DNA from: Peptostreptococcus anaerobius VPI 4330 = DSM 2949
GTDB taxonomy: Bacteria > Bacillota > Clostridia > Peptostreptococcales > Peptostreptococcaceae
Direction of reading: 5' to 3'
NCBI RefSeq assembly: GCF_000381525.1
Contig: NZ_KB906607.1
Span: 62,001 to 126,000 of the forward strand
DNA: 64,000 nucleotides
Below, piece after piece: positions 1 to 64,000 of the stretch (positions are counted from its first letter, which is position 1; every line of letters begins with the position of its first letter). The position numbers were made by a program, and so were the translations under genes. Under the pieces are notes generated by a model. That model saw nothing but the letters and a program-made list of their open reading frames with translations, made no database searches and was not told where the DNA came from.

Positions 1-1214
1 GCAACCTTTCTATTAGCCATATACCTTCTAGCACGAATAGCAGCCGTACCTATACTATTTAATAATATTAAATCATTGTAAAAATACATCCCTTCTTCTG
101 CTAAAGCCTGTTTAGTTAATCCAGTTAAATCCCTGTAAAACCCTTTTTTATCTCTAACATCAGAAATAACAACAACGCCAAAGCGATTATCTTTTAATGT
201 CCTAGCTGTTCTTCTAAGTATATTACTATAAATTTCAGAAAACGAATTATAATCCATATTGCTTATATCTTTATCATTATCTGAGTATACTTCCAAATCA
301 AAATACGGTGGACAAGTAAACATTAAATCCTGTGACTCCTCATTGACGTGTTCTAATACATTTTGACTATCATCACATATCCATTTTATATTACTTAACC
401 CCATTTCATTAGCGTTATTAAAGTTAGCATCTATCTGTTCCTGCCTTAAATCAATCCCAGTATAACTATGCCCTAACACATTGGCAACTATACCCCTTAC
501 ACTACCACCAGCAAACGGGTCAATTATATTGCAATTTTTATTAGGAGAAAACCACCTATAACCAAGTTCGCATAAAACAGGGTCAAATATACTCGTTCCT
601 GCTAATGATTCGTTAATTAGTGCCTTTGAAAAAATTAATCCATCTTCTCGACCAACTTCTGATTTAATCCCTAATTCTTTCCACGCTTTTTTTCTGTTTT
701 GCCACCTATCTGTCTTTGTATCTATATAAGAAAACGGAGAAAATAGAAAAGTATCCGCCAAATTACTATCCACCGGATTATTTTTGTTTTTTCCCAAGAT
801 TGAGCCAGCCTCCCCCGAATTATTATTATCTAATTCAGCAAATAAATCGTCAAACCCAAACAAATCCATATCTATATCTATACCGTCTAACTCTTCCTGC
901 AGTGCCTCAAAATCCCATTCAGCAAACTCACCAGTCTTATTATCAACTAGCCTATAAGCCTTAACCTGTTCATCCGATAAATCAGTCAAATACATACAGG
1001 GTACTTCCTCAAGCCCTAACACCTTAGAAGCCTCATACCTCGTATGCCCTGCAATAATAACATCATCACCATCTAATAGAATTGGATTAGTAAACCCGAA
1101 CTCTTTTATAGATTCAGCAACCTTATCAATTGCATTTTCATTGTGCCTTGGATTGTTCTCATAAGGAACAATATCATCAAGACATACCATTACAATTTCC
1201 CTTTCCCTTTCCAT
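1..1214 (-). CDS. ParB-like/DNA methylase fusion (partial, C-terminus off the left edge)
   Basis: About 404 codons are visible. Residues 1-110 form a ParB/sulfiredoxin-like domain (VIIAGHTRYEAS near 52-63). They are followed by an amino-methyltransferase domain with the SAM motif DPFAGG near 230 and the catalytic TCPPYF near 301, so it should methylate N6-adenine or N4-cytosine. Such fusions usually stand at the border between phage early genes and terminase, which fits its place as the leftmost gene. The ATG start follows a strong GGGAGGT site. Its target sequence cannot be read from the protein. A gene continuing past the edge is certain; the exact length is not. Confidence 0.88.
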   Translation of the reverse strand, partial: MEREREIVMVCLDDIVPYENNPRHNENAIDKVAESIKEFGFTNPILLDGDDVIIAGHTRYEASKVLGLEEVPCMYLTDLSDEQVKAYRLVDNKTGEFAEWDFEALQEELDGIDIDMDLFGFDDLFAELDNNNSGEAGSILGKNKNNPVDSNLADTFLFSPFSYIDTKTDRWQNRKKAWKELGIKSEVGREDGLIFSKALINESLAGTSIFDPVLCELGYRWFSPNKNCNIIDPFAGGSVRGIVANVLGHSYTGIDLRQEQIDANFNNANEMGLSNIKWICDDSQNVLEHVNEESQDLMFTCPPYFDLEVYSDNDKDISNMDYNSFSEIYSNILRRTARTLKDNRFGVVVISDVRDKKGFYRDLTGLTKQALAEEGMYFYNDLILLNSIGTAAIRARRYMANRKV

Positions 1215-1260
1215 TTCTACCTCCCATATAATTATATTTTGTTGTCCCACCAATCCCACC

Positions 1261-1292
1261 AAAAAAGACGATACAACATATGTTATATCGTC
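1261..1292 (-). terminator. Rho-independent terminator at the early/late border
   Basis: On the minus strand a 7-bp stem (GACGATA/TATCGTC) encloses a near-palindromic AACATATGTT core, and six T follow. It lies between the HicB-like gene and the methylase, so it should end early transcription. The methylase would then need its own promoter or antitermination. Confidence 0.7.
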
Positions 1293-1428
1293 AATTTAGC
1301 AGTTTTTAATTATTGGGAGCAACATAGTATCAGCTTGTGATAATCAAAATAACCGAGATTACCACATTGACATAGTAACATAAAGTTACCCGCCAAAACA
1401 CGCCATATCACGTTTTAGGATAATTTTT

Positions 1429-1731
1429 TTACCTTTCTCCCCTAGTCTTATGTGTAGCTCTTTCCACCTTATTTAGATTAATCTTCACCAATACTGGTAT
1501 TTCTTTTTCAATATCATAATCCAGCATCTCAATTTTGCTAGGCTTAGGATAATCTTCTTCATCCTCGTACATATCCATCAACATTAGTTCTATACAATCA
1601 CTAGCCATTTGTATTACTTCCCCTATGTTTTCAGCCTGTGTAGTGCAATTTAAATCAGGTATATCTATAATAATCCATCTGTTTTCTGACTTTAGTATTA
1701 CAGGATATTCAAGTACTCTTTTATTATTCAT
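1429..1731 (-). CDS. HicB-family antitoxin-like protein
   Basis: A 100-residue protein whose first 65 residues have the HicB fold pattern: YPVILKSENRW..IDIPDLNCTTQAENIGEVIQ and a following acidic helix. HicB normally neutralizes the HicA mRNA interferase and represses its own operon. No HicA-like double-stranded-RNA-binding ORF of about 60 codons is next to it. The upstream partner is instead a 35-codon ORF whose stop overlaps this start. Solitary HicB-like proteins are common in phages. The basic tail (KTRGER) is not typical of the family core. Confidence 0.7.
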   Translation of the reverse strand: MNNKRVLEYPVILKSENRWIIIDIPDLNCTTQAENIGEVIQMASDCIELMLMDMYEDEEDYPKPSKIEMLDYDIEKEIPVLVKINLNKVERATHKTRGER

Positions 1732-1831
1732 CCCTACCCCCGTTTATGTTATTCAAATTTTCTGTATATCTTTGCATCCTAGGTGATAACTTTATATAAG
1801 TATTAATACTTGCCTTTTTCTTAAACATCAT
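1724..1831 (-). CDS. Small ORF (35 aa) translationally coupled to the HicB-like gene
   Basis: It begins MMFKKKASINTYIK and ends GGRDE. Its stop codon lies inside the first codons of the HicB-like gene, a classic coupling overlap. A purine-rich AAAGGAAAGGG site stands ahead of the ATG. It is too short and lacks the Gly-His signature for HicA. It could be a real micro-protein, a leader peptide, or a chance ORF. Confidence 0.4.
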   Translation of the reverse strand: MMFKKKASINTYIKLSPRMQRYTENLNNINGGRDE

Positions 1832-1864
1832 TACTTTTATTTCCCTTTCCTTTAATCTTACACA

Positions 1865-2212
1865 TTACTCAACCTCACTTAATTCTATAGCCATCACCCC
1901 ATACTTATGTATATCGACTAGGCCATAAATACTATGAATCTCTTCTACTAGGTCTTTTGTTTCCTTGTATTCATCCCCAAAATCCTGTAGCCTGTACCTA
2001 CCTAGCAACCTAAAAGGCATTGTAAATAGTTTTATTCTTTTCACCTTTCTTTCCAGTTCTTCACCGGTTTCTAGGTTCTTGAATAATATTACATCTCCTA
2101 ACTTCAATTGTCGTCTTTTCCCATCATTCAGCCTTACTTCTACTTTTTTAGATCCATTTTTCATCATCTGGAAGTGTTTATCTTTTAAGTGCATTTTTAT
2201 TTTATTTCTCAT
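1865..2212 (-). CDS. ASCH-domain protein
   Basis: 115 residues with the ASCH (PUA-like beta barrel) layout: an N-terminal MHLKDKHFQMMKNGSKKVEVRLND strand-helix, then KLGDVILFKNLETGEEL and the C-terminal YGVMAIEL strand. The charged K-VEVRLND stretch is the usual nucleic-acid-facing or catalytic groove. ASCH proteins bind RNA or modified nucleosides, and some are ribonucleases or acetylcytidine amidohydrolases; this one is not assigned. It overlaps the previous gene by 11 bases, so they are co-translated. Confidence 0.75.
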   Translation of the reverse strand: MRNKIKMHLKDKHFQMMKNGSKKVEVRLNDGKRRQLKLGDVILFKNLETGEELERKVKRIKLFTMPFRLLGRYRLQDFGDEYKETKDLVEEIHSIYGLVDIHKYGVMAIELSEVE

Positions 2213-2396
2213 TTGCTGCTTCCCTCTCTAAGTTTAATAGCATTTCTATTACTTGTTTTTCATTTTTTATTTCATCTAGTCTTTCATCATCCCCTGAAAA
2301 CGGACCCAATTCTTTCATCTCGTACTGTAGCCATTTTATAGCATATTCATATGCTTTTAAATTAATCTTATGAATTAATAATTCTCCACTATTCAT
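2202..2396 (-). CDS. Small helical phage protein, function unknown
   Basis: 64 residues, strongly helical and charged, with no motif I recognise. It overlaps the ASCH gene downstream and the 221-codon gene upstream by a few bases each, which places it firmly inside a co-translated early operon. Confidence 0.6.
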   Translation of the reverse strand: MNSGELLIHKINLKAYEYAIKWLQYEMKELGPFSGDDERLDEIKNEKQVIEMLLNLEREAANEK

Positions 2397-3054
2397 TAGT
2401 TGCCCCTACCTTATCCCAATCTACTCTTTCCAATATTTCCATCAATTTTGCGATTTCAGGGTCACAATATGTACAAATACAATATGTATGAGCATCCGAG
2501 TGGTGGTTATGCCCTTTTCTTTTCAAATAATTTTCTGCTGCTTTTTGAGTTAAGAAACAAAATTCATGAACCCAGTTTTTTTGCATATAGCATATTTGAA
2601 CATCCTCACCATATAAGTATTCTTGTATAAACTCTAAAGCGTTATCATCTACATATATTGAATCTTCTCCATCCTTAGTCCCATATACTGTAGCACCCCT
2701 GTATCCGTCATATTCAAATATTAGTCTATCTTCCTTTGGATTATACACAACATCACAAACTTCAATATCGTTAATTTGTTCCATATATTCTACTAATTCA
2801 TTGTATATATCTTCTGTCGATAAAGCTCGACAACGATTAGGATCATATAAAACCGTATAATCATAACTATCTTCGTTAGCTTGTAAATCTTTCCTATCCT
2901 TTATAACCCACGTCCTCACATCAGCAGTACCACAATTATCCTGTGTATTTCTTTCTTTTTGCAATGCTTTTAAGAACTCTACATCTTCCTTGCTTAGTTT
3001 TCTTTTCTCTGTTTTATCTTCATGATACCTTAAATTAGTATGAAAATATGCCAT
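2389..3054 (-). CDS. Hypothetical phage protein (221 aa)
   Basis: A soluble acidic protein. The C-terminal third has a possible metal site: HNHHSDAHTYCICTYCDPE (about residues 182-201) combines clustered histidines with a CxCxxC group, like a small zinc-binding module. The N-terminal part has no recognised domain. It overlaps the downstream gene by 8 bases and sits 6 bases after the antirepressor. Confidence 0.65.
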   Translation of the reverse strand: MAYFHTNLRYHEDKTEKRKLSKEDVEFLKALQKERNTQDNCGTADVRTWVIKDRKDLQANEDSYDYTVLYDPNRCRALSTEDIYNELVEYMEQINDIEVCDVVYNPKEDRLIFEYDGYRGATVYGTKDGEDSIYVDDNALEFIQEYLYGEDVQICYMQKNWVHEFCFLTQKAAENYLKRKGHNHHSDAHTYCICTYCDPEIAKLMEILERVDWDKVGATNE

Positions 3055-3060
3055 CTTATA

Positions 3061-3765
3061 TTACCTCCCAATAAATTTATTTATAAAATATATCTGTCCT
3101 TTACCTGTAACCTTCGTGGTCCTAGTAAGCCTTACAGACCCATTAGCATTCACTACAGAACTTTCCTTAATCTCAAATAGTCCCATTTGCATTGATTGTT
3201 GAGTAGGCATATTATAACTTTCTCCCTTACGGCTTATTAAGTATCCATTTTTACGTAACCACTCAAATAGCCTATTTTGTCCTATATCAAACCCATTCTG
3301 TTTGATTAACTTAGCTAGGTCACCGATTAATATACTACACTTACTAGCTTCAACGCTTTCAGCAAATAATACTTTAGGTCTTTGCTCTTTTATTGTTAAT
3401 TCTAGTGTATTAATTTTCTTATCTGCCAGCAATAACGCTCTAGCCATTATTCTTTCAGGGCTATTAAATTCCTTTTCAACTTCAATAAAGTACTGTCTGA
3501 ACTCTCTACCTTTTTCGTTCCTCTGAATCATACATATTTCTTTAGCCATATCTATTTTAACCATATGGTCATCTAATTCTTGTCTGGCTAGGGCGTTAAA
3601 AACTTTACACCCTAAATAATCTTCTCCTTCTACAAAACCATAATGTAGCATTCTATTAAACCAACTAGAATATCTTTCTGTTATCTCTAGCCTTGAATGT
3701 AGTTCCCTGCCACTTACTACTGGTTCCTGATTATCATTAGTTGTTACAGTTATCAATTCGTTCAT
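3061..3765 (-). CDS. Phage antirepressor (AntA N-terminus, KilAC C-terminus)
   Basis: Residues 1-95 match the AntA/AntB antirepressor domain (SGRELHSRLEITERYSSWFNRMLHYGFVEGEDY). After a coiled linker, residues 125-234 match the KilAC DNA-binding domain (LAKLIKQNGFDIGQNRLFEWLRKNGYLI). Such proteins bind or displace the lysogeny repressor and promote induction. The position far from the CI gene but inside the leftward early operon is typical. The start directly abuts the stop of the 75-residue gene upstream. Confidence 0.88.
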   Translation of the reverse strand: MNELITVTTNDNQEPVVSGRELHSRLEITERYSSWFNRMLHYGFVEGEDYLGCKVFNALARQELDDHMVKIDMAKEICMIQRNEKGREFRQYFIEVEKEFNSPERIMARALLLADKKINTLELTIKEQRPKVLFAESVEASKCSILIGDLAKLIKQNGFDIGQNRLFEWLRKNGYLISRKGESYNMPTQQSMQMGLFEIKESSVVNANGSVRLTRTTKVTGKGQIYFINKFIGR

Positions 3766-3993
3766 TTAGTCCACCTCCTGTATAACCACGCTCCATGTAA
3801 GAGGTATAATCCTATCGTATAGCTTTTTTCTTATCTCCCTTAATTCCTTTCCTTTGTACACCTTACTTGCTGCCTTAGTGTTAAGTGTATAGAAATCTAT
3901 CTTTAATTTCCCGTTGCTAGAGATTGCCTTGTTTATTATTTTCATAATTCTGTTCTTATCTCTAACCTTTATTTTCTCATTTCTTTCAATCAT
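3766..3993 (-). CDS. Small basic protein upstream of the antirepressor
   Basis: 75 residues, rich in Lys and Ile, likely strand-helix; no recognised domain. It ends exactly where the antirepressor begins, so the two are one translation unit, and the preceding spacer contains a palindrome. A small DNA-binding or cofactor role is only a guess from charge and context. Confidence 0.55.
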   Translation of the reverse strand: MIERNEKIKVRDKNRIMKIINKAISSNGKLKIDFYTLNTKAASKVYKGKELREIRKKLYDRIIPLTWSVVIQEVD

Positions 3994-4077
3994 TTTTATC
4001 CCCCATAATGTACGATATTACCTAGCCAACCTGTACTAACTGTAGCTTATATTTGTAGTGCAGGTCAGCTATAATAT

Positions 4078-4093
4078 TATTAACAAGTTAATA
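4078..4093. promoter_or_regulatory. Perfect 16-bp palindrome upstream of the antirepressor operon
   Basis: TATTAAC-AA-GTTAATA has two 7-bp arms and lies in the 105-bp gap between the ArpU-like gene and the antirepressor pair. It shares the GTTAA half-site with the GTTAAC elements of the lysogeny switch, so it may be an operator for the same repressor; this is inference. Confidence 0.4.
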
Positions 4094-4098
4094 CAGTA

Positions 4099-4530
4099 CT
4101 AATTTTCAATAAGGTTTTCATACTCAATCAAGGCTTTTCCATGATATCTTTCAATCGTCCTTTGCTTGATATTTAACTTTAAAGAAATTTGAAGTAACGT
4201 CATACCCTCGATATACTTCATTCTTAGTATATTTTGATAGAGTTCATTAGGGATGCAGTCAATTCTTTTGTTATATAAGGCTAACTTTTCCATTTTATCA
4301 GCCTTTAAATCTTCCAGCTTTGACTTAGTATCAATATACTTACAGATCAAGTTTTCTTTCCCACTCGAACTTGACTGTATTTTGTCTCCATAGTTGATTG
4401 CTCCCCCCTCTATTGATGCACGCATTTCGATTATTTGACGTCCTAGAGAATCAATATTATCTTGTATGTAGTTGATGTCTTTTAACTCTCGTTTTGCACG
4501 ATTAACATTTTTCTTTTCTATTTTCTGCAT
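4099..4530 (-). CDS. ArpU/sigma-70 region 4-like phage regulator
   Basis: The C-terminal 50 residues (ELYQNILRMKYIEGMTLLQISLKLNIKQRTIERYHGKAL) form a sigma region 4-like helix-turn-helix. The N-terminal half is a coiled coil. Proteins of this DUF1492/ArpU type activate phage late transcription. The chosen ATG (seventh codon of the longer ORF, which begins TTG) is preceded by GAGGAGA at good distance. It closes the replication-gene run and precedes the antirepressor group. Confidence 0.75.
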   Translation of the reverse strand: MQKIEKKNVNRAKRELKDINYIQDNIDSLGRQIIEMRASIEGGAINYGDKIQSSSSGKENLICKYIDTKSKLEDLKADKMEKLALYNKRIDCIPNELYQNILRMKYIEGMTLLQISLKLNIKQRTIERYHGKALIEYENLIEN

Positions 4531-4593
4531 TAATAAACTTCTCCTCAATACTTAATCTCGCACCTAACTAACTAGATAAACAGTCACCAGCCA

Positions 4594-4998
4594 TTAATCA
4601 TATTCAACAAATGTATACTCAGGGTACTTATACTTGAATAGCTTACGTTTTATAACGTATGTAGGCTCTTTTCTAGTAATTGCAGACTTCACATCCTCAA
4701 CATACTTAACCCCATCCTTAGTATATACAAAGTCTGCTAGATACTTTATAGACCTTTCTGTACGCCCTCTGTTATCCTTAAAACTCTCCTGTAATATAAA
4801 TGGTGCCTGTAGTTGTAAATCTTTAATATAACCTAAATTAGCAAGCTTTTTTAATTCAATATACCTGTTAAACTCTTTCCTACTATCGAATTTTAATCCG
4901 TTGTAGGTTATTTTTTTATTCTTGTACTTATTACCCTTTGTTTTTGCTACTCTCTTCCCGAACCTTTTATTAAACTCGTCCTCAGACCATCTAATCAT
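4594..4998 (-). CDS. DUF1064 phage nuclease-like protein
   Basis: 134 residues. The pattern FDSRKEFNRYIELKKLANLGYIKDLQLQAPF...KYLADFVYTKDGVKYVEDVKS is the DUF1064 family, which has the PD-(D/E)xK nuclease-like arrangement (S-R-K-E, then D-F, then E-D-V-K). It is likely a phage recombination or Holliday-junction type nuclease, though activity for the family is poorly established. Its start overlaps the DUF3310 gene by 8 bases. Confidence 0.78.
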   Translation of the reverse strand: MIRWSEDEFNKRFGKRVAKTKGNKYKNKKITYNGLKFDSRKEFNRYIELKKLANLGYIKDLQLQAPFILQESFKDNRGRTERSIKYLADFVYTKDGVKYVEDVKSAITRKEPTYVIKRKLFKYKYPEYTFVEYD

Positions 4999-5323
4999 TT
5001 ACGAGCCACCCTAACATCTCAATAGCCTTTTTAATATCCTCAAGTCCGTTTTTATTCTCATGTCTCATTACATAAGCTAAGGCATCACCGACTATCCAAT
5101 TTTTATACCCCTGCTCACCTAGCACTGATTTAATCACATCCTTCACCTGTGCATCACCAGTATCTGTATATAACCCATCTAACTTATAATGACTTGGCTT
5201 TACAGGATTTTTAATTTCGACACGATTTATATTTTCCACCTGTTGTTTAGATTCCATTTTTAATTCCTTTTCGATATCTTCAAATACTTCATTTATTACC
5301 TGTTCTAATATATCTTTCATCAT
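4991..5323 (-). CDS. DUF3310 phage protein
   Basis: Residues 43-108 match the DUF3310 (SaV-like) domain: PSHYKLDGLYTDTGDAQVKDVIKSVLG...YVMRHENKNGLEDIKKAIEMLGWL. These small proteins occur widely in phage nucleotide or replication modules and are fused in some phages to nucleotide-metabolism domains; function remains uncertain. The N-terminal 40 residues are an acidic helix. Confidence 0.78.
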   Translation of the reverse strand: MMKDILEQVINEVFEDIEKELKMESKQQVENINRVEIKNPVKPSHYKLDGLYTDTGDAQVKDVIKSVLGEQGYKNWIVGDALAYVMRHENKNGLEDIKKAIEMLGWLVND

Positions 5324-5327
5324 TTTT

Positions 5328-6020
5328 TTATATCTCCATCTTTTTTACCTTTACTGAATTATTGTCTCTTATAAAGGACTTAGTTATACCGTGCTTGTCT
5401 TTAAAATACAATACATAGTCTGTCATATACAAGAATTTTAATTCTCTATATACCTTTATTCCTCGTCTATTGTTTGAACTAGTATTATCGGTCTTAATAG
5501 TGTATAGCTTACCCTCTTCAAGATTAAACTTTCTAATCCTAGCAGTTTGTTGTCTATTATCCTTTATTGTTTTTAGACTTATCTCCGCCATTCTTTTAAA
5601 GTAGTCTGTATTATCAATTTTTTTATTTTTTTCTTCAGCAGGTTTCTTATTAGGTTTTTGAATCCTTCTTCTTGACCTAACTCCTAAAATCTGCTTTTGT
5701 GTAAACTTAACCTCATGCTTTTTAGTCATCATATCTGCTATAACATAGTCAGTGAATCCTTTATCAGCTAGGTCTATAACTTCCGATATTAATTCATCAT
5801 TCCATTTAACATTTCTCCCAGACTTAACCAATGCTTTAAGCGATATACCCCCTAATAGCTGGTATGTAGATATAGTCGTGTTTATGATGCTAGGAGTATA
5901 TCTATAACTCTTATCACCCTCAATGTCGGTCATTATTTCTGCTATTTCTTTATCGGTAAATCCTTTATGTAAGTACTTCCTAACTAACTCTATTCGTTCT
6001 CTAGTCCATTTTTTAGCCAC
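5328..6020 (-). CDS. Repeated helix-turn-helix-like phage protein
   Basis: It contains two related segments, one near residues 10-60 (RKYLHKGFTDKEIAEIMT) and one near 80-130 (IDLADKGFTDYVIADMMTKKH), each resembling a GcrA/Myb-like helix-turn-helix. A basic linker (KPNKKPAEEKNKK) leads to a beta-rich tail. A DNA-binding regulator is likely. A GTG start three codons inside the longer ORF fits the AGGTAGGTGG ribosome site better. The gene sits between the dUTPase and DUF3310 genes with almost no spacing. Confidence 0.6.
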   Translation of the reverse strand: MAKKWTRERIELVRKYLHKGFTDKEIAEIMTDIEGDKSYRYTPSIINTTISTYQLLGGISLKALVKSGRNVKWNDELISEVIDLADKGFTDYVIADMMTKKHEVKFTQKQILGVRSRRRIQKPNKKPAEEKNKKIDNTDYFKRMAEISLKTIKDNRQQTARIRKFNLEEGKLYTIKTDNTSSNNRRGIKVYRELKFLYMTDYVLYFKDKHGITKSFIRDNNSVKVKKMEI

Positions 6021-6029
6021 ATAAACCAC

Positions 6030-6986
6030 CTACCTAAATATCTTTACTGGACTGTCTGTACCTAAGTGTTCCCACTTTAGATTTAAAAATTGTAAATCTG
6101 TTACAATTTCTGCACCACACGCACACCAATAAAGTTCTTTCGTATTTGTATCCCTATACGGTTTTTCGCGGTAAATATATACTTCCCCGGATTCATCCTT
6201 AGCAATCCAATTATAATAACCATCAAGCAATTTCAAGAAAATTCTCTCGTTTTTAGTTGTAGAGTTAAGGAATAGTGTTTTTTCGTGGTCAATCATATCA
6301 TCCACAATGCTATAACCTGCAACCTTGTAATAATTTAGATTATTTATACTTTCTATTTCATGTAGTTCTTCCTTTAAAAACGCCATCTCATCATTATAAA
6401 TTAATCCATGATTATCAAATTTATCACAATCCTTTAAATTAGACTTTAATATAATTTCGTCACCAACCTTATATCTTAGCTTAGATTTTTCTTCTTTCTT
6501 TTCCCCAGCTACTCCAGTGCTACCATATCCGTTGTCACCTCTTTTAGAATCACTTAGCTTATCCACTTCGATTATGCTAGGGTGCTCAACCTTAGATATT
6601 ACCATCTGTGCGATTTTATCCCCTATGTTCACCTTGAACCTGTTGTTAGATATGTTCTGAATTATTACTCCTACTTCGTCCCTAAACCCACTATCAATAG
6701 TTGCCGGACTGTTAGGTATTCTAAGTGGTGTTTTAAGGCTGTTCCCTGATGTTGGTCTTATCTGTACATCCGTTCCATCTTCAACTTCAATCTTAAAACC
6801 TGTCAGGCATAATATTGTTTCAAATGGCTGCAATACATAGCCATCAGGATTAAGGCACTCTGTTAACTCGCCATCTTTAAAGTATTTCACCTTGCTAACA
6901 TATAGGTCTGCTCCTGTATCTTCGTTCCCATGTGCGTACCTTGGTAATATTGCATTTTCTCTAACTTTTAGTACTTTTAATTCCAT
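6030..6986 (-). CDS. dut: dUTPase with a C-terminal DUF1642-like extension
   Basis: Residues 1-158 carry the five trimeric dUTPase motifs: DTGADLYV, RPTSGNSLKT, IPNSPATIDSGFRDEVGV, NIGDKIAQMVI and the flexible RGDNGYGSTG arm. It should convert dUTP to dUMP and pyrophosphate. About 150 further residues follow, a beta-rich part and a tail (WIAKDESGEVYIYREKPY...LYWCACGAEIV) resembling DUF1642-type phage domains. Canonical enzymes end soon after motif 5, so this is a fusion. Motif 2 has Pro-Thr inserted compared with the usual R-S-G/S. Confidence 0.85.
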   Translation of the reverse strand: MELKVLKVRENAILPRYAHGNEDTGADLYVSKVKYFKDGELTECLNPDGYVLQPFETILCLTGFKIEVEDGTDVQIRPTSGNSLKTPLRIPNSPATIDSGFRDEVGVIIQNISNNRFKVNIGDKIAQMVISKVEHPSIIEVDKLSDSKRGDNGYGSTGVAGEKKEEKSKLRYKVGDEIILKSNLKDCDKFDNHGLIYNDEMAFLKEELHEIESINNLNYYKVAGYSIVDDMIDHEKTLFLNSTTKNERIFLKLLDGYYNWIAKDESGEVYIYREKPYRDTNTKELYWCACGAEIVTDLQFLNLKWEHLGTDSPVKIFR

Positions 6987-7255
6987 ATTTTAATCTCCTT
7001 ATCTCCTATACTTATCTCCAACTTTAAACTGCTTGTACACTTCTTTTGTGACATTTACCGATGAAACACTTCCGAATACATCTTTAACTTTTAATGTGAA
7101 CGTTTCATCTAGCATTACTGGATTTTCAACCTCTTTTAACTCTCCATCAATCCATTCTTTTTGTTTTTCAAATCTGACTTCACGTGGCTGGTGTTCCTTT
7201 GATACTACCTTGCCAATATAGTTTTTTATGTCGTTTTCAGCTAACCTATAACCTG
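6984..7255. repeat. Duplicated segment, copy A (part 1)
   Basis: This stretch is nearly identical to 8945-9216, at a constant offset of 1961 bases. It covers the translation-start region of the downstream gene and most of the 108-codon membrane-protein gene. Only scattered single-base differences are visible. Confidence 0.9.
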
Positions 7256-7325
7256 TAAAGGCACCTAGTCCAAATGTCAATATTATAGCTAAACAAATAA
7301 TCGATACTATTGCTTTTCTAGCCAC
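6999..7325 (-). CDS. Small membrane-anchored protein, copy A
   Basis: 108 residues with one N-terminal transmembrane helix (about residues 5-27, ending in GYRLAENDIKNYIG) and an outside or soluble domain of about 75 residues. The soluble part is almost identical to that of the paralogue about 1.96 kb away, whereas the transmembrane parts differ. It overlaps the XRE-type gene upstream by 19 bases. Function unknown. Confidence 0.75.
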   Translation of the reverse strand: MARKAIVSIICLAIILTFGLGAFTGYRLAENDIKNYIGKVVSKEHQPREVRFEKQKEWIDGELKEVENPVMLDETFTLKVKDVFGSVSSVNVTKEVYKQFKVGDKYRR

Positions 7326-7873
7326 CTTTTCACCTCCATTTCATTCACTCTTTCAATTCTTTTAAAGTCTTCACTAACTACAGTTGCTATATAATATTTA
7401 CTAGCTAGATGTATTTGATATTCCTTTAATTTGTTACTATCTTCTATTGCTTCAATAAGTAACTCTAACATTCTATCAGCAACTCTATTAAGTCTTTTCT
7501 GTCCAAAACCTTCATCCTCAAGTGCTATTAGTGGCAAGCTAAACATACTCTCTAATATTCGTGCAGAAGCTCTATTATATGCATTCTGTTTTATTTCTTC
7601 TAATTGCTCGTCTGTCACGATGTGTGCCTTTTTCTTGTCACACACTCTACTTTTGATTTTCTTCTCCTGTGTCTTGCTGGCAGGCTTTTTATTAGGTTTA
7701 AAGTTTAGTATCTTATCTAGCTTTTTAGGATTGGGTAAGTTTACACCCTTTTCCCACTCTCTTACAACCTTGACTTTTAACTGTTCTGCAAACTGGTCTT
7801 CGGATAGGGAGTAAAATTCCCTAATCTTCCGTATATTGGCCCCAGTTGATTTTTTATCAAATAAATTCATCAC
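7307..7873 (-). CDS. XRE-type regulator, copy A
   Basis: 188 residues. The N-terminal 55 residues are an XRE-like helix-turn-helix (IRKIREFYSLSEDQFAEQLKVKVVREWEKGVNLP), then a lysine-rich linker (NKKPASKTQEKK) and a helical C-terminal domain. The paralogue upstream is collinear, with a conserved linker and diverged ends. The partner is the small membrane protein encoded just after it. Likely a phage-encoded transcriptional regulator; its target is unknown. Confidence 0.7.
   Translation of the reverse strand: MMNLFDKKSTGANIRKIREFYSLSEDQFAEQLKVKVVREWEKGVNLPNPKKLDKILNFKPNKKPASKTQEKKIKSRVCDKKKAHIVTDEQLEEIKQNAYNRASARILESMFSLPLIALEDEGFGQKRLNRVADRMLELLIEAIEDSNKLKEYQIHLASKYYIATVVSEDFKRIERVNEMEVKRWLEKQ
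7660..7759. repeat. Duplicated segment, copy A (part 2)
   Basis: A 100-base block encoding the VREWEKGVNLPNPKKLDKILNF-to-linker part of the XRE-type protein, nearly identical to 9621-9720 at the same 1961-base offset. The 404 bases between the two conserved blocks have diverged without changing length. Confidence 0.85.
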
Positions 7874-7900
7874 TTACCCCCCTGAATATTTATTATATGT

Positions 7901-8947
7901 TTATAATCTTAAACCTATTTCATATGCTACATTTACTGTAACTGCATTACCTGCTTGTTTATAAAGCTGTGAGTCGCTTACCCCACTCGATCTTGCTTTA
8001 TCAAATGCCCAGTCAGGAAAACCTTGTAATCTCCAGCACTCTTTAGGAGTTAATTTCCTGACTCTATATTTTTCTTTGGTATTTTCAGGCATAACCACTT
8101 GCGTATCCTCTACTGAAATTATTACTCCTTGATTACATGATGTGGTTAAAGTTTGTGCAACTTTCTTGCCTACCCTACCTCGTCTAGTTTTACTGTCTGG
8201 GTACTCTAAGTTAATTGAGTCCCCCAAACATGCTTCCGAATAACCTTTTACTGTTGCTTCTTTCACTAAAATAGTAAGTTTATCTATTTTTTTCTTTTGT
8301 TTATTTTTAATAACATACGATCCGTTGGATTGTGCCTCTCCATACCTTGCTGTAATGGTATTAGTTGATTTTTCGTTTCTGTTAGGAGTTTGTTTATAAC
8401 TCGATCTGATAGGAAATACCTTTCGTCCACGTTCTCCTCTAAGATGTCCAACAATGAACACTCTTTCTCTGTGTTGTGGAACTCCGTGATTTTTTGAGTT
8501 AAGCAATTGCCATTCGACATCATACCCCAACTCATCCAGCGTATAGAGGATGGTTTCAAATGTCTTTCCTTCGTCGTGTGACAATAAGTTTTTGACGTTC
8601 TCAAATAACAAAATCTGTGGTTTGATTTGTTTGGTTGCCCTAATAAGTTCAAAGAATAAAGTTCCTCGGGTATCACTAAACCCCCTTTTATGTCCTGCGA
8701 TACTAAAAGCTTGGCAAGGGAATCCCCCGACCAACATATCAACTTTTCCTCTAAGTTTTCTAAATTCTTCATCTGTGATTTTTGTAATATCTTCTCCAAT
8801 CAACTTTTCCTTTCCTGCGTCATATATAGCCTCATAACTTTGTCTTGCATATTTATCTTTTTCAATGTATCCTATGCAAGTGTGACCTGCTTTTTCTAAG
8901 CCTAATCTAAAACCACCTATCCCAGCGAAACAGTCTAAGAAATTCAT
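7901..8947 (-). CDS. DNA (cytosine-5-)-methyltransferase, orphan
   Basis: A complete 348-residue C5-methyltransferase: motif I FAGIGGFRLG (7-16), catalytic GGFPCQ with Cys78, ENV (116-118), QHRER (158-162) and the C-terminal QAGNAVTVNV. The target-recognition region lies at about 180-300. No restriction endonuclease is adjacent, so it is probably a protective phage enzyme that blocks host restriction. It lies between the two copies of a duplicated module, which suggests it was inserted there or carried along with one copy. Confidence 0.93.
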   Translation of the reverse strand: MNFLDCFAGIGGFRLGLEKAGHTCIGYIEKDKYARQSYEAIYDAGKEKLIGEDITKITDEEFRKLRGKVDMLVGGFPCQAFSIAGHKRGFSDTRGTLFFELIRATKQIKPQILLFENVKNLLSHDEGKTFETILYTLDELGYDVEWQLLNSKNHGVPQHRERVFIVGHLRGERGRKVFPIRSSYKQTPNRNEKSTNTITARYGEAQSNGSYVIKNKQKKKIDKLTILVKEATVKGYSEACLGDSINLEYPDSKTRRGRVGKKVAQTLTTSCNQGVIISVEDTQVVMPENTKEKYRVRKLTPKECWRLQGFPDWAFDKARSSGVSDSQLYKQAGNAVTVNVAYEIGLRL

Positions 8948-9216
8948 ATTTTAATCTCCTTATCTCCTGTACTTATCTCCAATTTCAAACTGCTTGTACA
9001 CTTCTTTTGTGACATTTACCGATGAAACACTTCCGAATACATCTTTAACTTTTAATGTGAACGTTTCATCTAGCATTACTGGATTTTCAACCTCTTTTAA
9101 CTCTCCATCAATCCATTCTTTTTGTTTTTCAAATCTAACTTCACGTGGCTGGTGTTCCTTTGATACTACCCTGCCTATATAGTTCTTTATGTCATTTTCA
9201 GCTAACCTATATCCTA
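8945..9216. repeat. Duplicated segment, copy B (part 1)
   Basis: Partner of 6984-7255. Here the repeat begins exactly at the start codon of the cytosine methyltransferase gene; in the other copy it begins at the start codon of the dUTPase gene. Confidence 0.9.
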
Positions 9217-9286
9217 TATAACAACCACAAGACAGATTGATTACACAACTTAATACAGTAGCTATAACGACTTTTTTATCTATCAT
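8960..9286 (-). CDS. Small membrane-anchored protein, copy B
   Basis: 108 residues. The N-terminal transmembrane helix (VVIATVLSCVINLSCGCYIGYRL) is unrelated to copy A at most positions, while residues 28-108 are almost identical (KEWIDGELKEVENPVMLDETF). Its start overlaps the upstream XRE-type stop by 4 bases. Function unknown; maintenance of both copies suggests paired use with the cognate regulators. Confidence 0.75.
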   Translation of the reverse strand: MIDKKVVIATVLSCVINLSCGCYIGYRLAENDIKNYIGRVVSKEHQPREVRFEKQKEWIDGELKEVENPVMLDETFTLKVKDVFGSVSSVNVTKEVYKQFEIGDKYRR

Positions 9287-9846
9287 GCAAACACTTCCTT
9301 TTCTCCTTTTCTCTCAATCTGTAAATCATCACTTACAGATATATCAATTCCGTACTTTTCTTTTATTTCCTGATTAACTTCCCAAATGTTCATACGTCCC
9401 TGTTCAACTTCTCTTAGCAGTAAAAGAGTTCTGTCAATGAACCTATTTAATCTCTTTTTCCCGTATCCTTCTTCTGCTAATGCCAAAATTGGTAGTGACA
9501 ACATAACACTAAACACCCTAGCAAATGCTAATTCACTTTGTTCTTGTCTTATAGCTTCCATTTGCTTTTCTGTCACTATGTGTACCTTTTTCTTACCAAT
9601 TGGATTGGATGCTGTCTTTTTCTTCTCCTGTGGCTTGCTGGCAGGCTTTTTATTAGGTTTAAAGTTTAGTATCTTATCTAGCTTTTTAGGATTAGGTAGG
9701 TTGACCCCTTTTTCCCACTCCCTAACTAACTTAACATTTACTCCAAAAGCTTTAGCGAAATCACCATGGCTCATCTTGTTAGCTTCTCTTATCGCTCTAA
9801 TCTTCTGTCCGACTTCCTTTTTCTCAAACTGATTCACATACGACAC
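9283..9846 (-). CDS. XRE-type regulator, copy B
   Basis: 187 residues: XRE helix-turn-helix at 12-60 (IRAIREANKMSHGDFAKAFGVNVKLVREWEKGVNLP), Lys/Pro linker, then a helical domain. It matches copy A best in the third helix plus linker and diverges elsewhere. The ATG follows a GAAAGGTGT site. It is the first gene of this copy of the module and lies just after a hypothetical gene. Confidence 0.7.
   Translation of the reverse strand: MSYVNQFEKKEVGQKIRAIREANKMSHGDFAKAFGVNVKLVREWEKGVNLPNPKKLDKILNFKPNKKPASKPQEKKKTASNPIGKKKVHIVTEKQMEAIRQEQSELAFARVFSVMLSLPILALAEEGYGKKRLNRFIDRTLLLLREVEQGRMNIWEVNQEIKEKYGIDISVSDDLQIERKGEKEVFA
9621..9720. repeat. Duplicated segment, copy B (part 2)
   Basis: Partner of 7660-7759; see that entry for the collinear offset. 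Confidence 0.85.
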
Positions 9847-9854
9847 CTTTCTTT

Positions 9855-10352
9855 CTACTCAACTCTAAAATAATATTTTTTCAACCTATCTTCACCTATT
9901 TCTTCCACTACCTTTTGTGCGATTTCTCTTGATTCAAAAATTGGTACACTAAAGTTTATATCCCACCAAATATCATAGGTAATAAAGTTTTCAGTTTCAT
10001 CAAAAGATATAACCCAATTTTCATCTTCTTTTTTAAAAGGTCTACTATACTTTTTCATAATAGCTAAAATCTTTAACCTCTCGACTTCAAATTCTGCTTC
10101 TTTTTCAGTTTTGAATACGTTGCCTATTGACAATCTTCCTTCATCATCAGTGCAACCATGCCACTCTGTCCAATCAACATACCCTTCTGTATCTATCCAC
10201 CAATACCTTTCTTCTTCCGCTGGTATCCAATGACCACCATCTTGACTGTTAAGTTCTTCCTCATATGCCTTAATAGCTTCCTCTATATCCTGCTTAGCCT
10301 TACTTGATATATCATCAATTTTCTTTAAGTATTTTTCTTTTAAATCTTCCAT
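9855..10352 (-). CDS. Hypothetical phage protein with Trp-rich N-terminal region
   Basis: 165 residues. After a coiled N-terminus, residues 41-75 are aromatic (GGHWIPAEEERYWWIDTEGYVDWTEW), then a helix with NVFKTEKEAEFEVERLK and a further beta-rich part. This layout recurs in many phage proteins of unknown role in early operons. It overlaps the end of the broken methyltransferase by 13 bases. Confidence 0.6.
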   Translation of the reverse strand: MEDLKEKYLKKIDDISSKAKQDIEEAIKAYEEELNSQDGGHWIPAEEERYWWIDTEGYVDWTEWHGCTDDEGRLSIGNVFKTEKEAEFEVERLKILAIMKKYSRPFKKEDENWVISFDETENFITYDIWWDINFSVPIFESREIAQKVVEEIGEDRLKKYYFRVE

Positions 10353-10815
10353 TTTAATTGCTCCTCTTTTTTATCTACTAGCATTTCTTCTTTGGCTCTT
10401 TTATAAAAATTCTTATCAATTTCAAAGCCATAGCAGCTTCTGCCTAATTCTTTGCACGCTCTTAATGTTGCACCACTTCCACAAACTGGATCTATAACCA
10501 CATCCCCCTCATCTGTGAATATTTCTATCAACTGTTTTAGAACTCCAATAGGTTTTTGAGTTGGATGTATCTTCGGGTATTCTTTTTTACTATCACGTTT
10601 CCAATTAAAGTAATTGAATACCATTTTACCCTTGCCATCTTCACCTTTCTTATTGTCCCCCCGTTATACCACAACGGATTAGACGCATAAGCGTTCTTAC
10701 CTAGGTTATACGGTATATCAGCAATCACTAATTGTGCCTTGGGTATTCCATATTTCTTATAATTCTGAAAATTATCGTTGTATATTTCTATCTTAGTTTT
10801 TCTTTTGTATTCCAT
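10340..10815 (-). pseudogene. Decayed DNA amino-methyltransferase (deletion plus frameshift)
   Basis: The first part keeps the catalytic DIPYNLG motif (near residue 35). The second keeps HPTQKPIGVLKQLIEIFTDEGDVVIDPVCGSGATLRA, the SAM-binding end. They are in different frames: joining them needs one extra base at a run of six G at about 10662-10667. Roughly 100 or more residues between NKKGE and KMVFNYF, which hold the target-recognition domain in full-length relatives, are missing. It is therefore most likely dead. A slipped product of about 157 residues cannot be excluded. Confidence 0.75.
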
Positions 10816-10824
10816 GTTCCCCTC

Positions 10825-11238
10825 CTAAAACGGTACATCGTCATCATCAACAGCATTAAACTCTGGTGGTGTAGGCTCAAACTTAGGTGTACCTGATGCC
10901 TGTCCATCATCCTTATTCTTCATGCTTTCAAGTGCTTGTATCTGCCTACCTGACACCTTTGTAAATGTCTTTTTCTCTCCGTTTTGCTCGTACCTATCAA
11001 CTCTTATAGAGCCTATTACAGCCACCAATCTACCTTTAGTGCAATAGTTTGCTGCAAACTCTGCCGGACTTCCCATCAACTCGCATGGTATAAAATCTGT
11101 AGTAGTTGAACCATCCTTGTTTTTATAATCTCTATCTACAGCCAAGGTAAACCTAGCTACTGCTGTTCCTGATTGCAAATATCTTAGTTCAGGGTCAGCT
11201 GTTGTTCTTCCGACTATTGTTACGTTATTTACTGCCAT
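10825..11238 (-). CDS. ssb: Single-stranded DNA-binding protein
   Basis: 137 residues: an OB fold at 1-105 (NNVTIVGRTTADPELRYLQSGTAVARFTLAVDR) and a disordered tail ending DDDVPF, the acidic tip that recruits host replication and repair enzymes. It is a phage replication-module SSB placed with the loader and replisome organizer. Length and tail are normal. Confidence 0.95.
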   Translation of the reverse strand: MAVNNVTIVGRTTADPELRYLQSGTAVARFTLAVDRDYKNKDGSTTTDFIPCELMGSPAEFAANYCTKGRLVAVIGSIRVDRYEQNGEKKTFTKVSGRQIQALESMKNKDDGQASGTPKFEPTPPEFNAVDDDDVPF

Positions 11239-11254
11239 TATTCTCCCTCTCTTT

Positions 11255-11716
11255 CTAACAACTCTTTTTATAAAATACCAACCAATGAGTTTTATTCCTT
11301 TTGTTACCTAACAAAGGTTTAAAATTTATTAACTTAAGTATTTCAGTTAGCTTTATTTGATCTTCACTCCACTTAAATATTAAGGTTCCATCTTCTTTCA
11401 ATACTCTCATACATTCTTTAAAACCCTGCTTAATGTCGTCTTTCCATGTATCCTTATTTAGAACTCCATACTTTTTTGCCATCCACGATCTCTCCCCTAA
11501 TTTATTTAAATGCGGCGGATCGAACACAACCATATCAAATTTATTATCAGTAAATGGTATTTTTCTAAAGTCTCCAATAATATCTGGTTTTATATTTAAC
11601 TCTCGCCCATCACACAAAATATGTGATTCTGTTCGTATATCCATAAAAACTACATCAGGATTATCTTTTTCAAAGTAAAACATCTTAGAGCCACAACAAA
11701 CATCTAATATTTTCAT
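11255..11716 (-). CDS. Class I SAM-dependent methyltransferase-like protein
   Basis: 153 residues with a short Rossmann methyltransferase core: motif I ILDVCCGS, an acidic second strand (FMDIRTE), VVFDPPH as motif IV and a late strand GTLIFKWSE. The DPPH motif suggests a nucleic-acid amino group as target, but the protein is too small to hold a target-recognition domain. Such proteins recur in Firmicutes phages near ssb. Substrate unknown. Confidence 0.78.
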   Translation of the reverse strand: MKILDVCCGSKMFYFEKDNPDVVFMDIRTESHILCDGRELNIKPDIIGDFRKIPFTDNKFDMVVFDPPHLNKLGERSWMAKKYGVLNKDTWKDDIKQGFKECMRVLKEDGTLIFKWSEDQIKLTEILKLINFKPLLGNKRNKTHWLVFYKKSC

Positions 11717-11728
11717 AGCTCCACCTCA

Positions 11729-12730
11729 CTAAATCTCTATAAACTCAACGTTCCTGATGTGTAAATCAACAGTTCCATTCTCATTCTTCACCATCCTAAA
11801 TTTCATAGGATCTTCAAAATCCTCTGCCAAACCAGATATTTTTATCTTAGTGTTTGTTTGTAACTTCCTGCGTTTTAACTTCTTTTCAACCCACGTTTTA
11901 TCAATCACAAATCTAGTTATGCCATGTTCTTTAAGAATTTCTTTATATAGCGTTTGCCTGTAATCATATTCCCTAAATAATTCATCAGCCATACGTTCAG
12001 TATCTATCTCCTGTCCTTCCTTAACGTTGTAATAAAGCACAGATAGTGCATCCTCAACCCTAACCGGTTCAGTTCCATATGCGTTTTGTATGAAACCCTC
12101 AGATTTTCTTACAAACTTCTTAGTAAGATGTCTTTCATCTAGGACCTTTTTAGCATTTACAAAATTTGTTACAAATGCAGTATCTATTTCTTGTCTTTCA
12201 CCCTGCTTATCTAGTATCCTAAGCTGCCACTCGTCATTAACCCCACTCGGCTCTACGATTATGGCATTTCTTATCCTACTGCCTGCCTGTATGCCCATAT
12301 CGTTGCCTATCAGCTTCACTTGCACACAATCATCTACAACGTCTATAGAATGGTTATACAGGCTCTTATAATCTAGCATTACTACTGCTGCTTGGTTTAC
12401 ATCCTTATGCGTAAAGCTAACTACAGCAAGGTCACAAGAATCTAATTCAGGACTAGCTTTCATAACATTAAACAAGCATGCAGCTATCGACTGTGACGCA
12501 GTTATAAAGGCTTTATCATCATAAATAACATGGTCAGTCGATACTCTAACAATGTTATTGTTGTAGTCACTGAATTTAGCTAACCTCAAATCATCATCCC
12601 TCAATATTTTCCTTAGAATTTTTTGATAAAACACATCAATCTCAGGAGTTATAGCCTGTTCAACCTCGCTTAGTATTGGTGTACCAGCATTCTTGTCTAA
12701 TACGTGTGTTATTACTTTTCTGATAATCAT
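11729..12730 (-). CDS. NdpA/YejK-like nucleoid-associated protein
   Basis: 333 residues resembling the 37-kDa nucleoid-associated family (NA37): the N-terminal VITHVLDKNAGTPILSEVEQ...LRKILRDDDLRLAKF pattern, a central beta-rich domain (QAAVVMLDYKSLYNHSID) and a C-terminal DNA-binding-like part (KTWVEKKLKRRKLQTNTKIKISGLAEDF). Host homologues bind the nucleoid with unclear function. Presence between ssb and the helicase loader suggests a role in phage DNA replication or packaging of the replicating genome. Confidence 0.75.
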   Translation of the reverse strand: MIIRKVITHVLDKNAGTPILSEVEQAITPEIDVFYQKILRKILRDDDLRLAKFSDYNNNIVRVSTDHVIYDDKAFITASQSIAACLFNVMKASPELDSCDLAVVSFTHKDVNQAAVVMLDYKSLYNHSIDVVDDCVQVKLIGNDMGIQAGSRIRNAIIVEPSGVNDEWQLRILDKQGERQEIDTAFVTNFVNAKKVLDERHLTKKFVRKSEGFIQNAYGTEPVRVEDALSVLYYNVKEGQEIDTERMADELFREYDYRQTLYKEILKEHGITRFVIDKTWVEKKLKRRKLQTNTKIKISGLAEDFEDPMKFRMVKNENGTVDLHIRNVEFIEI

Positions 12731-12770
12731 ATTGTTTCTCCCGTCTGCCTACTTCCAACCGTAGGACTTT

Positions 12771-12980
12771 TTAATAATAAGCTGTCTTTCTTTTCGTTCC
12801 CTCTCTAGCCTTCCAATTTTTATATGTTTCGTCTTGGAAGTAGCCTTGGAACACTGAATCTAAATCCCTTTTCTTGTGAAATTTCTCAACCTCCACCTTG
12901 TAACTTGCGTATTTCAAACAAGTATCATGACAGTTAATCTCACGTTCAGGACACTTGTAACATGGTGATAATAAAGCCAT
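12771..12980 (-). CDS. Small Cys-rich (zinc-ribbon-like) phage protein
   Basis: 69 residues with four cysteines and a histidine in the first 21 positions: CYKCPEREINCHDTC, a likely zinc knuckle, then a basic helical tail. Often seen between DnaC-type loaders and recombination genes in phages; role unknown. Confidence 0.65.
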   Translation of the reverse strand: MALLSPCYKCPEREINCHDTCLKYASYKVEVEKFHKKRDLDSVFQGYFQDETYKNWKAREGTKRKTAYY

Positions 12981-12986
12981 TTCAAC

Positions 12987-13739
12987 CTACCTTTCTAGCC
13001 TTTCAAGACGTTTATTCTTGTCCTTGCTAATTAATATATAATCACTAGCCATTTCAATAATCCTAGATCCTAAGGCTTCATCAAAATCATTAATCGTATC
13101 AGGTAACAGTTCAGTTGTAATTATCACAGGTAAATCAGCTAAATACCTAGCATTTATAACCTCATACAAGACATTTAAATCCGAATCCGTAACCCTGCCT
13201 TTTAGAAAATCATCAAGATACAGGACCTCTGCACGCTTAGCCTTATCCATCTGCCTTTGATACTCTTCCCTGTCCGTCATAGACTGTTTGACCAAAGTTA
13301 TAAAAGACCTATACTCCAGATACATACACCTAACGCCTTTAGCTATTAGATTATTGACTATAGCCATTGCCAGATGTGTTTTCCCACTACCTACCTGACC
13401 CATGATTACTAGGCTTTTATTTTGCTTATAAGCCTTTGATGACACATAGTGCATGCAGGATTTTTTTATTTCTAGGTTAGCCTTGGTTTCCTCAAAATTC
13501 CCAAAGGTTTTAGACTTGAATTTTTCGCTAATTCCAGCAAACGCTATAGCCCTCTCAAGTTCTCTTTCAGCCTTGCACTTGCATGGAATCATAACCTCAT
13601 GCCCATCTTCCTCAACATGGCTAACCCACTCCAAATCTTTGCAAATAGGGCATTTATACGTCTTTTCTTCCCTTGCTCCAGTCGTATTTGTCCCACTTGC
13701 CTTGTCCTTGGCTCTCTTTTCCTCGAACCTCTGAATCAT
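12987..13739 (-). CDS. dnaC: DnaC-type helicase loader ATPase
   Basis: An AAA+ ATPase: N-terminal zinc finger (CPICKDLEW...CKC, near 30-55), Walker A GQVGSGKTH and Walker B VLYLDDFLKG, with a sensor region ARYLADLPVIITTE. It should load the replicative helicase onto single-stranded DNA with the upstream replisome organizer. The ATG chosen is the ninth codon of a longer GTG ORF, with GGGGG just before it. Either start overlaps the replisome gene by more than 80 bases, in another frame. Confidence 0.9.
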   Translation of the reverse strand: MIQRFEEKRAKDKASGTNTTGAREEKTYKCPICKDLEWVSHVEEDGHEVMIPCKCKAERELERAIAFAGISEKFKSKTFGNFEETKANLEIKKSCMHYVSSKAYKQNKSLVIMGQVGSGKTHLAMAIVNNLIAKGVRCMYLEYRSFITLVKQSMTDREEYQRQMDKAKRAEVLYLDDFLKGRVTDSDLNVLYEVINARYLADLPVIITTELLPDTINDFDEALGSRIIEMASDYILISKDKNKRLERLER

Positions 13740-14598
13740 TTCCCCCAGTTCCAAACATATCACCCCCAGACTTTAATTCAAATACACCAGCCCAGCTATT
13801 CAAAATACTTTGCTCTAGGATTTTTATTGTTTTGTCAATGTCATCACCTGCTAAATTTTCTAGCTTGGTTAACATAGTTTTTACAGCACGTTCAGTCAAA
13901 GGTTTTTTAATGCTTTTACGCATGATTTCAAAGTCTTTAAAGGCTTCAAGTAAGGATTCATCATTGCCATATTTAGCTAATACCAACGATTCAAAAGTAA
14001 AAGTGCGTCCTCTTCGCCCTGCACTAGGGGCGTTACAATCTTTGATTGTATTTTCTTTACTTTCCTTTACTTTACTTTTCTTTACTTTACTTTGTGTACT
14101 TTTGTCTACATTAACCCCAGTTTCTGCAACATTAACCCCAGTTTCTGTAACATTAACCCTAGTTTCTGCAACATTAACCCCAGTTTCTGTAACATTATGT
14201 TGCATTAACTCATCTGTTTTTATTATGTATTTAGCTATTAAATTTGTATTTTGCCTTCTTTCTGTAGCTGCCAAATATCTATTTTGTATGCCTTTTGATG
14301 TCAATATTCTATAAGTTTTGTACATATGATAATCAAAAAACTCTACATCTAAGGCTTTATTGACTATCCCTCTTACTATATCCTCATCAATTTGTAGAGT
14401 GTCCGATACCAAAAAACATATATCGTCATCCCACGAAAGATAATAGCCTTCTTCTCCGTATACTATCCCTAGGAGATAGATCAATACGCATATCGCATCT
14501 GATTTATATTCCCTCTTAATTTTTCTCACTTTTATATCTTCAATAAACCTAGTATCAAGAGGGAAATAATCAATCCCTGTTTTAGTTGGTCTAGCCAC
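13654..14598 (-). CDS. Phage replisome organizer (DUF4373/Lin1244 type) with internal 7-residue repeats
   Basis: Residues 1-105 match the DUF4373/Lin1244-type N-terminal domain (ARPTKTGIDYFPLDTRFIEDIKVRKIKREY), the origin-binding part of DnaD-like phage initiators. A linker carries four NV(T/A)ETGV repeats, then a basic KVKKSKVKESK stretch, and the C-terminal helical domain (LLEAFKDFEIMRKSIKKPLTERAVKTMLTKL) resembles DnaB2. The GTG start is supported by overlap with the stop of the small ORF upstream and a GGGGGTG ribosome site. A longer ORF from 14679 has no good ribosome site. Confidence 0.85.
   Translation of the reverse strand: MARPTKTGIDYFPLDTRFIEDIKVRKIKREYKSDAICVLIYLLGIVYGEEGYYLSWDDDICFLVSDTLQIDEDIVRGIVNKALDVEFFDYHMYKTYRILTSKGIQNRYLAATERRQNTNLIAKYIIKTDELMQHNVTETGVNVAETRVNVTETGVNVAETGVNVDKSTQSKVKKSKVKESKENTIKDCNAPSAGRRGRTFTFESLVLAKYGNDESLLEAFKDFEIMRKSIKKPLTERAVKTMLTKLENLAGDDIDKTIKILEQSILNSWAGVFELKSGGDMFGTGGNDSEVRGKESQGQGKWDKYDWSKGRKDV
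14108..14191. repeat. Four 21-bp tandem repeats inside the replisome organizer gene
   Basis: Consensus ACATTAACCCCAGTTTCTGYA, 4 full copies and a partial fifth, in frame, encoding NV(T/A)ETGV units. The Asn-Val-x-Glu-Thr pattern forms the linker between the origin-binding and C-terminal domains. Copy number should vary between related phages. Confidence 0.9.
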
Positions 14599-14749
14599 TA
14601 CACACACCCCCATCAAAGGTGTTTTGCAACATATACACCTGCCTAGCGTAGTTGTGTATATCTTCATCATTGTAGCCAACTCTATAATGCATTAACATCT
14701 GCCATTCGAGTTTATTTATTGCTATCTCTACAGCTTTTTCATAGCTCAT
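14591..14749 (-). CDS. Small ORF (52 aa) coupled to the replisome organizer
   Basis: It reads MSYEKAVEIAINKLEWQMLM and continues to FDGGVCSG. A strong GGGGTGGGGG site precedes the ATG, and the stop overlaps the GTG of the replisome gene (GTGGCTAG). Composition is helical and charged. The arrangement argues for a genuine translated gene, and the frame is hidden by the longer ORF that runs through it. Confidence 0.65.
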   Translation of the reverse strand: MSYEKAVEIAINKLEWQMLMHYRVGYNDEDIHNYARQVYMLQNTFDGGVCSG

Positions 14750-14760
14750 ACCCCCACCCC

Positions 14761-15477
14761 TTACAAATATATTTCCAGTCCTTTTTTGGCTATATTTACT
14801 GGATATCCTATAGCCTTTTCAACCTCGCTTTTAAAGTAGTCTGCATCCGAGTTCGCACTTGATAGATGTAGCAGCGTCATAGTTTTTAATTTACTTAAAT
14901 CACTAGCTTTTAGAAAATCTATGCAGTTGTGTAACTCAAAATGCGATTGGACCACTCTGTTTCTTAAAAACATCTTATCTTCAAGCGTCCTGTCAATTAT
15001 TTCTTTTGAATAGTTACACTCGACTAAGAAGTGATTAACGTTTTTAAATCTATACTTAACATAATAAGTATCTGTTATATATAAGATTGTTTCTCCTGTA
15101 GGTATATGCTTTATTAAGTAACCTACATTATCTACATCATGTTCTAACTCAAAGGCTAGAACAACGAAATTACCTACCTGATAACGTGTACTAGGCGTTA
15201 CAGCCCTACACCTATGATTTTGTATTGCTTTGTCTGTAAATACGCTTTCTAGGGCGTATACGTCAACCCCATTATCTACCAACTCTTTAATACCTTTTGA
15301 GTGGTCATTATGCAGATGACTAACTAGGCATCCAACAACCTTATCAATCTTATAATCTATGAACTTCAATATATCTTTATACTTGAACCCTGCGTCAAGC
15401 AATAGTATCTCGTTATTCATTTCCAAGGAGTAGCAGTTACCACTACTCCCTGAACCTAATACTTTTATCTTATTCAT
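14761..15477 (-). CDS. Metallo-beta-lactamase-fold hydrolase (phage)
   Basis: 238 residues with the MBL signature SHLHNDHSKG (HxHxDH, near residue 57), an upstream LLLDAG, downstream LYITDT and a histidine-containing tail (LLHLSSANSD). The family includes YycJ-type exonucleases and RNases. In phages this gene regularly neighbours recT, so a nuclease role in recombination is plausible. Its start is 2 bases after the RecT stop. Confidence 0.82.
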   Translation of the reverse strand: MNKIKVLGSGSSGNCYSLEMNNEILLLDAGFKYKDILKFIDYKIDKVVGCLVSHLHNDHSKGIKELVDNGVDVYALESVFTDKAIQNHRCRAVTPSTRYQVGNFVVLAFELEHDVDNVGYLIKHIPTGETILYITDTYYVKYRFKNVNHFLVECNYSKEIIDRTLEDKMFLRNRVVQSHFELHNCIDFLKASDLSKLKTMTLLHLSSANSDADYFKSEVEKAIGYPVNIAKKGLEIYL

Positions 15478-15479
15478 GG

Positions 15480-16421
15480 CTAGAACGGTACTACAGGATC
15501 ATCCTCTAGGTTATCAAACCCATCAAACATTACCTGCCCATCATCCTTTTGAATTGTTTCTTTTTCTTTTAGATCTTCCTTTGGCACATCTTCAAAATCT
15601 GCATCTATCACCTCATTGTTGGCATTAACTTCTATTTCTTCTCTAACATTCTCGTCTACAATTTCAACTTCCCTTTCACTTGAAGTATCTTCATCACTAT
15701 TTGCATACGAATCTGCAAATAACACACTTGTATCATCACTAGTATTTATATAGAATTTACAAGCCCTGTTAATTACAGTTCTGATTGCCATCTGGTCTGT
15801 AAATTGATTGTGAGCCTTACTCTTCCCGTTTGTAGCACCCATGGACCAAGCATTTCTTATCTGTGCCATATTCATTACTTCCGTATGCAATACGCCGTGT
15901 TCACCGATAATTAAAGCAAAAGCACCCTTTATGCTGTTAGTGTCTATGCTATCAAAATTCCTTTCAAACTTCTTAATCTTGATACACCCTGTGTTATAGT
16001 CAAACTCTGTTTCAAATACATCTTTATCATAGATTGCGTATCCCTTTACATCCTTAACTTCTGGTACTGCACTTTTTGTAACTGCTATAGTACCTAAATA
16101 TGACCTAGACATTGTTAACTTGCTACCGTATGGTATAAAGTAACACTGGTTTTTAGCAGGTGTTAACCCCTGCACAGCCATATCAAGTAGAGATTGATAT
16201 ATTGATTCTTTAGTACAAGATTCAAGGACGGATTTGCCGTTCTTATCCTTAGCCTGAGATAATGTTAAATACGCAGACTTCATAGCATTTTCAACGCTAT
16301 ATGTTTTAGGAAGATGTAATACTCCATCATTCATATACTTGTTGATAGCGTTTAATGCACTATCAGTTATATTTTTCTCTGCTACATAACCTTTCTTGCT
16401 CTCTGTTACCTGATTACTCAT
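15480..16421 (-). CDS. recT: RecT-family single-strand annealing protein
   Basis: 313 residues. The family core at about 20-235 includes YLTLSQAKDKNGKSVLESCTKESIYQSLLDMAVQGLTPAKNQCYFIPYGSKL and the conserved ARFL-type region; the C-terminus is acidic and ends in VVPF, like an SSB tip. It anneals complementary single strands for phage recombination. No RecE-type exonuclease is adjacent; the MBL-fold gene downstream or the SMC-like ATPase upstream may fill that role. It overlaps the upstream gene by 8 bases. Confidence 0.93.
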   Translation of the reverse strand: MSNQVTESKKGYVAEKNITDSALNAINKYMNDGVLHLPKTYSVENAMKSAYLTLSQAKDKNGKSVLESCTKESIYQSLLDMAVQGLTPAKNQCYFIPYGSKLTMSRSYLGTIAVTKSAVPEVKDVKGYAIYDKDVFETEFDYNTGCIKIKKFERNFDSIDTNSIKGAFALIIGEHGVLHTEVMNMAQIRNAWSMGATNGKSKAHNQFTDQMAIRTVINRACKFYINTSDDTSVLFADSYANSDEDTSSEREVEIVDENVREEIEVNANNEVIDADFEDVPKEDLKEKETIQKDDGQVMFDGFDNLEDDPVVPF

Positions 16422-18378
16422 TGAACTTACCTCCCAATATTTCTAAACTATCTATATCATCAGCCACTAGATTAATAACCTGTGTATCAACCTTTTCTAG
16501 CTTGATAATTGACTCCCTGTTATCTATGAATATAGGTAATCTCACATCATAATGTTTACCTATAACATCTATAATCGCTAGACCGGCATTGATTTTACTA
16601 GCAGTGTTTAAATCGCTATACGGTACTCCATCAACCATAGCCTTGCAGCACTCATTGATACCACCATTTACCTGTGTTTCAAATAGCTTAAATTCAACAC
16701 CCTTGAAGTGATTGTTTATGTTGCTTTCAAGTAAACTAACCCTAGTAGTTATAAACAACTCGCACAATTCTATATCTCTTTGAATACTTGCAAGCCCCCT
16801 TACAACTTCCTTTTCCTTAGCTTCAAGTTCGTCTATCCTAGACCTTGTATTCTCGTTTATTTGAGCCTGTCCAAGCTTACTAGATAAATCCTTAATATCT
16901 TTTTTTAGAACCTCTATACTAGCCCTGTAGCCCTCTTTTTCGCTATCTACACTAGAGTTTTTTAGCACTTCCAACCTCTTTTTTATATCATCCAAAACAG
17001 TTTCATAATTACTAATATCGTGAACTTCCTGTAAAGTAAATTCAGGTTCACAAGAACAATTATTTAATGCTTCGTTTATTTTATTTAGATCTGAATTTAT
17101 ATTTTCTAATTCTTTCTCTTTACCCTCTATACAAGCTATAGTTTCATTTAACTGTTCTTCCTTTATCTCAATATCACCGGCTATCCTTTTCCCCTCGTTA
17201 CCTATTTTTTCAAGCTTACTAGCCTTTTTACTATTGAAGCTTGAAATATATTTTTCTATCACATCATCAGCATTATCAAGAGGTCTACCACAAGTAGGGC
17301 AGTTACCTACACCATCAAGATTTTCAGGCTTGCCAGTGTATACAGTTGCATATTCTTTAGCCAGTTCATCTTTTCTATCTTTTAACCTTTTGATGTCGCT
17401 ATCAAGACAATTCTTTGTAGTAATCATTGTTTTTAGTTCAGCATCATTCATTTTTTGAATTAATGTAAAATCAGCAAGCTTACCTCTTAACTCATTCTTT
17501 TTAGATAGTGCTGCATCTGTAGCATTAGATTTGATTTTCCTTATCCTACTTTCCACCTCTAACTTTTCAGCTATCAACTTGTTTATTTCATCTGAATTAT
17601 CATTTATACCAGACATCTTTTCTTCAAGTTTTTTTATTTCATTTTCTTTGCCCTTTATTTCTTTTTCGATTGCTTCAACATCTACATTAACTATCATATT
17701 CTGTAGTTCAGATACCCTAGCAGGCAGTTCTTTCTTCTCGTCTGCCAACTTCTTCATACTAGCCTTTTTAGACTTTAGTAGATTGTCTACCCCCTTAGCT
17801 TCTATATCGTCCTGTATAGGTTCTATATCCTTTTCTATAGCTACCACATCAGTTACAGCTACATCACCCACTATAGACATAACCATTTCTCTAGCATCCT
17901 TCCACTTAACTTGTGTACTAAAGAATAGTGGGTTAGTTAATAGTTTAAATAGGTCCTCAGATGTAAACTTGTCCTCGATATACTTCTTATAGTCGTTCTT
18001 TTTATACAGTATATCGTCTATCTCATAATCCGTCTTATTCCCTGCATACACCTCTTCGGATGAACCTCTTTTTTTAGTCCAGTTTTCTTTATACATCTTC
18101 TTTAGGACCACTTTCATACCGTCAATATCAAAGTATCCTTCTACCTCAACATCTACCCTTAGATAGTTGTTATTCTTGTCTAGTGGCTTGATATTAAAGT
18201 CTGCCCTGTTATCACTATCCTTGTCGAATAGCAGCCATGTAAATGCATCAAATATACTAGTCTTACCAGTAGCATTAGCACCCTTTATAGTGCTTTCTAA
18301 CCCGTCGAATGTAATATCAAGGCTATTAACGCCCTTAAAATTACTAATTTTTAATCTTTCCAAAGTGATTTTTTTCAT
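16414..18378 (-). CDS. SMC/Rad50-like ATPase with zinc hook
   Basis: 654 residues: Walker A GANATGKTSIFDAF near 33-46, a long coiled coil at about 190-560 interrupted by a CPTCGRPL zinc-hook motif near 363, and the C-terminal half (YSDLNTASKINAGLAIIDVIG and IFIDNRESI as Walker B). It resembles SbcC/Rad50 but lacks an SbcD/Mre11 nuclease neighbour. It probably prepares DNA ends for RecT. Shorter than host SbcC (about 1,000 or more residues), which is normal for phage versions. Confidence 0.87.
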   Translation of the reverse strand: MKKITLERLKISNFKGVNSLDITFDGLESTIKGANATGKTSIFDAFTWLLFDKDSDNRADFNIKPLDKNNNYLRVDVEVEGYFDIDGMKVVLKKMYKENWTKKRGSSEEVYAGNKTDYEIDDILYKKNDYKKYIEDKFTSEDLFKLLTNPLFFSTQVKWKDAREMVMSIVGDVAVTDVVAIEKDIEPIQDDIEAKGVDNLLKSKKASMKKLADEKKELPARVSELQNMIVNVDVEAIEKEIKGKENEIKKLEEKMSGINDNSDEINKLIAEKLEVESRIRKIKSNATDAALSKKNELRGKLADFTLIQKMNDAELKTMITTKNCLDSDIKRLKDRKDELAKEYATVYTGKPENLDGVGNCPTCGRPLDNADDVIEKYISSFNSKKASKLEKIGNEGKRIAGDIEIKEEQLNETIACIEGKEKELENINSDLNKINEALNNCSCEPEFTLQEVHDISNYETVLDDIKKRLEVLKNSSVDSEKEGYRASIEVLKKDIKDLSSKLGQAQINENTRSRIDELEAKEKEVVRGLASIQRDIELCELFITTRVSLLESNINNHFKGVEFKLFETQVNGGINECCKAMVDGVPYSDLNTASKINAGLAIIDVIGKHYDVRLPIFIDNRESIIKLEKVDTQVINLVADDIDSLEILGGKFNE

Positions 18379-18477
18379 TTTTCTTCTTTTCCTTTCTAAA
18401 ATATGCTATAATCTATTTAAACCTTTCTGGTTTATGTTATAATCTTGGTGGTCGGATTAGTGATATTCTCCTGCCAC

Positions 18478-19014
18478 CTATTTTCTTTTATATGAAGCTG
18501 AGTATTTCGCTTCATATTTTTTTATGGTATTTTTTACGCCAATCAGGTTAGCAACGCTCAAATAACCTTTAAACACTCCATCATTTTCCGACCACTTAAC
18601 ATGACTTTTTCTAAGATCCTTGGCAAGTTCAACATCTTTCCTTATAACCTTACTCACATCATCAATCACTATTAAGCCACTATCAGGAAGTAACGATATT
18701 TTAAATAGTTTAGTTGAAATACCTTCCCTTGATTGATCTAGTAAAAAGTTAAATTCATTTAGCTTTTTTTCAAGTTTAAATTTTTTCACTCTTAGATTCA
18801 CTATTTCCTGTGATCTATAAGGCCTCTCCCTTTTTTCCTTTATAGCCCTATTATTTTCTAACGCCTTAAAAGATATTTCGTCACTAACACAATCAATAAC
18901 AGCTTTTATTTTTTTAGTTCCATTAGGGTCAGATATTTTAATATAGCCCGGTTCAATCAACCCCATTCTAATTCCTTTTAATTCTCTATCTACACACTCC
19001 TGCGAACGTCCCAT
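18478..19014 (-). CDS. Hypothetical phage protein (178 aa)
   Basis: A basic, helical protein with a central coiled coil (VNLRVKKFKLEKKLNEFNFLLDQSREG). No recognised domain. It overlaps the previous 79-codon gene by 29 bases. The 99 bases between it and the SMC-like gene hold two small hairpins but no clear promoter. Confidence 0.6.
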   Translation of the reverse strand: MGRSQECVDRELKGIRMGLIEPGYIKISDPNGTKKIKAVIDCVSDEISFKALENNRAIKEKRERPYRSQEIVNLRVKKFKLEKKLNEFNFLLDQSREGISTKLFKISLLPDSGLIVIDDVSKVIRKDVELAKDLRKSHVKWSENDGVFKGYLSVANLIGVKNTIKKYEAKYSASYKRK

Positions 19015-19225
19015 CTGGAAACATCACACTCCTAACACTTTTATCAAAACTATATATAACACCCATTTCCATTTTTTGAGCCTTTCCATGCTTGTTTATG
19101 AACATTATGTCATCACCCCAAGCCTCGCCCTCTTCTCTTACAACGCCCATATCCTCTACCCTAGTAGCCCTATCAACATTGTATGTATTAATAAACTTTT
19201 CTAATTCTTCCCTTCTCATTTTCAA
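18986..19225 (-). CDS. Small hypothetical phage protein (79 aa)
   Basis: A compact mixed alpha/beta protein (GDDIMFINKHGKAQKMEMGVIYSFDKSVRSVMFPDG). Six bases after the RadC-like gene and overlapping the following gene, so part of the same operon. No recognised family. Confidence 0.55.
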   Translation of the reverse strand: MKMRREELEKFINTYNVDRATRVEDMGVVREEGEAWGDDIMFINKHGKAQKMEMGVIYSFDKSVRSVMFPDGTFAGVCR

Positions 19226-19231
19226 ATCTCC

Positions 19232-19693
19232 TTATATATCACTTTCTTTTTTAAAACTATAGTAATCATCTTCGCTTACTACAATATGGTCTAGTAATTC
19301 TATCCCTATGATTTTGCCTGCATCATAACATCTTTCTGTTACATCCTTATCTTCTTTAGAAGGAGTAACTACGCCGGATGGATGGTTATGTGTTATTATT
19401 ACGCTATTAGCATTTACCAACAACGCTCTTTTAAATATATCTTTAGGAATTACTATTGTACAATTTGTAGTTCCCTGTGACACCAAGAACACACCGACCA
19501 CCTTATTTTTAGCGTTTAGGCATACAGCCCACAACTGTTCAACATCACTTTGGACAACTCCCAAAACCTTCATTAGTTCGTGTATGTCTTCTGGGTTGCT
19601 GACCTTAGTATCAGGATAAACAACAGCTTCTTCCCTCACTAACTCAACAAACAACCCTTTTTCAGTTCTTACCTGCCTTGTCTTATATAGCAC
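19232..19693 (-). CDS. RadC/JAB-domain protein
   Basis: 153 residues comprising the JAMM metalloprotease-like RadC domain: HNHPSGVVTPSKEDKDVTERCYDAGKIIGIELLDHIVV contains the HxH...SxxD zinc site. It lacks the N-terminal helix-hairpin-helix of full-length RadC, as is usual in mobile elements. It may take part in phage or plasmid DNA processing, although RadC itself has no proven repair activity. Overlaps the upstream gene by 11 bases. Confidence 0.85.
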   Translation of the reverse strand: MLYKTRQVRTEKGLFVELVREEAVVYPDTKVSNPEDIHELMKVLGVVQSDVEQLWAVCLNAKNKVVGVFLVSQGTTNCTIVIPKDIFKRALLVNANSVIITHNHPSGVVTPSKEDKDVTERCYDAGKIIGIELLDHIVVSEDDYYSFKKESDI

Positions 19694-19901
19694 TTGCTAC
19701 ACCCCCAAACTCTATATCTCTCAACCTTTTTATCTCTTCCATATCCAGCGACCTGCAGAAGAAGCTAAAATCTACATCTTCCTGAGTTTTTGCATACTCT
19801 AGGAAATCTTTCTTTCTAGTAAATCCAAATTCTTTTTTTACCTTCTTCATTACTTCTTTTTCCTTAGCCTTTATTTCCTCGTTCTTTGTTACCCTCGGCA
19901 T
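19683..19901 (-). CDS. Small charged phage protein
   Basis: Beginning at MPRVTKNEE the product has 72 residues, lysine-rich and helical, ending FGGVASAI. The inner ATG is preferred because a GAGGGGG site stands before it; the longer ORF would intrude on the XRE gene. Unknown function. Confidence 0.55.
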   Translation of the reverse strand: MPRVTKNEEIKAKEKEVMKKVKKEFGFTRKKDFLEYAKTQEDVDFSFFCRSLDMEEIKRLRDIEFGGVASAI

Positions 19902-19903
19902 AT

Positions 19904-20335
19904 CTAATAACCCCCTCTGCAATACTGAATAGTCAAGCAAGATTTTTGCAGACCGTTAATACAATTTAAAACTCTATGCCACTCCTCGAACTCCTCTTCA
20001 TCTATGATATTGTCATAGGCTATGTTAAGCATCTTGTTGCTCTGCTCCCTAACATCATCAACATTCTTAAGTAACATTACAACTGCATGGCTTAGAGAAG
20101 TAACATCAACCTCAGGTAGCGTTTTGCCTGTTCCCTTTTTCCTTAGATGCTTATAGCAAAGAATTGGACAATCGTATAATTCAGCCATATCTACCACTAT
20201 GTCATCGGGTATATTACGCCTACCACACTCATAACTAGCTATAGTTTCTGTGGCTATGTTCAGTAATTCTGCTGCCTTTTCTTGTGTTAGTCCTGACTGC
20301 TCCCTAGCCCTTTGATAAATTGATTTTTCTCTCAT
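19904..20335 (-). CDS. XRE-family transcriptional regulator
   Basis: Helix-turn-helix at residues 5-58 (IYQRAREQSGLTQEKAAELLNIATETIASYECGRRNIP) followed by about 85 residues with a helical effector or dimer region. The ATG chosen follows AAAGGAGA. It is the second gene of the leftward operon, after the Cro-like gene, and its 95-base upstream gap carries another GTTAAC element. Confidence 0.8.
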   Translation of the reverse strand: MREKSIYQRAREQSGLTQEKAAELLNIATETIASYECGRRNIPDDIVVDMAELYDCPILCYKHLRKKGTGKTLPEVDVTSLSHAVVMLLKNVDDVREQSNKMLNIAYDNIIDEEEFEEWHRVLNCINGLQKSCLTIQYCRGGY

Positions 20336-20454
20336 TTGTGATATTCTCCTTTCTTCCACCTATGTACAACTCACATTCTCAATTTGTACTAATTGTGACT
20401 GTTGTTTATACTATTTGTGTTTTATAATTTAAAATATAGTTTTGTTTACGTTAA

Positions 20455-20652
20455 CTAATTTTCTAAAAAAAAGTAGTCTAGTGATTTATTAAGCAGCTTG
20501 CACATTTTTATCATCTCACTTTCAGTAAACTCATTTTTACCATTTTCTTTGTTGCAGTATGCTGGTTTTGACATACCTAACAGCTCTGCCATTCTATCTT
20601 GAGTGTACCCAAGTTCTGTTCTAGCACCCTTTATTCTAAGAGACCTATTCAT
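20455..20652 (-). CDS. Cro-like XRE regulator
   Basis: 65 residues from MNRSLRIKGARTELGYTQDRMAELLGMSKPAYCNKENGKNEF, a single helix-turn-helix domain, divergently transcribed from the CI-like gene. The ATG follows GGGGGTGAT; the longer upstream extension (MYLLTLCC...) has no ribosome site and would run through operators. It is the expected first gene of the lytic operon, repressing the CI promoter. Confidence 0.82.
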   Translation of the reverse strand: MNRSLRIKGARTELGYTQDRMAELLGMSKPAYCNKENGKNEFTESEMIKMCKLLNKSLDYFFLEN

Positions 20653-20683
20653 ATTATCACCCCCATCCATATGTTTTGCATTT

Positions 20684-20766
20684 GTTAACTTAATTATACA
20701 ACACAATGTTAACAAATACAATACTTATTTTGTAAAATTCTATTATTTATTTATTGTATTGTTAAC
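20684..20766. promoter_or_regulatory. Lysogeny-switch operators (three GTTAAC palindromes)
   Basis: The divergent region holds GTTAAC at 20684-20689, 20708-20713 and 20761-20766, each within TTGTTAAC or its reverse complement. A fourth copy is at 20450-20455. Spacing of the first two is 24 bp. They overlap the likely CI promoter: TTGTTA with TAAAAT 16 bp downstream, or the exact TATAAT around 20794. Three operators between cro and cI is the classical layout. Confidence 0.6.
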
Positions 20767-20836
20767 TTATATGTGAAATATAAAATATAGTTGTATAATT
20801 TATATACAAAGTATCATTTTAGGAAAGGAGGTTTCT

Positions 20837-21205
20837 ATGAACTTCGCAATAAGATTTAAGCAACTAAGGAGAGAATTGGATTACACACAGGAAGAATTGG
20901 CGGATTTTTATAATAAAAAGTACTATACAACTTTTAATAAGTCCACAATATCACAGTATGAAAATGGTAAAAGGCTCCCGGATTTAGATACCATATCTAA
21001 TTGGGCTGACTTGTTCGATGTTTCTATTGATTATTTAGCAGGTAAGACCGATATTAAAGAAATAAATAGAACTAAACCTTCTTCATTACATACTGATATT
21101 ACAACAATGGCAGCACACAAGGCAGACCTGACACAAGGAATAAAAAACATTGATGGTTTAAAGGATTTGTTAAGAGAGATTGTAAAAGAAGAATTAGGTA
21201 AATAG
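20837..21205 (+). CDS. CI-like phage repressor
   Basis: 122 residues: XRE helix-turn-helix at 4-66 (FKQLRRELDYTQEELADFYNKKYYTTFNKSTISQYENGKRLP) and a short C-terminal tail ending LREIVKEELGK, a helical dimerization segment. There is no LexA-type peptidase domain, so induction probably needs the ImmA-like protease and/or the antirepressor. A strong AGGAAAGGAGG precedes the start. Confidence 0.85.
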   Translation: MNFAIRFKQLRRELDYTQEELADFYNKKYYTTFNKSTISQYENGKRLPDLDTISNWADLFDVSIDYLAGKTDIKEINRTKPSSLHTDITTMAAHKADLTQGIKNIDGLKDLLREIVKEELGK

Positions 21206-21218
21206 AAAGGATATCGAT

Positions 21219-22184
21219 ATGGGTAAAAAGGTTATTCCTAATGATGAAATACTAACTAAGTTAGATGCTTTTCTAAATGAACTTGATGATGATAGGTCAA
21301 GTAAAACAAAGTATTGGATTAATGATTATATCAGGTTTCAAAAAGAAGAAATAAAGATATCGTCTAATTCTAGACACGCATATAAAAAATATAATCGTGG
21401 GGATATAATAAAGGTACACTTTGGTTTTAGGGTCGGACGTGAGTTTGGTGGTCTACACTATGCAATCGTTATAGGTGGGCACAAAAATAGAAAAAGTGAT
21501 GTTCTTACTGTTATACCTCTTAAATCAGCAAAACCAAATGTAAATGTAGATTTTCTAAAAAATGGCGAGTATTATTTAGGACACAATGTTTGTGATGCAA
21601 TAAATAAAAATTTAAACTTACATTTTCAAAAACTAACTGAAATCAACCTTCTATTTACAAGTAAAAAAAATACACTAGATAACTTGAAAAATGATGCTAA
21701 AGGGCTTGATGATATATTAAATAGCCTTATAAATAATATTGATAAGACCGATGATTCCCAAGATAACAGTAAAATTATAAAGGCTAGTGAATTAGTTTCT
21801 AATATTAACAATAAATTAAAGGATGAAATACTTGATATTCTATTAAAATGTAATCAACTTGGAATATTAAAAGCAAATACCCTTTTAAATTTAAAGCGAC
21901 CAGCAGATTTAAGTTTTGAAGATATGAATAGATATATAAATACTATTAACAAGTCGTTGAAAGATGAATTAACATATATAGAAAAACTACTAAAAGAAAA
22001 TGATAGAATGAAAGTAAACGGTAGTATCGCATTGTTAAACCAGATAACAACCATAAGTAAAATTCGAATCTATGACCCAAAAACAAAAACAGACGCTTTA
22101 AATGATATTAAGATAAGTGATGAAAATTTAAAAAATATAGATAACGAGTTAAAAAAAATGCTCATTGAATCTATTGACAAATAA
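21219..22184 (+). CDS. PemK/MazF-fold protein with long helical C-terminus
   Basis: 321 residues. At about 60-150 the pattern YNRGDIIKVHFGFRVGREFGGLHYAIVI...SDVLTVIPLKS matches the PemK/MazF endoribonuclease fold. The remaining 170 residues are helical and charged. Canonical toxins are about 110 residues, so this is an enlarged form. It directly follows the CI-like gene, with no separate small antitoxin gene. Whether it cuts RNA is unknown; the small RNA gene just downstream is a possible partner. Confidence 0.75.
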   Translation: MGKKVIPNDEILTKLDAFLNELDDDRSSKTKYWINDYIRFQKEEIKISSNSRHAYKKYNRGDIIKVHFGFRVGREFGGLHYAIVIGGHKNRKSDVLTVIPLKSAKPNVNVDFLKNGEYYLGHNVCDAINKNLNLHFQKLTEINLLFTSKKNTLDNLKNDAKGLDDILNSLINNIDKTDDSQDNSKIIKASELVSNINNKLKDEILDILLKCNQLGILKANTLLNLKRPADLSFEDMNRYINTINKSLKDELTYIEKLLKENDRMKVNGSIALLNQITTISKIRIYDPKTKTDALNDIKISDENLKNIDNELKKMLIESIDK

Positions 22185-22202
22185 TGAAAAAGATGCTATA
22201 TT
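22174..22202 (+). promoter_or_regulatory. Consensus sigma-A promoter
   Basis: TTGACA, a 17-bp spacer and TATATT. The -35 box lies over the last codons of the PemK-like gene. Predicted start of transcription is about 22209-22211, just ahead of the repeats. It is one of the best promoter matches in the window. Confidence 0.8.
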
Positions 22203-22209
22203 CTTTATA

Positions 22210-22312
22210 TAATATATTACCTGTTTCGGCAGGTACTGGAGAACATTTTATCTGTTTCGGCAGGTACTGGAATTAGGAAAGCACTATTCATTGTTTGGAT
22301 AGTGCTTTTTTA
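22210..22312 (+). ncRNA. Putative small RNA with two 31-nt repeats and its own terminator
   Basis: Between promoter and terminator there is no ORF with a ribosome site. Two copies of a 20-base element (22221-22240 and 22252-22271) recur every 31 bases. Each begins with CCUG/UCUG, a UUUCGG loop and CAGG, and is followed by UACUGGA; the loop UUUC could pair with GGAG or GGAA to make an H-type pseudoknot. This resembles, but is shorter than, the repeat antitoxins of type III toxin-antitoxin systems. The identification as RNA gene is inference from architecture. Confidence 0.55.
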
Positions 22313-22313
22313 T
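22278..22313 (+). terminator. Rho-independent terminator of the repeat RNA
   Basis: A perfect 10-bp stem (AAAGCACTAT/ATAGTGCTTT) with an 11-base loop, followed by TTTTTTATTTG. It separates the repeats from the lipoprotein gene, which starts about 30 bases later, so partial read-through may feed that gene. Confidence 0.85.
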
Positions 22314-22343
22314 TTGTTTAAATTAATTTATTTGGAGGAATTT

Positions 22344-23105
22344 ATGAAAAAATTATTATCAACTATTTCAGCTTTATTAATCGGTGTTTCACTTGTTGCC
22401 TGTAGTGAGAAAAAAGAGCAAGTACACTATTACGATAACGATTATGTGCAGGCTGTTAAAATGGGGCTTGAGAGACGTATTAAGATAGTAGATGGGGATG
22501 AGTATAAAAACGCCCAATCACCTAATGAAAAGGATCTAATAGTTTTAAAAGGTGTTAAGGAAGAATTAAACACAGTCAACGGATTTAAGGATAAGACTTT
22601 TAACAATCCCGAACTAAAAAAGATAGCTCAGGACTACGAAAAAGCACTTACAATACAGTCTGAAAACCTACCTATAAACAATGATTTAGATAAAAGTAAG
22701 GCTTTTGAGGATGCATATAACGATAGAACAAAGATAATAATTACTCTAATAGATAAGTACGGACTAAAAATTGACAGAAATATAGAAACAGAATTTAGAC
22801 AGAACGCAAATTCAGTCACTAAAAAAGATAATGTTGAATCTAAGTTAATAGATGCATTAAAAGCATCAGAATTTAAAAAATTAGAACAACAACATTACGG
22901 TGCTAACATCAAAAATACAACTGGTGAAAAATTAGGTAACTTAATTATTAACTTTAAATTAATAGATAAGGATGGCGTTACAATCGGTACAGGTCAGTAT
23001 GCTAATACAACTGAATGGGCACCAGACGAAGTTAAAAGTATAGATTTCTATACAACATCAAAAAAGAACTTTGAAAAAATAGAATTTAGCATACAGCAAT
23101 TATAA
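22344..23105 (+). CDS. Prophage lipoprotein with FxLYD-like C-terminal domain
   Basis: 253 residues from MKKLLSTISALLIGVSLVACSEKK: a signal peptide with lipobox LVAC, so it is exported and lipid-anchored. The middle is helical and charged. The last 85 residues (NTTGEKLGNLIINFKLIDKDGVTIGTGQYANTTEWAPDEVKSIDFYT) match the FxLYD immunoglobulin-like pattern. GGAGGAATTT is the ribosome site; an upstream ORF start at 22302 is not used. Lipoproteins in this lysogeny position often block superinfecting phage DNA entry, which I infer here from location only. Confidence 0.78.
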   Translation: MKKLLSTISALLIGVSLVACSEKKEQVHYYDNDYVQAVKMGLERRIKIVDGDEYKNAQSPNEKDLIVLKGVKEELNTVNGFKDKTFNNPELKKIAQDYEKALTIQSENLPINNDLDKSKAFEDAYNDRTKIIITLIDKYGLKIDRNIETEFRQNANSVTKKDNVESKLIDALKASEFKKLEQQHYGANIKNTTGEKLGNLIINFKLIDKDGVTIGTGQYANTTEWAPDEVKSIDFYTTSKKNFEKIEFSIQQL

Positions 23106-23223
23106 CCAAGATATTACGGGCAGGGTGATTCCTTGCCCTATAAAAAACGAGCATAAAGAACATATGTTTTTTATTTTTTTTAGCATCTTAAAGAACGTAT
23201 GTTTATTTTGGAAAGGAGCATAC

Positions 23224-23748
23224 ATGGAAAACACATCTACTACACTAGAAGATCTATACAAATTTATAGATGATAATGATATAGCTTTAGAATACATACC
23301 TAGCCTAAAAGAGAAATATAACCTTGATGGACTATTCTCTACCGCATTAGATAAAAATATTATCCTACTAGATTCTAGCTTAGAAAAGGACACCAAACAA
23401 CATATATCCGTCCTAGCAGAAGAATGTGGTCACTACTCCACATCATACGGCAATAATATCAAAAATATAGATAGCTACAACACTAAGGTGTTAATAGAAA
23501 AATGTGAGCTAAAAGCAGATAAATGGAAGTGTAAATTCATAATTCCAGATGCTTTATTAAGAGCAAAGCTACTAGAACATAATAGCTTATTAGAAGTCGC
23601 TACGGACCTGCACATAGATATTGATATCGTTATTAATAGATTAACCTATCTATCACATCAAAGCCCTAGATACTGGCTATCAGACAATATATACATAAAT
23701 CTAACATCGCTACCTAACCTACATAAGGTTGATATAAATAATAAATAA
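23224..23748 (+). CDS. ImmA/IrrE-like metallopeptidase (variant motif)
   Basis: 174 residues. HISVLAEECGHYST (residues 60-73) corresponds to the metallopeptidase helix, but the first zinc His of HExxH is Glu here, a variant often seen in phage ImmA-like proteins. ImmA proteases cleave the CI-type repressor on SOS signals. The CI here lacks a self-cleavage domain, consistent with this scheme. Start chosen for the GGAAAGGAGC site; the longer upstream ORF (from 23125) is a chance extension. Confidence 0.8.
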   Translation: MENTSTTLEDLYKFIDDNDIALEYIPSLKEKYNLDGLFSTALDKNIILLDSSLEKDTKQHISVLAEECGHYSTSYGNNIKNIDSYNTKVLIEKCELKADKWKCKFIIPDALLRAKLLEHNSLLEVATDLHIDIDIVINRLTYLSHQSPRYWLSDNIYINLTSLPNLHKVDINNK

Positions 23749-23766
23749 TTTAGGAGGAATAAAACA

Positions 23767-24078
23767 ATGAAAAAACTATCATCAAGAGAATTTAATAACT
23801 ACCTACAGGAGAATTTATCTAACTACCCTATTTTTTGCGACAAGGCATTAGAATACCAACAAGCAAAAAATAACAAAAGAAAAAAACAATGGTCAGAATC
23901 TAAGGTTCAAAGAGAAGCAATTAATATGTGGAATATGACAGCAGATAATATATATAACCAATTACTAGTAGCATCTAAGCAAGATAACAAGCCTCTACTA
24001 GCCTATATACAAGCTTATGACATACTAGACAATATAAATGATTCACTATCAGATGTAGACTTTACAGAGGAGAATTAA
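23767..24078 (+). CDS. Small hydrophilic protein of the lysogeny module
   Basis: 103 residues, rich in Asn, Lys and aromatic residues (NYLQENLSNYPIFCDKALEYQQAKNNKRKKQW), no domain recognised. An AGGAGG site lies before it, and it ends 10 bases before the recombinase. A directionality factor would be expected somewhere in this module; this is a candidate by position only. Confidence 0.6.
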   Translation: MKKLSSREFNNYLQENLSNYPIFCDKALEYQQAKNNKRKKQWSESKVQREAINMWNMTADNIYNQLLVASKQDNKPLLAYIQAYDILDNINDSLSDVDFTEEN

Positions 24079-24088
24079 GAGGTGCATT

Positions 24089-25804
24089 ATGGATAATAAC
24101 AGTGATATAAGAGTAGCGATATATATTAGGGTTAGTACCCTATACCAGATAGATAAAGACTCCTTACCTATGCAGCGTGAGGACCTAACTAACTATTGTA
24201 AATATATCTTTAATACAGAAGACTATGAGATATTTGAGGACGCCGGATATTCAGGCAAAAATACAGGTAGACCAGCCTACCAAGAAATGATGTTAAAAAT
24301 CAGAAAGAAACAGTTTACACATCTGCTTGTATGGAAAATAGACCGTATATCTCGTAACCTACTAGATTTCTCTAATATGTACGAAGAATTAAATAAGTAC
24401 AACGTAACATTCATATCTAAAAACGAGCAGTTCGACACATCCTCAGCTATGGGCGAGGCTATGCTTAAGATTATATTAGTGTTTGCAGAATTAGAACGTA
24501 AGCTTACATCAGAAAGAGTATCTTCAACTATGATTTCAAGGGCTACAAAGGGTCTATGGAACGGTGCAAATGTTCCACTGGGTTATAAGTGGAATGAAGA
24601 AAAGAAATACCCTAGCCCAGATGAAAAAGAAGCTAAGGTAGTACAATATATATACTCTACCTATATTCAATGTAAATCTTGTTCCAAGGTATCTAAAATC
24701 CTTAACGAAGAAGATATACCAACTAAAAGAGGTGGAAAATGGACATCTAAAACAGTTAACGACATACTAAGAAACCCTTTTTACAAAGGGACTTATAGAT
24801 ATAACTACAAAGAATCTGCAAGAGGTAAAAAGAAAGATGAAAGCGAGTGGATTGTTATAGACAATAACCATGAAGCAATTATTGATAAAGCTATATGGCA
24901 ACTAGCTAATGAAACATTAGACACAAATGCCGGACTTGTAGGGAGAAGATATGTAGGTAAAATACATACACATATCTTTTCACGCAAGCTAGTATGTAGC
25001 AAATGTAAAAGTGGTTACAACGCATCTAAAGATACAATGAGAGAAAACGGGTATACACCTTCGAAATATGTATGTTCAGGTAAAGTTCGTAAATTTATTT
25101 GTGATGCAAAATTAGTTTCTGATGTGGTGCTAGGACCTTTTGTTCTAACGCTTATTAAGAATATCATTCTAGCAGGTAATATGTGTATTGACACAACAGA
25201 TGAATTAGAAGATATATTATTAGATGGTTCACCATTTGAAGATGTTTTATCTATAAATCAAGAGGACTTAGAGATGTTATATGTAGCCTTGTATAAAGTT
25301 CCTACACAAAAATCTAACATAACCTACAGCCACATCAAAGATAAGCAGCCTAAGAGTTTAGAAGACCAAGAGAATGAATATGTAAAAAAACGTATAGAGA
25401 AATTCAAAAAAGAAAAAACAAAATATATAAATGCCCTAGAAAGACTAGAGGAGCTATATATGTTTTCGGAAGAAGGAATTAGCAAGGTTGACTATGTAAT
25501 AAAGAAAAAAGAATATGAAAGCAAATTAAATAATTCAGAAGAAAACTTAAAACAGTTTTACAGGATGAATGACACAGAAAAAAATATACAAGATATGACA
25601 TTTATATTAAATTATGAGAACATTATATTTAACAGGGCTATGAACGATAACAATGAGCTAGATTTTAAAATGCTAATGACAAATGTAAACAACAAAGTGG
25701 TAAAAGACCTAATAGATATGGTTATTAAAAATATATACATGAATGATAAAGCTGTTGATATTATTGAGTTTCAGAATGGTTTAGCATTACATTTTAACTA
25801 TTAA
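24089..25804 (+). CDS. Large serine recombinase (prophage integrase)
   Basis: 571 residues. The resolvase domain has the nucleophile Ser16 in IYIRVSTLYQ and the LVWKIDRISRNLLDF pattern; the recombinase domain at about 170-270 (GKWTSKTVNDILRNPFYKGTYRYN) is followed by a zinc ribbon (LVCSKCKSGY...YVCSGKVRKFICD near 300-345) and a C-terminal coiled coil. It catalyses unidirectional attP x attB integration. The gene ends about 50 bases before the chromosomal junction, the standard position next to attR. Confidence 0.95.
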   Translation: MDNNSDIRVAIYIRVSTLYQIDKDSLPMQREDLTNYCKYIFNTEDYEIFEDAGYSGKNTGRPAYQEMMLKIRKKQFTHLLVWKIDRISRNLLDFSNMYEELNKYNVTFISKNEQFDTSSAMGEAMLKIILVFAELERKLTSERVSSTMISRATKGLWNGANVPLGYKWNEEKKYPSPDEKEAKVVQYIYSTYIQCKSCSKVSKILNEEDIPTKRGGKWTSKTVNDILRNPFYKGTYRYNYKESARGKKKDESEWIVIDNNHEAIIDKAIWQLANETLDTNAGLVGRRYVGKIHTHIFSRKLVCSKCKSGYNASKDTMRENGYTPSKYVCSGKVRKFICDAKLVSDVVLGPFVLTLIKNIILAGNMCIDTTDELEDILLDGSPFEDVLSINQEDLEMLYVALYKVPTQKSNITYSHIKDKQPKSLEDQENEYVKKRIEKFKKEKTKYINALERLEELYMFSEEGISKVDYVIKKKEYESKLNNSEENLKQFYRMNDTEKNIQDMTFILNYENIIFNRAMNDNNELDFKMLMTNVNNKVVKDLIDMVIKNIYMNDKAVDIIEFQNGLALHFNY

Positions 25805-25862
25805 TATCGTAGTTGCGTAGAGGTATCTAAGAAATCGTAGTTGAGGCAACATACGGACATCC
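25805..25862. other. Right prophage-chromosome junction (attR)
   Basis: Phage-side sequence contains the direct repeat ATCGTAGTTG at about 25806 and 25834, likely recombinase arm sites. The host miaB reading frame ends right at the cysteine codon of QTFGC near 25855-25862, where normal miaB would continue with a QMN codon series. The crossover core lies within about 25855-25862 (GGATGTC on the minus strand). The left junction is outside the window. Confidence 0.7.
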
Positions 25863-26000
25863 GAATGTTTGCATGATAAAAGATTTTCTTTTTCCAGTTT
25901 TTATAAACTCATCCTCATTCTTTCTATGAAGCATTTCTATATATTTTTCTTGCTCTTCTATTTTTTCCTTGGATATTTCTATCTGTTTTCTTTCCGACAC
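25827..26000 (-). pseudogene. miaB: miaB 5' fragment interrupted by the prophage
   Basis: Translation gives MSERKQIEISKEKIEEQEKY and later KTGKRKSFIMQTFGC, which matches the N-terminus of MiaB (tRNA 2-methylthio-N6-dimethylallyladenosine synthase) up to the first Cys of the auxiliary Fe-S cluster. The next residues (PYVASTTIS) and stop are encoded by phage DNA. The GTG start at 26000 has GAGGAGA before it. The truncated product keeps no radical-SAM domain and cannot be active. The remaining coding part should lie beyond the left end of the prophage. Confidence 0.82.
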
Positions 26001-26019
26001 TTTAATTCTCCTCACTATA

Positions 26020-26041
26020 AAGGCACTGTAACCAGCGCCTT
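26020..26041 (-). promoter_or_regulatory. Hairpin in the miaB leader
   Basis: On the minus strand AAGGCGCTG-GTTA-CAGTGCCTT pairs fully with one G-U. Only TTTATAG follows, so it is a weak terminator or leader stem, 20 bases before the miaB start. Nothing else is recognised in the surrounding 180 bases of AT-rich spacer. Confidence 0.4.
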
Positions 26042-26183
26042 ATTTATTTACTATATTCTATTTTACCATATAATTTATATTTTTTGTATTTTGATTTCAT
26101 TGTATATATAATATTATAACACTATAGATAATAATACAACGGTTTTCAGGCGTAATTTAAGCTAAATGCAAATATTTTTAGCA

Positions 26184-26384
26184 CTATCTATGTTTGAAGT
26201 ATGTTAGCATACCTAATCCTGCCGAATCAAATGAATTTGTATTTACTACAGGATATCCTAAACAAGTATATTTATCTTCAACCTTACCATTGGATTTCAG
26301 CAACCCCACCTGTCCCGATTTCGCACCCAACTGAATTATTATTGTATTTTTAGGATAAATTAATATAAACCTCATTTTCTGCAC
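26184..26384 (-). CDS. Doubtful small ORF (66 aa)
   Basis: It begins in the T-run of a terminator and has no convincing ribosome site (a second start, MRFILIYPKN, is little better). No domain is recognised; SAGLGMLTYFKHR at the end looks like a decayed tail. Kept because the gap is otherwise empty, but a chance ORF is more likely. Confidence 0.25.
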   Translation of the reverse strand: MQKMRFILIYPKNTIIIQLGAKSGQVGLLKSNGKVEDKYTCLGYPVVNTNSFDSAGLGMLTYFKHR

Positions 26385-26385
26385 T

Positions 26386-26415
26386 AAAAAAGCACCCTAA
26401 CGACTGTTAAGATGC
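26386..26415 (-). terminator. Terminator after the immunity-like gene
   Basis: Minus-strand stem GCATCTTAAC/GTTAGGGTGC (10 pairs with two G-U) and a run of six T, beginning right after the stop region of the 82-codon gene. Confidence 0.8.
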
Positions 26416-26664
26416 CTACATATTATAAATTATACTATCCTGCCATATATCTTTTATAGGTTTATCGTTTATATAATGGTTATTAACTAAATCCTCTGCA
26501 TCCATATAAAAATCTTCAATTTCTCCAAAATCTCTTGATATAAGCAGTTCTCCCTGTGGTGCACCGATATAATATCTAACACCATATAAATCAAACTCAA
26601 TGTCTAAACCCATTTCAATTGATTCTATAAGTTCTTCTAGGTTAACAAACTTATCATCTGCCAT
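26416..26664 (-). CDS. Immunity-protein-like small acidic protein
   Basis: 82 residues, acidic: VNLEELIESIEMGLDIEFDLYGVRYYIG...EIEDFYMDAEDLVNNHYINDKPIKDIW. This ELIESI-EFxYxGxxY-DFxDLVNNxxIxxKxxxDIW pattern recurs in small proteins encoded after secreted-toxin tails. Its start overlaps the end of the degraded toxin-like tail, as expected for a cognate immunity gene. An intact immunity gene beside a dead toxin would be an orphan immunity locus. Confidence 0.6.
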   Translation of the reverse strand: MADDKFVNLEELIESIEMGLDIEFDLYGVRYYIGAPQGELLISRDFGEIEDFYMDAEDLVNNHYINDKPIKDIWQDSIIYNM

Positions 26665-26666
26665 AA

Positions 26667-27060
26667 CTAACTCCCCCTTATTAAGTCTCTATTAACAATA
26701 GTATCAGCTTTTGTTAACTCTCCACCTTCTTTTTCTCTTATATATTTTCCCTTATCCTTTTGAACAACCTTCCAGTTATGAGCGCGAGGCACTGCCGGAT
26801 GTTTCTTCAGATTTCCATGGTCGGTAAAATCTAATTATTTTTCCATGATACATCAGGATACAACCCTTGTAAATCCTTATATGCGTTACTATTATTATAC
26901 TTTATATACATAAACTTATCAAGGGTATCAGCCACATTAGACGGTGTAAAGATTTTGTAGGGAAAAACTATAGACTTTACCTTAATTTCCCCTACAAATA
27001 TTTTACACTAGCTTTGAAAATAGCGTCGGTAGATTTTGTCTTCACCTAACAGTGAGGATT
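26667..27060 (-). pseudogene. Remnant of a toxin-like C-terminal domain
   Basis: Minus-strand translation gives three pieces: one ending EDKIYRRYFQS then a stop; one from KIFTPSNVADTLDKF to PDVSWKNN then a stop; and in a shifted frame DFTDHGNLKKHPAVPRAHNW to RDLIRGS, ending just before the immunity-like ORF. The DHGxxxxHxxxPxxHxW pattern resembles nuclease-type tails of polymorphic secreted toxins. Two stops and a frameshift make this dead. A palindromic element is inserted within it. The toxin class is a guess. Confidence 0.5.
26944..27008. repeat. 65-bp imperfect inverted repeat
   Basis: Arms GTGTAAAGATTTTGTAGGG and the reverse complement GTGTAAAATATTTGTAGGGG match at about 20 of 23 positions around a 20-base loop. 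It lies inside the toxin-like pseudogene, and a stop codon sits at its edge, so it could be a small mobile hairpin element. Confidence 0.6.
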
Positions 27061-27110
27061 TTTTCTACCAAGGCTAAAATGTGTAGAGCCATACTATCCA
27101 TACAGCAATA

Positions 27111-27353
27111 TTAAAGCGCCATTATCTCATCATAAAACAAGTATTTGTCACCCTCAACAAGACAAGGGATACCTATGTAGCCATCCTCTCTGATAGGTTC
27201 AAACTCTTTTTGAGTATCCCTTATTTTTAGAAACTCCTTTAAGACTGATATATCTTTTTGTATATCGAGTAGCTCATATTGTACTTGTCTACTATTCAAA
27301 TGCTCCATAGCTGGCGGACAGTCTGGACATAAATGGCTAATATATAATTTCAT
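27111..27353 (-). CDS. Glutaredoxin-like protein
   Basis: 80 residues with a short thioredoxin fold: N-terminal strand MKLYISHLCPDCPPA gives the CPDC active site, then VQYELLDIQKD and IGIPCLVEGDKY with the cis-Pro (IP). It belongs to small glutaredoxin-related proteins of clostridia, of uncertain physiological role, probably cytoplasmic thiol-disulfide exchange. It is followed by the toxin remnant and preceded by the MATE gene 46 bases away. Confidence 0.8.
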   Translation of the reverse strand: MKLYISHLCPDCPPAMEHLNSRQVQYELLDIQKDISVLKEFLKIRDTQKEFEPIREDGYIGIPCLVEGDKYLFYDEIMAL

Positions 27354-27399
27354 GATTATCTCCTATTATTTTATAATTTAACTAAACTAATCTAATCTA

Positions 27400-28776
27400 C
27401 TATTTAACTATATCATCTATCTTTGTATCTAAGTTTGCTATTCTATGACCCTTACTTAATTTTTTCAGACTCTTAGCTAGATATACTAGGGCTACAAGAC
27501 CTGATCCTATGTCACTCACTGCATTGGAGATATAGACCCCATCAACACCTAAGAACCTAGGTATCAGATAGATAGCTGGTAATAATATGCCTCCATATCT
27601 CAGTACATAAAGTATTGTAGCTGACCTTGGTTGCTTTGTAGACTGCAAAAATGTAGTCGCCAAGGAATGGCAGGCTATAAATGGGATACCCAATAGGTAT
27701 ATCCTAATATTTTTATTTGTAATCTCAAGAAGATCTCTTTGGCTTGTGAACATCCTAGTAAAAACATGAGGAAATACTTCTATTGCTACTAAAAATGACA
27801 ATGACACTGCTAGCATTATCATAAGTGATAACTTTACAGTTTCTTCCACCCTCTCATATCGCTTAGCTCCAAAATTGTAGCCTATCAATGGTTGTGCACC
27901 CTGACCTATACCATATATTATCATAGTCACAAAAAGACTTATCGAACTTATTATAGTAACTGAAGCTAACTGATAGTCGCTTCCATAATGGATTATTGAC
28001 CTATTCAATACTACAGCAACTAAAGTTCCAAATATCTGCATATAAAAATTTGGTAGTCCATTAAGAGCAATATCCTTGACCTCTTCTAATGTCAGCTTGA
28101 TTCTTCCTTTCCTAAGCTTGATATGCGTATCCTTATTTTTAAGGAAAAAATATATTACATAGACTGTAACAATTGTCTGTGATATAAGTGTTGCTATTGC
28201 AGCTCCTCTTACACCCCACTTGAAAATATATATAAATATAAAGTCTAATACTATATTTATTACCGAACTTATAAATACTATGTACATTGATGGCTTGGCA
28301 AATCCCAAGCTCCTCACAGTGTTGTTGAGACAATACCCAGTAAGTCCAGGAGCCCCACCTATTAATATTATAACTATATAGTCCTTAGCAAGTTTATATA
28401 CCGACTCTGACACACCCAACAAGCTAAATAATGGGTCTAAAAATATCAAGCAAACTGCTGTGACTAGAATCTGTGTTATAACTATCAGTACAAGAGATGA
28501 CGACAAGAGTCTTTCAGCCCCATCATAGTCTTTCTCTCCATTTTTTATAGATATAAGCGTAGACCCTCCAATCCCTATAAGAAGGACAAATGCCATCTGC
28601 ATAACCTGAAAAGGCATTGTTATGCCTATAGCAGTAAGCCCTAGTGGATCTGATTGACCTACGAATATCCTGTCCACTATATTGTATATGGCTGCAATAA
28701 GCATGCTAACTATAGCTGGTATACTTAATTTCACCAGAAGTGACGATACCGAATCATTTTCTAAATCTTTGTTCAT
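27400..28776 (-). CDS. MATE-family efflux transporter
   Basis: 458 residues with twelve predicted membrane helices and MATE patterns: LSIPAIVSMLIAAIYNIVDRIFVGQ near the N-terminus and the repeated half starting LNGLPNFYMQIFGTLVAVVLNRS; GQGAQPLIGYNFGAKRYER is diagnostic. It exports drugs or metabolites by Na+ or H+ antiport at the cytoplasmic membrane. It is last in a row with the two-component system and a lipoprotein, so it may be controlled by that pair. Confidence 0.9.
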   Translation of the reverse strand: MNKDLENDSVSSLLVKLSIPAIVSMLIAAIYNIVDRIFVGQSDPLGLTAIGITMPFQVMQMAFVLLIGIGGSTLISIKNGEKDYDGAERLLSSSLVLIVITQILVTAVCLIFLDPLFSLLGVSESVYKLAKDYIVIILIGGAPGLTGYCLNNTVRSLGFAKPSMYIVFISSVINIVLDFIFIYIFKWGVRGAAIATLISQTIVTVYVIYFFLKNKDTHIKLRKGRIKLTLEEVKDIALNGLPNFYMQIFGTLVAVVLNRSIIHYGSDYQLASVTIISSISLFVTMIIYGIGQGAQPLIGYNFGAKRYERVEETVKLSLMIMLAVSLSFLVAIEVFPHVFTRMFTSQRDLLEITNKNIRIYLLGIPFIACHSLATTFLQSTKQPRSATILYVLRYGGILLPAIYLIPRFLGVDGVYISNAVSDIGSGLVALVYLAKSLKKLSKGHRIANLDTKIDDIVK

Positions 28777-28801
28777 AATTACACCCTAGGACACAATAAA
28801 T

Positions 28802-30241
28802 CTATTGTGTCCTACTCTTTCTACTATCATTATTAATACTGAAACTTATCTCAGTTCCCTCATTCTTTTTACTTTTTATTACCATTTTTCCACCATGAAG
28901 CTTAATTATCTCTTCACTTATAGCAAGCCCCAAGCCACTACCTGTCTTATGGTAGTCTTCTTGGAAAAACTTTTTAGATACTTTGTTTATATTCTGTTCA
29001 TCAATACCTATGCCAGTATCTGTAACACTAATTTCTGTAACATAGGTAAATTGGTCAACCTTTAGATAAATATTACCACCCTCAGGTGTGAACTTAATAG
29101 AGTTCTGTATTAAATTGATCAAGACTTGCCTTAATCTGTTTTTATCCGCATATATTGTCTGTATATTCTGGTTTACAAACTCAAAAGAAAGTCTTAGGTT
29201 TTTGTCCACTGCAATTGACCTCAGCTGGTTGATAACACTTACAACAAGGCTCTCTATATTTACAGGCTCAAGCTGCAACTTTATCCTGTCAGATGACAAC
29301 CTTGAAAAGTCAAGCAACTCTTCTACTAACTTAATCAACCTCTGGGCTTCATCCTGTATAATATTTAGGCCCATCAGTTCCTCTTCCTTGGATATATTGT
29401 CAAGCTGTAGGGTCTCACTCCAACCGTTGATTGATGTTAGAGGCGTTCTCAACTCATGCGATACAGAAGATATAAATTCATCCTTTAACTTTTCGCTCTT
29501 TTGTATTTCTTGAGCCATATTTTCAAAGGTCCTGGCCAGGTCACCTATTTCGTCATCTGAAATACGCTCCTTGTTCATCTTGATATTATAATTACCCTTT
29601 GCTAGCATATTTGAAAATATCTTTAACTCAGTAAGTGGTTCTATAATAGATTCCGCAAACTTCAAGCTAAGCCCTATACTGAATAGTAGGACTAGGATAC
29701 CTATTAGAATCATATAGGCTACCATCTTTACTATTTCCTTATTGAGGTCTTCAAGGGATATTGAGAATCTTACTACACCATCAACTGTACCATTGACTTT
29801 GATTGGAACAGATACACTCATTACCCTTTCGCCTGTGTACTTTTCCTCGTAATCTAATGGCACGATATTACTTGAGTTTTGAAGAGCCTTTTTAACATCT
29901 GGATAGTTCATAGTATCCTCTGTATTAAATCCATATTGGTCTATTACAACCTTTCCACTCTTGTCTATGATATTTATGGCTATCTTATTGCTAATAGCAT
30001 TGTTTTTGTTTTCTAAAATATTGATTGCCCTGTCCATAAATCCTACATTTTCAATATAGGCAGCATTAAATACTGCATTAGTATAGGATACCTGAGACAT
30101 CAAGGACTGCTTGATAGATGTATAATAATACTTGGTTATAAATACAGACAACAGTATCTCAAAGGAAAAAACCACAAGTATAATGATCATTATAAAGTTC
30201 TTTAATACTTTTTTTCTTAATCCTCCAAAATGTAATGTCAT
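28802..30241 (-). CDS. Sensor histidine kinase
   Basis: 479 residues: transmembrane helix 10-35, extracellular PAS/Cache-like sensor about 36-165, second helix about 170-192, HAMP to 250, HisKA with phospho-acceptor SHELRTPLTS near 264, then HATPase (N-box NLIQNSIKFTPEGG, G boxes DTGIGID and GSGLGLAI). It phosphorylates the response regulator, whose stop overlaps this start by 1 base. Layout resembles WalK/ResE-type kinases. Signal unknown. Confidence 0.93.
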   Translation of the reverse strand: MTLHFGGLRKKVLKNFIMIIILVVFSFEILLSVFITKYYYTSIKQSLMSQVSYTNAVFNAAYIENVGFMDRAINILENKNNAISNKIAINIIDKSGKVVIDQYGFNTEDTMNYPDVKKALQNSSNIVPLDYEEKYTGERVMSVSVPIKVNGTVDGVVRFSISLEDLNKEIVKMVAYMILIGILVLLFSIGLSLKFAESIIEPLTELKIFSNMLAKGNYNIKMNKERISDDEIGDLARTFENMAQEIQKSEKLKDEFISSVSHELRTPLTSINGWSETLQLDNISKEEELMGLNIIQDEAQRLIKLVEELLDFSRLSSDRIKLQLEPVNIESLVVSVINQLRSIAVDKNLRLSFEFVNQNIQTIYADKNRLRQVLINLIQNSIKFTPEGGNIYLKVDQFTYVTEISVTDTGIGIDEQNINKVSKKFFQEDYHKTGSGLGLAISEEIIKLHGGKMVIKSKKNEGTEISFSINNDSRKSRTQ

Positions 30242-30936
30242 TATTCATCTCTCCTAAAAGAGTAGCCATATCCCCATACAGTTTGTATGAACTTAGGCTT
30301 TGATGGGTCATCCTCAATCTTATTTCTTATTCTTCTAATGTTTACGTCTACTATCTTGTAATCATATAGGTCAGCAGAACCCCACACCTCTTCAAGTATC
30401 TGATCACGGCTAAGGCTCTGAGAGTCATTTGTCATCAGGTACTTAACTATAGAAAACTCAGTTGGTGTAAGATCTACTTCTACTTCATTTTTATATAGTT
30501 TTCTCTTGTTTGGATCTAGAAGAAATGGTGGTGTGTTTATCATATTGTTCTTTTTAGAATCAGAATCTTTCTTTACACGTCTTATTAGTGCCTGTACTCT
30601 CATAAGTAACTCCTTTATTGAGAATGGCTTAACTATGTAGTCGTCTGCTCCTGACTGGAAGCCTTCTATCTTGTCATCCTCCTGAGACTTGGCTGTAAGC
30701 ATTATTACACCCATATTATCAAACTCTTTTCTAATATACTTACATATTTCTATACCACTTGTATCTGGCAACATTATATCAAGAAGAGCCAAGCTAATAT
30801 TCTTTTCAGTAGATAATTTTTCTATTGCTTCGGCCCCTGTTCCAGCCTCTATAACTTCATAACCCTCTCTTTTTAGGTTAATACTAACAAAACTTCTAAT
30901 TCCAATTTCATCTTCCAAAATTAGTATCTTATCCAT
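30241..30936 (-). CDS. OmpR-family response regulator
   Basis: 231 residues: receiver domain with LLDIMLPDTSG (phospho-Asp near 54) and the Lys in TVKPF-type position (DYIVKPFS), then a winged-helix output with LTPTEFSIVKYLM and VDVNIRRIRNKIE. It regulates transcription together with the kinase encoded next. The neighbouring lipoprotein and MATE genes are the obvious candidate targets. Confidence 0.93.
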   Translation of the reverse strand: MDKILILEDEIGIRSFVSINLKREGYEVIEAGTGAEAIEKLSTEKNISLALLDIMLPDTSGIEICKYIRKEFDNMGVIMLTAKSQEDDKIEGFQSGADDYIVKPFSIKELLMRVQALIRRVKKDSDSKKNNMINTPPFLLDPNKRKLYKNEVEVDLTPTEFSIVKYLMTNDSQSLSRDQILEEVWGSADLYDYKIVDVNIRRIRNKIEDDPSKPKFIQTVWGYGYSFRRDE

Positions 30937-30955
30937 TTTTCTCTCCTATCTAAAT

Positions 30956-32335
30956 TTATTTATTGATTATTTCAAATGACTTTTGCACTTCCCTATAGTT
31001 TGTACCCATAAGCTTGCAGGCACTCTGATTTATATATTTAAATGTGTATATATAATCTTGATTTTCGTAAAGAACTGTATTAGACTGCTTATCGCTACTA
31101 CCAGCATCCTTATTTACTCCATTATAATAGTCGCTATTTTTGTCTATTATAATTATCTTGAAATAATCAATCTTGTTACTCATTTCATCTCTAGTAGAAA
31201 ATACATACTGGACCTTGTCTTCATCAGATTTTCTAGATACTGAAAGTCTATTCTGGTCATAGTCCTTTAGATTCAACTTAAAGTTGTAGTCATAACAATA
31301 CAAGACCTTATTTGTATTGAGTAACTTTCTTTCCTTGTCGAATTTACCATTCCACTGGTACCAAGTTACAATACTTGATCCCTTTGGCAAGTCTTGTGGG
31401 TCCTTTTCTACATTCTGAGAAATCTCTATTATACCATCTTTGTTGATATCAAAAGAACCTAGCGTACTTATATTGTTCAGCTTGTTCTCGTATTCATCGT
31501 TAAATACTAGAACAAATTTCCCATCCTTATATACTATGTACTCGTTTATCATAAAGCCACTTAGGCCCTGGTAGGTCAATATAGACCCTCTCCATCCCTT
31601 GCCTACAAGACCATTTTTTAGGTTTGTTTTTTCAAGGTTCTCTACATTTTTAATAGTTCCTGCTTCATCAAAAAGTATATTACCATCTACAAAGTTCATT
31701 TTACATACCTTTATTTCGTATGTGCTCAGGTCTTTCAAAAGGGCTAGGCCTTCTTTTTTACCGTCTTGATCGTAGTCATAAAAATTTAAGAGCATTGAGT
31801 ACTTAGAAGTATTAAATTCAGATATTTTCTTTATTGTATCATCTTCATTTTGGTATACATATATATTTTCAAAACCCTTATTTGTCACCTGAAGTACTAT
31901 ATTTTTTTTGCCATTATTATCTACATCTATGAAATTGGCATACTTTATCTTATCTCCCGGTATCCTGACTATTTTCTCACTTTCATCAAGGAGTTCACCG
32001 TTTTTTGACTTAAAGATATATATGTAAATACTGTTTACCCCTTGTGACTCACTCTGCTTCTTTTTGAAGGTAACAATCTCGTCATAACCATCATTATTCA
32101 AATCGACCCTGTTTATCTTACCTACTTCACCAGCATTCTGAGGAAGAGTAAAATTTGTATCAAGTGGTGTCAGTTTTCTTATCTCATCATAGATTTTCTT
32201 GTTAGCTTCATTGTAGATTGGCTTTTCTGATAGCTTTTCAGGCGACTTGATGTTGTTTGCCTTACAAGCAGTCATCATAAATAAAGGTAATAGTAAAAGA
32301 GATATCAACCAGAGGATCTTTTTGTGCTTATTCAT
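30956..32335 (-). CDS. Lipoprotein with VCBS/FG-GAP-like repeats
   Basis: 459 residues: signal peptide with lipobox MTACK near 22-25, then repeated D-x-D-x-D-G loops (DLNNDGYDEIV, DVDNNGKKNIV, DYDQDGKKEGL, DINKDGIIEIS) of the VCBS/FG-GAP calcium-binding beta-propeller type. It is anchored outside the membrane next to a sensor kinase, so it may act as co-sensor or bind a cell-wall ligand. It is 20 bases before the response regulator and likely first in that operon. Confidence 0.8.
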   Translation of the reverse strand: MNKHKKILWLISLLLLPLFMMTACKANNIKSPEKLSEKPIYNEANKKIYDEIRKLTPLDTNFTLPQNAGEVGKINRVDLNNDGYDEIVTFKKKQSESQGVNSIYIYIFKSKNGELLDESEKIVRIPGDKIKYANFIDVDNNGKKNIVLQVTNKGFENIYVYQNEDDTIKKISEFNTSKYSMLLNFYDYDQDGKKEGLALLKDLSTYEIKVCKMNFVDGNILFDEAGTIKNVENLEKTNLKNGLVGKGWRGSILTYQGLSGFMINEYIVYKDGKFVLVFNDEYENKLNNISTLGSFDINKDGIIEISQNVEKDPQDLPKGSSIVTWYQWNGKFDKERKLLNTNKVLYCYDYNFKLNLKDYDQNRLSVSRKSDEDKVQYVFSTRDEMSNKIDYFKIIIIDKNSDYYNGVNKDAGSSDKQSNTVLYENQDYIYTFKYINQSACKLMGTNYREVQKSFEIINK

Positions 32336-32345
32336 CGAATCCCCC

Positions 32346-33494
32346 CTATTCCTTTTTAGGTGGTCTCGGTCCTAAGTACTGGTAATAGTATGTCCTTAAC
32401 ATACCATTGTATAACTTACGTTTTCTAGGAGCGTCCTGACCAAACTCGTATTCAAATTTATCATATGAAGTGATAACAAAGTAAGACCAATTCTTTAGTC
32501 CCCTAAATGCGTACCCCATCTCCTTATAGAGAATCTTTACTGCTTCTTCATCTTCTAGTCTCTCTCCATAAGGTGGGTTTGTAATTATCATTCCATACTC
32601 TTTGTCTGATTTAAAGTCTTTGACATCTGCTACAGCAAAGTCTATATACTGGTCTACACCTGCTATTTCAGCATTATGCTTGGCTATTTTAATGGATTCT
32701 GGATCTATATCATAACCATATATCTTAAAGTCTTCATTGTCATTTAACTGGTCAAAGGCATCCCTTCTTACGTCCCACCATATCTTCTTGTCTATTGTTC
32801 TCCACTTTTCGGATATAAACTCCCTATTCATACCAGGAGCCATATTCATACCTATCATGGCTGCCTCTATTAATATTGTCCCTGAACCACACATAGGATC
32901 AACCAATATTCTGCCCGGTCTCCAAGGTGTTAGTCTTACAAGACCTGCCGCCAATGTTTCCCTTATTGGTGCCTTGTTGGCTAACTCCTTGTAACCCCTC
33001 TTATAAAGGGATACTCCACTCGTATCTATTGATAGTAGGACCCTATCCTTATGTATAAATACATAGATTGGATATTTTTCCTTGTCTTCCTTTAGCATAC
33101 CTCTTTCCATGTATTTTTCTTTTAAACTATCTACTACTGCCTTTTTTACTATTGACTGTATATCCGGTGTTGAATATAGTTTAGACTTGATGGACGATGC
33201 CTTGGCTACTGGAAACTCTGCCCCATATGGTATAAACCTCGACCAATCAATGGACCTAGTCTGGTCGTATAATTCTTCAAAAGACCTAGCTGTAAACTCA
33301 GCTATTTTAAGGTTTACCCTCTCAGCACACCTTAACCACATATTAGCCCTTGCTATTCCGTATTCGTCTGTTTTGTAGGTAATCCTACCATCTTCTGTCT
33401 TTTCTATTTCAAAACCAAGGTTTTTGATTTCAGTTGCAAGCATCTTTTCCATACCAAAAAAGCATGGCGACACTAAAGTATATTTATAGCTCAT
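32346..33494 (-). CDS. THUMP-domain 23S rRNA guanine-N2 methyltransferase-like
   Basis: 382 residues: THUMP RNA-binding domain at 50-165, then a Rossmann methyltransferase with motif I LVDPMCGSGTILIEAA and catalytic IITNPPYGERL. This is the RlmL/YpsC type, which methylates 23S rRNA guanine N2. It lacks the second, RlmK-like half found in gamma-proteobacteria, as in Firmicutes. It is followed by TelA 9 bases away. Confidence 0.9.
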   Translation of the reverse strand: MSYKYTLVSPCFFGMEKMLATEIKNLGFEIEKTEDGRITYKTDEYGIARANMWLRCAERVNLKIAEFTARSFEELYDQTRSIDWSRFIPYGAEFPVAKASSIKSKLYSTPDIQSIVKKAVVDSLKEKYMERGMLKEDKEKYPIYVFIHKDRVLLSIDTSGVSLYKRGYKELANKAPIRETLAAGLVRLTPWRPGRILVDPMCGSGTILIEAAMIGMNMAPGMNREFISEKWRTIDKKIWWDVRRDAFDQLNDNEDFKIYGYDIDPESIKIAKHNAEIAGVDQYIDFAVADVKDFKSDKEYGMIITNPPYGERLEDEEAVKILYKEMGYAFRGLKNWSYFVITSYDKFEYEFGQDAPRKRKLYNGMLRTYYYQYLGPRPPKKE

Positions 33495-33502
33495 TTTTTC
33501 TC

Positions 33503-34630
33503 CTATCTTTTACTAGCTATCTCTAGCATTTTATTTTTTAACTCTCCCTCTAGCCTCTGAATCTCTTGCTGGGCTGCCAGTCTTTTTTGACTTCCTTCAG
33601 AATGTATCCTCATCATTTCGTCAAGACTGTTTATTAAGGTGTCATTTGTATTCTTAATTGTCTCTACATCAACAATGCCCCTCTCAGATTCTTTGGCAGC
33701 CTCAATCGTAGCCATTTTAATAGTCTCAGCATTCTGTTTTAAAAGGTCATTGGTTATATCGCTGATCTGCCTTTGTGTTTTTATGGCTTCACCGGAGTTT
33801 AATGCTCCTATTGCAAGAACCATCTGGTTTTTCCATAGTGGTATTGTGTTTACAATAGTAGACTGGATCTTTTCGACCATCTCTACATTGTTGTTTTGTA
33901 CCATCCTAATCTGTGGTCCTGTCTGTATAGCTATCATCCTAGTTAACTCAAGGTCATAGATCTTCTTTTCAAACCTATTTAATTGTTTCTTCAGGTCATC
34001 TACTTCCTGAACTAGTTCTTGAGAACCGCTCGTACTGGCTCTATCAATCAGGATAGGTAGGTCTGTATTTTTGATAAGGTCTATTTTTTTCTTGCCTGCC
34101 AGTATATACATAGAAATTTCCTTGTAGTAGTCCTTGTTAAGATCATACATTTGGTCTAGCATTGATATATCCTTCATCAGACCGATCTGCTGACTTTCCA
34201 AAGATTTCACTATAGTGTCTAGGTTAAGTTGGGCCTTGTCGTAATTGGCCTTTAAAATTTGAGCCTTCTTAGGTCCCTTTCTCAAGAATCCTAGAAACTT
34301 CTTTTCCTCCTTGGCATCAAAACCCTTTAGCTCGACTACCAAACTACTTATCATTGACCCGATTTCCCCTAGGTCTTTGGTCCTGATAGTATCCAAAGTC
34401 TTCTCAGAAAAATCCGATAGTTTCTTTTGAACACCAACGCCATATTCTAATATCTGCTGGGAATTCTTTATATCTATCTTTTCAGAAAATTCACCTACCA
34501 TCTTAATTTCATCATGAGTTAGACCTAGTCTGGCCATTTCTTCTAGTAGCTTGCTGTCTTGTAACTTGTCTCCTATATCAACTGACTTAAGCTCAGGTCT
34601 TAGTGTCAATTCAATTTTATTTGTATCCAT
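33503..34630 (-). CDS. telA: TelA-family toxic anion resistance protein
   Basis: 375 residues, almost all helical and coiled, matching TelA/KlaA: ISMYILAGKKKIDLI, PQIRMVQNNNVEMVEKIQSTIVNTIPLWKNQMVLAIG and the final RLEGELKNKMLEIA. The family is linked to tellurite and cell-envelope stress but its biochemical function is open. The start is chosen for the GAGGTG site; it overlaps the XpaC gene by 14 bases, the standard XpaC-TelA pair. Confidence 0.9.
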   Translation of the reverse strand: MDTNKIELTLRPELKSVDIGDKLQDSKLLEEMARLGLTHDEIKMVGEFSEKIDIKNSQQILEYGVGVQKKLSDFSEKTLDTIRTKDLGEIGSMISSLVVELKGFDAKEEKKFLGFLRKGPKKAQILKANYDKAQLNLDTIVKSLESQQIGLMKDISMLDQMYDLNKDYYKEISMYILAGKKKIDLIKNTDLPILIDRASTSGSQELVQEVDDLKKQLNRFEKKIYDLELTRMIAIQTGPQIRMVQNNNVEMVEKIQSTIVNTIPLWKNQMVLAIGALNSGEAIKTQRQISDITNDLLKQNAETIKMATIEAAKESERGIVDVETIKNTNDTLINSLDEMMRIHSEGSQKRLAAQQEIQRLEGELKNKMLEIASKR

Positions 34631-35870
34631 TATTTTCACCTCTTATATTAGTTTCACTATACAAACCATCCTGTGATAGCATGGTTTTGAGAACTGATAT
34701 ATCTGAATTTATGTCCATTGTGTCTATTGCACTTATTTGGTTTAGCAGCTTGTCATATGCTAGTTTGATTGTATCTAAGGTAGACTCTATATCTAGCTTT
34801 ACCTTGTCTATGTCGCTAGTGGATATACCTTTGGATTCTATATCCCTATATGATTCAAGTAGTTTGACTGTAGTAGGCATATAATAAGAAGTAAACCTAT
34901 CAAGGATTCTGATCTGATCAGGATATTTCTTGATCGCATCTACTATATTGTTTATAGACCCCTCAATATCTAATACCTTGTTTTTAACATCTAAATTATC
35001 TATATCCGCTGATATATCTCTTATCTTTTCAATCTGATTTTGACAGGCATCAATTAAGTTTTTGAGATCTTGGTTAGACGCAATCTCTTGCTCTTTTTTC
35101 ATATTTTTTTCCCTAGATATTAAACTTGATTTGTAAAAAGAATACAATTCGTCACTAGCCAAAAATATAGTGTCATCTTCAACTATATGCCCTTCAATAA
35201 AGTTGCCATTTTTGATATATCTCCTAAGATCTTTTATAACCTTATTCTTTGACCTACCTGTTTTCTTTGCCATATCTTCTATCTGACCATATCCATTTTC
35301 ATCTATAGCATCTGTGTATGACTTGAAGTTTAGGCAATTTAGTATTCTGTTTGCAAATATGCCCCCTATACCTGTAAACATAAGGCCGCCAACAACAAAT
35401 ACACCATAACTTCCTAGAGATAGACTATAAAATACTACCCCAACTATAAAGGAAATCACTGCCAAGACAAAGCTGGGAACCATAAAACCTATACTGGTGT
35501 AAAGTCCCTTTGGCTTGATTGTAAGTCTATCTAAAAGCTTGTTTTTGTTTATAAACTTCTGTCTTTTTATTTCTTTATCATAGATTGGTTTTATCAAGCT
35601 TTCTCCAGCCCTTGATGCTATTTTGTATACTGTAGACCTATTGACTTCATCGATTGCCATATCTACTGTTTTTAGTATTTTGTCATTAAGACCACCTAGG
35701 TTCATACCCCTTAACATATCATCAACAGACCTGCCTATATATGAACTGATGTCCTTGTCTCTTCTATATTCTTCATATGGATCGTAATAACTGTCAGTTT
35801 CTTCATCGTATCTTGATCTGTTTCTATAGTCATGATCGAAGTTTCTCCTATTGTAGTTACTATCTCTCAT
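34617..35870 (-). CDS. xpaC: XpaC-family protein
   Basis: 417 residues: an Arg/Asp/Tyr-rich disordered N-terminus (about 1-70), two adjacent transmembrane helices near 130-180 (SFVLAVISFIVGVVFYSLSLGSYGVFVVGGLMFTGIGGIF), then a cytoplasmic winged-helix-like and coiled-coil region. It matches the XpaC family (named for 5-bromo-4-chloroindolyl phosphate hydrolysis). XpaC usually precedes TelA and probably forms a membrane stress complex with it. Confidence 0.88.
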   Translation of the reverse strand: MRDSNYNRRNFDHDYRNRSRYDEETDSYYDPYEEYRRDKDISSYIGRSVDDMLRGMNLGGLNDKILKTVDMAIDEVNRSTVYKIASRAGESLIKPIYDKEIKRQKFINKNKLLDRLTIKPKGLYTSIGFMVPSFVLAVISFIVGVVFYSLSLGSYGVFVVGGLMFTGIGGIFANRILNCLNFKSYTDAIDENGYGQIEDMAKKTGRSKNKVIKDLRRYIKNGNFIEGHIVEDDTIFLASDELYSFYKSSLISREKNMKKEQEIASNQDLKNLIDACQNQIEKIRDISADIDNLDVKNKVLDIEGSINNIVDAIKKYPDQIRILDRFTSYYMPTTVKLLESYRDIESKGISTSDIDKVKLDIESTLDTIKLAYDKLLNQISAIDTMDINSDISVLKTMLSQDGLYSETNIRGENNGYK

Positions 35871-35970
35871 ATTATCACCTCACTTATAATAGATATTATA
35901 CCATACTTCAATCACTTATTCCTATTATATTAGGCCTACTTATACATCTATCTTTATATTTGGACAGTAT

Positions 35971-36002
35971 AAGGGGAGACCCAATTAATCGAATCTCCCC
36001 TT
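35971..36002 (-). terminator. Hairpin between the ABC operon and xpaC
   Basis: AAGGGGAGA/TCTCCCCTT, 9 bp, loop 14. The tail after it (TTATACTG on the minus strand) is poor in T, so termination may be moderate. It follows the ABC ATPase gene. Confidence 0.5.
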
Positions 36003-36014
36003 ATAGCTTAACTT

Positions 36015-36665
36015 TTATTTTTCTACTAGATGTCCTTCTTCAATGTAGATTATCTTGTCAGCAACAGTATCTGCAAACTGTATATCATGTGTTATTATCA
36101 ATATTGCCATACCAAGATTTTTAAACTTGTCTATTATAGTTTTTACATTTCCAATATTTTCTTGGTCAAGGGCTGATGTAGGTTCATCAAAGCACAAGAC
36201 CTTTGGGTTAAGGGCGCATGACCTTGCAATAGCAACCCTTTGCTGTTGACCACCTGATAACTGGTAAGGATACATATCCTTCTTGTCTGACAAGTCCACC
36301 ATATCAAGTAACTCAAGTGCTACCTTTTCAGCTTCACTCCTAGATTTTTTAAATACTCTAATGGGAGCTTCTGTAATATTTTCCAGTATCGTAAGGTGTG
36401 GAAATAGGTTGAAATTCTGAAATACCATACCTATTTGTCCTCTTAACTTGGAAAAGTCTGCTGAATTTTTTATTTCTGTATCATCTACTATTATAGAACC
36501 AGAATCAAAAGACTCTAGTCCATTTATGCATCTTATAAGAGTGGTTTTACCTGCACCTGACTTACCAAGTACAACACCTATCTCGCCTTTTTCAATCTCA
36601 AAGGATATCCCTTTAAGGACTTCTAAATTATTAAAACTCTTTTTTAAATCTACTACCTTTAGCAT
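36015..36665 (-). CDS. Amino-acid ABC transporter ATPase (probably histidine)
   Basis: 216 residues with Walker A GKSGAGKTTL, signature LSGGQQQRVA, Walker B VLCFDEPTSALD and the switch His in THDI. It belongs to the polar amino-acid import family (GlnQ/HisP). The protein is shorter than the usual 240 residues, mainly at the C-terminus. It powers uptake with the permease and binding protein encoded upstream. T-box control points to histidine. Confidence 0.9.
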   Translation of the reverse strand: MLKVVDLKKSFNNLEVLKGISFEIEKGEIGVVLGKSGAGKTTLIRCINGLESFDSGSIIVDDTEIKNSADFSKLRGQIGMVFQNFNLFPHLTILENITEAPIRVFKKSRSEAEKVALELLDMVDLSDKKDMYPYQLSGGQQQRVAIARSCALNPKVLCFDEPTSALDQENIGNVKTIIDKFKNLGMAILIITHDIQFADTVADKIIYIEEGHLVEK

Positions 36666-36686
36666 ATCACACTTCCTCCCAATTAC

Positions 36687-37304
36687 CTACTTATAATAAG
36701 AATATTTCTTTTCTAGACTAGCGAACAACTGTGTGATAAGTGCTGTAAGTACTAGATATATTATTGCTGCGTATAAGAATGGCATCAGGCTAGCTTCCCT
36801 GTTACTAGCTGCAGTAGCTATTCTAAAAAGATCGTTTAAGCCAAGTACAGATACCAATGATGTATCCTTTACCAGATTTATAAATTCATTTGAAACTGGA
36901 GGTAGTACCCTCTTTATAACCTGTGGTATGATGATTCTCCTGTTCATAGTCCACTTGTCAAAACCTAGCACCTTGGCTGCTTCATACTGGCCCCTATCAA
37001 TTGACTCTAGACCTGATCTAAATATCTCAGCATAGTAAGCAGCATAGTTAATTGTAAAGGCTATAACTGCTATAGGCATCTTGTCAAATACCAGATTTTC
37101 GTTTAGCAGTGGTAGTCCATAATATAAAAACATCATCTGTAGTAAAAGTGGGCTCCCTCTCATTATCCATATATAAAAACTAGTCACCGACCTTGCCAGT
37201 TTATTTTTTGAAATTCTAACTTGTGCTACCAATAAACCAAGTGGTATTGAAAATACCGTAGTCAGTACAAATAGCTCTAATACAATCTTTAATCCTTCAA
37301 TCAT
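36687..37304 (-). CDS. Amino-acid ABC transporter permease (probably histidine)
   Basis: 205 residues, five predicted membrane helices, with the EAA loop EAAKVLGFDKWTMNRRIIIPQ that docks the ATPase. It is the HisMQ/GlnP type. Only one permease gene is present, so the membrane part should be a homodimer. Gene spacing of 21-26 bases to both neighbours shows one operon. Confidence 0.9.
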   Translation of the reverse strand: MIEGLKIVLELFVLTTVFSIPLGLLVAQVRISKNKLARSVTSFYIWIMRGSPLLLQMMFLYYGLPLLNENLVFDKMPIAVIAFTINYAAYYAEIFRSGLESIDRGQYEAAKVLGFDKWTMNRRIIIPQVIKRVLPPVSNEFINLVKDTSLVSVLGLNDLFRIATAASNREASLMPFLYAAIIYLVLTALITQLFASLEKKYSYYK

Positions 37305-37330
37305 TTCCTAATCCATCCAATCTAATTATT

Positions 37331-38125
37331 CTAGTTAAACCATTTGGCCTTTATCTTGTCAAATGTTCCATCTTCCTGCATTTCTTTTAATACCTTGTTG
37401 AATTCTTCTACCCTCTTAGTATCGTCTTTTCTAAATCCAACTCCATACTGTTCCTTACCAAGGTCACCATCTAGTACCTGGTACTTGTCTGCTCCCCTTT
37501 GCTTGATGTAGTACTTTAGTAATACTTCATCACCTACAACAGCCTTAGTTCTACCAATCTCTAAGTCTCTTAGAGCCTTGTCAAATGTATCGTAAGTAGT
37601 TGGTTCAGACCCCTTTATAAGACCTGTAAATTCCTTGTTGGCCTCTATAGCATCTAGAGATGCTGAACCAGCCTGTGTTCCAACTTGCTTGTCCTTTAGG
37701 TCCTTGAAAGTCTTTATATTGTCTTTCTTCATAGATACTACTATCTGCTTATTGTCCAAGTAAGGAGTAGAAAAAGCTACCTTTTCCTTTCTCTGTTCAG
37801 TTATTGAGTAACCATTCCATAGGGCATCTACGTTCTTATTTTCTAGTGACTGCTCCTTTGTTGACCAGTCTATATTTTCAAACCTAGGTTCAAGTCCCAT
37901 TCTCTTGAAGGCTTCCTTTGCTAAGTCAATATCAAAGCCTACAAGTTCATTCTTGTCATCCAAAAATCCCATTGGTACAAATGTATTATCAAGACCAACT
38001 ACTATTTCTTTTGATGATTTTGCACTATCTGCCTTCTTTTCAGAAGACTTACATGCTACCAAACTTGTCGCTATCACTAAACCTAAACCTACTGCCATCA
38101 ACTTCTTTAAACTTTTAATTTTCAT
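37331..38125 (-). CDS. Amino-acid ABC transporter substrate-binding lipoprotein (probably histidine)
   Basis: 264 residues: signal peptide with lipobox LVACKSS, then a family 3 solute-binding domain (PMGFLDDKNELVGFDIDLAKEAFKRMGLEPRF...DALWNGYSITEQRKEKVAFSTPYLDN). Substrate cannot be read from the protein alone; the upstream T-box indicates histidine. Predicted histidine transporters called HisXYZ in Firmicutes have this organisation and T-box control. Confidence 0.9.
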   Translation of the reverse strand: MKIKSLKKLMAVGLGLVIATSLVACKSSEKKADSAKSSKEIVVGLDNTFVPMGFLDDKNELVGFDIDLAKEAFKRMGLEPRFENIDWSTKEQSLENKNVDALWNGYSITEQRKEKVAFSTPYLDNKQIVVSMKKDNIKTFKDLKDKQVGTQAGSASLDAIEANKEFTGLIKGSEPTTYDTFDKALRDLEIGRTKAVVGDEVLLKYYIKQRGADKYQVLDGDLGKEQYGVGFRKDDTKRVEEFNKVLKEMQEDGTFDKIKAKWFN

Positions 38126-38214
38126 TTTGCTACCTCCGTATAATAAATATAAATTTGTGAATTACGCTATATACACCGAGCAATATGAATTTTTCTAGGC
38201 TTGAAAATAAGTAT

Positions 38215-38508
38215 AAAAAAACTCCCATCCTCCGACATATGTCAGAGGACGAGAGTACTAAAATCAATACTTCGTGTTCCCACCTCTATTCGCCACAATC
38301 TCACGATAATGGCCTCATCAGGTACAAGATACTATACCTTAGCACTGTAACGGGTGCACCCGTGGTAGCCTACTCTAATTTCGGTACCCAACTCAAAGAT
38401 GTGTTCAATAATCCTCATCAATTGCTTTTCACCAACCAGCAACTCTCTGCATGACTAATATCATCTACTAGTTCTTATCCTCGTCTTCTATTCTATAGCG
38501 TTGAATAC
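38215..38508 (-). ncRNA. T-box riboswitch, histidine-specific
   Basis: On the minus strand the leader shows the T-box landmarks in order: AGAGAGTTGCTGGTTGGTG apical region of stem I, specifier CAC at 38401-38403 in GAACACATCTTTGAG, GGTACCGAA, AGTAGGCTACCACGGG, and the antiterminator bulge GAGGTGGGAACACGAA at 38271-38286. The UGGG there pairs with a CCCA tail, which only tRNA-His has (C73). The terminator stem lies at 38221-38256 with seven or more T after it. Uncharged tRNA-His would therefore turn on the ABC transporter. Confidence 0.93.
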
Positions 38509-38537
38509 ATCTTACAACTAAATCCTGAAAGTGTCAA
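38509..38537 (-). promoter_or_regulatory. Promoter of the T-box leader
   Basis: TTGACA (38532-38537), spacer of exactly 17 and TAAGAT (38509-38514) on the minus strand. Transcription would start about 7 bases later, at the foot of stem I. Confidence 0.85.
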
Positions 38538-38574
38538 TACCTTTTTCAGAAAATTTATTTATATTGTTACTTGC

Positions 38575-38610
38575 AAAAGTAAATTCCGCTCTGATCTAGA
38601 ATTTACTTTT
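38575..38610 (-). terminator. Terminator of the HEPN-motif gene
   Basis: A 12-bp perfect stem AAAAGTAAATTC/GAATTTACTTTT with 12-base loop directly after the stop of the 444-codon gene. It isolates that gene from the T-box promoter. Confidence 0.75.
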
Positions 38611-38622
38611 ACTGAAATCAAT

Positions 38623-39957
38623 TTATTTATCGATATTTTTATTCTTGTTGGTCCATGCAACCTGATGTACATCACCAAAAGAATAGTCCTTAAACCTGTC
38701 TGTGTACTCACCCTTATAACCTATCAGATACAAGATCACCAACTCTATGTAGGATATTCCCAGTAGGATTATATTGAACATGGATTCAAAATCCAAATAT
38801 ATTTTTTTATTCCTAGATGGGTGGACAACAGAATTCCTGTAAAATGTTATGGCATCAACAGAATCACTAAAGTAAGTCTTTATATTATCTGACATATCGC
38901 ATTCTTTTGGTATTGACCCATCTATACCACAGTGATCTAATAATTCTCTAATATTCCTCTTAGAGCTGTGCTTGTCGTACACACTTTGCCTATAAGTATT
39001 TTCTGTTTCTACCAATACAACGTAAGAAAGCATCTCTAGGGCTGTTTGGACTGATATTATATTATTACCAAGGTTCATACCATTAATGGCCTCCATATAC
39101 CAGTCTAATACATTGGATATTGTATCGTTATAATAGTCCTCTTCAAGTTTTTTACACATAAGTGACATATACTTTTCTATATTGTGGTAATTGGATATAG
39201 TGCTAGTCCAGTTAAAGACAAACTTATAGCCTGACCTAGCCATTCTATACCAGGCCCTATACACTTCCCTATCCTCATGATATCCATAAGTATTTGGTAT
39301 TGATACATATCTGCCTGATGCAAAACTTAGTGCCGTAGCTATCCTGCTTATCATCTGGTCAACCTTCCTGGTATTAAAGGGCGCTTCATTTTTCCTGTAT
39401 ATCCTACCTGTATGAGTGATAATATTAGAAGACTTAGCCTCTAGGGATGCCTTGAGGTCTTTATTGTATCCATAACTTTTATCTATTATTATTTTATAAT
39501 CATTTAAAGTAAACTCTATCCTGCCAGCATATACTAGATCTTGGTATTTTACTAGCTTACCCGGTATCTTGTCCATATTTACAATGTCAAACTGTACATA
39601 GTCAACCTTATTATCCTTTGACTTGATTACAAAGTCATTGACATAGCCTTCAATATGATTATTTTTGATACTAGTAATGTCAGCATCAATCAGTTTATAT
39701 CCTAGAATCTCTAAACTTACACTATCCATCATCAAACTAGGTATATCCTCTTCTAATTCATCAAACTTATATATAGTGCCCTCAAATTTAATAGAGGATG
39801 TATCAGTCATATCATAGTATACACGTCCATTAAACCTTATGTTGACTGATGAATATATACATAGATTACCTTCATAGATTGTGAGACTCTCATCCATTTG
39901 CTCTAGACTGTATTTTGAAACTATTGATTTATTACTTATGGTCATAAGTTTTGTCAC
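38623..39957 (-). CDS. HEPN-motif protein with ApeA-like N-terminal region
   Basis: 444 residues. The N-terminal half is beta-rich (KFEGTIYKFDELEEDIPSLMM, then a sandwich-like region to about 200), resembling ApeA N-terminal domains. The C-terminal half is helical and carries ITFYRNSVVHPSRNKK near 378-393, the RN-x3-H motif of HEPN ribonucleases. ApeA-type HEPN proteins act in abortive defence against phages. The gene is alone with its own terminator. Function here is inferred, not shown. Confidence 0.6.
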   Translation of the reverse strand: MTKLMTISNKSIVSKYSLEQMDESLTIYEGNLCIYSSVNIRFNGRVYYDMTDTSSIKFEGTIYKFDELEEDIPSLMMDSVSLEILGYKLIDADITSIKNNHIEGYVNDFVIKSKDNKVDYVQFDIVNMDKIPGKLVKYQDLVYAGRIEFTLNDYKIIIDKSYGYNKDLKASLEAKSSNIITHTGRIYRKNEAPFNTRKVDQMISRIATALSFASGRYVSIPNTYGYHEDREVYRAWYRMARSGYKFVFNWTSTISNYHNIEKYMSLMCKKLEEDYYNDTISNVLDWYMEAINGMNLGNNIISVQTALEMLSYVVLVETENTYRQSVYDKHSSKRNIRELLDHCGIDGSIPKECDMSDNIKTYFSDSVDAITFYRNSVVHPSRNKKIYLDFESMFNIILLGISYIELVILYLIGYKGEYTDRFKDYSFGDVHQVAWTNKNKNIDK

Positions 39958-39966
39958 CCTTTCTAA

Positions 39967-42900
39967 CTAATCCATCTCATTAAAGGCTGTGGCAAGCATA
40001 AGTTTAATCCTGTTTAACTGATTTACTGATGTGGCCGATGCATCATAATCTATTGGTATGATATTGGCATTTGGATATTCTTTTTTGATAGCCTTTATAA
40101 CACCCTTGCCTATAATGTGGTTGGGAAGACATCCAAATGGTTGCATACATACGATATTATTGCAGCCACTCTTGATTAACTCCAACATCTCCCCTGGCAG
40201 TAACCAACCTTCACCAGTCTGGTTGCCAAGAGACACAAATCTCTTTGTGTATTCAGCTACATCCTCAATCCTATCAGGCGCTTCAAACCTCTTACTCTTA
40301 GAAAGAGCTTGCCTGTATATCTTTTGATAGGCTTCCATGATCTTGACTATGGACTTGCCAATTAACATACTCTTGTATGAACCTTCAAGTTTTTTGTATT
40401 TATACAAGTTATTATAGGCACTTGTAAGAAAGAAGTTCATAAGGTCTGGTACTACCACTTCAGCCCCTTCTTTTTCAATAATTGATATTAGGTCATTATT
40501 AGCTATAGGTGAAAACTTCACTAAGATTTCTCCTACTAAACCTACCTTAGGCTTTTTGCTTTCTAGTATTTCAAGATTATCAAAATCCTTTATTATATTT
40601 CTTATATTTGATTTATAGTCACTGAATTTTGCATTTCTTAGGGATTCCTTACACCTATTAGACCACTTTTCATATAGGTCATTAGCAGAGCCTTTAATTT
40701 TTTCATAGGGCCTTACCCTCAATAATACCTTCATTAAGAGGTCTCCATAAACCATACCCATAATTATCTTGTTAATAACAGGTAGAGTAAAGTGGTCTTT
40801 TAGTCCATTGTCCTCTACGCCCTGGGCACTTATTGACACCACTGGCACCATTCCAAATCCAGCTGATTTTAAGGCCTTTCTAAGGAATCCTATATAATTG
40901 GTAGCCCTGCAGCCTCCACCTGTCTGACTCATAAGTACACTTGTATTATGAATATCATATTTACCTGATTTAAGGGCCTGTATAATTTGACCTATTACTA
41001 TTATTGCAGGATAACAAGCGTCATTGTTCACATACCTCAAGCCTTCGTCGATTATATCCGATGACTTATTTGTTAGAACAACCATTTTTAAACCCGAATC
41101 ATTTAGAGCTCTTTCTAAAAATTGGAACTGTATTGGTGCCATTTGTGGTGCCAATAATGTATGTTCCTTATTTAGACGAGTATTTTTTTCATATTTAATG
41201 CTAGCTTTGGTAGTAGCTTTATTATTTCCAACACTAGTCTCTCTTTCCTTTATCGCAGCCTTCAAGGACCTTAGTCTTATCTTTGCAGCTCCTAGGTTAT
41301 TACCTTCATCTATTTTGATTACTGTATGTATTTTTGATTTTCTATCTAGTATCTCTTCAACCTGCTCTGTTGTTACTGCATCTAGTCCACATCCAAAAGA
41401 GTTGAGCTGGACTATCTCTAAATTATCGTGGTCATTACAAAACTCTGCAGCCTTGTACAATCTAGAATGGTATACCCACTGGTCAACAACTCTCAATGAT
41501 TCTTTTGCATTGGCCATATGACATACAGAATCCTCTGATAAAACTGCAAAACCAAGACTGTTTATAAGTTCTGGTATGCCATGGTTTATCTCTGGATCAA
41601 GGTGGTAAGGCCTACCTGCCAAGACTATGCCCTTCTCGTTTGAAGATGCTAGATAGTCTACTATTTCTTGCCCTTTTTTTCTTATGTCATCTTTAAATTC
41701 ATCATACTGTTTACTTGCAAGATCAACCGCCCTGTTTATATCTTCATGTCTTATGTCTGGATAATGATAGGACATGGCCTCGTACAGCCTCTTCTTAAGC
41801 TTTTTCTTGTTGTTCAAAGATACGAAGAAATTGATATACTTTATATCTTTTTCAGCTAATGACTCCATATTGGATTTTATAACTTCTGGATATGATGTCA
41901 CAACCGGACAATTATAGTGGTTGTCTGCATCCATATTTTCCAGGACCTCATGGGTAACAGAAGGATAAAATATGGTCTTTATTCCTCTTTCTATCAGGCT
42001 TTCAATATGTCCATGTACTAGCTTAGCTGGATAACATACGGTATCTGAAGCAATAGAACTTATACCCTTTTCAAATAGCTTTTTTGAAGATTTTTCTGAT
42101 AATACAACTGAAAATCCTAATTCAGTCAAAAATCTATGCCAAAATGGGTAATTTTCATACATATTTAAGACTCTAGGTATACCTATTAGCCCTCTTTTGG
42201 ATTGGTTTTCATCTAATGAATTGTATGAAAATAATTTTTCATACTTGTATTTGTACATATTTACAGGTTTTGTCTCTTGTTTTATTTTCTTATGGCTATA
42301 AATAGCTTCACCTACTTCACACCTATTGCCTGAGACAAATATCTCACTTTCAGAAAACTTGTTTATTGTTAGTAGACACTTATTTGAGCATCCCTTACAT
42401 CTAGTAACACTTGACTCTACTTTTATACCGTTTAACTGATTTATATTTAATATATTAGACCTTTGACCCCTGTATCGCTCTTTTGATATAAGAGCACAAC
42501 CAAATGCCCCCATCAGACCTGCTATATCCGGTCTAGTCACATTTCTATCTATCAATTTCTCAAAAGACCTAAGCACTAAGTCATTGTAAAATGTACCCCC
42601 TTGAACTACTACATGGTCGCCTAGGTCTGAAACATCTCTCAACTTTATAACCTTAAATAGAGCATTTTTGACAACAGAATAGGCCAAACCAGCAGATATG
42701 TCAGCTACACTTGCACCTTCTTTTTGAGCCTGTTTGACCCTTGAATTCATAAATACAGTACACCTAGACCCAAGATCAACCGGATTTTTGGACACAATAC
42801 CCCTTTGTGCGAAATCCTTGACATCCATATGGAGTGACTTGGCAAATGATTCTAGGAATGATCCACACCCTGAAGAACACGCTTCGTTGAGGATAATTTG

Positions 42901-44211
42901 GTCTATTACACCATTTTTTATCTTTAGACACTTCATGTCCTGACCGCCTATATCAAGTATAAAATCAACATCTGGATCAAAAAATTTTGCTGCCTTGTAG
43001 TGGGCTATTGTTTCTATCTCACCACCGTCAATCCTAAGAGCTTTTTTAAGCATCTCTTCTCCATAGCCAGTAACAGTCGCCTGTGATATACATGAACCCT
43101 CAGGCATTTGTGAATATATATCTTTCAATATTTTTATACTCATATCAAGAGGACTACCCTCATTTGAGCCGTAATGAGAGTAGAGTATCTGCCCCTCATC
43201 TCCCATCAATATGGCCTTTGTGGTAGTAGATCCAGCATCAAGTCCTAAATAAAATCTTCCCTTGTAAGAACTTATATCTTGTCTTTTAACACACGCCTTA
43301 GAATGTCTATCAACAAAATCATTATAGTCGTCATCATCTTCAAATAGTGGATCAATTTTTTCAGCCTGAGAGTCCTCAAGACTATCTACTGAGTCTACTT
43401 TTTTAATCAAACTACAAATAGAGTTTATTTTTTCCTTTTTAGACAATAGGGCTGCCCCCAAAGCCACATATAACTGGGCATTTTCTGGAAAGATTATATT
43501 TTTATCTTCAAGCTTTAAAACATTTTTGAACTGCTTCCTAAGCTCGGACAAAAAGTATAATGGTCCACCTAAAAATGCAACATTACCCTCTATTTTCCTG
43601 CCACAAGAAAGTACGCTTACAGTCTGTACAACAACTGCATTAAAAATACTCATTGCTATATCTGCTTTTTTTGCACCATCATTGATTAGGGGTTGTATAT
43701 CAGTTTTTGCAAATACACCACACCTTGAAGCTATCGGGTATATTACTGAATAGTCTTTTGCAAGCTCGTTTAGTCCACTAGCATCTGTCTTTAATAGAGA
43801 TGCCATCTGGTCTATAAAGGCTCCTGTTCCACCTGCACATATACCGTTCATACGTTGGTCAATGCCACCTGACAAAAATGTCACCTTTGCATCCTCTCCA
43901 CCCAACTCAACTACTACGTCAGTTTCTGGATTGTAGTGTCTTATAGCTTCGGTACTAGAAATTACTTCTTGCTCAAATCTTAGGTCTACTTTCTTAGATA
44001 GACCTATTCCTCCCGAACCTGTGATAACAGTTTTTAAACTAACATTACCCAACTTATCATATATCTTCTTTAACTGGTCGCTAACTGCCTTTTTAACATC
44101 TGAGAAGTGCCTTTTATATTCACTAAATAACATCTCATTTTCTTCTGTCAAAACTACGGCCTTCACTGTTGTAGAACCTATATCAATTCCTAATTTTAAG
44201 ATTCCATTCAT
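39967..44211 (-). CDS. Giant acyl-CoA dehydratase activase-related protein (BadF/BcrA-type, DUF2229)
   Basis: 1414 residues: two ASKHA ATPase domains (LGIDIGSTTVKAVVL at the start and LGLDAGSTTTKAILM near 325), each with a conserved Cys segment (CAGGTGAFI, CSSGCGSFL) for the shared 4Fe-4S cluster. A Cys cluster CKGCSNKCLL near 615 follows, then HgdB-like and DUF2229 regions. Related proteins activate radical 2-hydroxyacyl-CoA dehydratases, but no dehydratase subunits adjoin, so the partner is unknown. The start is chosen at MNGILKLG, ahead of which lies a good GGAGG site. Confidence 0.88.
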   Translation of the reverse strand: MNGILKLGIDIGSTTVKAVVLTEENEMLFSEYKRHFSDVKKAVSDQLKKIYDKLGNVSLKTVITGSGGIGLSKKVDLRFEQEVISSTEAIRHYNPETDVVVELGGEDAKVTFLSGGIDQRMNGICAGGTGAFIDQMASLLKTDASGLNELAKDYSVIYPIASRCGVFAKTDIQPLINDGAKKADIAMSIFNAVVVQTVSVLSCGRKIEGNVAFLGGPLYFLSELRKQFKNVLKLEDKNIIFPENAQLYVALGAALLSKKEKINSICSLIKKVDSVDSLEDSQAEKIDPLFEDDDDYNDFVDRHSKACVKRQDISSYKGRFYLGLDAGSTTTKAILMGDEGQILYSHYGSNEGSPLDMSIKILKDIYSQMPEGSCISQATVTGYGEEMLKKALRIDGGEIETIAHYKAAKFFDPDVDFILDIGGQDMKCLKIKNGVIDQIILNEACSSGCGSFLESFAKSLHMDVKDFAQRGIVSKNPVDLGSRCTVFMNSRVKQAQKEGASVADISAGLAYSVVKNALFKVIKLRDVSDLGDHVVVQGGTFYNDLVLRSFEKLIDRNVTRPDIAGLMGAFGCALISKERYRGQRSNILNINQLNGIKVESSVTRCKGCSNKCLLTINKFSESEIFVSGNRCEVGEAIYSHKKIKQETKPVNMYKYKYEKLFSYNSLDENQSKRGLIGIPRVLNMYENYPFWHRFLTELGFSVVLSEKSSKKLFEKGISSIASDTVCYPAKLVHGHIESLIERGIKTIFYPSVTHEVLENMDADNHYNCPVVTSYPEVIKSNMESLAEKDIKYINFFVSLNNKKKLKKRLYEAMSYHYPDIRHEDINRAVDLASKQYDEFKDDIRKKGQEIVDYLASSNEKGIVLAGRPYHLDPEINHGIPELINSLGFAVLSEDSVCHMANAKESLRVVDQWVYHSRLYKAAEFCNDHDNLEIVQLNSFGCGLDAVTTEQVEEILDRKSKIHTVIKIDEGNNLGAAKIRLRSLKAAIKERETSVGNNKATTKASIKYEKNTRLNKEHTLLAPQMAPIQFQFLERALNDSGLKMVVLTNKSSDIIDEGLRYVNNDACYPAIIVIGQIIQALKSGKYDIHNTSVLMSQTGGGCRATNYIGFLRKALKSAGFGMVPVVSISAQGVEDNGLKDHFTLPVINKIIMGMVYGDLLMKVLLRVRPYEKIKGSANDLYEKWSNRCKESLRNAKFSDYKSNIRNIIKDFDNLEILESKKPKVGLVGEILVKFSPIANNDLISIIEKEGAEVVVPDLMNFFLTSAYNNLYKYKKLEGSYKSMLIGKSIVKIMEAYQKIYRQALSKSKRFEAPDRIEDVAEYTKRFVSLGNQTGEGWLLPGEMLELIKSGCNNIVCMQPFGCLPNHIIGKGVIKAIKKEYPNANIIPIDYDASATSVNQLNRIKLMLATAFNEMD

Positions 44212-44371
44212 TGTAGCCCTCCTAATAAACATACTATTATACTTAGATTTCTTATTTGTTAAACCATCTTAATAATATACACTAATTATACGTCACTTGA
44301 ATAATGAATGTCAATAATATGCTATAGTTTAAAATATAAGTAAATGACAAAGAATACTATTTAAAACACAT

Positions 44372-44400
44372 AAAAAAAGGAGGCTAGCCTCCTTTTTTTT
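44372..44400. terminator. Terminator after gap
   Basis: A perfect 14-bp palindrome GGAGGCTAGCCTCC between a run of A and a run of eight T, so it works in both directions. It ends gap transcription on the minus strand. Confidence 0.9.
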
Positions 44401-44424
44401 ACATATACTTAATCATTTAAATTC

Positions 44425-45444
44425 TTATTTCATCTTTTCTGATACGATATTTACAAGGTCATGAGTTCTAGTTGCATATCCCCATTCATTATCATACCAT
44501 GAAAGTATCTTTACTAATCCATTGTCCATTACCATTGTTGAAAGTCCATCAACTATTGAAGATCTTTCATCTCCCTTGTAGTCTACAGATACAAGAGGCT
44601 TGTCTGAATATCCCAATATACCCTTTAATTCACCTTCTGATGCTTTCTTAAGAGCTGCATTTACTTCTTCAGCAGTTATGTCCTTTTTCCTTACATTTAC
44701 AACTAAATCAACTATTGAAACTGTCTGAGTTGGAACTCTTAGAGAGAATCCATTTAATTTGCCCTTTAACTGAGGAAGTACAAGAGCAACCGCCTTAGCT
44801 GCACCTGTAGTTGTAGGTATTATTGAGGCTCCACAAGCTCTAGATCTTCTAAGGTCCTTGTGTGACTTGTCCAGTACCTGCTGGTCATTAGTATAGGCAT
44901 GTACTGTAGTCATCATACCATTTTCTATACCAAATTCTTCATCTATTACCTTTGCAACTGGAGCTAGACAGTTTGTAGTACAAGAAGCATTAGATATTAT
45001 ATTGTGTAGGTCATTGTCGTACATATCTCCGTTTACACCAAGAACTAGTGTTATATCTTCGTTCTTAGCTGGACAAGTAATGATAACCTTTTTAGCACCT
45101 GCATCTATATGTCCCTGTGCATCTTCTCTCTTTTTGAATTTACCAGTGTTCTCTACTACTATGTCAACACCAAGTTCCTTCCATGGTATTTCCTTTGGAC
45201 TAGCTGCCCTAGTTATCTTTATTTCTTTTCCGTTTACTACTATTGTATCATTATCTTTTACTTCAACTTCACCCTTGAATGTTCCGAAACTTGAATCGTA
45301 CTGGAATAAATGTGCTAATGTTTCTGCATTTGCCCTAGCATTGATGGCAACGATTTCATACTTTGCATTCGCATCCGCTTCTACTAGTCTAAGAACTGAC
45401 CTTCCTATTCTACCAAATCCATTTAATCCTACTTTTATTTTCAT
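44425..45444 (-). CDS. gap: Glyceraldehyde-3-phosphate dehydrogenase
   Basis: 339 residues: NAD-binding LNGFGRIGRSVLR at 6-18, catalytic SNASCTTNCLAP with Cys near 155, and NEWGYATR near the end. It oxidizes glyceraldehyde-3-phosphate in glycolysis, in the cytoplasm. The gene stands alone between a strong promoter and a terminator, rather than in a pgk-tpi operon. Confidence 0.97.
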   Translation of the reverse strand: MKIKVGLNGFGRIGRSVLRLVEADANAKYEIVAINARANAETLAHLFQYDSSFGTFKGEVEVKDNDTIVVNGKEIKITRAASPKEIPWKELGVDIVVENTGKFKKREDAQGHIDAGAKKVIITCPAKNEDITLVLGVNGDMYDNDLHNIISNASCTTNCLAPVAKVIDEEFGIENGMMTTVHAYTNDQQVLDKSHKDLRRSRACGASIIPTTTGAAKAVALVLPQLKGKLNGFSLRVPTQTVSIVDLVVNVRKKDITAEEVNAALKKASEGELKGILGYSDKPLVSVDYKGDERSSIVDGLSTMVMDNGLVKILSWYDNEWGYATRTHDLVNIVSEKMK

Positions 45445-45523
45445 ACTCTTCCTCCGTCATATATTTTCGTTATTGGGGACTTTAAATTAATTAGTGTATC
45501 ATATATATCCCCTCCTCGACTAT

Positions 45524-45552
45524 ATTGTATATCATTTTTATTTTTTTTGCAA
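45524..45552 (-). promoter_or_regulatory. Promoter of gap
   Basis: Minus strand TTGCAA (45547-45552), 17-base spacer, TACAAT (45524-45529), about 80 bases before the start codon. The upstream stretch is A/T tract-rich, as expected for a highly expressed gene. Confidence 0.7.
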
Positions 45553-45668
45553 TAAATATCAAGAAAAAAATGTTTTTTTAAGCTTGTTATTTATTTATTA
45601 TAGTATTTAGCCTGTATTTTGATATACTATATATAAAAAACACCTAATAAACTATACATATAAAAAGA

Positions 45669-45684
45669 CTGCATAAAAATGCAG
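45669..45684 (-). terminator. Terminator of the glycosyl/phospho-transferase operon
   Basis: Stem CTGCAT/ATGCAG followed on the minus strand by TCTTTTTATA. It lies 150 bases after the last gene of that operon. The rest of the 389-base gap between gap and that operon holds the gap promoter and the 25-bp repeats. Confidence 0.6.
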
Positions 45685-45742
45685 CCCGATTTTTTATTTA
45701 ATTTATGTAATTTGTAAATCTATGACTATCTGAATAATCGTA

Positions 45743-45842
45743 GAAAAGCTATCACTAACTATCCTTAGAAAAGCTATCAATAACCAATCTCAGAAAAACT
45801 ATCAATAACCAATCTCAGAAAAACTATCAATAACTAATGCTT
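45743..45842. repeat. Four 25-bp tandem repeats at the end of a glycosyltransferase gene
   Basis: Units start GAAAARCTATCAMTAACYA and repeat at exactly 25-base intervals (45743, 45768, 45793, 45818). The two central units differ from each other by one base. The array begins over the stop codon of the gene. Since 25 is not a multiple of 3, it is not a coding repeat. Confidence 0.9.
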
Positions 45843-46559
45843 GTAGTATCTCTTTACAATGATATCTGGATCTATTCCCCTTCGATAGGCCCTCTGAAAG
45901 ACTTGCATATCCCTCATAACCATGAGTATGCCTATATCAGTAAGAGGCGGTTTGTTAAACCTACCCTTTCCAGTGTAGAACCTCCTAGAAGAAGTGACTA
46001 TCCTAGTATCTATCTGGACAAGATCATATACACCCTTAGCCCTGATAGAAATATCATAGTCCTCCATAATCCCTATCTCTTTATAGCCACCCAGTTTTTC
46101 AAAGGCATACCTAGTAAAAAATACGCCCTGGTCACCAAAGGCTATTTTCCTTTTCTTGGCCCTAAACCTCGACATAAAACCGCATATCTTCATAAGGATT
46201 CTCGAGTCATTAAAGTAAATTGACATACAGCCAAATTCAACACCCCTGTTGGCAGAGCTAATTATATCATCAACCATTCTTAATTCAATACTACTATCGC
46301 AGTGAAGAAAGAGGATTAGGTCATGCTTAGCCATTTCAAAGCCCTTGTTCATCTGTAGGCCCCTGCCCTTGCCCGACCTAATATACTTGCATTTTGGACC
46401 TATTATATCCCTTAAGAGGTCCGAGTCAGATTGACGATAGCCATCAACAAATATAACTTCAAAATTATCCTTGCCTATTGAGTCTAGTTGCCTTACAATA
46501 TTTTTCACATTTTCTAATTCATTATAAATAGGTATAACTATAGATAGCTTACTATACAT
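45834..46559 (-). CDS. TIGR04283-type glycosyltransferase
   Basis: 241 residues, GT-A fold: N-terminal VIPIYNELENVKNIVRQL, nucleotide site GPKCKYIRSGKGRGLQMNKGF, metal motif FLHCDSS and a C-terminal AFGDQGVFFTRYAFEKLGGY. This matches the TIGR04283 group, named for proximity to arsenosugar genes. No arsenic methylase is nearby, so the sugar acceptor is unknown. It is the last gene of a four-gene cluster. Confidence 0.85.
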   Translation of the reverse strand: MYSKLSIVIPIYNELENVKNIVRQLDSIGKDNFEVIFVDGYRQSDSDLLRDIIGPKCKYIRSGKGRGLQMNKGFEMAKHDLILFLHCDSSIELRMVDDIISSANRGVEFGCMSIYFNDSRILMKICGFMSRFRAKKRKIAFGDQGVFFTRYAFEKLGGYKEIGIMEDYDISIRAKGVYDLVQIDTRIVTSSRRFYTGKGRFNKPPLTDIGILMVMRDMQVFQRAYRRGIDPDIIVKRYYKH

Positions 46560-46592
46560 TTACTCTCCCTTTATTTTGCTTTTGTACTTATC

Positions 46593-46675
46593 TTCTAATA
46601 GTTCTAATAGATGTGCTTGTGCTTGTGTTTGTGTTTATGCTTGTACTTTTATTTATATTAGTCCAGCTATTAGAA
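46593..46675. repeat. Hexanucleotide array flanked by inverted repeats
   Basis: Six 6-base units of the form TGTGCT/TGTGTT/TATGCT/TGTACT at 46612-46647. Before them TTCTAATAG occurs twice in tandem (46593-46610); after them its reverse complement CTATTAGAA follows (46667-46675). The array thus sits in the loop of a possible hairpin between two operon genes. Confidence 0.75.
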
Positions 46676-46679
46676 TCTT

Positions 46680-47849
46680 CTAATCTTCTATAAAGTCTCT
46701 AACTAGCATATCTAAGTAGTCAAGGTCTAGATATGCCTTTAATTTGTTAAATGTAAATTCATTGAGCAAGTCTTTTTCTGACTTGTTGTACTCAACCCAG
46801 GCCATGGCACACCAAGTTACACCCCTCAAACAGTTCATCCTAATATAAGAATAGACCTTGTCCCTGAAGCTTTCAAATTGATCTAACTTAAACTCATAAT
46901 ATTCAATACCGTAAAATTCCTCAAAGTAATATTTTAAGAATCCCTCTACTTGGTCTCTTGTAAATATTATATCCGTCTTCCAAAATGAAGTCGTAGGTGC
47001 TAGAAAATGGCCTAGGTCTTGTTCTTTTTCACCAATAATAGGCTTTTCCCAGTCTATAAGGTAGGTCCTGTCACCTATTATAAAATTCGATGAATTTAAT
47101 TCAGTATTTATTATTGACTTATTGCCTTCTTTATCAGTACTATTTTGACCATCATAACTAATATCGAGTCTGTCACATATTTGCTGGACCCTTGCGAAAA
47201 TCTTTTGAACCCTCTCATCAACCCTAGGATCAAATAGGTCGCTTGACCTGTACTTACTGTACATATTAGTTGATTCCTCAAGTATAGCCTTAAATGGATT
47301 GTCAGGTTCTACCAAAGAGTTGTCGTCTGGTATACAAGTTTTGTGAATCATGTTCAAACATTTGGCAGCCGTAAGTAGGTCCTTCTTGTAATCCATAGGT
47401 CTCCCCTGGATAAAAGCCATCACAAGATAGTCTCTAGGGAAGTCCTTTTTAGAATCATCATAAAAATATGGTACTGGAGTAACCCCGCTTTTGCAAACAG
47501 CCTCAAGCCCCATAAATTCATATGCTATCTGGTTTTTCAAGTTCATTTGACTGGCATAGTTTATCCTAAATACCATATCGTCTATTTTCCTAGCCTCGTA
47601 TATGACCTCAATCCTATAGTTACAGTTATATTCTCCATTTGCTAGGAAACTAGTCTTGAACTCTAGCTTATCTATATTATTTTTTAGGTCACTAGGAACC
47701 ACAGGAGTATTTCTTTCTCCTTTATCTATTTCTAAGCCTCCTATATGTTTTTTACTTATTAAATAATTATAGTACCTGTCAAAAAACGCACGAGACTTAA
47801 CAAATCTAGCAACATCTCTTGTATCTAGCATATCAACCATATATTCCAA
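46680..47849 (-). CDS. APH/choline-kinase-like phosphotransferase
   Basis: 389 residues. Kinase-like fold with Brenner-type DRTYLIDWEKPIIGEKEQDLGHFL; the upstream NTELNSSNFIIGD has an Asn-rich loop where H-x-D-x-x-x-x-N is usual, so the catalytic Asp is probably replaced by Glu/Asn (N-T-E-L-N-S-S-N). It may phosphorylate a sugar or choline-like small molecule, or be a non-catalytic variant. Genes of this kind travel with the TIGR04282/04283 pair. Confidence 0.75.
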   Translation of the reverse strand: MEYMVDMLDTRDVARFVKSRAFFDRYYNYLISKKHIGGLEIDKGERNTPVVPSDLKNNIDKLEFKTSFLANGEYNCNYRIEVIYEARKIDDMVFRINYASQMNLKNQIAYEFMGLEAVCKSGVTPVPYFYDDSKKDFPRDYLVMAFIQGRPMDYKKDLLTAAKCLNMIHKTCIPDDNSLVEPDNPFKAILEESTNMYSKYRSSDLFDPRVDERVQKIFARVQQICDRLDISYDGQNSTDKEGNKSIINTELNSSNFIIGDRTYLIDWEKPIIGEKEQDLGHFLAPTTSFWKTDIIFTRDQVEGFLKYYFEEFYGIEYYEFKLDQFESFRDKVYSYIRMNCLRGVTWCAMAWVEYNKSEKDLLNEFTFNKLKAYLDLDYLDMLVRDFIED

Positions 47850-47866
47850 GTCCTCCTCTAGTAATT

Positions 47867-48532
47867 TTAGTATCCCAAACTCACGAGGTATTCATAGGTA
47901 TTGGGATATGTATGTCTATCAAACTTATTTACGATATTTATGATATCCTCTTCTTCATCAATATCGACTAGAGGATCATTTATCTTAATCTTATCAGTCG
48001 TCTTTTTAGCTAGTTCTATAGTCCTCTCAACAACTGTCTGTCCCTCATACTCGCCCATATCAAAGACCTCATTGTCAAGGTTATTCATACCAATCAGGCA
48101 ATAACCATCGTCCTCTGTAGGTGTGATTACAATGTCACTATCATCCAATGCCTTGAGAGAACTATTAATATGTACTGAGCAAATCTCAGGTATATCGGAT
48201 CCTATCAAGACTAGGCTATCATAGCCCAAGTCAAATGAATCAGAAAAGGCGTTCTTCATTCTTTGCCAAATATCCTGTCCTCTCTGTTCTATAAAAACAT
48301 CAGCATACTTAAATATATCCTTCAATACACCCGGACCTATATAAGACTCAGCACCAGAGTTTGTAAATACAATTAAGCTGTCCCCCTCAATTCTACTAGT
48401 CATCAGTTCTAGGTCATTGAGAAAACAAGTATGCAAACGGGCACACTCTAGTTGGGACAGCTTTTTTTCAAGTCTAGTCTTAGTATATCCAGGGATTGGT
48501 ATTCTTGTAAAAATAATTAACCCCTTCTTCAA
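47867..48532 (-). CDS. TIGR04282-type (DUF2064) nucleotidyl/glycosyl-transferase
   Basis: 221 residues: IFTRIPIPGYTKTRLEKKLSQLECARLH with the K-T-R-L motif, then LVLIGSDIPEI and the acidic end TEDDGYCLIGM. This DUF2064 family pairs with TIGR04283 glycosyltransferases. Likely a cytoplasmic GT-A transferase making an activated sugar. Function is not settled. Its stop is 18 bases before the APH-like gene. Confidence 0.85.
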   Translation of the reverse strand: MKKGLIIFTRIPIPGYTKTRLEKKLSQLECARLHTCFLNDLELMTSRIEGDSLIVFTNSGAESYIGPGVLKDIFKYADVFIEQRGQDIWQRMKNAFSDSFDLGYDSLVLIGSDIPEICSVHINSSLKALDDSDIVITPTEDDGYCLIGMNNLDNEVFDMGEYEGQTVVERTIELAKKTTDKIKINDPLVDIDEEEDIINIVNKFDRHTYPNTYEYLVSLGY

Positions 48533-48565
48533 TACATAACTCCTTATATTTTATATTTTTATCGA

Positions 48566-49315
48566 TTAGATTCTGCTACACACATTTAAGCCACAATCAT
48601 TTAAGTAATCCTTAGGCTTATCGAATATATACTGCATATGGTCCATACCCTCAATAATCTTTATCTCTCCTGAATGAAGATTCTTTATTTCAGGTAGGTT
48701 CATCCTTGCCTTGTCTTTCTCACCGAACAAGAACTTTATCTTTGTATCCGGTCTATAGATGGCAGATGGCAATGTATAGTCGTAGCATGAAAATGAAAGT
48801 TTTTTAATTGTGTCATTATCCAAATTCTTATATACATTTAGTATATACTCTTTATCACTCATAGAAACATACTTATATCTTGGGTCATTATCAAACACCT
48901 TCATGCCCCTAGTCTTAAATTCCTTCACTAGCTTTTTAAGCTCCATATAGAAGAACATCCCTCTGACCTTACTCTGCTTTAGAGCCGGTGCATCAAGAAC
49001 AGCTACATCTATTTTCAACCACAATTCCTTTAGTATTTCAAATGCAACGGCAGCTCCAAATGAAGCACCTAATAAAAATCCTATATGATCTATCTTGTTT
49101 TCTTTTAACCAAGAAACTATCTTGTCAGCCTGATATACTCTAGGTGTAAAATCGTGGTGTGGATAGTCCAACCCTTCAAGTCTAGGAACAACTACATAAT
49201 AGCCCTTCTCTAGATACGGTATTATACCCCTGTAGTTACTTGCACCAGGATAAAAAATACAGTGTATTAAAAGTGCGACAGGCTTAGTCTTATCGCCGTA
49301 TGTTTCAAAAATCAT
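48566..49315 (-). CDS. Alpha/beta hydrolase
   Basis: 249 residues: oxyanion region LLIHCIFYPGASNYRG, nucleophile elbow GFLLGASFGAAVAF (G-A-S-F-G, Ser near 96) and catalytic His in EGMDHMQYIF. Substrate unknown. Start set to the inner ATG with GGAGG 5 bases upstream. It is the first gene of the cluster, so it may release or modify the product made by the transferases. Confidence 0.8.
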   Translation of the reverse strand: MIFETYGDKTKPVALLIHCIFYPGASNYRGIIPYLEKGYYVVVPRLEGLDYPHHDFTPRVYQADKIVSWLKENKIDHIGFLLGASFGAAVAFEILKELWLKIDVAVLDAPALKQSKVRGMFFYMELKKLVKEFKTRGMKVFDNDPRYKYVSMSDKEYILNVYKNLDNDTIKKLSFSCYDYTLPSAIYRPDTKIKFLFGEKDKARMNLPEIKNLHSGEIKIIEGMDHMQYIFDKPKDYLNDCGLNVCSRI

Positions 49316-49460
49316 AACGTCCTCCATAATATTATTACCTTCTATCTATGAATACTATACAACCATAAACTAAAAATGTCAATTCATTTTATAAATGAAA
49401 GAAATAATATGATTCTTGCATTTATATGTCACTTTATTAAATTAACTGTCGGTTTTCGCT

Positions 49461-50903
49461 TTATATAATTGTATTTTTGACTTTCAAATTGATGCACAAT
49501 TTGAAATTTTCTTCATTTAGTAGTTTTACGTCATTTCCATAGGCCAAAATTTCCAAAAATCTGTTACATTCCTCTGAATTGTAAAATGTATTCTTGTTCC
49601 TTCCTTCGCCAACTATTATATAGTCTAAGTCCTCATCAATAACATCTCTAACCTCTGCCCCATCATTGATTAAACGTATTTTAAGATCATTACTATTCAT
49701 AGTTGAAAGATCGTTATATAGATAAAACTTACTTCCCAAAACACTAAACTGGTCAACTAATTCACCCTTGGTTTTTGAAGGATATTTTATTGATAATTCA
49801 TCATTTAGTCCGTCAAATTTATGTCTAGCCGTATATTCTTCTAGATAATCAATTTTAGAAGTCAATAATTTTTTATCTATAACCTTAATTTTCTTGCCCT
49901 TTATATTAAAAGACAAAACTCTTTTTAAGTTTGGATTTTTTTCATCAAATTTTAATTTTTTTGATTGATTTGAGAAAGTGGCTATATCATCCACAATCAA
50001 GAAGTTAGTATTAGAAAACACGTCCCTATGAAGCCTAATATCAAACTTCTTCAACCTCTTCTTAAAACTATTAAAATCATCACTTGAAACCGACATGTCA
50101 AAGGACAGAGAGTTTCCTATAATATCAAGTGCCAAATAGTCCTCTCTCTTCATATTCTCATAATGGCTATTCCAATTTTTTGCATTTAAAGACTTCATTG
50201 TCCTATTCTTAAGTATACGATTCTGTTTATTATGCCTGTCTTCTATCCAATTGGCAAATAGCTTCTCAGGTATAGATGAATACTTTGCCTCTATATCCTT
50301 GTAAAGATTTATATAACAGAGATTGGTCCTATAGGCATCTGAACTAGCCCTGTGTGTATCTATGTTTTCAATACTATACTTGTTACATAGGTTTACAAGA
50401 GAGTACTCCCTATCATCAAGAAACACTCCTAGGACCTGTGTATCTATATATTTATTTGTAAATTCCTCACCAAAAACCCTCATGTAGGTATCTTTTAGTA
50501 GGTTTATGTCATTGTTTACACCATGCCCAACCAAGATGCTATCGCCGACAAAGTCCCTGAATTTTTTTATTACATCAGCCTCTTTTTCAGCCTTATGGAT
50601 GGATATATTGTCTATTCCAGTCAAGCTCTCTATAAATTTATCTATATAGTATATCTTATCTCCAAATTCTTCACATTCAGATAGTAATCTACTGGATTTA
50701 GTTACCTTCCTAGATCGAGGTGGCCTAATCAGTGACGAATATTCATCAACCACCTCAAAATCTATGACTTTAAAGGCACTTATCTCTATCATATAGTTAA
50801 ACTTTGAATTTCCTGTTGCCTCTAGATCAAACGATACATATGATTTAGGTAGGAAATCAGCATGTCTAGATGCTATTAAGTTATTTTCATGTTTTTCTTC
50901 CAC
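49461..50903 (-). CDS. DnaQ-like 3'-5' exonuclease domain protein
   Basis: 480 residues. Residues 15-215 form a DEDDh exonuclease: FDLEATG, VGHGVNND and THRASSDAYRTNL. The remainder is unrecognised, with a central helical part and a C-terminal region that may contain BRCT-like repeats (LKIRLINDGAEVRDVIDEDLDYIIVGEG). Clostridial proteins of this build are common and may serve in RNA or DNA repair. Transcribed alone. Confidence 0.75.
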   Translation of the reverse strand: MEEKHENNLIASRHADFLPKSYVSFDLEATGNSKFNYMIEISAFKVIDFEVVDEYSSLIRPPRSRKVTKSSRLLSECEEFGDKIYYIDKFIESLTGIDNISIHKAEKEADVIKKFRDFVGDSILVGHGVNNDINLLKDTYMRVFGEEFTNKYIDTQVLGVFLDDREYSLVNLCNKYSIENIDTHRASSDAYRTNLCYINLYKDIEAKYSSIPEKLFANWIEDRHNKQNRILKNRTMKSLNAKNWNSHYENMKREDYLALDIIGNSLSFDMSVSSDDFNSFKKRLKKFDIRLHRDVFSNTNFLIVDDIATFSNQSKKLKFDEKNPNLKRVLSFNIKGKKIKVIDKKLLTSKIDYLEEYTARHKFDGLNDELSIKYPSKTKGELVDQFSVLGSKFYLYNDLSTMNSNDLKIRLINDGAEVRDVIDEDLDYIIVGEGRNKNTFYNSEECNRFLEILAYGNDVKLLNEENFKLCINLKVKNTII

Positions 50904-51060
50904 TTGTCTACCTCCGAATTCCTACAAATATTATACCATAATCGTTTATATATTAATATTGAATAGTCAAATTAATTATTGGAGGACTATTTATGTGGGT
51001 AGATAATTAATATATATCCTTATTATATTTAAGACTTTTAGTCTTAGGAATGGAGAATTT

Positions 51061-51909
51061 ATGAAAAAAAATTTAAATTGTATAAGAGCTTTAATTCAAA
51101 AATTTGATATTGGAGATAGTTATTCAAGAGCGGCTGAGATGTCTTTCTACCTCACTATGTCAATATTTCCGTCTCTAATTTTCGTCATATGTGCCTTGGC
51201 CTATGTGCCAGAGGTCAATGTAGTGACAACATCAGAGCCCATCAAGAATATAATACCTGCTGAAGCCCATACAATCGTTGTATACTTTATAAAGTCAGCA
51301 GTGACCCACAAGAGCCAAAAACTCCTAATCGTATCTGCAGGACTTGCTGTGTGGACTTTTTCAAAGGCTGTCAATTCTATCCTAGTTGCTCAAAATGCCT
51401 ACTATGGCTTTGAAGATAAGAAGAACCCTATTATTGCCAAACTTACGAGTCTTATATTTGCAGCCCTATTTTTTATAGAAATTATACTGTGTATAGTCTT
51501 TTTGGTATATGGTTCTAAAATATCTAAATTTATAATAGGTCTACTTGGAAACGTTGAGGGTTCCAATATGGTTCTCGGTATAATATTTACTATTGTGAGA
51601 TATCTTGTTCCTATCTTGGTTATGATTGTAATATTCCTAGGAATCTACAGTTTTGGACCATCTAAAAAGATACCTTATAAATACTGTTTGCCCGGCGCTG
51701 TAGTGACTAGTCTACTTTGGTTGTTGTTCTCTATGCTATACTCAGTATACGCCAACAACTTCTTCAATGGAGAAATATATGGAAGTATATCTACCATGAT
51801 AGTTCTTATGACTTGGCTATACTTCTGCTCCCTATCTGTTTCTGTGGGATATAAGGTCAACGCCCTTATATATTTCTCAAAGAACGAAGAATTCATAAGT
51901 GCGTGTTAG
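51061..51909 (+). CDS. YihY/BrkB-family membrane protein
   Basis: 282 residues, six membrane helices with the family pattern AAEMSFYLTMSIFPSLIFVICAL, VWTFSKAVNSILVAQN and LPGAVVTSLLWLLFSMLYSVYANNF. Long annotated as RNase BN in error; the role in the membrane is unknown. ATG after GGAATGGAG. Confidence 0.9.
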   Translation: MKKNLNCIRALIQKFDIGDSYSRAAEMSFYLTMSIFPSLIFVICALAYVPEVNVVTTSEPIKNIIPAEAHTIVVYFIKSAVTHKSQKLLIVSAGLAVWTFSKAVNSILVAQNAYYGFEDKKNPIIAKLTSLIFAALFFIEIILCIVFLVYGSKISKFIIGLLGNVEGSNMVLGIIFTIVRYLVPILVMIVIFLGIYSFGPSKKIPYKYCLPGAVVTSLLWLLFSMLYSVYANNFFNGEIYGSISTMIVLMTWLYFCSLSVSVGYKVNALIYFSKNEEFISAC

Positions 51910-51926
51910 TATAAATACCTATAATA

Positions 51927-51970
51927 AAACCTCTAATCTACCATCCCTTTAGATGATTGATTAGAGGTTT
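51927..51970. terminator. Bidirectional terminator between yihY and pgm
   Basis: Stem AAACCTCTAATC/GATTAGAGGTTT of 12 bp with A-rich left and T-rich right flanks, placed between convergent genes. Confidence 0.85.
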
Positions 51971-51974
51971 ATTC

Positions 51975-53669
51975 TTATATTGATTTTATCATTTCATCGA
52001 AGCTTTGTGTCAATTCTTCTAATCTTCTTATTGCTACTGAATCAGACTTATCATGTGTTCCTATATATATCTTTATCTTTGGTTCAGTTCCAGATGGCCT
52101 AAGGGCTATCCACGAACCGTCATCCAAATAGTATTTTAATACATCAGATATAGGGAAGCCTTCTACTCCCTTTTTGAAGTCATCTAGCCTAACTACCTTT
52201 GACCCATTTATTTGGTTCAGGCTTTGACCTCTCATAGTATCCATTATCTCTTTTATCTTTGCAGAGCCTTCCTTGCCCCCTAGGTAAATAGAGTTGGTAT
52301 TTTCTCTGTAATAACCATTTTCTTGGTATAAATCTATAAGTGCATCATAGATACTCTTACCCTTGCTCCTGTAATAAAGTGCCATTTCAGCTATCATAAG
52401 AGTAGCTACTACACCATCCTTGTCCCTGCACTGGTCGCCTACTAGGTATCCATAACTCTCCTCATAGCCGATTGTGAAGTCCTTTGACCCATCTTTTTCA
52501 TATTGGGTCATTTTTTCACCCAAAAACTTAAATCCAGTAAGTATCTCAACGACTTCAACTCCCATGTCCCTAGCTATATCAGCACCAAACTCAGAAGTTA
52601 CTATAGTCTTTATCATGCAGGCCTTGTCTGTGAGTCTATTAGTTTCCTTTAAGCCCTTTAGTACATAGTCAGTAAGTAGACCACCTATCTGGTTGCCACT
52701 TATTAGTATCGGCTCTGAATTCTTACCTCTAACAGCTATGCCTACCCTATCACAGTCTGGGTCGTTTGCTATAAGTATATCTGCCTCTTCCCTTACCATA
52801 AGGGCTATACCACGTTCTAGAGCTTCCTTCTCTTCTGGGTTAGGCTTGTCTATACCAGCAAAATTCTTGTCTGGCATTTCCTCTTCAGGAACTACTATTA
52901 TATTTTCAAAACCACAGTCTCTAAGAACTCTAATAACTGGAACCCTGCCAGTACCACAAAGAGGTGTATACACAACCTTAAAATCCTTGGCGTACTTTTT
53001 AATTATATCCTTTCTTATGCTGTTTCTTTCTACAGCCTCAATAAATTCATCATCCAGGCTTGAATCCAGCATGACAGCCTTGTCCTTATTAGCTTTTTCA
53101 TCTAAAAGTGGGAGTACATCCAAGCTAGAATCCCTGTCTATTGTCTCCAGCACTTTCTTGGCAACATCAGGCATTATCTGTGCTCCATTGTCTCCATATA
53201 CCTTGTAACCATTGTAGTTTGAAGGATTGTGACTTGCTGTGATCACTATACCACCTATACAGTTGAGTCTCCTAACAGAATAAGATAGCATAGGCGTTGT
53301 CCTAAGATCATCAAAATAATAAACCTTCATGCCCATACCTGATATGACTCTTACAGACTCCATACAAAATTCCCTAGACATTTTTCTATTGTCATGGGCT
53401 ATAACAATACCCCTATCTGCTGCATCTTCAAAATTATCCATGAGGTACTTAACAAGACCATATGTAGTCTTTCTCACTGTATATAAGTTCATCCTGTTTG
53501 TACCAGCCCCTAATATACCTCTTAAGCCTGCTGTTCCAAACTCTAAATCTCTATAAAACCTATCCTCTATCTCTTTTTCATTGGACTCAATGGCCCTTAG
53601 CTCATCCTTAGTTTCATCATCTATATATGAAGCTTCTATCCATTCCTTATACAATTTCATGTAATCCAT
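51975..53669 (-). CDS. pgcA: Phosphoglucomutase/phosphomannomutase
   Basis: 564 residues: phosphoserine loop GGIVITASHNPSNYNGYK, metal loop NDPDCDRVG, sugar loop YEESYG and phosphate site RPSGTEPK. It interconverts glucose-1- and glucose-6-phosphate for cell-surface sugars. The inner ATG is used because GAGGAGGT lies just before it; the longer ORF (from 53711) lacks one. Confidence 0.93.
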   Translation of the reverse strand: MDYMKLYKEWIEASYIDDETKDELRAIESNEKEIEDRFYRDLEFGTAGLRGILGAGTNRMNLYTVRKTTYGLVKYLMDNFEDAADRGIVIAHDNRKMSREFCMESVRVISGMGMKVYYFDDLRTTPMLSYSVRRLNCIGGIVITASHNPSNYNGYKVYGDNGAQIMPDVAKKVLETIDRDSSLDVLPLLDEKANKDKAVMLDSSLDDEFIEAVERNSIRKDIIKKYAKDFKVVYTPLCGTGRVPVIRVLRDCGFENIIVVPEEEMPDKNFAGIDKPNPEEKEALERGIALMVREEADILIANDPDCDRVGIAVRGKNSEPILISGNQIGGLLTDYVLKGLKETNRLTDKACMIKTIVTSEFGADIARDMGVEVVEILTGFKFLGEKMTQYEKDGSKDFTIGYEESYGYLVGDQCRDKDGVVATLMIAEMALYYRSKGKSIYDALIDLYQENGYYRENTNSIYLGGKEGSAKIKEIMDTMRGQSLNQINGSKVVRLDDFKKGVEGFPISDVLKYYLDDGSWIALRPSGTEPKIKIYIGTHDKSDSVAIRRLEELTQSFDEMIKSI

Positions 53670-53761
53670 AGTTACCTCCTCATACTGATAGGGATTTTTG
53701 TTCCCTGCCACATCTATATTTTAAGCTATAGTATAAAAAAAGTAAACAATATAATAAAAAA

Positions 53762-53813
53762 AGCACCCCTCAGGTGACTGTCCTAATAAAAGGATCAACC
53801 CCCAAGTGGTGCT
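53762..53813 (-). terminator. Terminator after trxA, long imperfect stem
   Basis: AGCACC/GGTGCT ends with an internal TCCT/AGGA inner stem and CTTGGG/paired segment between, followed by seven T on the minus strand. The long G-rich arm is unusual for the window. Confidence 0.75.
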
Positions 53814-53827
53814 ATTAAAAACTTATA

Positions 53828-54145
53828 CTACTTCATTGCATTTAAGTTAGCTTCGATCTTTTCCTTTGGCATAAACCCGATTTCTCTAGATACTTCTACT
53901 CCATCCTTGAAGAATATTACTGTAGGAACAGTGTTTACTCCATATTCCTGAGCTACTTCCATAGCCTGGTCTATATCAACCTTTGCAAAGTAGGCAGCAT
54001 CCTTGTTAGCTTCTGCTACATCTGCAAATACAGGACCTAGCATATTACAAGGACCACACCATGTTGCGAAAAAGTCTACAACTGCTAATCCCTTAGCTTC
54101 CTTTACATTCTGTACAAATTCACTTCCATTAATTACTTTTGCCAT
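53828..54145 (-). CDS. trxA: Thioredoxin
   Basis: 105 residues with the active site FFATWCGPCNM (WCGPC at 28-32 region) and the cis-Pro in TVPTV. Cytoplasmic disulfide reductant. Normal length. Confidence 0.97.
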   Translation of the reverse strand: MAKVINGSEFVQNVKEAKGLAVVDFFATWCGPCNMLGPVFADVAEANKDAAYFAKVDIDQAMEVAQEYGVNTVPTVIFFKDGVEVSREIGFMPKEKIEANLNAMK

Positions 54146-54262
54146 TTTAAATTCCTCCCGATTATTTTAGATTTTATTTTACATTAAATCCATCTATCAT
54201 TTTGATATCATCTTTAACTTATACTATATTAATACCAAAAACTATAGATTTAAAACATATAC

Positions 54263-55513
54263 TTATTTTCTTTTGCCCTTGAGTTCTCTACCCCTTGGCA
54301 ATTCAATGATAAAGCTAGTACCTTCTTTTAATTTTGACTTGACTCTAATGCTACCACATAGGGTATTGGTTATCAGTTTTGCTATTGAAAGACCAATTCC
54401 AGAGCCTTCTATGTTCTCTGCCCTAACTGCATCACTCCTAAAGAATCTTTCAAAGACTCTTTTTTGGTCCTTGGCGCTTATGCCAATTCCCGTATCTTTT
54501 ACTTCAATTACAAGCCTGTCCCTTCCCTTAGGACTTGCGATTAACTCTATAGAATCATCTGTATTTGTATACTTAAAGGCATTGTCTATCAATATTCTCA
54601 AGAGCTGAGATAGTTTATTTTTATCTGTATACAAGATTGGATTTTTGATAGAGCTAACATCGTACTTGAAGTGCTTGCCCTGGTATTCAGCTATTTCATT
54701 ATAGGATCCACTCAACTCATTAAATAAATCAATTATACTCACAGACTCTGTATTTATCTTTACTATTGATTCCTCTTTTGTAAGTGACAATAGTTCAGAT
54801 ATCATTTTTTTGAGCTGCCTAGTCTCTCTCATGGCAACAGCAACAGTCTCTGCCTCTTCTTCGATAGTACTCTCTGGTGATTTTAGGAGAGACTCAAGTT
54901 TTGACTGTATTATAGCAACCGGCGTCCTCAGTTCATGAGAGGCATCCTGTATAAACTTGACCTGGTTGTTCCAAGATGTCTCAATAGGTTTGAGTGCCTT
55001 CTTAGACAAGAGCTTGGCTATTATATAGGACAAGAGCAATGATATAGAGTCTGATAGAATCAATAGGGTTATAAGGTGGCTTAGTCCCTGCATTTCAGAG
55101 TCTATGTTCCTCATAATCCTAAACTGGTACTTGCCACTTTTAATATAAAAAGTCCTAAATTTATAACCGCCGTATATCTCGTTAATGTACTCGTCTTCTA
55201 TATTCGGCCTTATACTAGGCATCTGGCTGAAATACCTATTCTGGGTATAGTACCTGATTTCATCACCCTCATATATATATACTATATCCCTTGGGTCTTG
55301 TAATATAATAGGATTTAATATAGAATCCTTGTCAAAAGCGTTGCTGACAAACTTATACTCTTCTTGAAGAGAAGTATCTATATTTGACAGTATGGATACC
55401 TTAAAGTAATTGAAAATAAATATGCTGACAAAAATCATAAAAATCTCAACTACAAACATAATTGTAAATATAAGATTTTTCCTTGTCTTTATAAAGGCAT
55501 TATTATTTATCAT
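54263..55513 (-). CDS. Sensor histidine kinase
   Basis: 416 residues: two membrane helices (about 13-32 and 150-172) framing a short extracellular sensor (about 115 residues), HisKA with QDASHELRTPVAI near 192, and HATPase N-box RILIDNAFKYTN and G boxes DTGIGIS and GSGIGLSIAKL. No clear HAMP domain. The stop of the response regulator overlaps this start by 11 bases. Confidence 0.93.
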   Translation of the reverse strand: MINNNAFIKTRKNLIFTIMFVVEIFMIFVSIFIFNYFKVSILSNIDTSLQEEYKFVSNAFDKDSILNPIILQDPRDIVYIYEGDEIRYYTQNRYFSQMPSIRPNIEDEYINEIYGGYKFRTFYIKSGKYQFRIMRNIDSEMQGLSHLITLLILSDSISLLLSYIIAKLLSKKALKPIETSWNNQVKFIQDASHELRTPVAIIQSKLESLLKSPESTIEEEAETVAVAMRETRQLKKMISELLSLTKEESIVKINTESVSIIDLFNELSGSYNEIAEYQGKHFKYDVSSIKNPILYTDKNKLSQLLRILIDNAFKYTNTDDSIELIASPKGRDRLVIEVKDTGIGISAKDQKRVFERFFRSDAVRAENIEGSGIGLSIAKLITNTLCGSIRVKSKLKEGTSFIIELPRGRELKGKRK

Positions 55514-56174
55514 CTAGTATGTATCCGACCTTTCTCTTTGTCTTAATATACTTGTCATAGTCAAATTTTGATAGTTTTTTTCTAAGATTACTTACATATA
55601 CTTCGACTATTTCTATTGTAGCATCAGAATCTATTCCCCAAATCCTATCATAGATCTGCTCCTTTAATAAGATTGACCCCTTATTTAGAACAAAGTATTC
55701 AAGTAGCTTAAACTGCTTGTTCTGTAGCTCTATTTCTTCGTCATGGATAAATACAGCCTTCTTCTCAGAATCTATCTTTAGGTCCTTAAATTCAAGGTAT
55801 TTGTTGTCCTTTATCCTACCATTTGTCCTAAGGATGGCAAATGTCCTAGCAACCAACTCATCCATATAAAATGGTTTTGTAAGGTAGTCATTGGCACCAA
55901 GAGTAAAGGCTTCCATCTTGTCATCTAAGGCTTCTTTGGCAGTAAGTATCAGTATTGGTGTATCTATACCAGACTTTCTAGCCTCCTTTAATATAGTCAT
56001 ACCATCCATATTAGGTAACATCAAATCCAGGATTACTAGGTCATATATTCCCTGTTCAATCAGGTAAAGACCTTCTTCTCCATCTATACATGTTTCTATT
56101 TCAAAATGCTTCGATAATTCTTTTTTCATATCCGCTTGAAGAGTTTTATTATCTTCAACTATTAATACTTTCAT
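55503..56174 (-). CDS. OmpR-family response regulator
   Basis: 223 residues starting MKVLIVEDNKTL, with receiver Asp in LVILDLMLPNMDG and Lys in DYLTKPFYMDE, then a winged helix with YVSNLRKKL. The shorter start has a GTGAGGTTAAT site; a longer ORF (MVKVCHMESEVN) is unsupported. Partner of the kinase encoded next. Targets unknown. Confidence 0.93.
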   Translation of the reverse strand: MKVLIVEDNKTLQADMKKELSKHFEIETCIDGEEGLYLIEQGIYDLVILDLMLPNMDGMTILKEARKSGIDTPILILTAKEALDDKMEAFTLGANDYLTKPFYMDELVARTFAILRTNGRIKDNKYLEFKDLKIDSEKKAVFIHDEEIELQNKQFKLLEYFVLNKGSILLKEQIYDRIWGIDSDATIEIVEVYVSNLRKKLSKFDYDKYIKTKRKVGYILDDK

Positions 56175-56404
56175 ATTAACCTCACTTTCCATATGGCAAA
56201 CTTTCACCATATATTATAATATATCATAAAAAATAGTGAATATCTAGTCAACAAAACACTAAATTAAAATATATTATCAATATCCACTATTATATAATTC
56301 TAGCCTATTTACCTTTAGAATCCCTTTATATCTAACATTTTCAAGTAAATAACTAGAAATATAGGTCGATATGATATATAATTATGACTGAAAGGGGTTT
56401 GACT

Positions 56405-56908
56405 ATGACGATTAAACAAGTTGGGTTTGAAGACCTATTAAATAAGACTGATTCAAAGAGCAAAAAACAAAAATCCGATAATAAAGAAGTAAAAACGAGT
56501 TCAGCAAAATCAAGTGCTAAAAATACAAAGACTAGAAAAACAACCACTAAAAATCCAGCAGCAAATAAAAAGAATTCAAAAACTGGTTCAGCTGCTGTTA
56601 CTAGAAAATCAAGTCCTAAAAGGGTTTCTCTTAGCCAAGATGACATGGACAAGTTATGTGAAATATACGACTGGTACCTACTAGTCAAGGACCTTGCCCC
56701 CCTAAAGAAAATCAAGCTATCAGACAAGTCTACAAAAATAGACCTAGAAAATGATATAGTAAAGGAAAGTAAAAGGGTCAGCATCAATATAGACAAGGAG
56801 ATATGGGAGGACTTTGACGCTCTTTGCTCCAATATAGGGCAAAAGAAAAACGAAGTGCTTACACAGGTTATAAAGGACTTTATAAATGATCATAAGGATT
56901 TGGTATAA
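56405..56908 (+). CDS. Lysine-rich disordered protein with ribbon-helix-helix-like C-terminus
   Basis: 167 residues. Residues 15-75 are low-complexity Lys/Ser/Thr (about half of positions), likely disordered and DNA- or RNA-binding. The C-terminal 55 residues (KRVSINIDKEIWEDFDALCSNIGQKKNEVLTQVIKDFIND) match a ribbon-helix-helix fold used by DNA-binding partitioning and antitoxin proteins. Preceded by GAAAGGGG. Its chromosomal neighbours give no hint of role. Confidence 0.7.
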   Translation: MTIKQVGFEDLLNKTDSKSKKQKSDNKEVKTSSAKSSAKNTKTRKTTTKNPAANKKNSKTGSAAVTRKSSPKRVSLSQDDMDKLCEIYDWYLLVKDLAPLKKIKLSDKSTKIDLENDIVKESKRVSINIDKEIWEDFDALCSNIGQKKNEVLTQVIKDFINDHKDLV

Positions 56909-56911
56909 TAT

Positions 56912-56970
56912 AAAAGACAGGAAATATCTCCCCAAGTAAACTTATGCTTGGTCGAGACAACCTGTCTTTT
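56912..56970. terminator. Terminator with nested hairpin
   Basis: Outer stem AAAAGACAGG/CCTGTCTTTT and inner CCAAG/CTTGG. It separates the Lys-rich gene (plus) from the methyltransferase operon (minus) and can serve both. Confidence 0.75.
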
Positions 56971-57022
56971 GTTGTGATTTTTTGTTGTGATTTTTTTGTT
57001 GTGATTTTTTGTTGTGATTTTT
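56971..57022. repeat. Four copies of a 13-14 bp T-rich repeat
   Basis: GTTGTGATTTTTT(T) occurs four times in direct succession, ending at the stop codon of the methyltransferase gene. Copy number is likely variable by slippage. Confidence 0.85.
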
Positions 57023-58085
57023 AGTCTTGCAAAATCAATTTAGAGTACTTCCTACCAGCATCCATAAATATTTCAATATTTTCGTCACTTGTATAAAGTG
57101 GTAAATTACATCCTGGAGTAAGTATAAATCCTTTTTTACATTTTTTTCCGGCCATTATTGAGTCTATAACAGCGTCTTCAATCATTTTCTTGTCACCCTT
57201 TGATATTATCTTTACCGGGTCGACATTACCTGCTATAGGTAGGTAGTCTGAGAAATACTCACAAGCCTCATGTATGTTCATTTCATTGTCTATACTAAAC
57301 ATGGAAAAGTTAATATCCTTTATATATGTCCATATCTTCTTTGTGTTGCCACATACATGGTAGGATGGCTTAGAATTGTTGACCTTCATCAAATAGTTGC
57401 ATATTTCTTGGGTTGGACCATAGACAAACCTCTTATACATCTTAGGACTAATCATAGTAGTCGATGCTATAGGGTCTGCCATAGAAAATGATATTCCAAT
57501 CTTAGAAAACTCGTCTATTACAAGCTTTACGCACTCTACAATATATTCTAATAGCCTATCTACCTTGTCAGGATACTTGATCATGGCCTTTAAGAGCCTG
57601 TCAGTTCCATAGCAAAATCCAGCCAGGGTAAGAGGGCCTGACAGGGATGCTCCAACAGGGCATATGCCATCACCTATTTCCCTTAGCCTGCTCGTAGCAT
57701 TATAGTAGGTCATAAGGTTACCTGAACTAAGCTTTATTATATCCATATTATTGACATCATCTAAGTTGTCTATAGCTAGTTTTTTAACTGTTATCAGTCC
57801 ATTTTCAGGATAATTGGCCTCAATACCTATTGCCTCTGCTATTCCATAGGCATTGGGTCCTACACCCATACCGTCATAGCCAAACTTGTTGAAGGCGGCT
57901 ATATCTGCGTTTACTAAGTTGTCCTCATTTAACCAGTACTCTCTTGTATTTTTACCTATATACCTAGCCTTTATCTCACCCAAAAATGGATCCATAGGCA
58001 ACCTATCATATTCTAGACCATTTGATATTGCATACGACCTCTCTATGGGTGTCATCTTGTCTTTTTTGTTTATAATTAAGTCCAT
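57021..58085 (-). CDS. Uroporphyrinogen decarboxylase-family corrinoid methyltransferase
   Basis: 354 residues, TIM barrel of the UroD/MtaA group, with the zinc site YHVCGNT (His and Cys near 242-244) and TPGCNLPL (Cys near 326), the full HxC...C set. It transfers a methyl group between a corrinoid protein and a thiol or tetrahydrofolate-type acceptor. It is the last gene of the four-gene corrinoid operon. Which partner step it performs cannot be told from sequence. Confidence 0.85.
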   Translation of the reverse strand: MDLIINKKDKMTPIERSYAISNGLEYDRLPMDPFLGEIKARYIGKNTREYWLNEDNLVNADIAAFNKFGYDGMGVGPNAYGIAEAIGIEANYPENGLITVKKLAIDNLDDVNNMDIIKLSSGNLMTYYNATSRLREIGDGICPVGASLSGPLTLAGFCYGTDRLLKAMIKYPDKVDRLLEYIVECVKLVIDEFSKIGISFSMADPIASTTMISPKMYKRFVYGPTQEICNYLMKVNNSKPSYHVCGNTKKIWTYIKDINFSMFSIDNEMNIHEACEYFSDYLPIAGNVDPVKIISKGDKKMIEDAVIDSIMAGKKCKKGFILTPGCNLPLYTSDENIEIFMDAGRKYSKLILQD

Positions 58086-58094
58086 ATTTTCCTC

Positions 58095-59729
58095 CTAAAA
58101 AGTCATCGCCTTGGCAAAAGCCCTATCAAAACGCTCTTCGTTGGCAAGTTCAAAATAATCTATAGAAGAAGCAAGTCTATCTAATTCATCTATCATGTCT
58201 ATTAACTTATCACTCGAAGCCTTATCTAGAATATTTTTTCTATATTTAGTAGAAGCCTTACCAGTATCCTTATTTTTATCATAGTAGACCCTAATAAACT
58301 TAAGAGCCCCGTTTTTTGATGAATTGCCTAAATAGGTTATTTTATCTTCATATTCCTTGTCTATTATACCCAGTCCAACTAGAGATTCCTTAGGTAGGTG
58401 GTAGCCAAACTGACCTGCTATCAATAGCTGATCAATGTCCTCGACACCTAAACCCTGTCTTTTCAGTATCATCATAAGCGATGAATATATAGCACCCTTG
58501 GCTAACTGTACAGCCCTTATATCTGCTTGATTGATATAGATGTCCTTGTCCTTATCTAGGTAAAACCTCTTTTCAGAACCAACACTTTCAAAATGGTCTA
58601 TAAGTGGGTCATCTTCTTCTAGTTCTTCTTTTTTAGCCAACTTCCCCCTCTTGTTTACATAGCCATTTCTCACTAATTCCCTTACAAGGGCCAAAATTCC
58701 ACTTCCGCATATTCCCCTTATCTCTTGGGATCCTATGGACTTAATCTCTATATTGGAATCAGACTTGTTTTTCTTATCTACTACTACATCTTCAATAGCT
58801 CCATCCTCTGCCCTCATGCCGTTGGATATATTCATGCCTTCCAGGGCTGGACCTGCTGCACAAGAGCAAGTGACTATATTACCCTTGTCTATTAGGGCTA
58901 TTTCACCATTTGTACCTATATCTATAAATAGATACCTCTTTCTTACGTCTATAGGTCCTATACTATAGAGTCCTGATACAATGTCTCCACCAACATAGGC
59001 AGACACCTGCGGCATCAATACCAGGTCTGCATTCTTCAAATTATCAATACCCAAGCTAGTAGCCTTTGTTAAAACAGTATCCTTAAATTCAGGTGTAAAT
59101 GGGTACCTTCCAAGACCATCTACAGATTCACACATAAGAATATGACTCATTGTACAGTTTGCTGCTACCACAATAAGACTAATCCTAGAACAAATGTCCT
59201 CCCCAAATGCACCCACCATTTCATTTATTTTTGACACGATAAGCCTATTCAGGTTTTTAAGTCCTTTAGGATTTTCTTTACAATAAGAAATACGACTCAG
59301 GACATCTAAACCATAGTTTTTTTGTGGGTTCGTTTCAGAAATTTTCAATATTTCTTCTCCAGACTTGCTATCGACCAAGACCATCTCTATGCCTGTAGTA
59401 CCTATATCAAGGGCTATGGAAAGATTATCCGACAATACCTTGTTATTGCTAGACCCCAAGCCCCTATATAATACTTTACTTGAGTCACAATTAAGGATAA
59501 GCTCCATATCTTCCTCAACCCTAGTCTGACAAGCAAGTACAGATTTATTACGGTCTTCATTTGTCCTTACATATACCCTACACTTTGAACAAGTTCCGTT
59601 ACCGTTACAGGGGGCTTCAATATCTATGTGATTTTCCCTCAGAATTTCAAGCAGATTTTGCCCCTTTTTAGATTCAATAAGCATTTGTTTGTCTGATGTT
59701 TCTATTTTTACTTTTAACTTGTCATCCAC
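58095..59729 (-). CDS. RACo-type corrinoid protein reductive activator (2Fe-2S plus ASKHA)
   Basis: 544 residues: a [2Fe-2S] ferredoxin domain with APCNGNGTCSKCRVYV...LACQ, a linker, then the DUF4445/ASKHA domain (IALDIGTTGIEMVLVDSKSG, FIDIGTNGEIALI). Such proteins reduce inactive Co(II)-corrinoid proteins to Co(I) using ATP. The GTG start is chosen for the AGGAAGTG site. It is placed directly after the corrinoid protein gene. Confidence 0.9.
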   Translation of the reverse strand: MDDKLKVKIETSDKQMLIESKKGQNLLEILRENHIDIEAPCNGNGTCSKCRVYVRTNEDRNKSVLACQTRVEEDMELILNCDSSKVLYRGLGSSNNKVLSDNLSIALDIGTTGIEMVLVDSKSGEEILKISETNPQKNYGLDVLSRISYCKENPKGLKNLNRLIVSKINEMVGAFGEDICSRISLIVVAANCTMSHILMCESVDGLGRYPFTPEFKDTVLTKATSLGIDNLKNADLVLMPQVSAYVGGDIVSGLYSIGPIDVRKRYLFIDIGTNGEIALIDKGNIVTCSCAAGPALEGMNISNGMRAEDGAIEDVVVDKKNKSDSNIEIKSIGSQEIRGICGSGILALVRELVRNGYVNKRGKLAKKEELEEDDPLIDHFESVGSEKRFYLDKDKDIYINQADIRAVQLAKGAIYSSLMMILKRQGLGVEDIDQLLIAGQFGYHLPKESLVGLGIIDKEYEDKITYLGNSSKNGALKFIRVYYDKNKDTGKASTKYRKNILDKASSDKLIDMIDELDRLASSIDYFELANEERFDRAFAKAMTF

Positions 59730-59733
59730 TATA

Positions 59734-60393
59734 TCACTTCCTATCAAAGAGGCTACAAGCGACCTTTACAGCCTCTGTAGCAGAATCTGAATATCCATCA
59801 GCCCCTATTTCATTTGCAAACTTCTGTGTTACAGGACCACCGCCTACCATGACTTTGACCTTGTCCCTAATACCCATCTCTTTTAACCTGTCTATAACAT
59901 CCTTCATAAGATACATTGTTGTAGTCATAAGAGACGACATACATACGAGTTTGACATCCTCATTAACTACTGTATCTATAAATCTATCAACCTTGACATC
60001 CTTTCCTAGGTCTATCATTTCAAAACCAGCAGTCTCCAGCATTATCTTAACTAAGTTTTTTCCTATATCATGGGTATCACCCTCTATTACCCCTATAACT
60101 GCCTTTATCCTATCTCGGCTGTCTAATTCATCTTCAAGACCTTTTTTTAATACTCCTATACCTTCATACATTGCATCAGAGCAAAGGAGCAACTCGGCTA
60201 TATAGTATTCTTCCTCATCATAGAGTTTTCCAGCTTCATTCATACCCCTTACCAATCCGTCCATTATACCATCATTGGCATCATATCCTTCATCGAGGTA
60301 AGTCTGGGCTAGGTCTGCTATGGTTTCATCCTCCATATCTACAACATATGAAGCCAACTTATCTATTAGTTCTTTTTTTCTCTCTTCTGACAT
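59734..60393 (-). CDS. Corrinoid (B12-binding) methyl carrier protein
   Basis: 219 residues: helical N-terminal cap domain (residues 1-90), then a B12-binding Rossmann domain with GDTHDIGKNLVKIML (DxHxxG with the cobalt-ligating His), SSLMTTTMY and KVMVGGGPVTQ. It carries the methyl group between the transferases. Cytoplasmic. Confidence 0.95.
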   Translation of the reverse strand: MSEERKKELIDKLASYVVDMEDETIADLAQTYLDEGYDANDGIMDGLVRGMNEAGKLYDEEEYYIAELLLCSDAMYEGIGVLKKGLEDELDSRDRIKAVIGVIEGDTHDIGKNLVKIMLETAGFEMIDLGKDVKVDRFIDTVVNEDVKLVCMSSLMTTTMYLMKDVIDRLKEMGIRDKVKVMVGGGPVTQKFANEIGADGYSDSATEAVKVACSLFDRK

Positions 60394-60439
60394 AATATCT
60401 CCTTATATTGCAAAACATAGATTTTATTATTCAGTCATC

Positions 60440-61291
60440 CTATTTTAAGCTCTCTACTTGCATCAAATTTCTTGTTCCTATATCAGTATTTCTTCTAGAA
60501 ATACAGGCACCTGTCACAATATACCTCGGTGCTGGCTTTAGACTTAGATAGTCATTCATAAGAGAATTTACCCTTTTTAGGTCTATAAGACCGACTTCTT
60601 CTAAAGAGCGTGCCATTTTAGGGCACATATATATCAAACACTTGCCATCAGCAATCTTAAGAAGCTCCATAAAAAACTCCCTAGTAAAATTATCATATAT
60701 GTATTTTACCTTTTCAGGCCCCACTATAGATATATCCACCGGTGAGTCACTTATACTTATTATATCGACTCCCAAGTCTATGAGGTCTCTAGAAAAATTT
60801 ATAAGATGATCTTTTAGGAGGTCCAAGACTATAGCCATAACCTGCTTTTTTTTGACCAAGCCCTTGTATACTGTCGTAGAATCAAGCAGGCCATTCAATA
60901 TTGTAAAGGGACCTGACAACTCATATATGACTTGTAGGTCATCATTTTTCAAGATGGAAATAGAGTCCTTTACCCTAGTTATCCTAGGAGATTCCATGGG
61001 ACTTGATATATTATCTATCAAGTCTTCAACTTTTGATAGGACAGGGCTATTAATCCTAATCCCGTAGCTGTCCGATTCTATCCTAGCCCCAAATGATTCA
61101 GCCTCCAGAGTATGGCAAAAGGGTAGCTGACAAAACTTATCCTTCTTAACTTCTTTAATTTCTAGGGCAAGTCTACTAATAGTTTCAACATCGAAATAAG
61201 GGTCCTTGTTTGTATTCTTCAAGGTGTCCGATTCGTATAGGCTTGGGGTTTGTTTGTTAGGACAAAATAGGTAGTCAATCTTATCTGGCAT
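60440..61291 (-). CDS. UroD/MtbA-like methyltransferase with altered zinc site
   Basis: 283 residues, shorter than the usual 340. The N-terminus has FCHTLEAESFGA, a pattern typical of MtbA-type enzymes. At the zinc site the usual HxC is CLIYMCPK, with Tyr where His stands, while a later Cys remains in VTGACISRR. It is first of the operon, divided from the corrinoid protein by 46 bases. It may be a methyl donor-specific enzyme or a degenerate second methyltransferase. Confidence 0.75.
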   Translation of the reverse strand: MPDKIDYLFCPNKQTPSLYESDTLKNTNKDPYFDVETISRLALEIKEVKKDKFCQLPFCHTLEAESFGARIESDSYGIRINSPVLSKVEDLIDNISSPMESPRITRVKDSISILKNDDLQVIYELSGPFTILNGLLDSTTVYKGLVKKKQVMAIVLDLLKDHLINFSRDLIDLGVDIISISDSPVDISIVGPEKVKYIYDNFTREFFMELLKIADGKCLIYMCPKMARSLEEVGLIDLKRVNSLMNDYLSLKPAPRYIVTGACISRRNTDIGTRNLMQVESLK

Positions 61292-61315
61292 AGGCCACCT
61301 CCTAGTGGTAATATT

Positions 61316-62941
61316 CTAATTAAATGGGTTGCTGATACCTGCTATATTCACCATATCAATGAATGAATACTTTCCACCTATGCTGCAAATGCTCAGGTAC
61401 TTTTCCCACGCTTTTTTATAGTCTTTATTCATCAGTTCATAGAAGTCCAAGGCACACAACTGGGCCAATACATAGTCTATATAATAAAATGGGTCCTTGT
61501 ATATATGCCCCTGCCTAAACCAATAACCACCCCTATTAAGTAGGTCCAAATCTTCATAGTCCCTACCTGGCAGGTAGTCTCTTTCAAGCTCTCTCCAAGC
61601 AGACTTTCTCTCATCCACACTCATATTAGGATTTTCATATACTAAATGCTGAAAATGGTCCACTAGGCAACCATATGGCAGAAACTTGATGGCTGAATCA
61701 TGGTGGTACTTCTTGTATTTTTCTGTGTCATCTCCAAAGAACATCTCCATCCATGGGTATGTTAAAAACTCCATCGACATAGAGTGGATTTCACAAGAAT
61801 CCAGGGTTGGAAATACTAACTCTGGAACAGGTATATCCCTAGACATATACATCTGGAAGGCATGACCAGCCTCATGGGTCAAGACATCTATATCGTCAAC
61901 CGTTCCATTGAAGTTCCCAAATATAAAGGGCTCCCTATAGTCAGGAAGTATAGTACAATATCCACCCATGGCCTTATTTTCTCTTGCTGCAACATCAAAT
62001 AAGTTATTGTCTATCAAGAACTTATAGAATTCTTCTGTTTCACCAGACATATTCTTGTACATATCCTTACCCTTTTCGATTATATATTCTCCATCTCCCA
62101 CAAGCTTGGCATTTCCATCCAAAAACTCCAGCTTTTCATCATAGTAGGTGATTTTATCTAGGCCTATTCTTTTGGCTTGTTCCTTATTTAAGTCTTCAAT
62201 AATAGGCAGGTATTTATTCTTTACATTTTGGCGTAACTTGGCCACCATATCAGAATTATAAACGGTCCTAGACATCCTGTAGTAACCCAACTCAACAAAG
62301 TTTTTGTAGCCCAGCTTCTTTGCCATAGAATCCCTCAACTTAACTAGACTGTCAAAAATACTATCAAATTTGTCTTCATTGTCTTCAAAGAACTTGGTAT
62401 GGGCCCTGATAGCAGACTTTCTTATATCCCTGTCATTGTCAGACATAAATATAGACATATCAGATAGGTTTCTCTTTTTACCTTCAAAATCTATTGAAGC
62501 AGATGCAAGTAATTGAGTGTACTCTGACATCAACTTGTTCTCTTCCTGTAAGAGTCCAATTATATCCTTAGAAAAAGACTTAACACTACATCTTATAAGG
62601 TCTATATACTGCCTTCCATACTTGGTCTCTAGTTGGTCAACATAGGAAGAATCCAGTATATTTTTGTATAGGTCCATATCTAAATCAGAAAACATTGGAC
62701 CTAACTCATCCCAGTAGTCATTTTCTGCAGAATAAAAATCATCTGTTGTATCTATGCTAAACTTTATCTGGGCAAGTGTCTTCATAGTTTCCAACCTGTT
62801 TCTCATATTATTAATTTTATTTAACAAGTCTATATACTTATCAAATGACTCAGCCCTATCCATTTTTGACAGGATATCCCTATAAATCTCTTTATATTCA
62901 TTATAATTTATTCTTTCATACTTTATTTGATTAAAATCCAT
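61316..62941 (-). CDS. M3-family oligoendopeptidase
   Basis: 541 residues with HEAGHAFQMY (HExxH near 340) and the third ligand Glu in DSCEIHSMSMEF. It cleaves short peptides in the cytoplasm. Family is PepF/M3B; length is normal. Start is the inner ATG MDFNQIKYERINY, ahead of which the spacing to GAGGAA is better than for the longer ORF. The corrinoid operon starts 25 bases after it and may be co-transcribed. Confidence 0.93.
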   Translation of the reverse strand: MDFNQIKYERINYNEYKEIYRDILSKMDRAESFDKYIDLLNKINNMRNRLETMKTLAQIKFSIDTTDDFYSAENDYWDELGPMFSDLDMDLYKNILDSSYVDQLETKYGRQYIDLIRCSVKSFSKDIIGLLQEENKLMSEYTQLLASASIDFEGKKRNLSDMSIFMSDNDRDIRKSAIRAHTKFFEDNEDKFDSIFDSLVKLRDSMAKKLGYKNFVELGYYRMSRTVYNSDMVAKLRQNVKNKYLPIIEDLNKEQAKRIGLDKITYYDEKLEFLDGNAKLVGDGEYIIEKGKDMYKNMSGETEEFYKFLIDNNLFDVAARENKAMGGYCTILPDYREPFIFGNFNGTVDDIDVLTHEAGHAFQMYMSRDIPVPELVFPTLDSCEIHSMSMEFLTYPWMEMFFGDDTEKYKKYHHDSAIKFLPYGCLVDHFQHLVYENPNMSVDERKSAWRELERDYLPGRDYEDLDLLNRGGYWFRQGHIYKDPFYYIDYVLAQLCALDFYELMNKDYKKAWEKYLSICSIGGKYSFIDMVNIAGISNPFN

Positions 62942-63098
62942 TATATTCCTCACTTTCATCTATATTTAAATTATATATCATAGATATACAAAAATCAATT
63001 TTTACTAAACTACTTGAATTTACTTATAAAATACTGTACAATATTGTTGTCATGATATATATGTATATATTGTCTATATACAATAACTGGAGGTTAAA

Positions 63099-64000
63099 AT
63101 GAAAAACAAAAAAAATTCTCTTGCCTACAGACTTTTTCACCGTTACTTTATAGTAGCAATGAACGGCATGGCCTTAGGATTATTTTCAACCCTAATCATA
63201 GGACTGATTATAAATCAAATCGGTCAGGCTATACCGGGGTCATTGGGTAGCTTTTTGGTATCAATATCACCAGTCGCTATGGCTCTTACTGGGCCAGTAA
63301 TCGGTATAGGTATTGCTACATCACTTGAATCTCCAAAGCTAGTTACACTTTCATCAGGTGTCGTTGGTTTTATAGGTGCTTTTGGGGCCGTATTTGCAAA
63401 TGGAAAAATAATAAACTCATTTGGCCAACTAATTATCAAGGGATCTGGAGACCCCCTTGGCGCATTTATAGCTGTAGTTATAGCAGCAGAAGTTGGAAGA
63501 CTAGTATCAGGCAAAACTAAAATAGATATAATAGTAACGCCACTCGTAACAATAATAACAGGTTCGTTAATTGCTGTCCTATTAGGACCTCGCCTACTTT
63601 ATGCTATGAAATCAATCGGTAGCTTTATACAGATGGCGACGAATCTTGCATCTTTCACTATGGGGCTTGTAATCTCAGTAGTGATGGGCATGCTACTGAC
63701 ACTACCTATAAGTTCAGCAGCAATTTCTATTATACTTGGTCTATCAGGAATATCAGCGGGTGCTTCTGCAGTAGGTTGTTGCTCACAGATGATAGGCTTT
63801 GCAGTTATCACCTACCATGTGAATGGTCTGAATGGCGCCTTAGCTAATGGTCTTGGAACATCAATGTTACAAGTTCCTAATATACTCAAAAAACCTGTAA
63901 TATGGATACCACCTATAGTCTCTAGTGCTATATTGGGACCCATATCATCGGTAGTACTTAAAATGACAAATAACCCTGCAGGTGCTGGTATGGGCACAGC
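63099..64000 (+). CDS. PTS-type EIIC membrane protein (EIIC_2 family, partial at right edge)
   Basis: 301 residues visible, with about nine membrane helices and no stop before the edge. It matches the PTS_EIIC_2 family: SLAYRLFHRYFIVAMNGMALGLFSTLIIGLIINQIG, VAMALTGPVIGIGIATSLESPKLVTLSSG and SSAAISIILGLSGISAGASAVGC. It is divergent from the M3 peptidase and has a TGGAGG site. These stand-alone EIIC-like proteins often lack adjacent EIIA/EIIB, so substrate and phosphotransfer are uncertain. Confidence 0.85.
   Translation, partial: MKNKKNSLAYRLFHRYFIVAMNGMALGLFSTLIIGLIINQIGQAIPGSLGSFLVSISPVAMALTGPVIGIGIATSLESPKLVTLSSGVVGFIGAFGAVFANGKIINSFGQLIIKGSGDPLGAFIAVVIAAEVGRLVSGKTKIDIIVTPLVTIITGSLIAVLLGPRLLYAMKSIGSFIQMATNLASFTMGLVISVVMGMLLTLPISSAAISIILGLSGISAGASAVGCCSQMIGFAVITYHVNGLNGALANGLGTSMLQVPNILKKPVIWIPPIVSSAILGPISSVVLKMTNNPAGAGMGT

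Follow-up and report, generated by a model that had tools for sequence, protein, structure and literature searches.

The PemK-like gene and the RNA cassette behind it

The window, that is, the whole 64,000-nucleotide stretch of Peptostreptococcus anaerobius VPI 4330 analysed here, carries on its plus strand a gene (positions 21219-22184) for a 321-aa protein with a predicted MazF/PemK fold, a putative endoribonuclease toxin according to Pfam, AlphaFold2 and VIA-align. An HTH protein gene (20837-21205) lies upstream of it. Downstream, beyond a short RNA cassette, come a gene whose product reads as lipoprotein-like from its N-terminus and belongs to no Pfam family (22344-23105) and then genes for an IrrE-like peptidase and a resolvase-type recombinase. 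The nuclease gene is present at 100% identity in a viral contig, indicating that the locus is the lysogeny end of a prophage. A tRNA search of the window found none. Elsewhere in the window, a T-box leader (RF00230, 118.8 bits) was recognised on the minus strand at 38242-38490.

Next to the PemK-like gene, the initial annotation had described a cassette made of a promoter, repeats and a terminator, and this description was borne out. The promoter (22174-22202, plus strand) comprises a TTGACA -35 box at 22174-22179, a 17-base spacer and a TATATT -10 box at 22197-22202, with 11 of 12 consensus matches. Its -35 box overlaps the final codons of the PemK-like ORF, the stop codon of which is located at 22182-22184, and comparable promoters lie 3′ of the gene in relatives. 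Two repeat units follow on the same strand (22211-22240 and 22242-22271), 30 nt each, 90% identical and at a spacing of 31. Each contains a hairpin (22219-22234 and 22250-22265, respectively), the stem of which carries a C-G pair in the first unit and a U-G pair in the second. An intrinsic terminator of the small RNA (22274-22312, plus strand), with a T-rich tail after it, ends about 30 bases 5′ of the start codon of the lipoprotein gene.

The predicted RNA folds at -38.5 kcal/mol compared to -18.35 (sd 3.0) for shuffled sequences (z -6.7; 0 of 200 shuffles as low), a large share of this energy being supplied by the terminator hairpin. Between 21000 and 23500, promoter-like sites numbered 11 against 15.5 in shuffles, i.e. 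fewer than in shuffled sequence, and terminator-like sites numbered 2 against 0.7. The window promoter alone is therefore not above chance and derives its weight from its conservation in relatives. Since repeat-to-repeat pairing is predicted to be 4 kcal/mol better than two local hairpins in the window copy, the two-hairpin form also rests on the relatives. The roughly 100 bases had been regarded as free of ORFs; this was not strictly correct, as a 30-aa ORF spans 22184-22276, but compensatory hairpin changes in relatives argue against a coding role for it.

The cassette DNA matched only its own locus when compared to the host genome, and the exact 20-base repeat was present, among viral contigs, in one near-identical contig only. 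Rfam 15 was run on the window and on 40 relatives' loci, and no family reached its gathering score on a cassette. The same scan gave six matches, all of them off the cassettes, the nearest lying just past the cassette of locus L008 on the opposite strand. In this locus, from Streptococcus phage Javan166, the S. pyogenes sRNA Spy779816 (RF02589, 76 bits) was found directly beyond the cassette terminator (3298-3384, minus strand). The abiF motif (RF03085) was absent from the window at gathering score and from the 23 permissive matches in 22140-22340.

The window protein matches PF02452 (PemK_toxin) at E 8.8e-8, its sole Pfam match at E up to 1; Abi_2/AbiF was not matched at that threshold. In the AlphaFold2 model (mean pLDDT 86, from a 25-row alignment), a long helical insertion at about residues 123-265 splits the MazF core. 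VIA-align superimposed the model (range 57-318) on S. aureus MazF (4mzp) with a Z of 12.7 over 109 of 110 residues and an rmsd of 2.3. Foldseek returned none at E 0.001 or better and its best rows were MazF, at E 0.01 and a probability of 1.00. These predictions suggest a MazF-fold, endoribonuclease-like gene product. ToxN, CptN and TenpN were not among the matches listed in the fold and sequence searches, a result that is compatible with kinship to them. Neither the PADLOC models nor NCBIfam gave a match to the window protein, and MazF PRK09907 (NCBIfam) was matched by 3 of 25 family members. PHROG 1412, labelled 'antitoxin mazE-like', was matched at 6e-54; because the protein is predicted to fold like the nuclease MazF, this label is doubtful and looks like it names the wrong half of the toxin-antitoxin pair.

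The catalytic residues of MazF, which we take to be Arg25 and Thr48, correspond to His80 and Lys102 in the window protein. Profile alignment of 111 members placed His at the Arg25 position in 102 and Arg in 9, while Arg was found in 29 of 31 MazF-like controls. Catalysis may thus differ or be lost, given this His and, in the window protein, a Lys where MazF has Thr48. At the Thr48 place, 94 of the 111 members have Thr (64) or Ser (30), the next residue is Ser in 107 members (also in 23 of the 31 controls) and a Lys stands two places after that Ser position in 80 members, which suggests a working active site in most of them. By inspection, this stretch resembles the ToxN active-site residues Pro50, Leu51, Thr52, Ser53 and Lys55, as given in the available parts of PMC8860590.

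Conservation of the cassette among relatives

The distant relatives show 21-40% identity to the window protein in a protein alignment. Scans with the single protein matched one near-identical viral contig, none of the genome contigs and 4 of 100 relatives' genomes, own genome counted; within the host's taxonomic family, 24 of 71 genomes gave a match at E 0.001 or better, weak or short besides the protein's own gene. A second PemK-like match, also weak, was seen in the host genome itself (contig C26, 13236-13418, E 1.1e-7, in a 177-aa open frame). A tblastn search picked up distant relatives in staphylococcal and streptococcal phages (37 records), and five phage 3′ flanks that were inspected showed a comparable layout with different hairpin sequences. 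Single-protein scans being insufficient for distant relatives, profile searches were required. The loci collected in this way were viral (best 80 of 180), from named genomes (72) or from 391 and 398 sampled genomes, for which the tallies of 43 and 22 include ordinary MazF genes as well as the genome to which the window belongs. Once near-copies were removed, 155 hits were left.

Cassettes were counted in 108 relatives with a profile score above 100 bits and adequate flank. A cassette was called where a promoter with at least 10 of 12 matches had, 60-190 bases downstream, a terminator in the same orientation, and the search began 40 bases further upstream than the stop codon, as promoters overlap the gene. 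Promoter and terminator were found 3′ of the gene in 83 of the 108 relatives in the forward orientation and in 85 on either strand. By comparison, the strict definition was satisfied by 9 of 923 other open-frame ends in the same loci (many such frames are not genes), by 4 of 30 MazF-like genes of the ordinary kind and, in the same loci, by 5 of 164 gene ends before intergenic DNA (10 of 164 on either strand). With a looser setting, 93 of 108 relatives were positive on either strand against 51 of 923 open-frame ends, 7 of 30 MazF-like genes and, among the 164 intergenic gene ends, 9 forward and 21 on either strand. Starting the search at the stop codon, which cut off the overlapping promoters, still gave 64 of 108 relatives in the forward orientation versus 7 of 920 open-frame ends. 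These comparisons back the proposed tie between the cassette and the PemK-like gene, and the pairing of the two genes, one for RNA and one for protein, is well supported. The window cassette is linked to the family because of protein homology, place and build.

Most of the 15 relatives without a called cassette at the looser setting show, by eye, a promoter and hairpins with a weak terminator; in L213 hairpins are present and a clear promoter is absent, and in L152, L122 and L211 the nuclease gene appears broken. A protein tree was built from 111 members scoring above 45 bits, with L052, L122, L211, L099, L220 and L114 left out. The 13 members that the script called cassette-less were scattered singly in it (13 changes), a pattern consistent with missed detection or isolated losses. 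The window protein (L001) belongs to a supported group of 26 rows (97/86) that includes streptococcal and lachnospiral members.

The promoter sits between the nuclease gene and the hairpins. In three members (L044, L094 and L100), the cassette is inverted with its own promoter (TTGACA-17-TATAAT or TAATAT); these members cluster in the protein tree (98/42) and form a group of four with the forward-oriented neighbour L040 (100/99). Inverted cassettes with their own promoter indicate an RNA gene that is neither a leader nor solely a 3′UTR. The conserved design, as shown by comparison, is that of a separate RNA gene whose own strong promoter would drive a short transcript of about 100 nt, with two similar hairpin units and a terminator.

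The module is carried by viral contigs, phages, satellite phages, the 15.6-kb element PT1028 and small plasmids of Bacillota, Acinetobacter, Marinitoga and Fusobacteriota. Among 12 plasmid loci inspected by eye, 10 have at least two hairpin units 3′ of the gene (Bacillus subtilis pSX01705-2, Natranaerobius pNTHE02, Sutcliffiella, B. weihaiensis, Acinetobacter lwoffii pALWEK1.5, Marinitoga pMARPI01, Leptotrichia, Anoxybacillus, Rummeliibacillus and Enterococcus L252). The remaining two are a Fusobacterium locus with one hairpin unit and Enterococcus L152 with its apparently broken gene. In two plasmid loci, a rep gene lies directly upstream of the nuclease gene, and such carriage is as expected of an addiction module. 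In the viral contig L051 (3660-3785 and 3997-4400), an abiF RNA (RF03085, 37.1 bits for a gathering score of 37) lies directly behind the module. The gene after it matches Abi_2 (E 5.7e-19 over the first 114 aa), two distinct RNA-protein modules thus standing back to back.

No conserved protein partner was found beside the nuclease gene when 1345 neighbour ORFs of at least 45 aa from 105 loci were compared by blastp, a search that fast-changing or smaller antitoxins could escape. Among neighbour clusters present in at least 6 loci, one read as HTH regulators covered 43 of the 105 loci, those read as integrases or recombinases covered 31 and 8, and others covered 10 and 9. The integrase downstream of the module was confirmed in one checked locus (L008). 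Apart from the integrase/recombinase clusters, no downstream cluster exceeds 10 of the 105 loci.

Hairpins, tags and promoter-terminator complementarity

The hairpin potential ascribed to the two repeats by the initial annotation was substantiated in relatives. When 20 chosen cassettes with two hairpins were aligned, RNAalifold predicted both hairpins as well as the terminator stem, and 11 of 13 pairs showed a double change. Within the two hairpins, 94.4% of cells pair compared to 78.4 in shuffles, 31 cells are changed on both sides compared to 9.6 and the covariation score is 0.555 compared to 0.242; for each of these measures, 0 of 500 shuffles, which ignore relatedness, were as high. The number of pairs with a double change (6) was a weaker measure, with 13 of 500 shuffles as high, and the number of further pair types (11) was not above shuffles (256 of 500). 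Sliding the partner strand lowered hairpin pairing to 24-52%. By this comparison, the hairpins are maintained by compensatory changes in the 20 aligned members.

A covariance model built from the 20 cassettes was run on 83 further loci. At E up to 1 it recovered the cassette in 35 loci, of which 14 reached E 0.01 or better, and 1 of its 36 hits was off cassette (L147, minus strand, E 0.87). The model did not recover the divergent cassette of the window itself. The number of units is not uniform. In L048, a second hairpin pair and a second terminator follow the cassette within 260 bases 3′ of the gene, as if the RNA gene were duplicated, and the Anoxybacillus plasmid locus (L250) has, by eye, three hairpin units 3′ of the gene instead of two.

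The core of the RNA is usually ordered as a tag, a short hairpin, a linker ending in AAG, a second copy of the tag and a second element. The two tags resemble each other within a member and vary between members. With a strict pattern, which 47 of 107 cassettes fitted (31 distinct pairs) and which was devised after the outcome of a loose pattern, the two tags were identical at 4.03 of 5 positions compared to 2.97 when permuted (0 of 5000 as high); the window cassette is not among the 47. The loose pattern gave a weak signal, 2.82 of 5 against 2.56 (sd 0.10) in 56 members with some hairpins mis-assigned, and for 37 distinct tags the values were 2.65 and 2.40 (sd 0.12), some permutations being higher.

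Part of the promoter region is complementary to the terminator. In the window, the promoter stretch CAAATAATGAA (22178-22188, plus strand) is complementary to TTCATTGTTTG (22287-22297, plus strand), and it could pair with the 5′ arm and loop of the terminator only in a readthrough transcript coming from the nuclease gene. Of the 92 members of a set that omits six doubtful cassette calls (L196, L173, L189, L201, L048 and L191) and promoters at least 120 bases away, 61 have a strong Watson-Crick seed between the promoter region and the stretch before or in the terminator; swapping the partners gave 26.5 (sd 3.5). The expected 5′ end of the RNA showed no excess of complementarity (7.33 versus 7.22). 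At the helix edges, G-U exceeded A-C (92 versus 56; 12.3% versus 11.5% in swaps), an excess that points to pairing at the RNA level. The number of pairs expected in the nascent readthrough transcript is 8.1, compared to 4.4 with swapped promoters, and 63 of 98 members have at least 5 expected pairs versus 39% of swaps. The pairing between promoter and terminator may make the copy within the mRNA fold or terminate differently from the free RNA.

Proposed function and relation to known systems

The build of the cassette, with promoter, repeats and terminator beside a nuclease gene, resembles that of type III antitoxin RNAs, as had been proposed. Type III systems (ToxIN, CptIN, TenpIN and AbiQ) likewise combine an endoribonuclease gene with a small tandem-repeat RNA that has a promoter and a terminator, and tandem repeats are found here too, two in the window and two hairpin units in the 20 aligned relatives. 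The repeat spacing is 31 in the window and 34-36 nt in ToxIN and AbiQ according to the available parts of PMC5086642. The short tag bordering each unit in the family is reminiscent of the single-stranded ends of ToxI, which, in the accessible text of PMC8860590, are the recognition and cut sequence of ToxN. However, in the type III arrangement outlined in the same portion of PMC5086642, the RNA lies upstream of the toxin in one operon, with a terminator between them, whereas the RNA of the window and its relatives lies downstream, has its own promoter and is sometimes inverted. The family also differs in usually having two units and in a protein that matches MazF by sequence and fold, with a helical insertion and His at the Arg25 place. 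The initial annotation had treated the two repeats and the upstream nuclease as departures from type III; both are seen in the window, but they are usual in the family and not peculiarities of this locus. Altogether, the module looks built to work like type III systems, yet it fails the type III gene order and its protein matches another family.

In the AbiF-RCd22 system of the C. difficile prophage phi027, as described in the available sections of PMC12373285, an RNA with two motifs neutralises the toxin by direct binding; RCd22 is about 100-130 nt long, with a SigA promoter and a terminator. A phage-borne toxin, putative in our case, and an RNA with two motif copies, promoter and terminator are shared with the module studied here. 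The AbiF protein family (Abi_2) is different and RCd22, according to the same sections, lies upstream of the toxin gene and is co-transcribed with it. In comparison with type II MazEF/PemIK systems, the MazF fold is shared, but a search of ORFs of at least 45 aa in 105 loci gave no conserved antitoxin protein next to the nuclease gene, behind which an RNA gene stands instead, and Arg25 and Thr48 are His80 and Lys102 in the window protein, the former being mostly His in the family.

A MazF-fold nuclease, a repeat RNA with its own promoter, mobile carriers and the failure to find a protein antitoxin together suggest a toxin neutralised by RNA. We therefore favour, as the likelier explanation though far from a secure one, an RNA-paired nuclease module that acts like a type III toxin-antitoxin system, in which the RNA would be the antitoxin. 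The mechanism that we propose draws on the parts of the module and on the ToxIN and AbiF-RCd22 precedents. The RNA would bind the nuclease with one hairpin unit per protomer of a MazF-like dimer, presenting one and the same short tag to each active site as a decoy and keeping the nuclease inactive. It would be made in excess from its own promoter and would presumably be short-lived, so that the nuclease would be released once the element was lost or an infecting phage shut transcription off. The freed nuclease could serve prophage or plasmid maintenance and possibly abortive infection. More tentatively, and with the odds somewhat against it, the family could represent a distinct class of RNA-paired MazF-fold modules that prophages, satellite phages and small plasmids carry across several phyla. 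In this class, (i) the dimer would be given two copies of a tag by the RNA, both copies changing together between lineages, so that the tag co-evolves with the specificity of the nuclease, and (ii) the promoter, when contained within the nuclease mRNA, would pair with the terminator or the stretch before it, so that the mRNA copy folds unlike the free RNA.

Several observations run against an antitoxin role for the RNA: an HTH gene, which could itself encode an antitoxin, is nearby in 43 of 105 loci, and the window cassette is divergent, being missed by the covariance model and the strict tag pattern, with an energy that favours the repeat-to-repeat fold. The substitutions at the active site (Arg25 replaced by His in 102 of 111 members, and Thr48 by Lys in the window) point the same way and would suit a non-toxic ribonucleoprotein regulator, in which a MazF-fold protein with lost or changed catalysis is loaded with the RNA and acts on chosen mRNAs by binding or cutting them, for example in guarding lysogeny or blocking superinfecting phages. 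The long helical insertion in the MazF core and the frequent siting in lysogeny regions would also agree with such a regulator, but the module is carried by small plasmids as well, and the Thr/Ser (94 of 111), Ser (107 of 111) and Lys (80 of 111) residues near the Thr48 place are ToxN-like, as judged from the available parts of PMC8860590; we regard this alternative as unlikely, although it is the strongest of the competitors. Less probable still is that the hairpins and the promoter-terminator complementarity form a 3′ cis element governing how the nuclease mRNA terminates, decays or cleaves itself, with the separate RNA being secondary. The complementarity itself (61 of 92 members versus 26.5 swapped; G-U 92 versus A-C 56) and the expected pairs in readthrough transcripts (8.1 versus 4.4; 63 of 98 members with at least 5 versus 39% of swaps) are what such an element would predict. 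A pure 3′UTR, however, would not need the conserved promoter between gene and hairpins, and inverted cassettes are unable to act in cis on the nuclease mRNA; both functions could coexist.

Two further candidates were rejected. A type I antisense RNA against the start of the nuclease mRNA would fit an RNA gene that adjoins a putative toxin gene. Nevertheless, in 94 members with nuclease starts guessed by script, the RNA body scored 15.33 against its own nuclease start and 15.03 (sd 0.25) against those of other members, 234 of 2000 permutations being as high; complementarity to the own start region is thus no better than to that of other members, and we consider this option very improbable. The least probable of all is the suggestion of the initial annotation that the cassette is a leader or attenuator of the lipoprotein gene at 22344-23105. 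The position of the terminator, about 30 bases upstream of the start codon, would agree with it, but the genes downstream vary among relatives (integrase/recombinase clusters in 31 and 8 of 105 loci) and the cassette is inverted in three members.

The protein family is already present in annotation as PHROG 1412, the label of which is silent on any RNA, and plasmid records name its members 'type II toxin-antitoxin system PemK/MazF family toxin'. We found no description of the RNA or of its pairing with the protein in the open-access literature, including the available parts of PMC9241854, PMC5086642, PMC12804078, PMC8860590 and PMC12373285. If the favoured reading as an RNA-paired nuclease module is true, genes filed as type II PemK/MazF toxins with no conserved antitoxin protein alongside would be controlled by RNA, and ToxIN, CptIN, TenpIN and AbiF would be joined by a family of RNA-paired nucleases that has a gene order of its own. 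The co-varying tags would make the specificity of the nuclease guessable from sequence. Such a family would bear on prophage and plasmid maintenance and on phage defence in Bacillota prophages, satellite phages and the small plasmids of several phyla.
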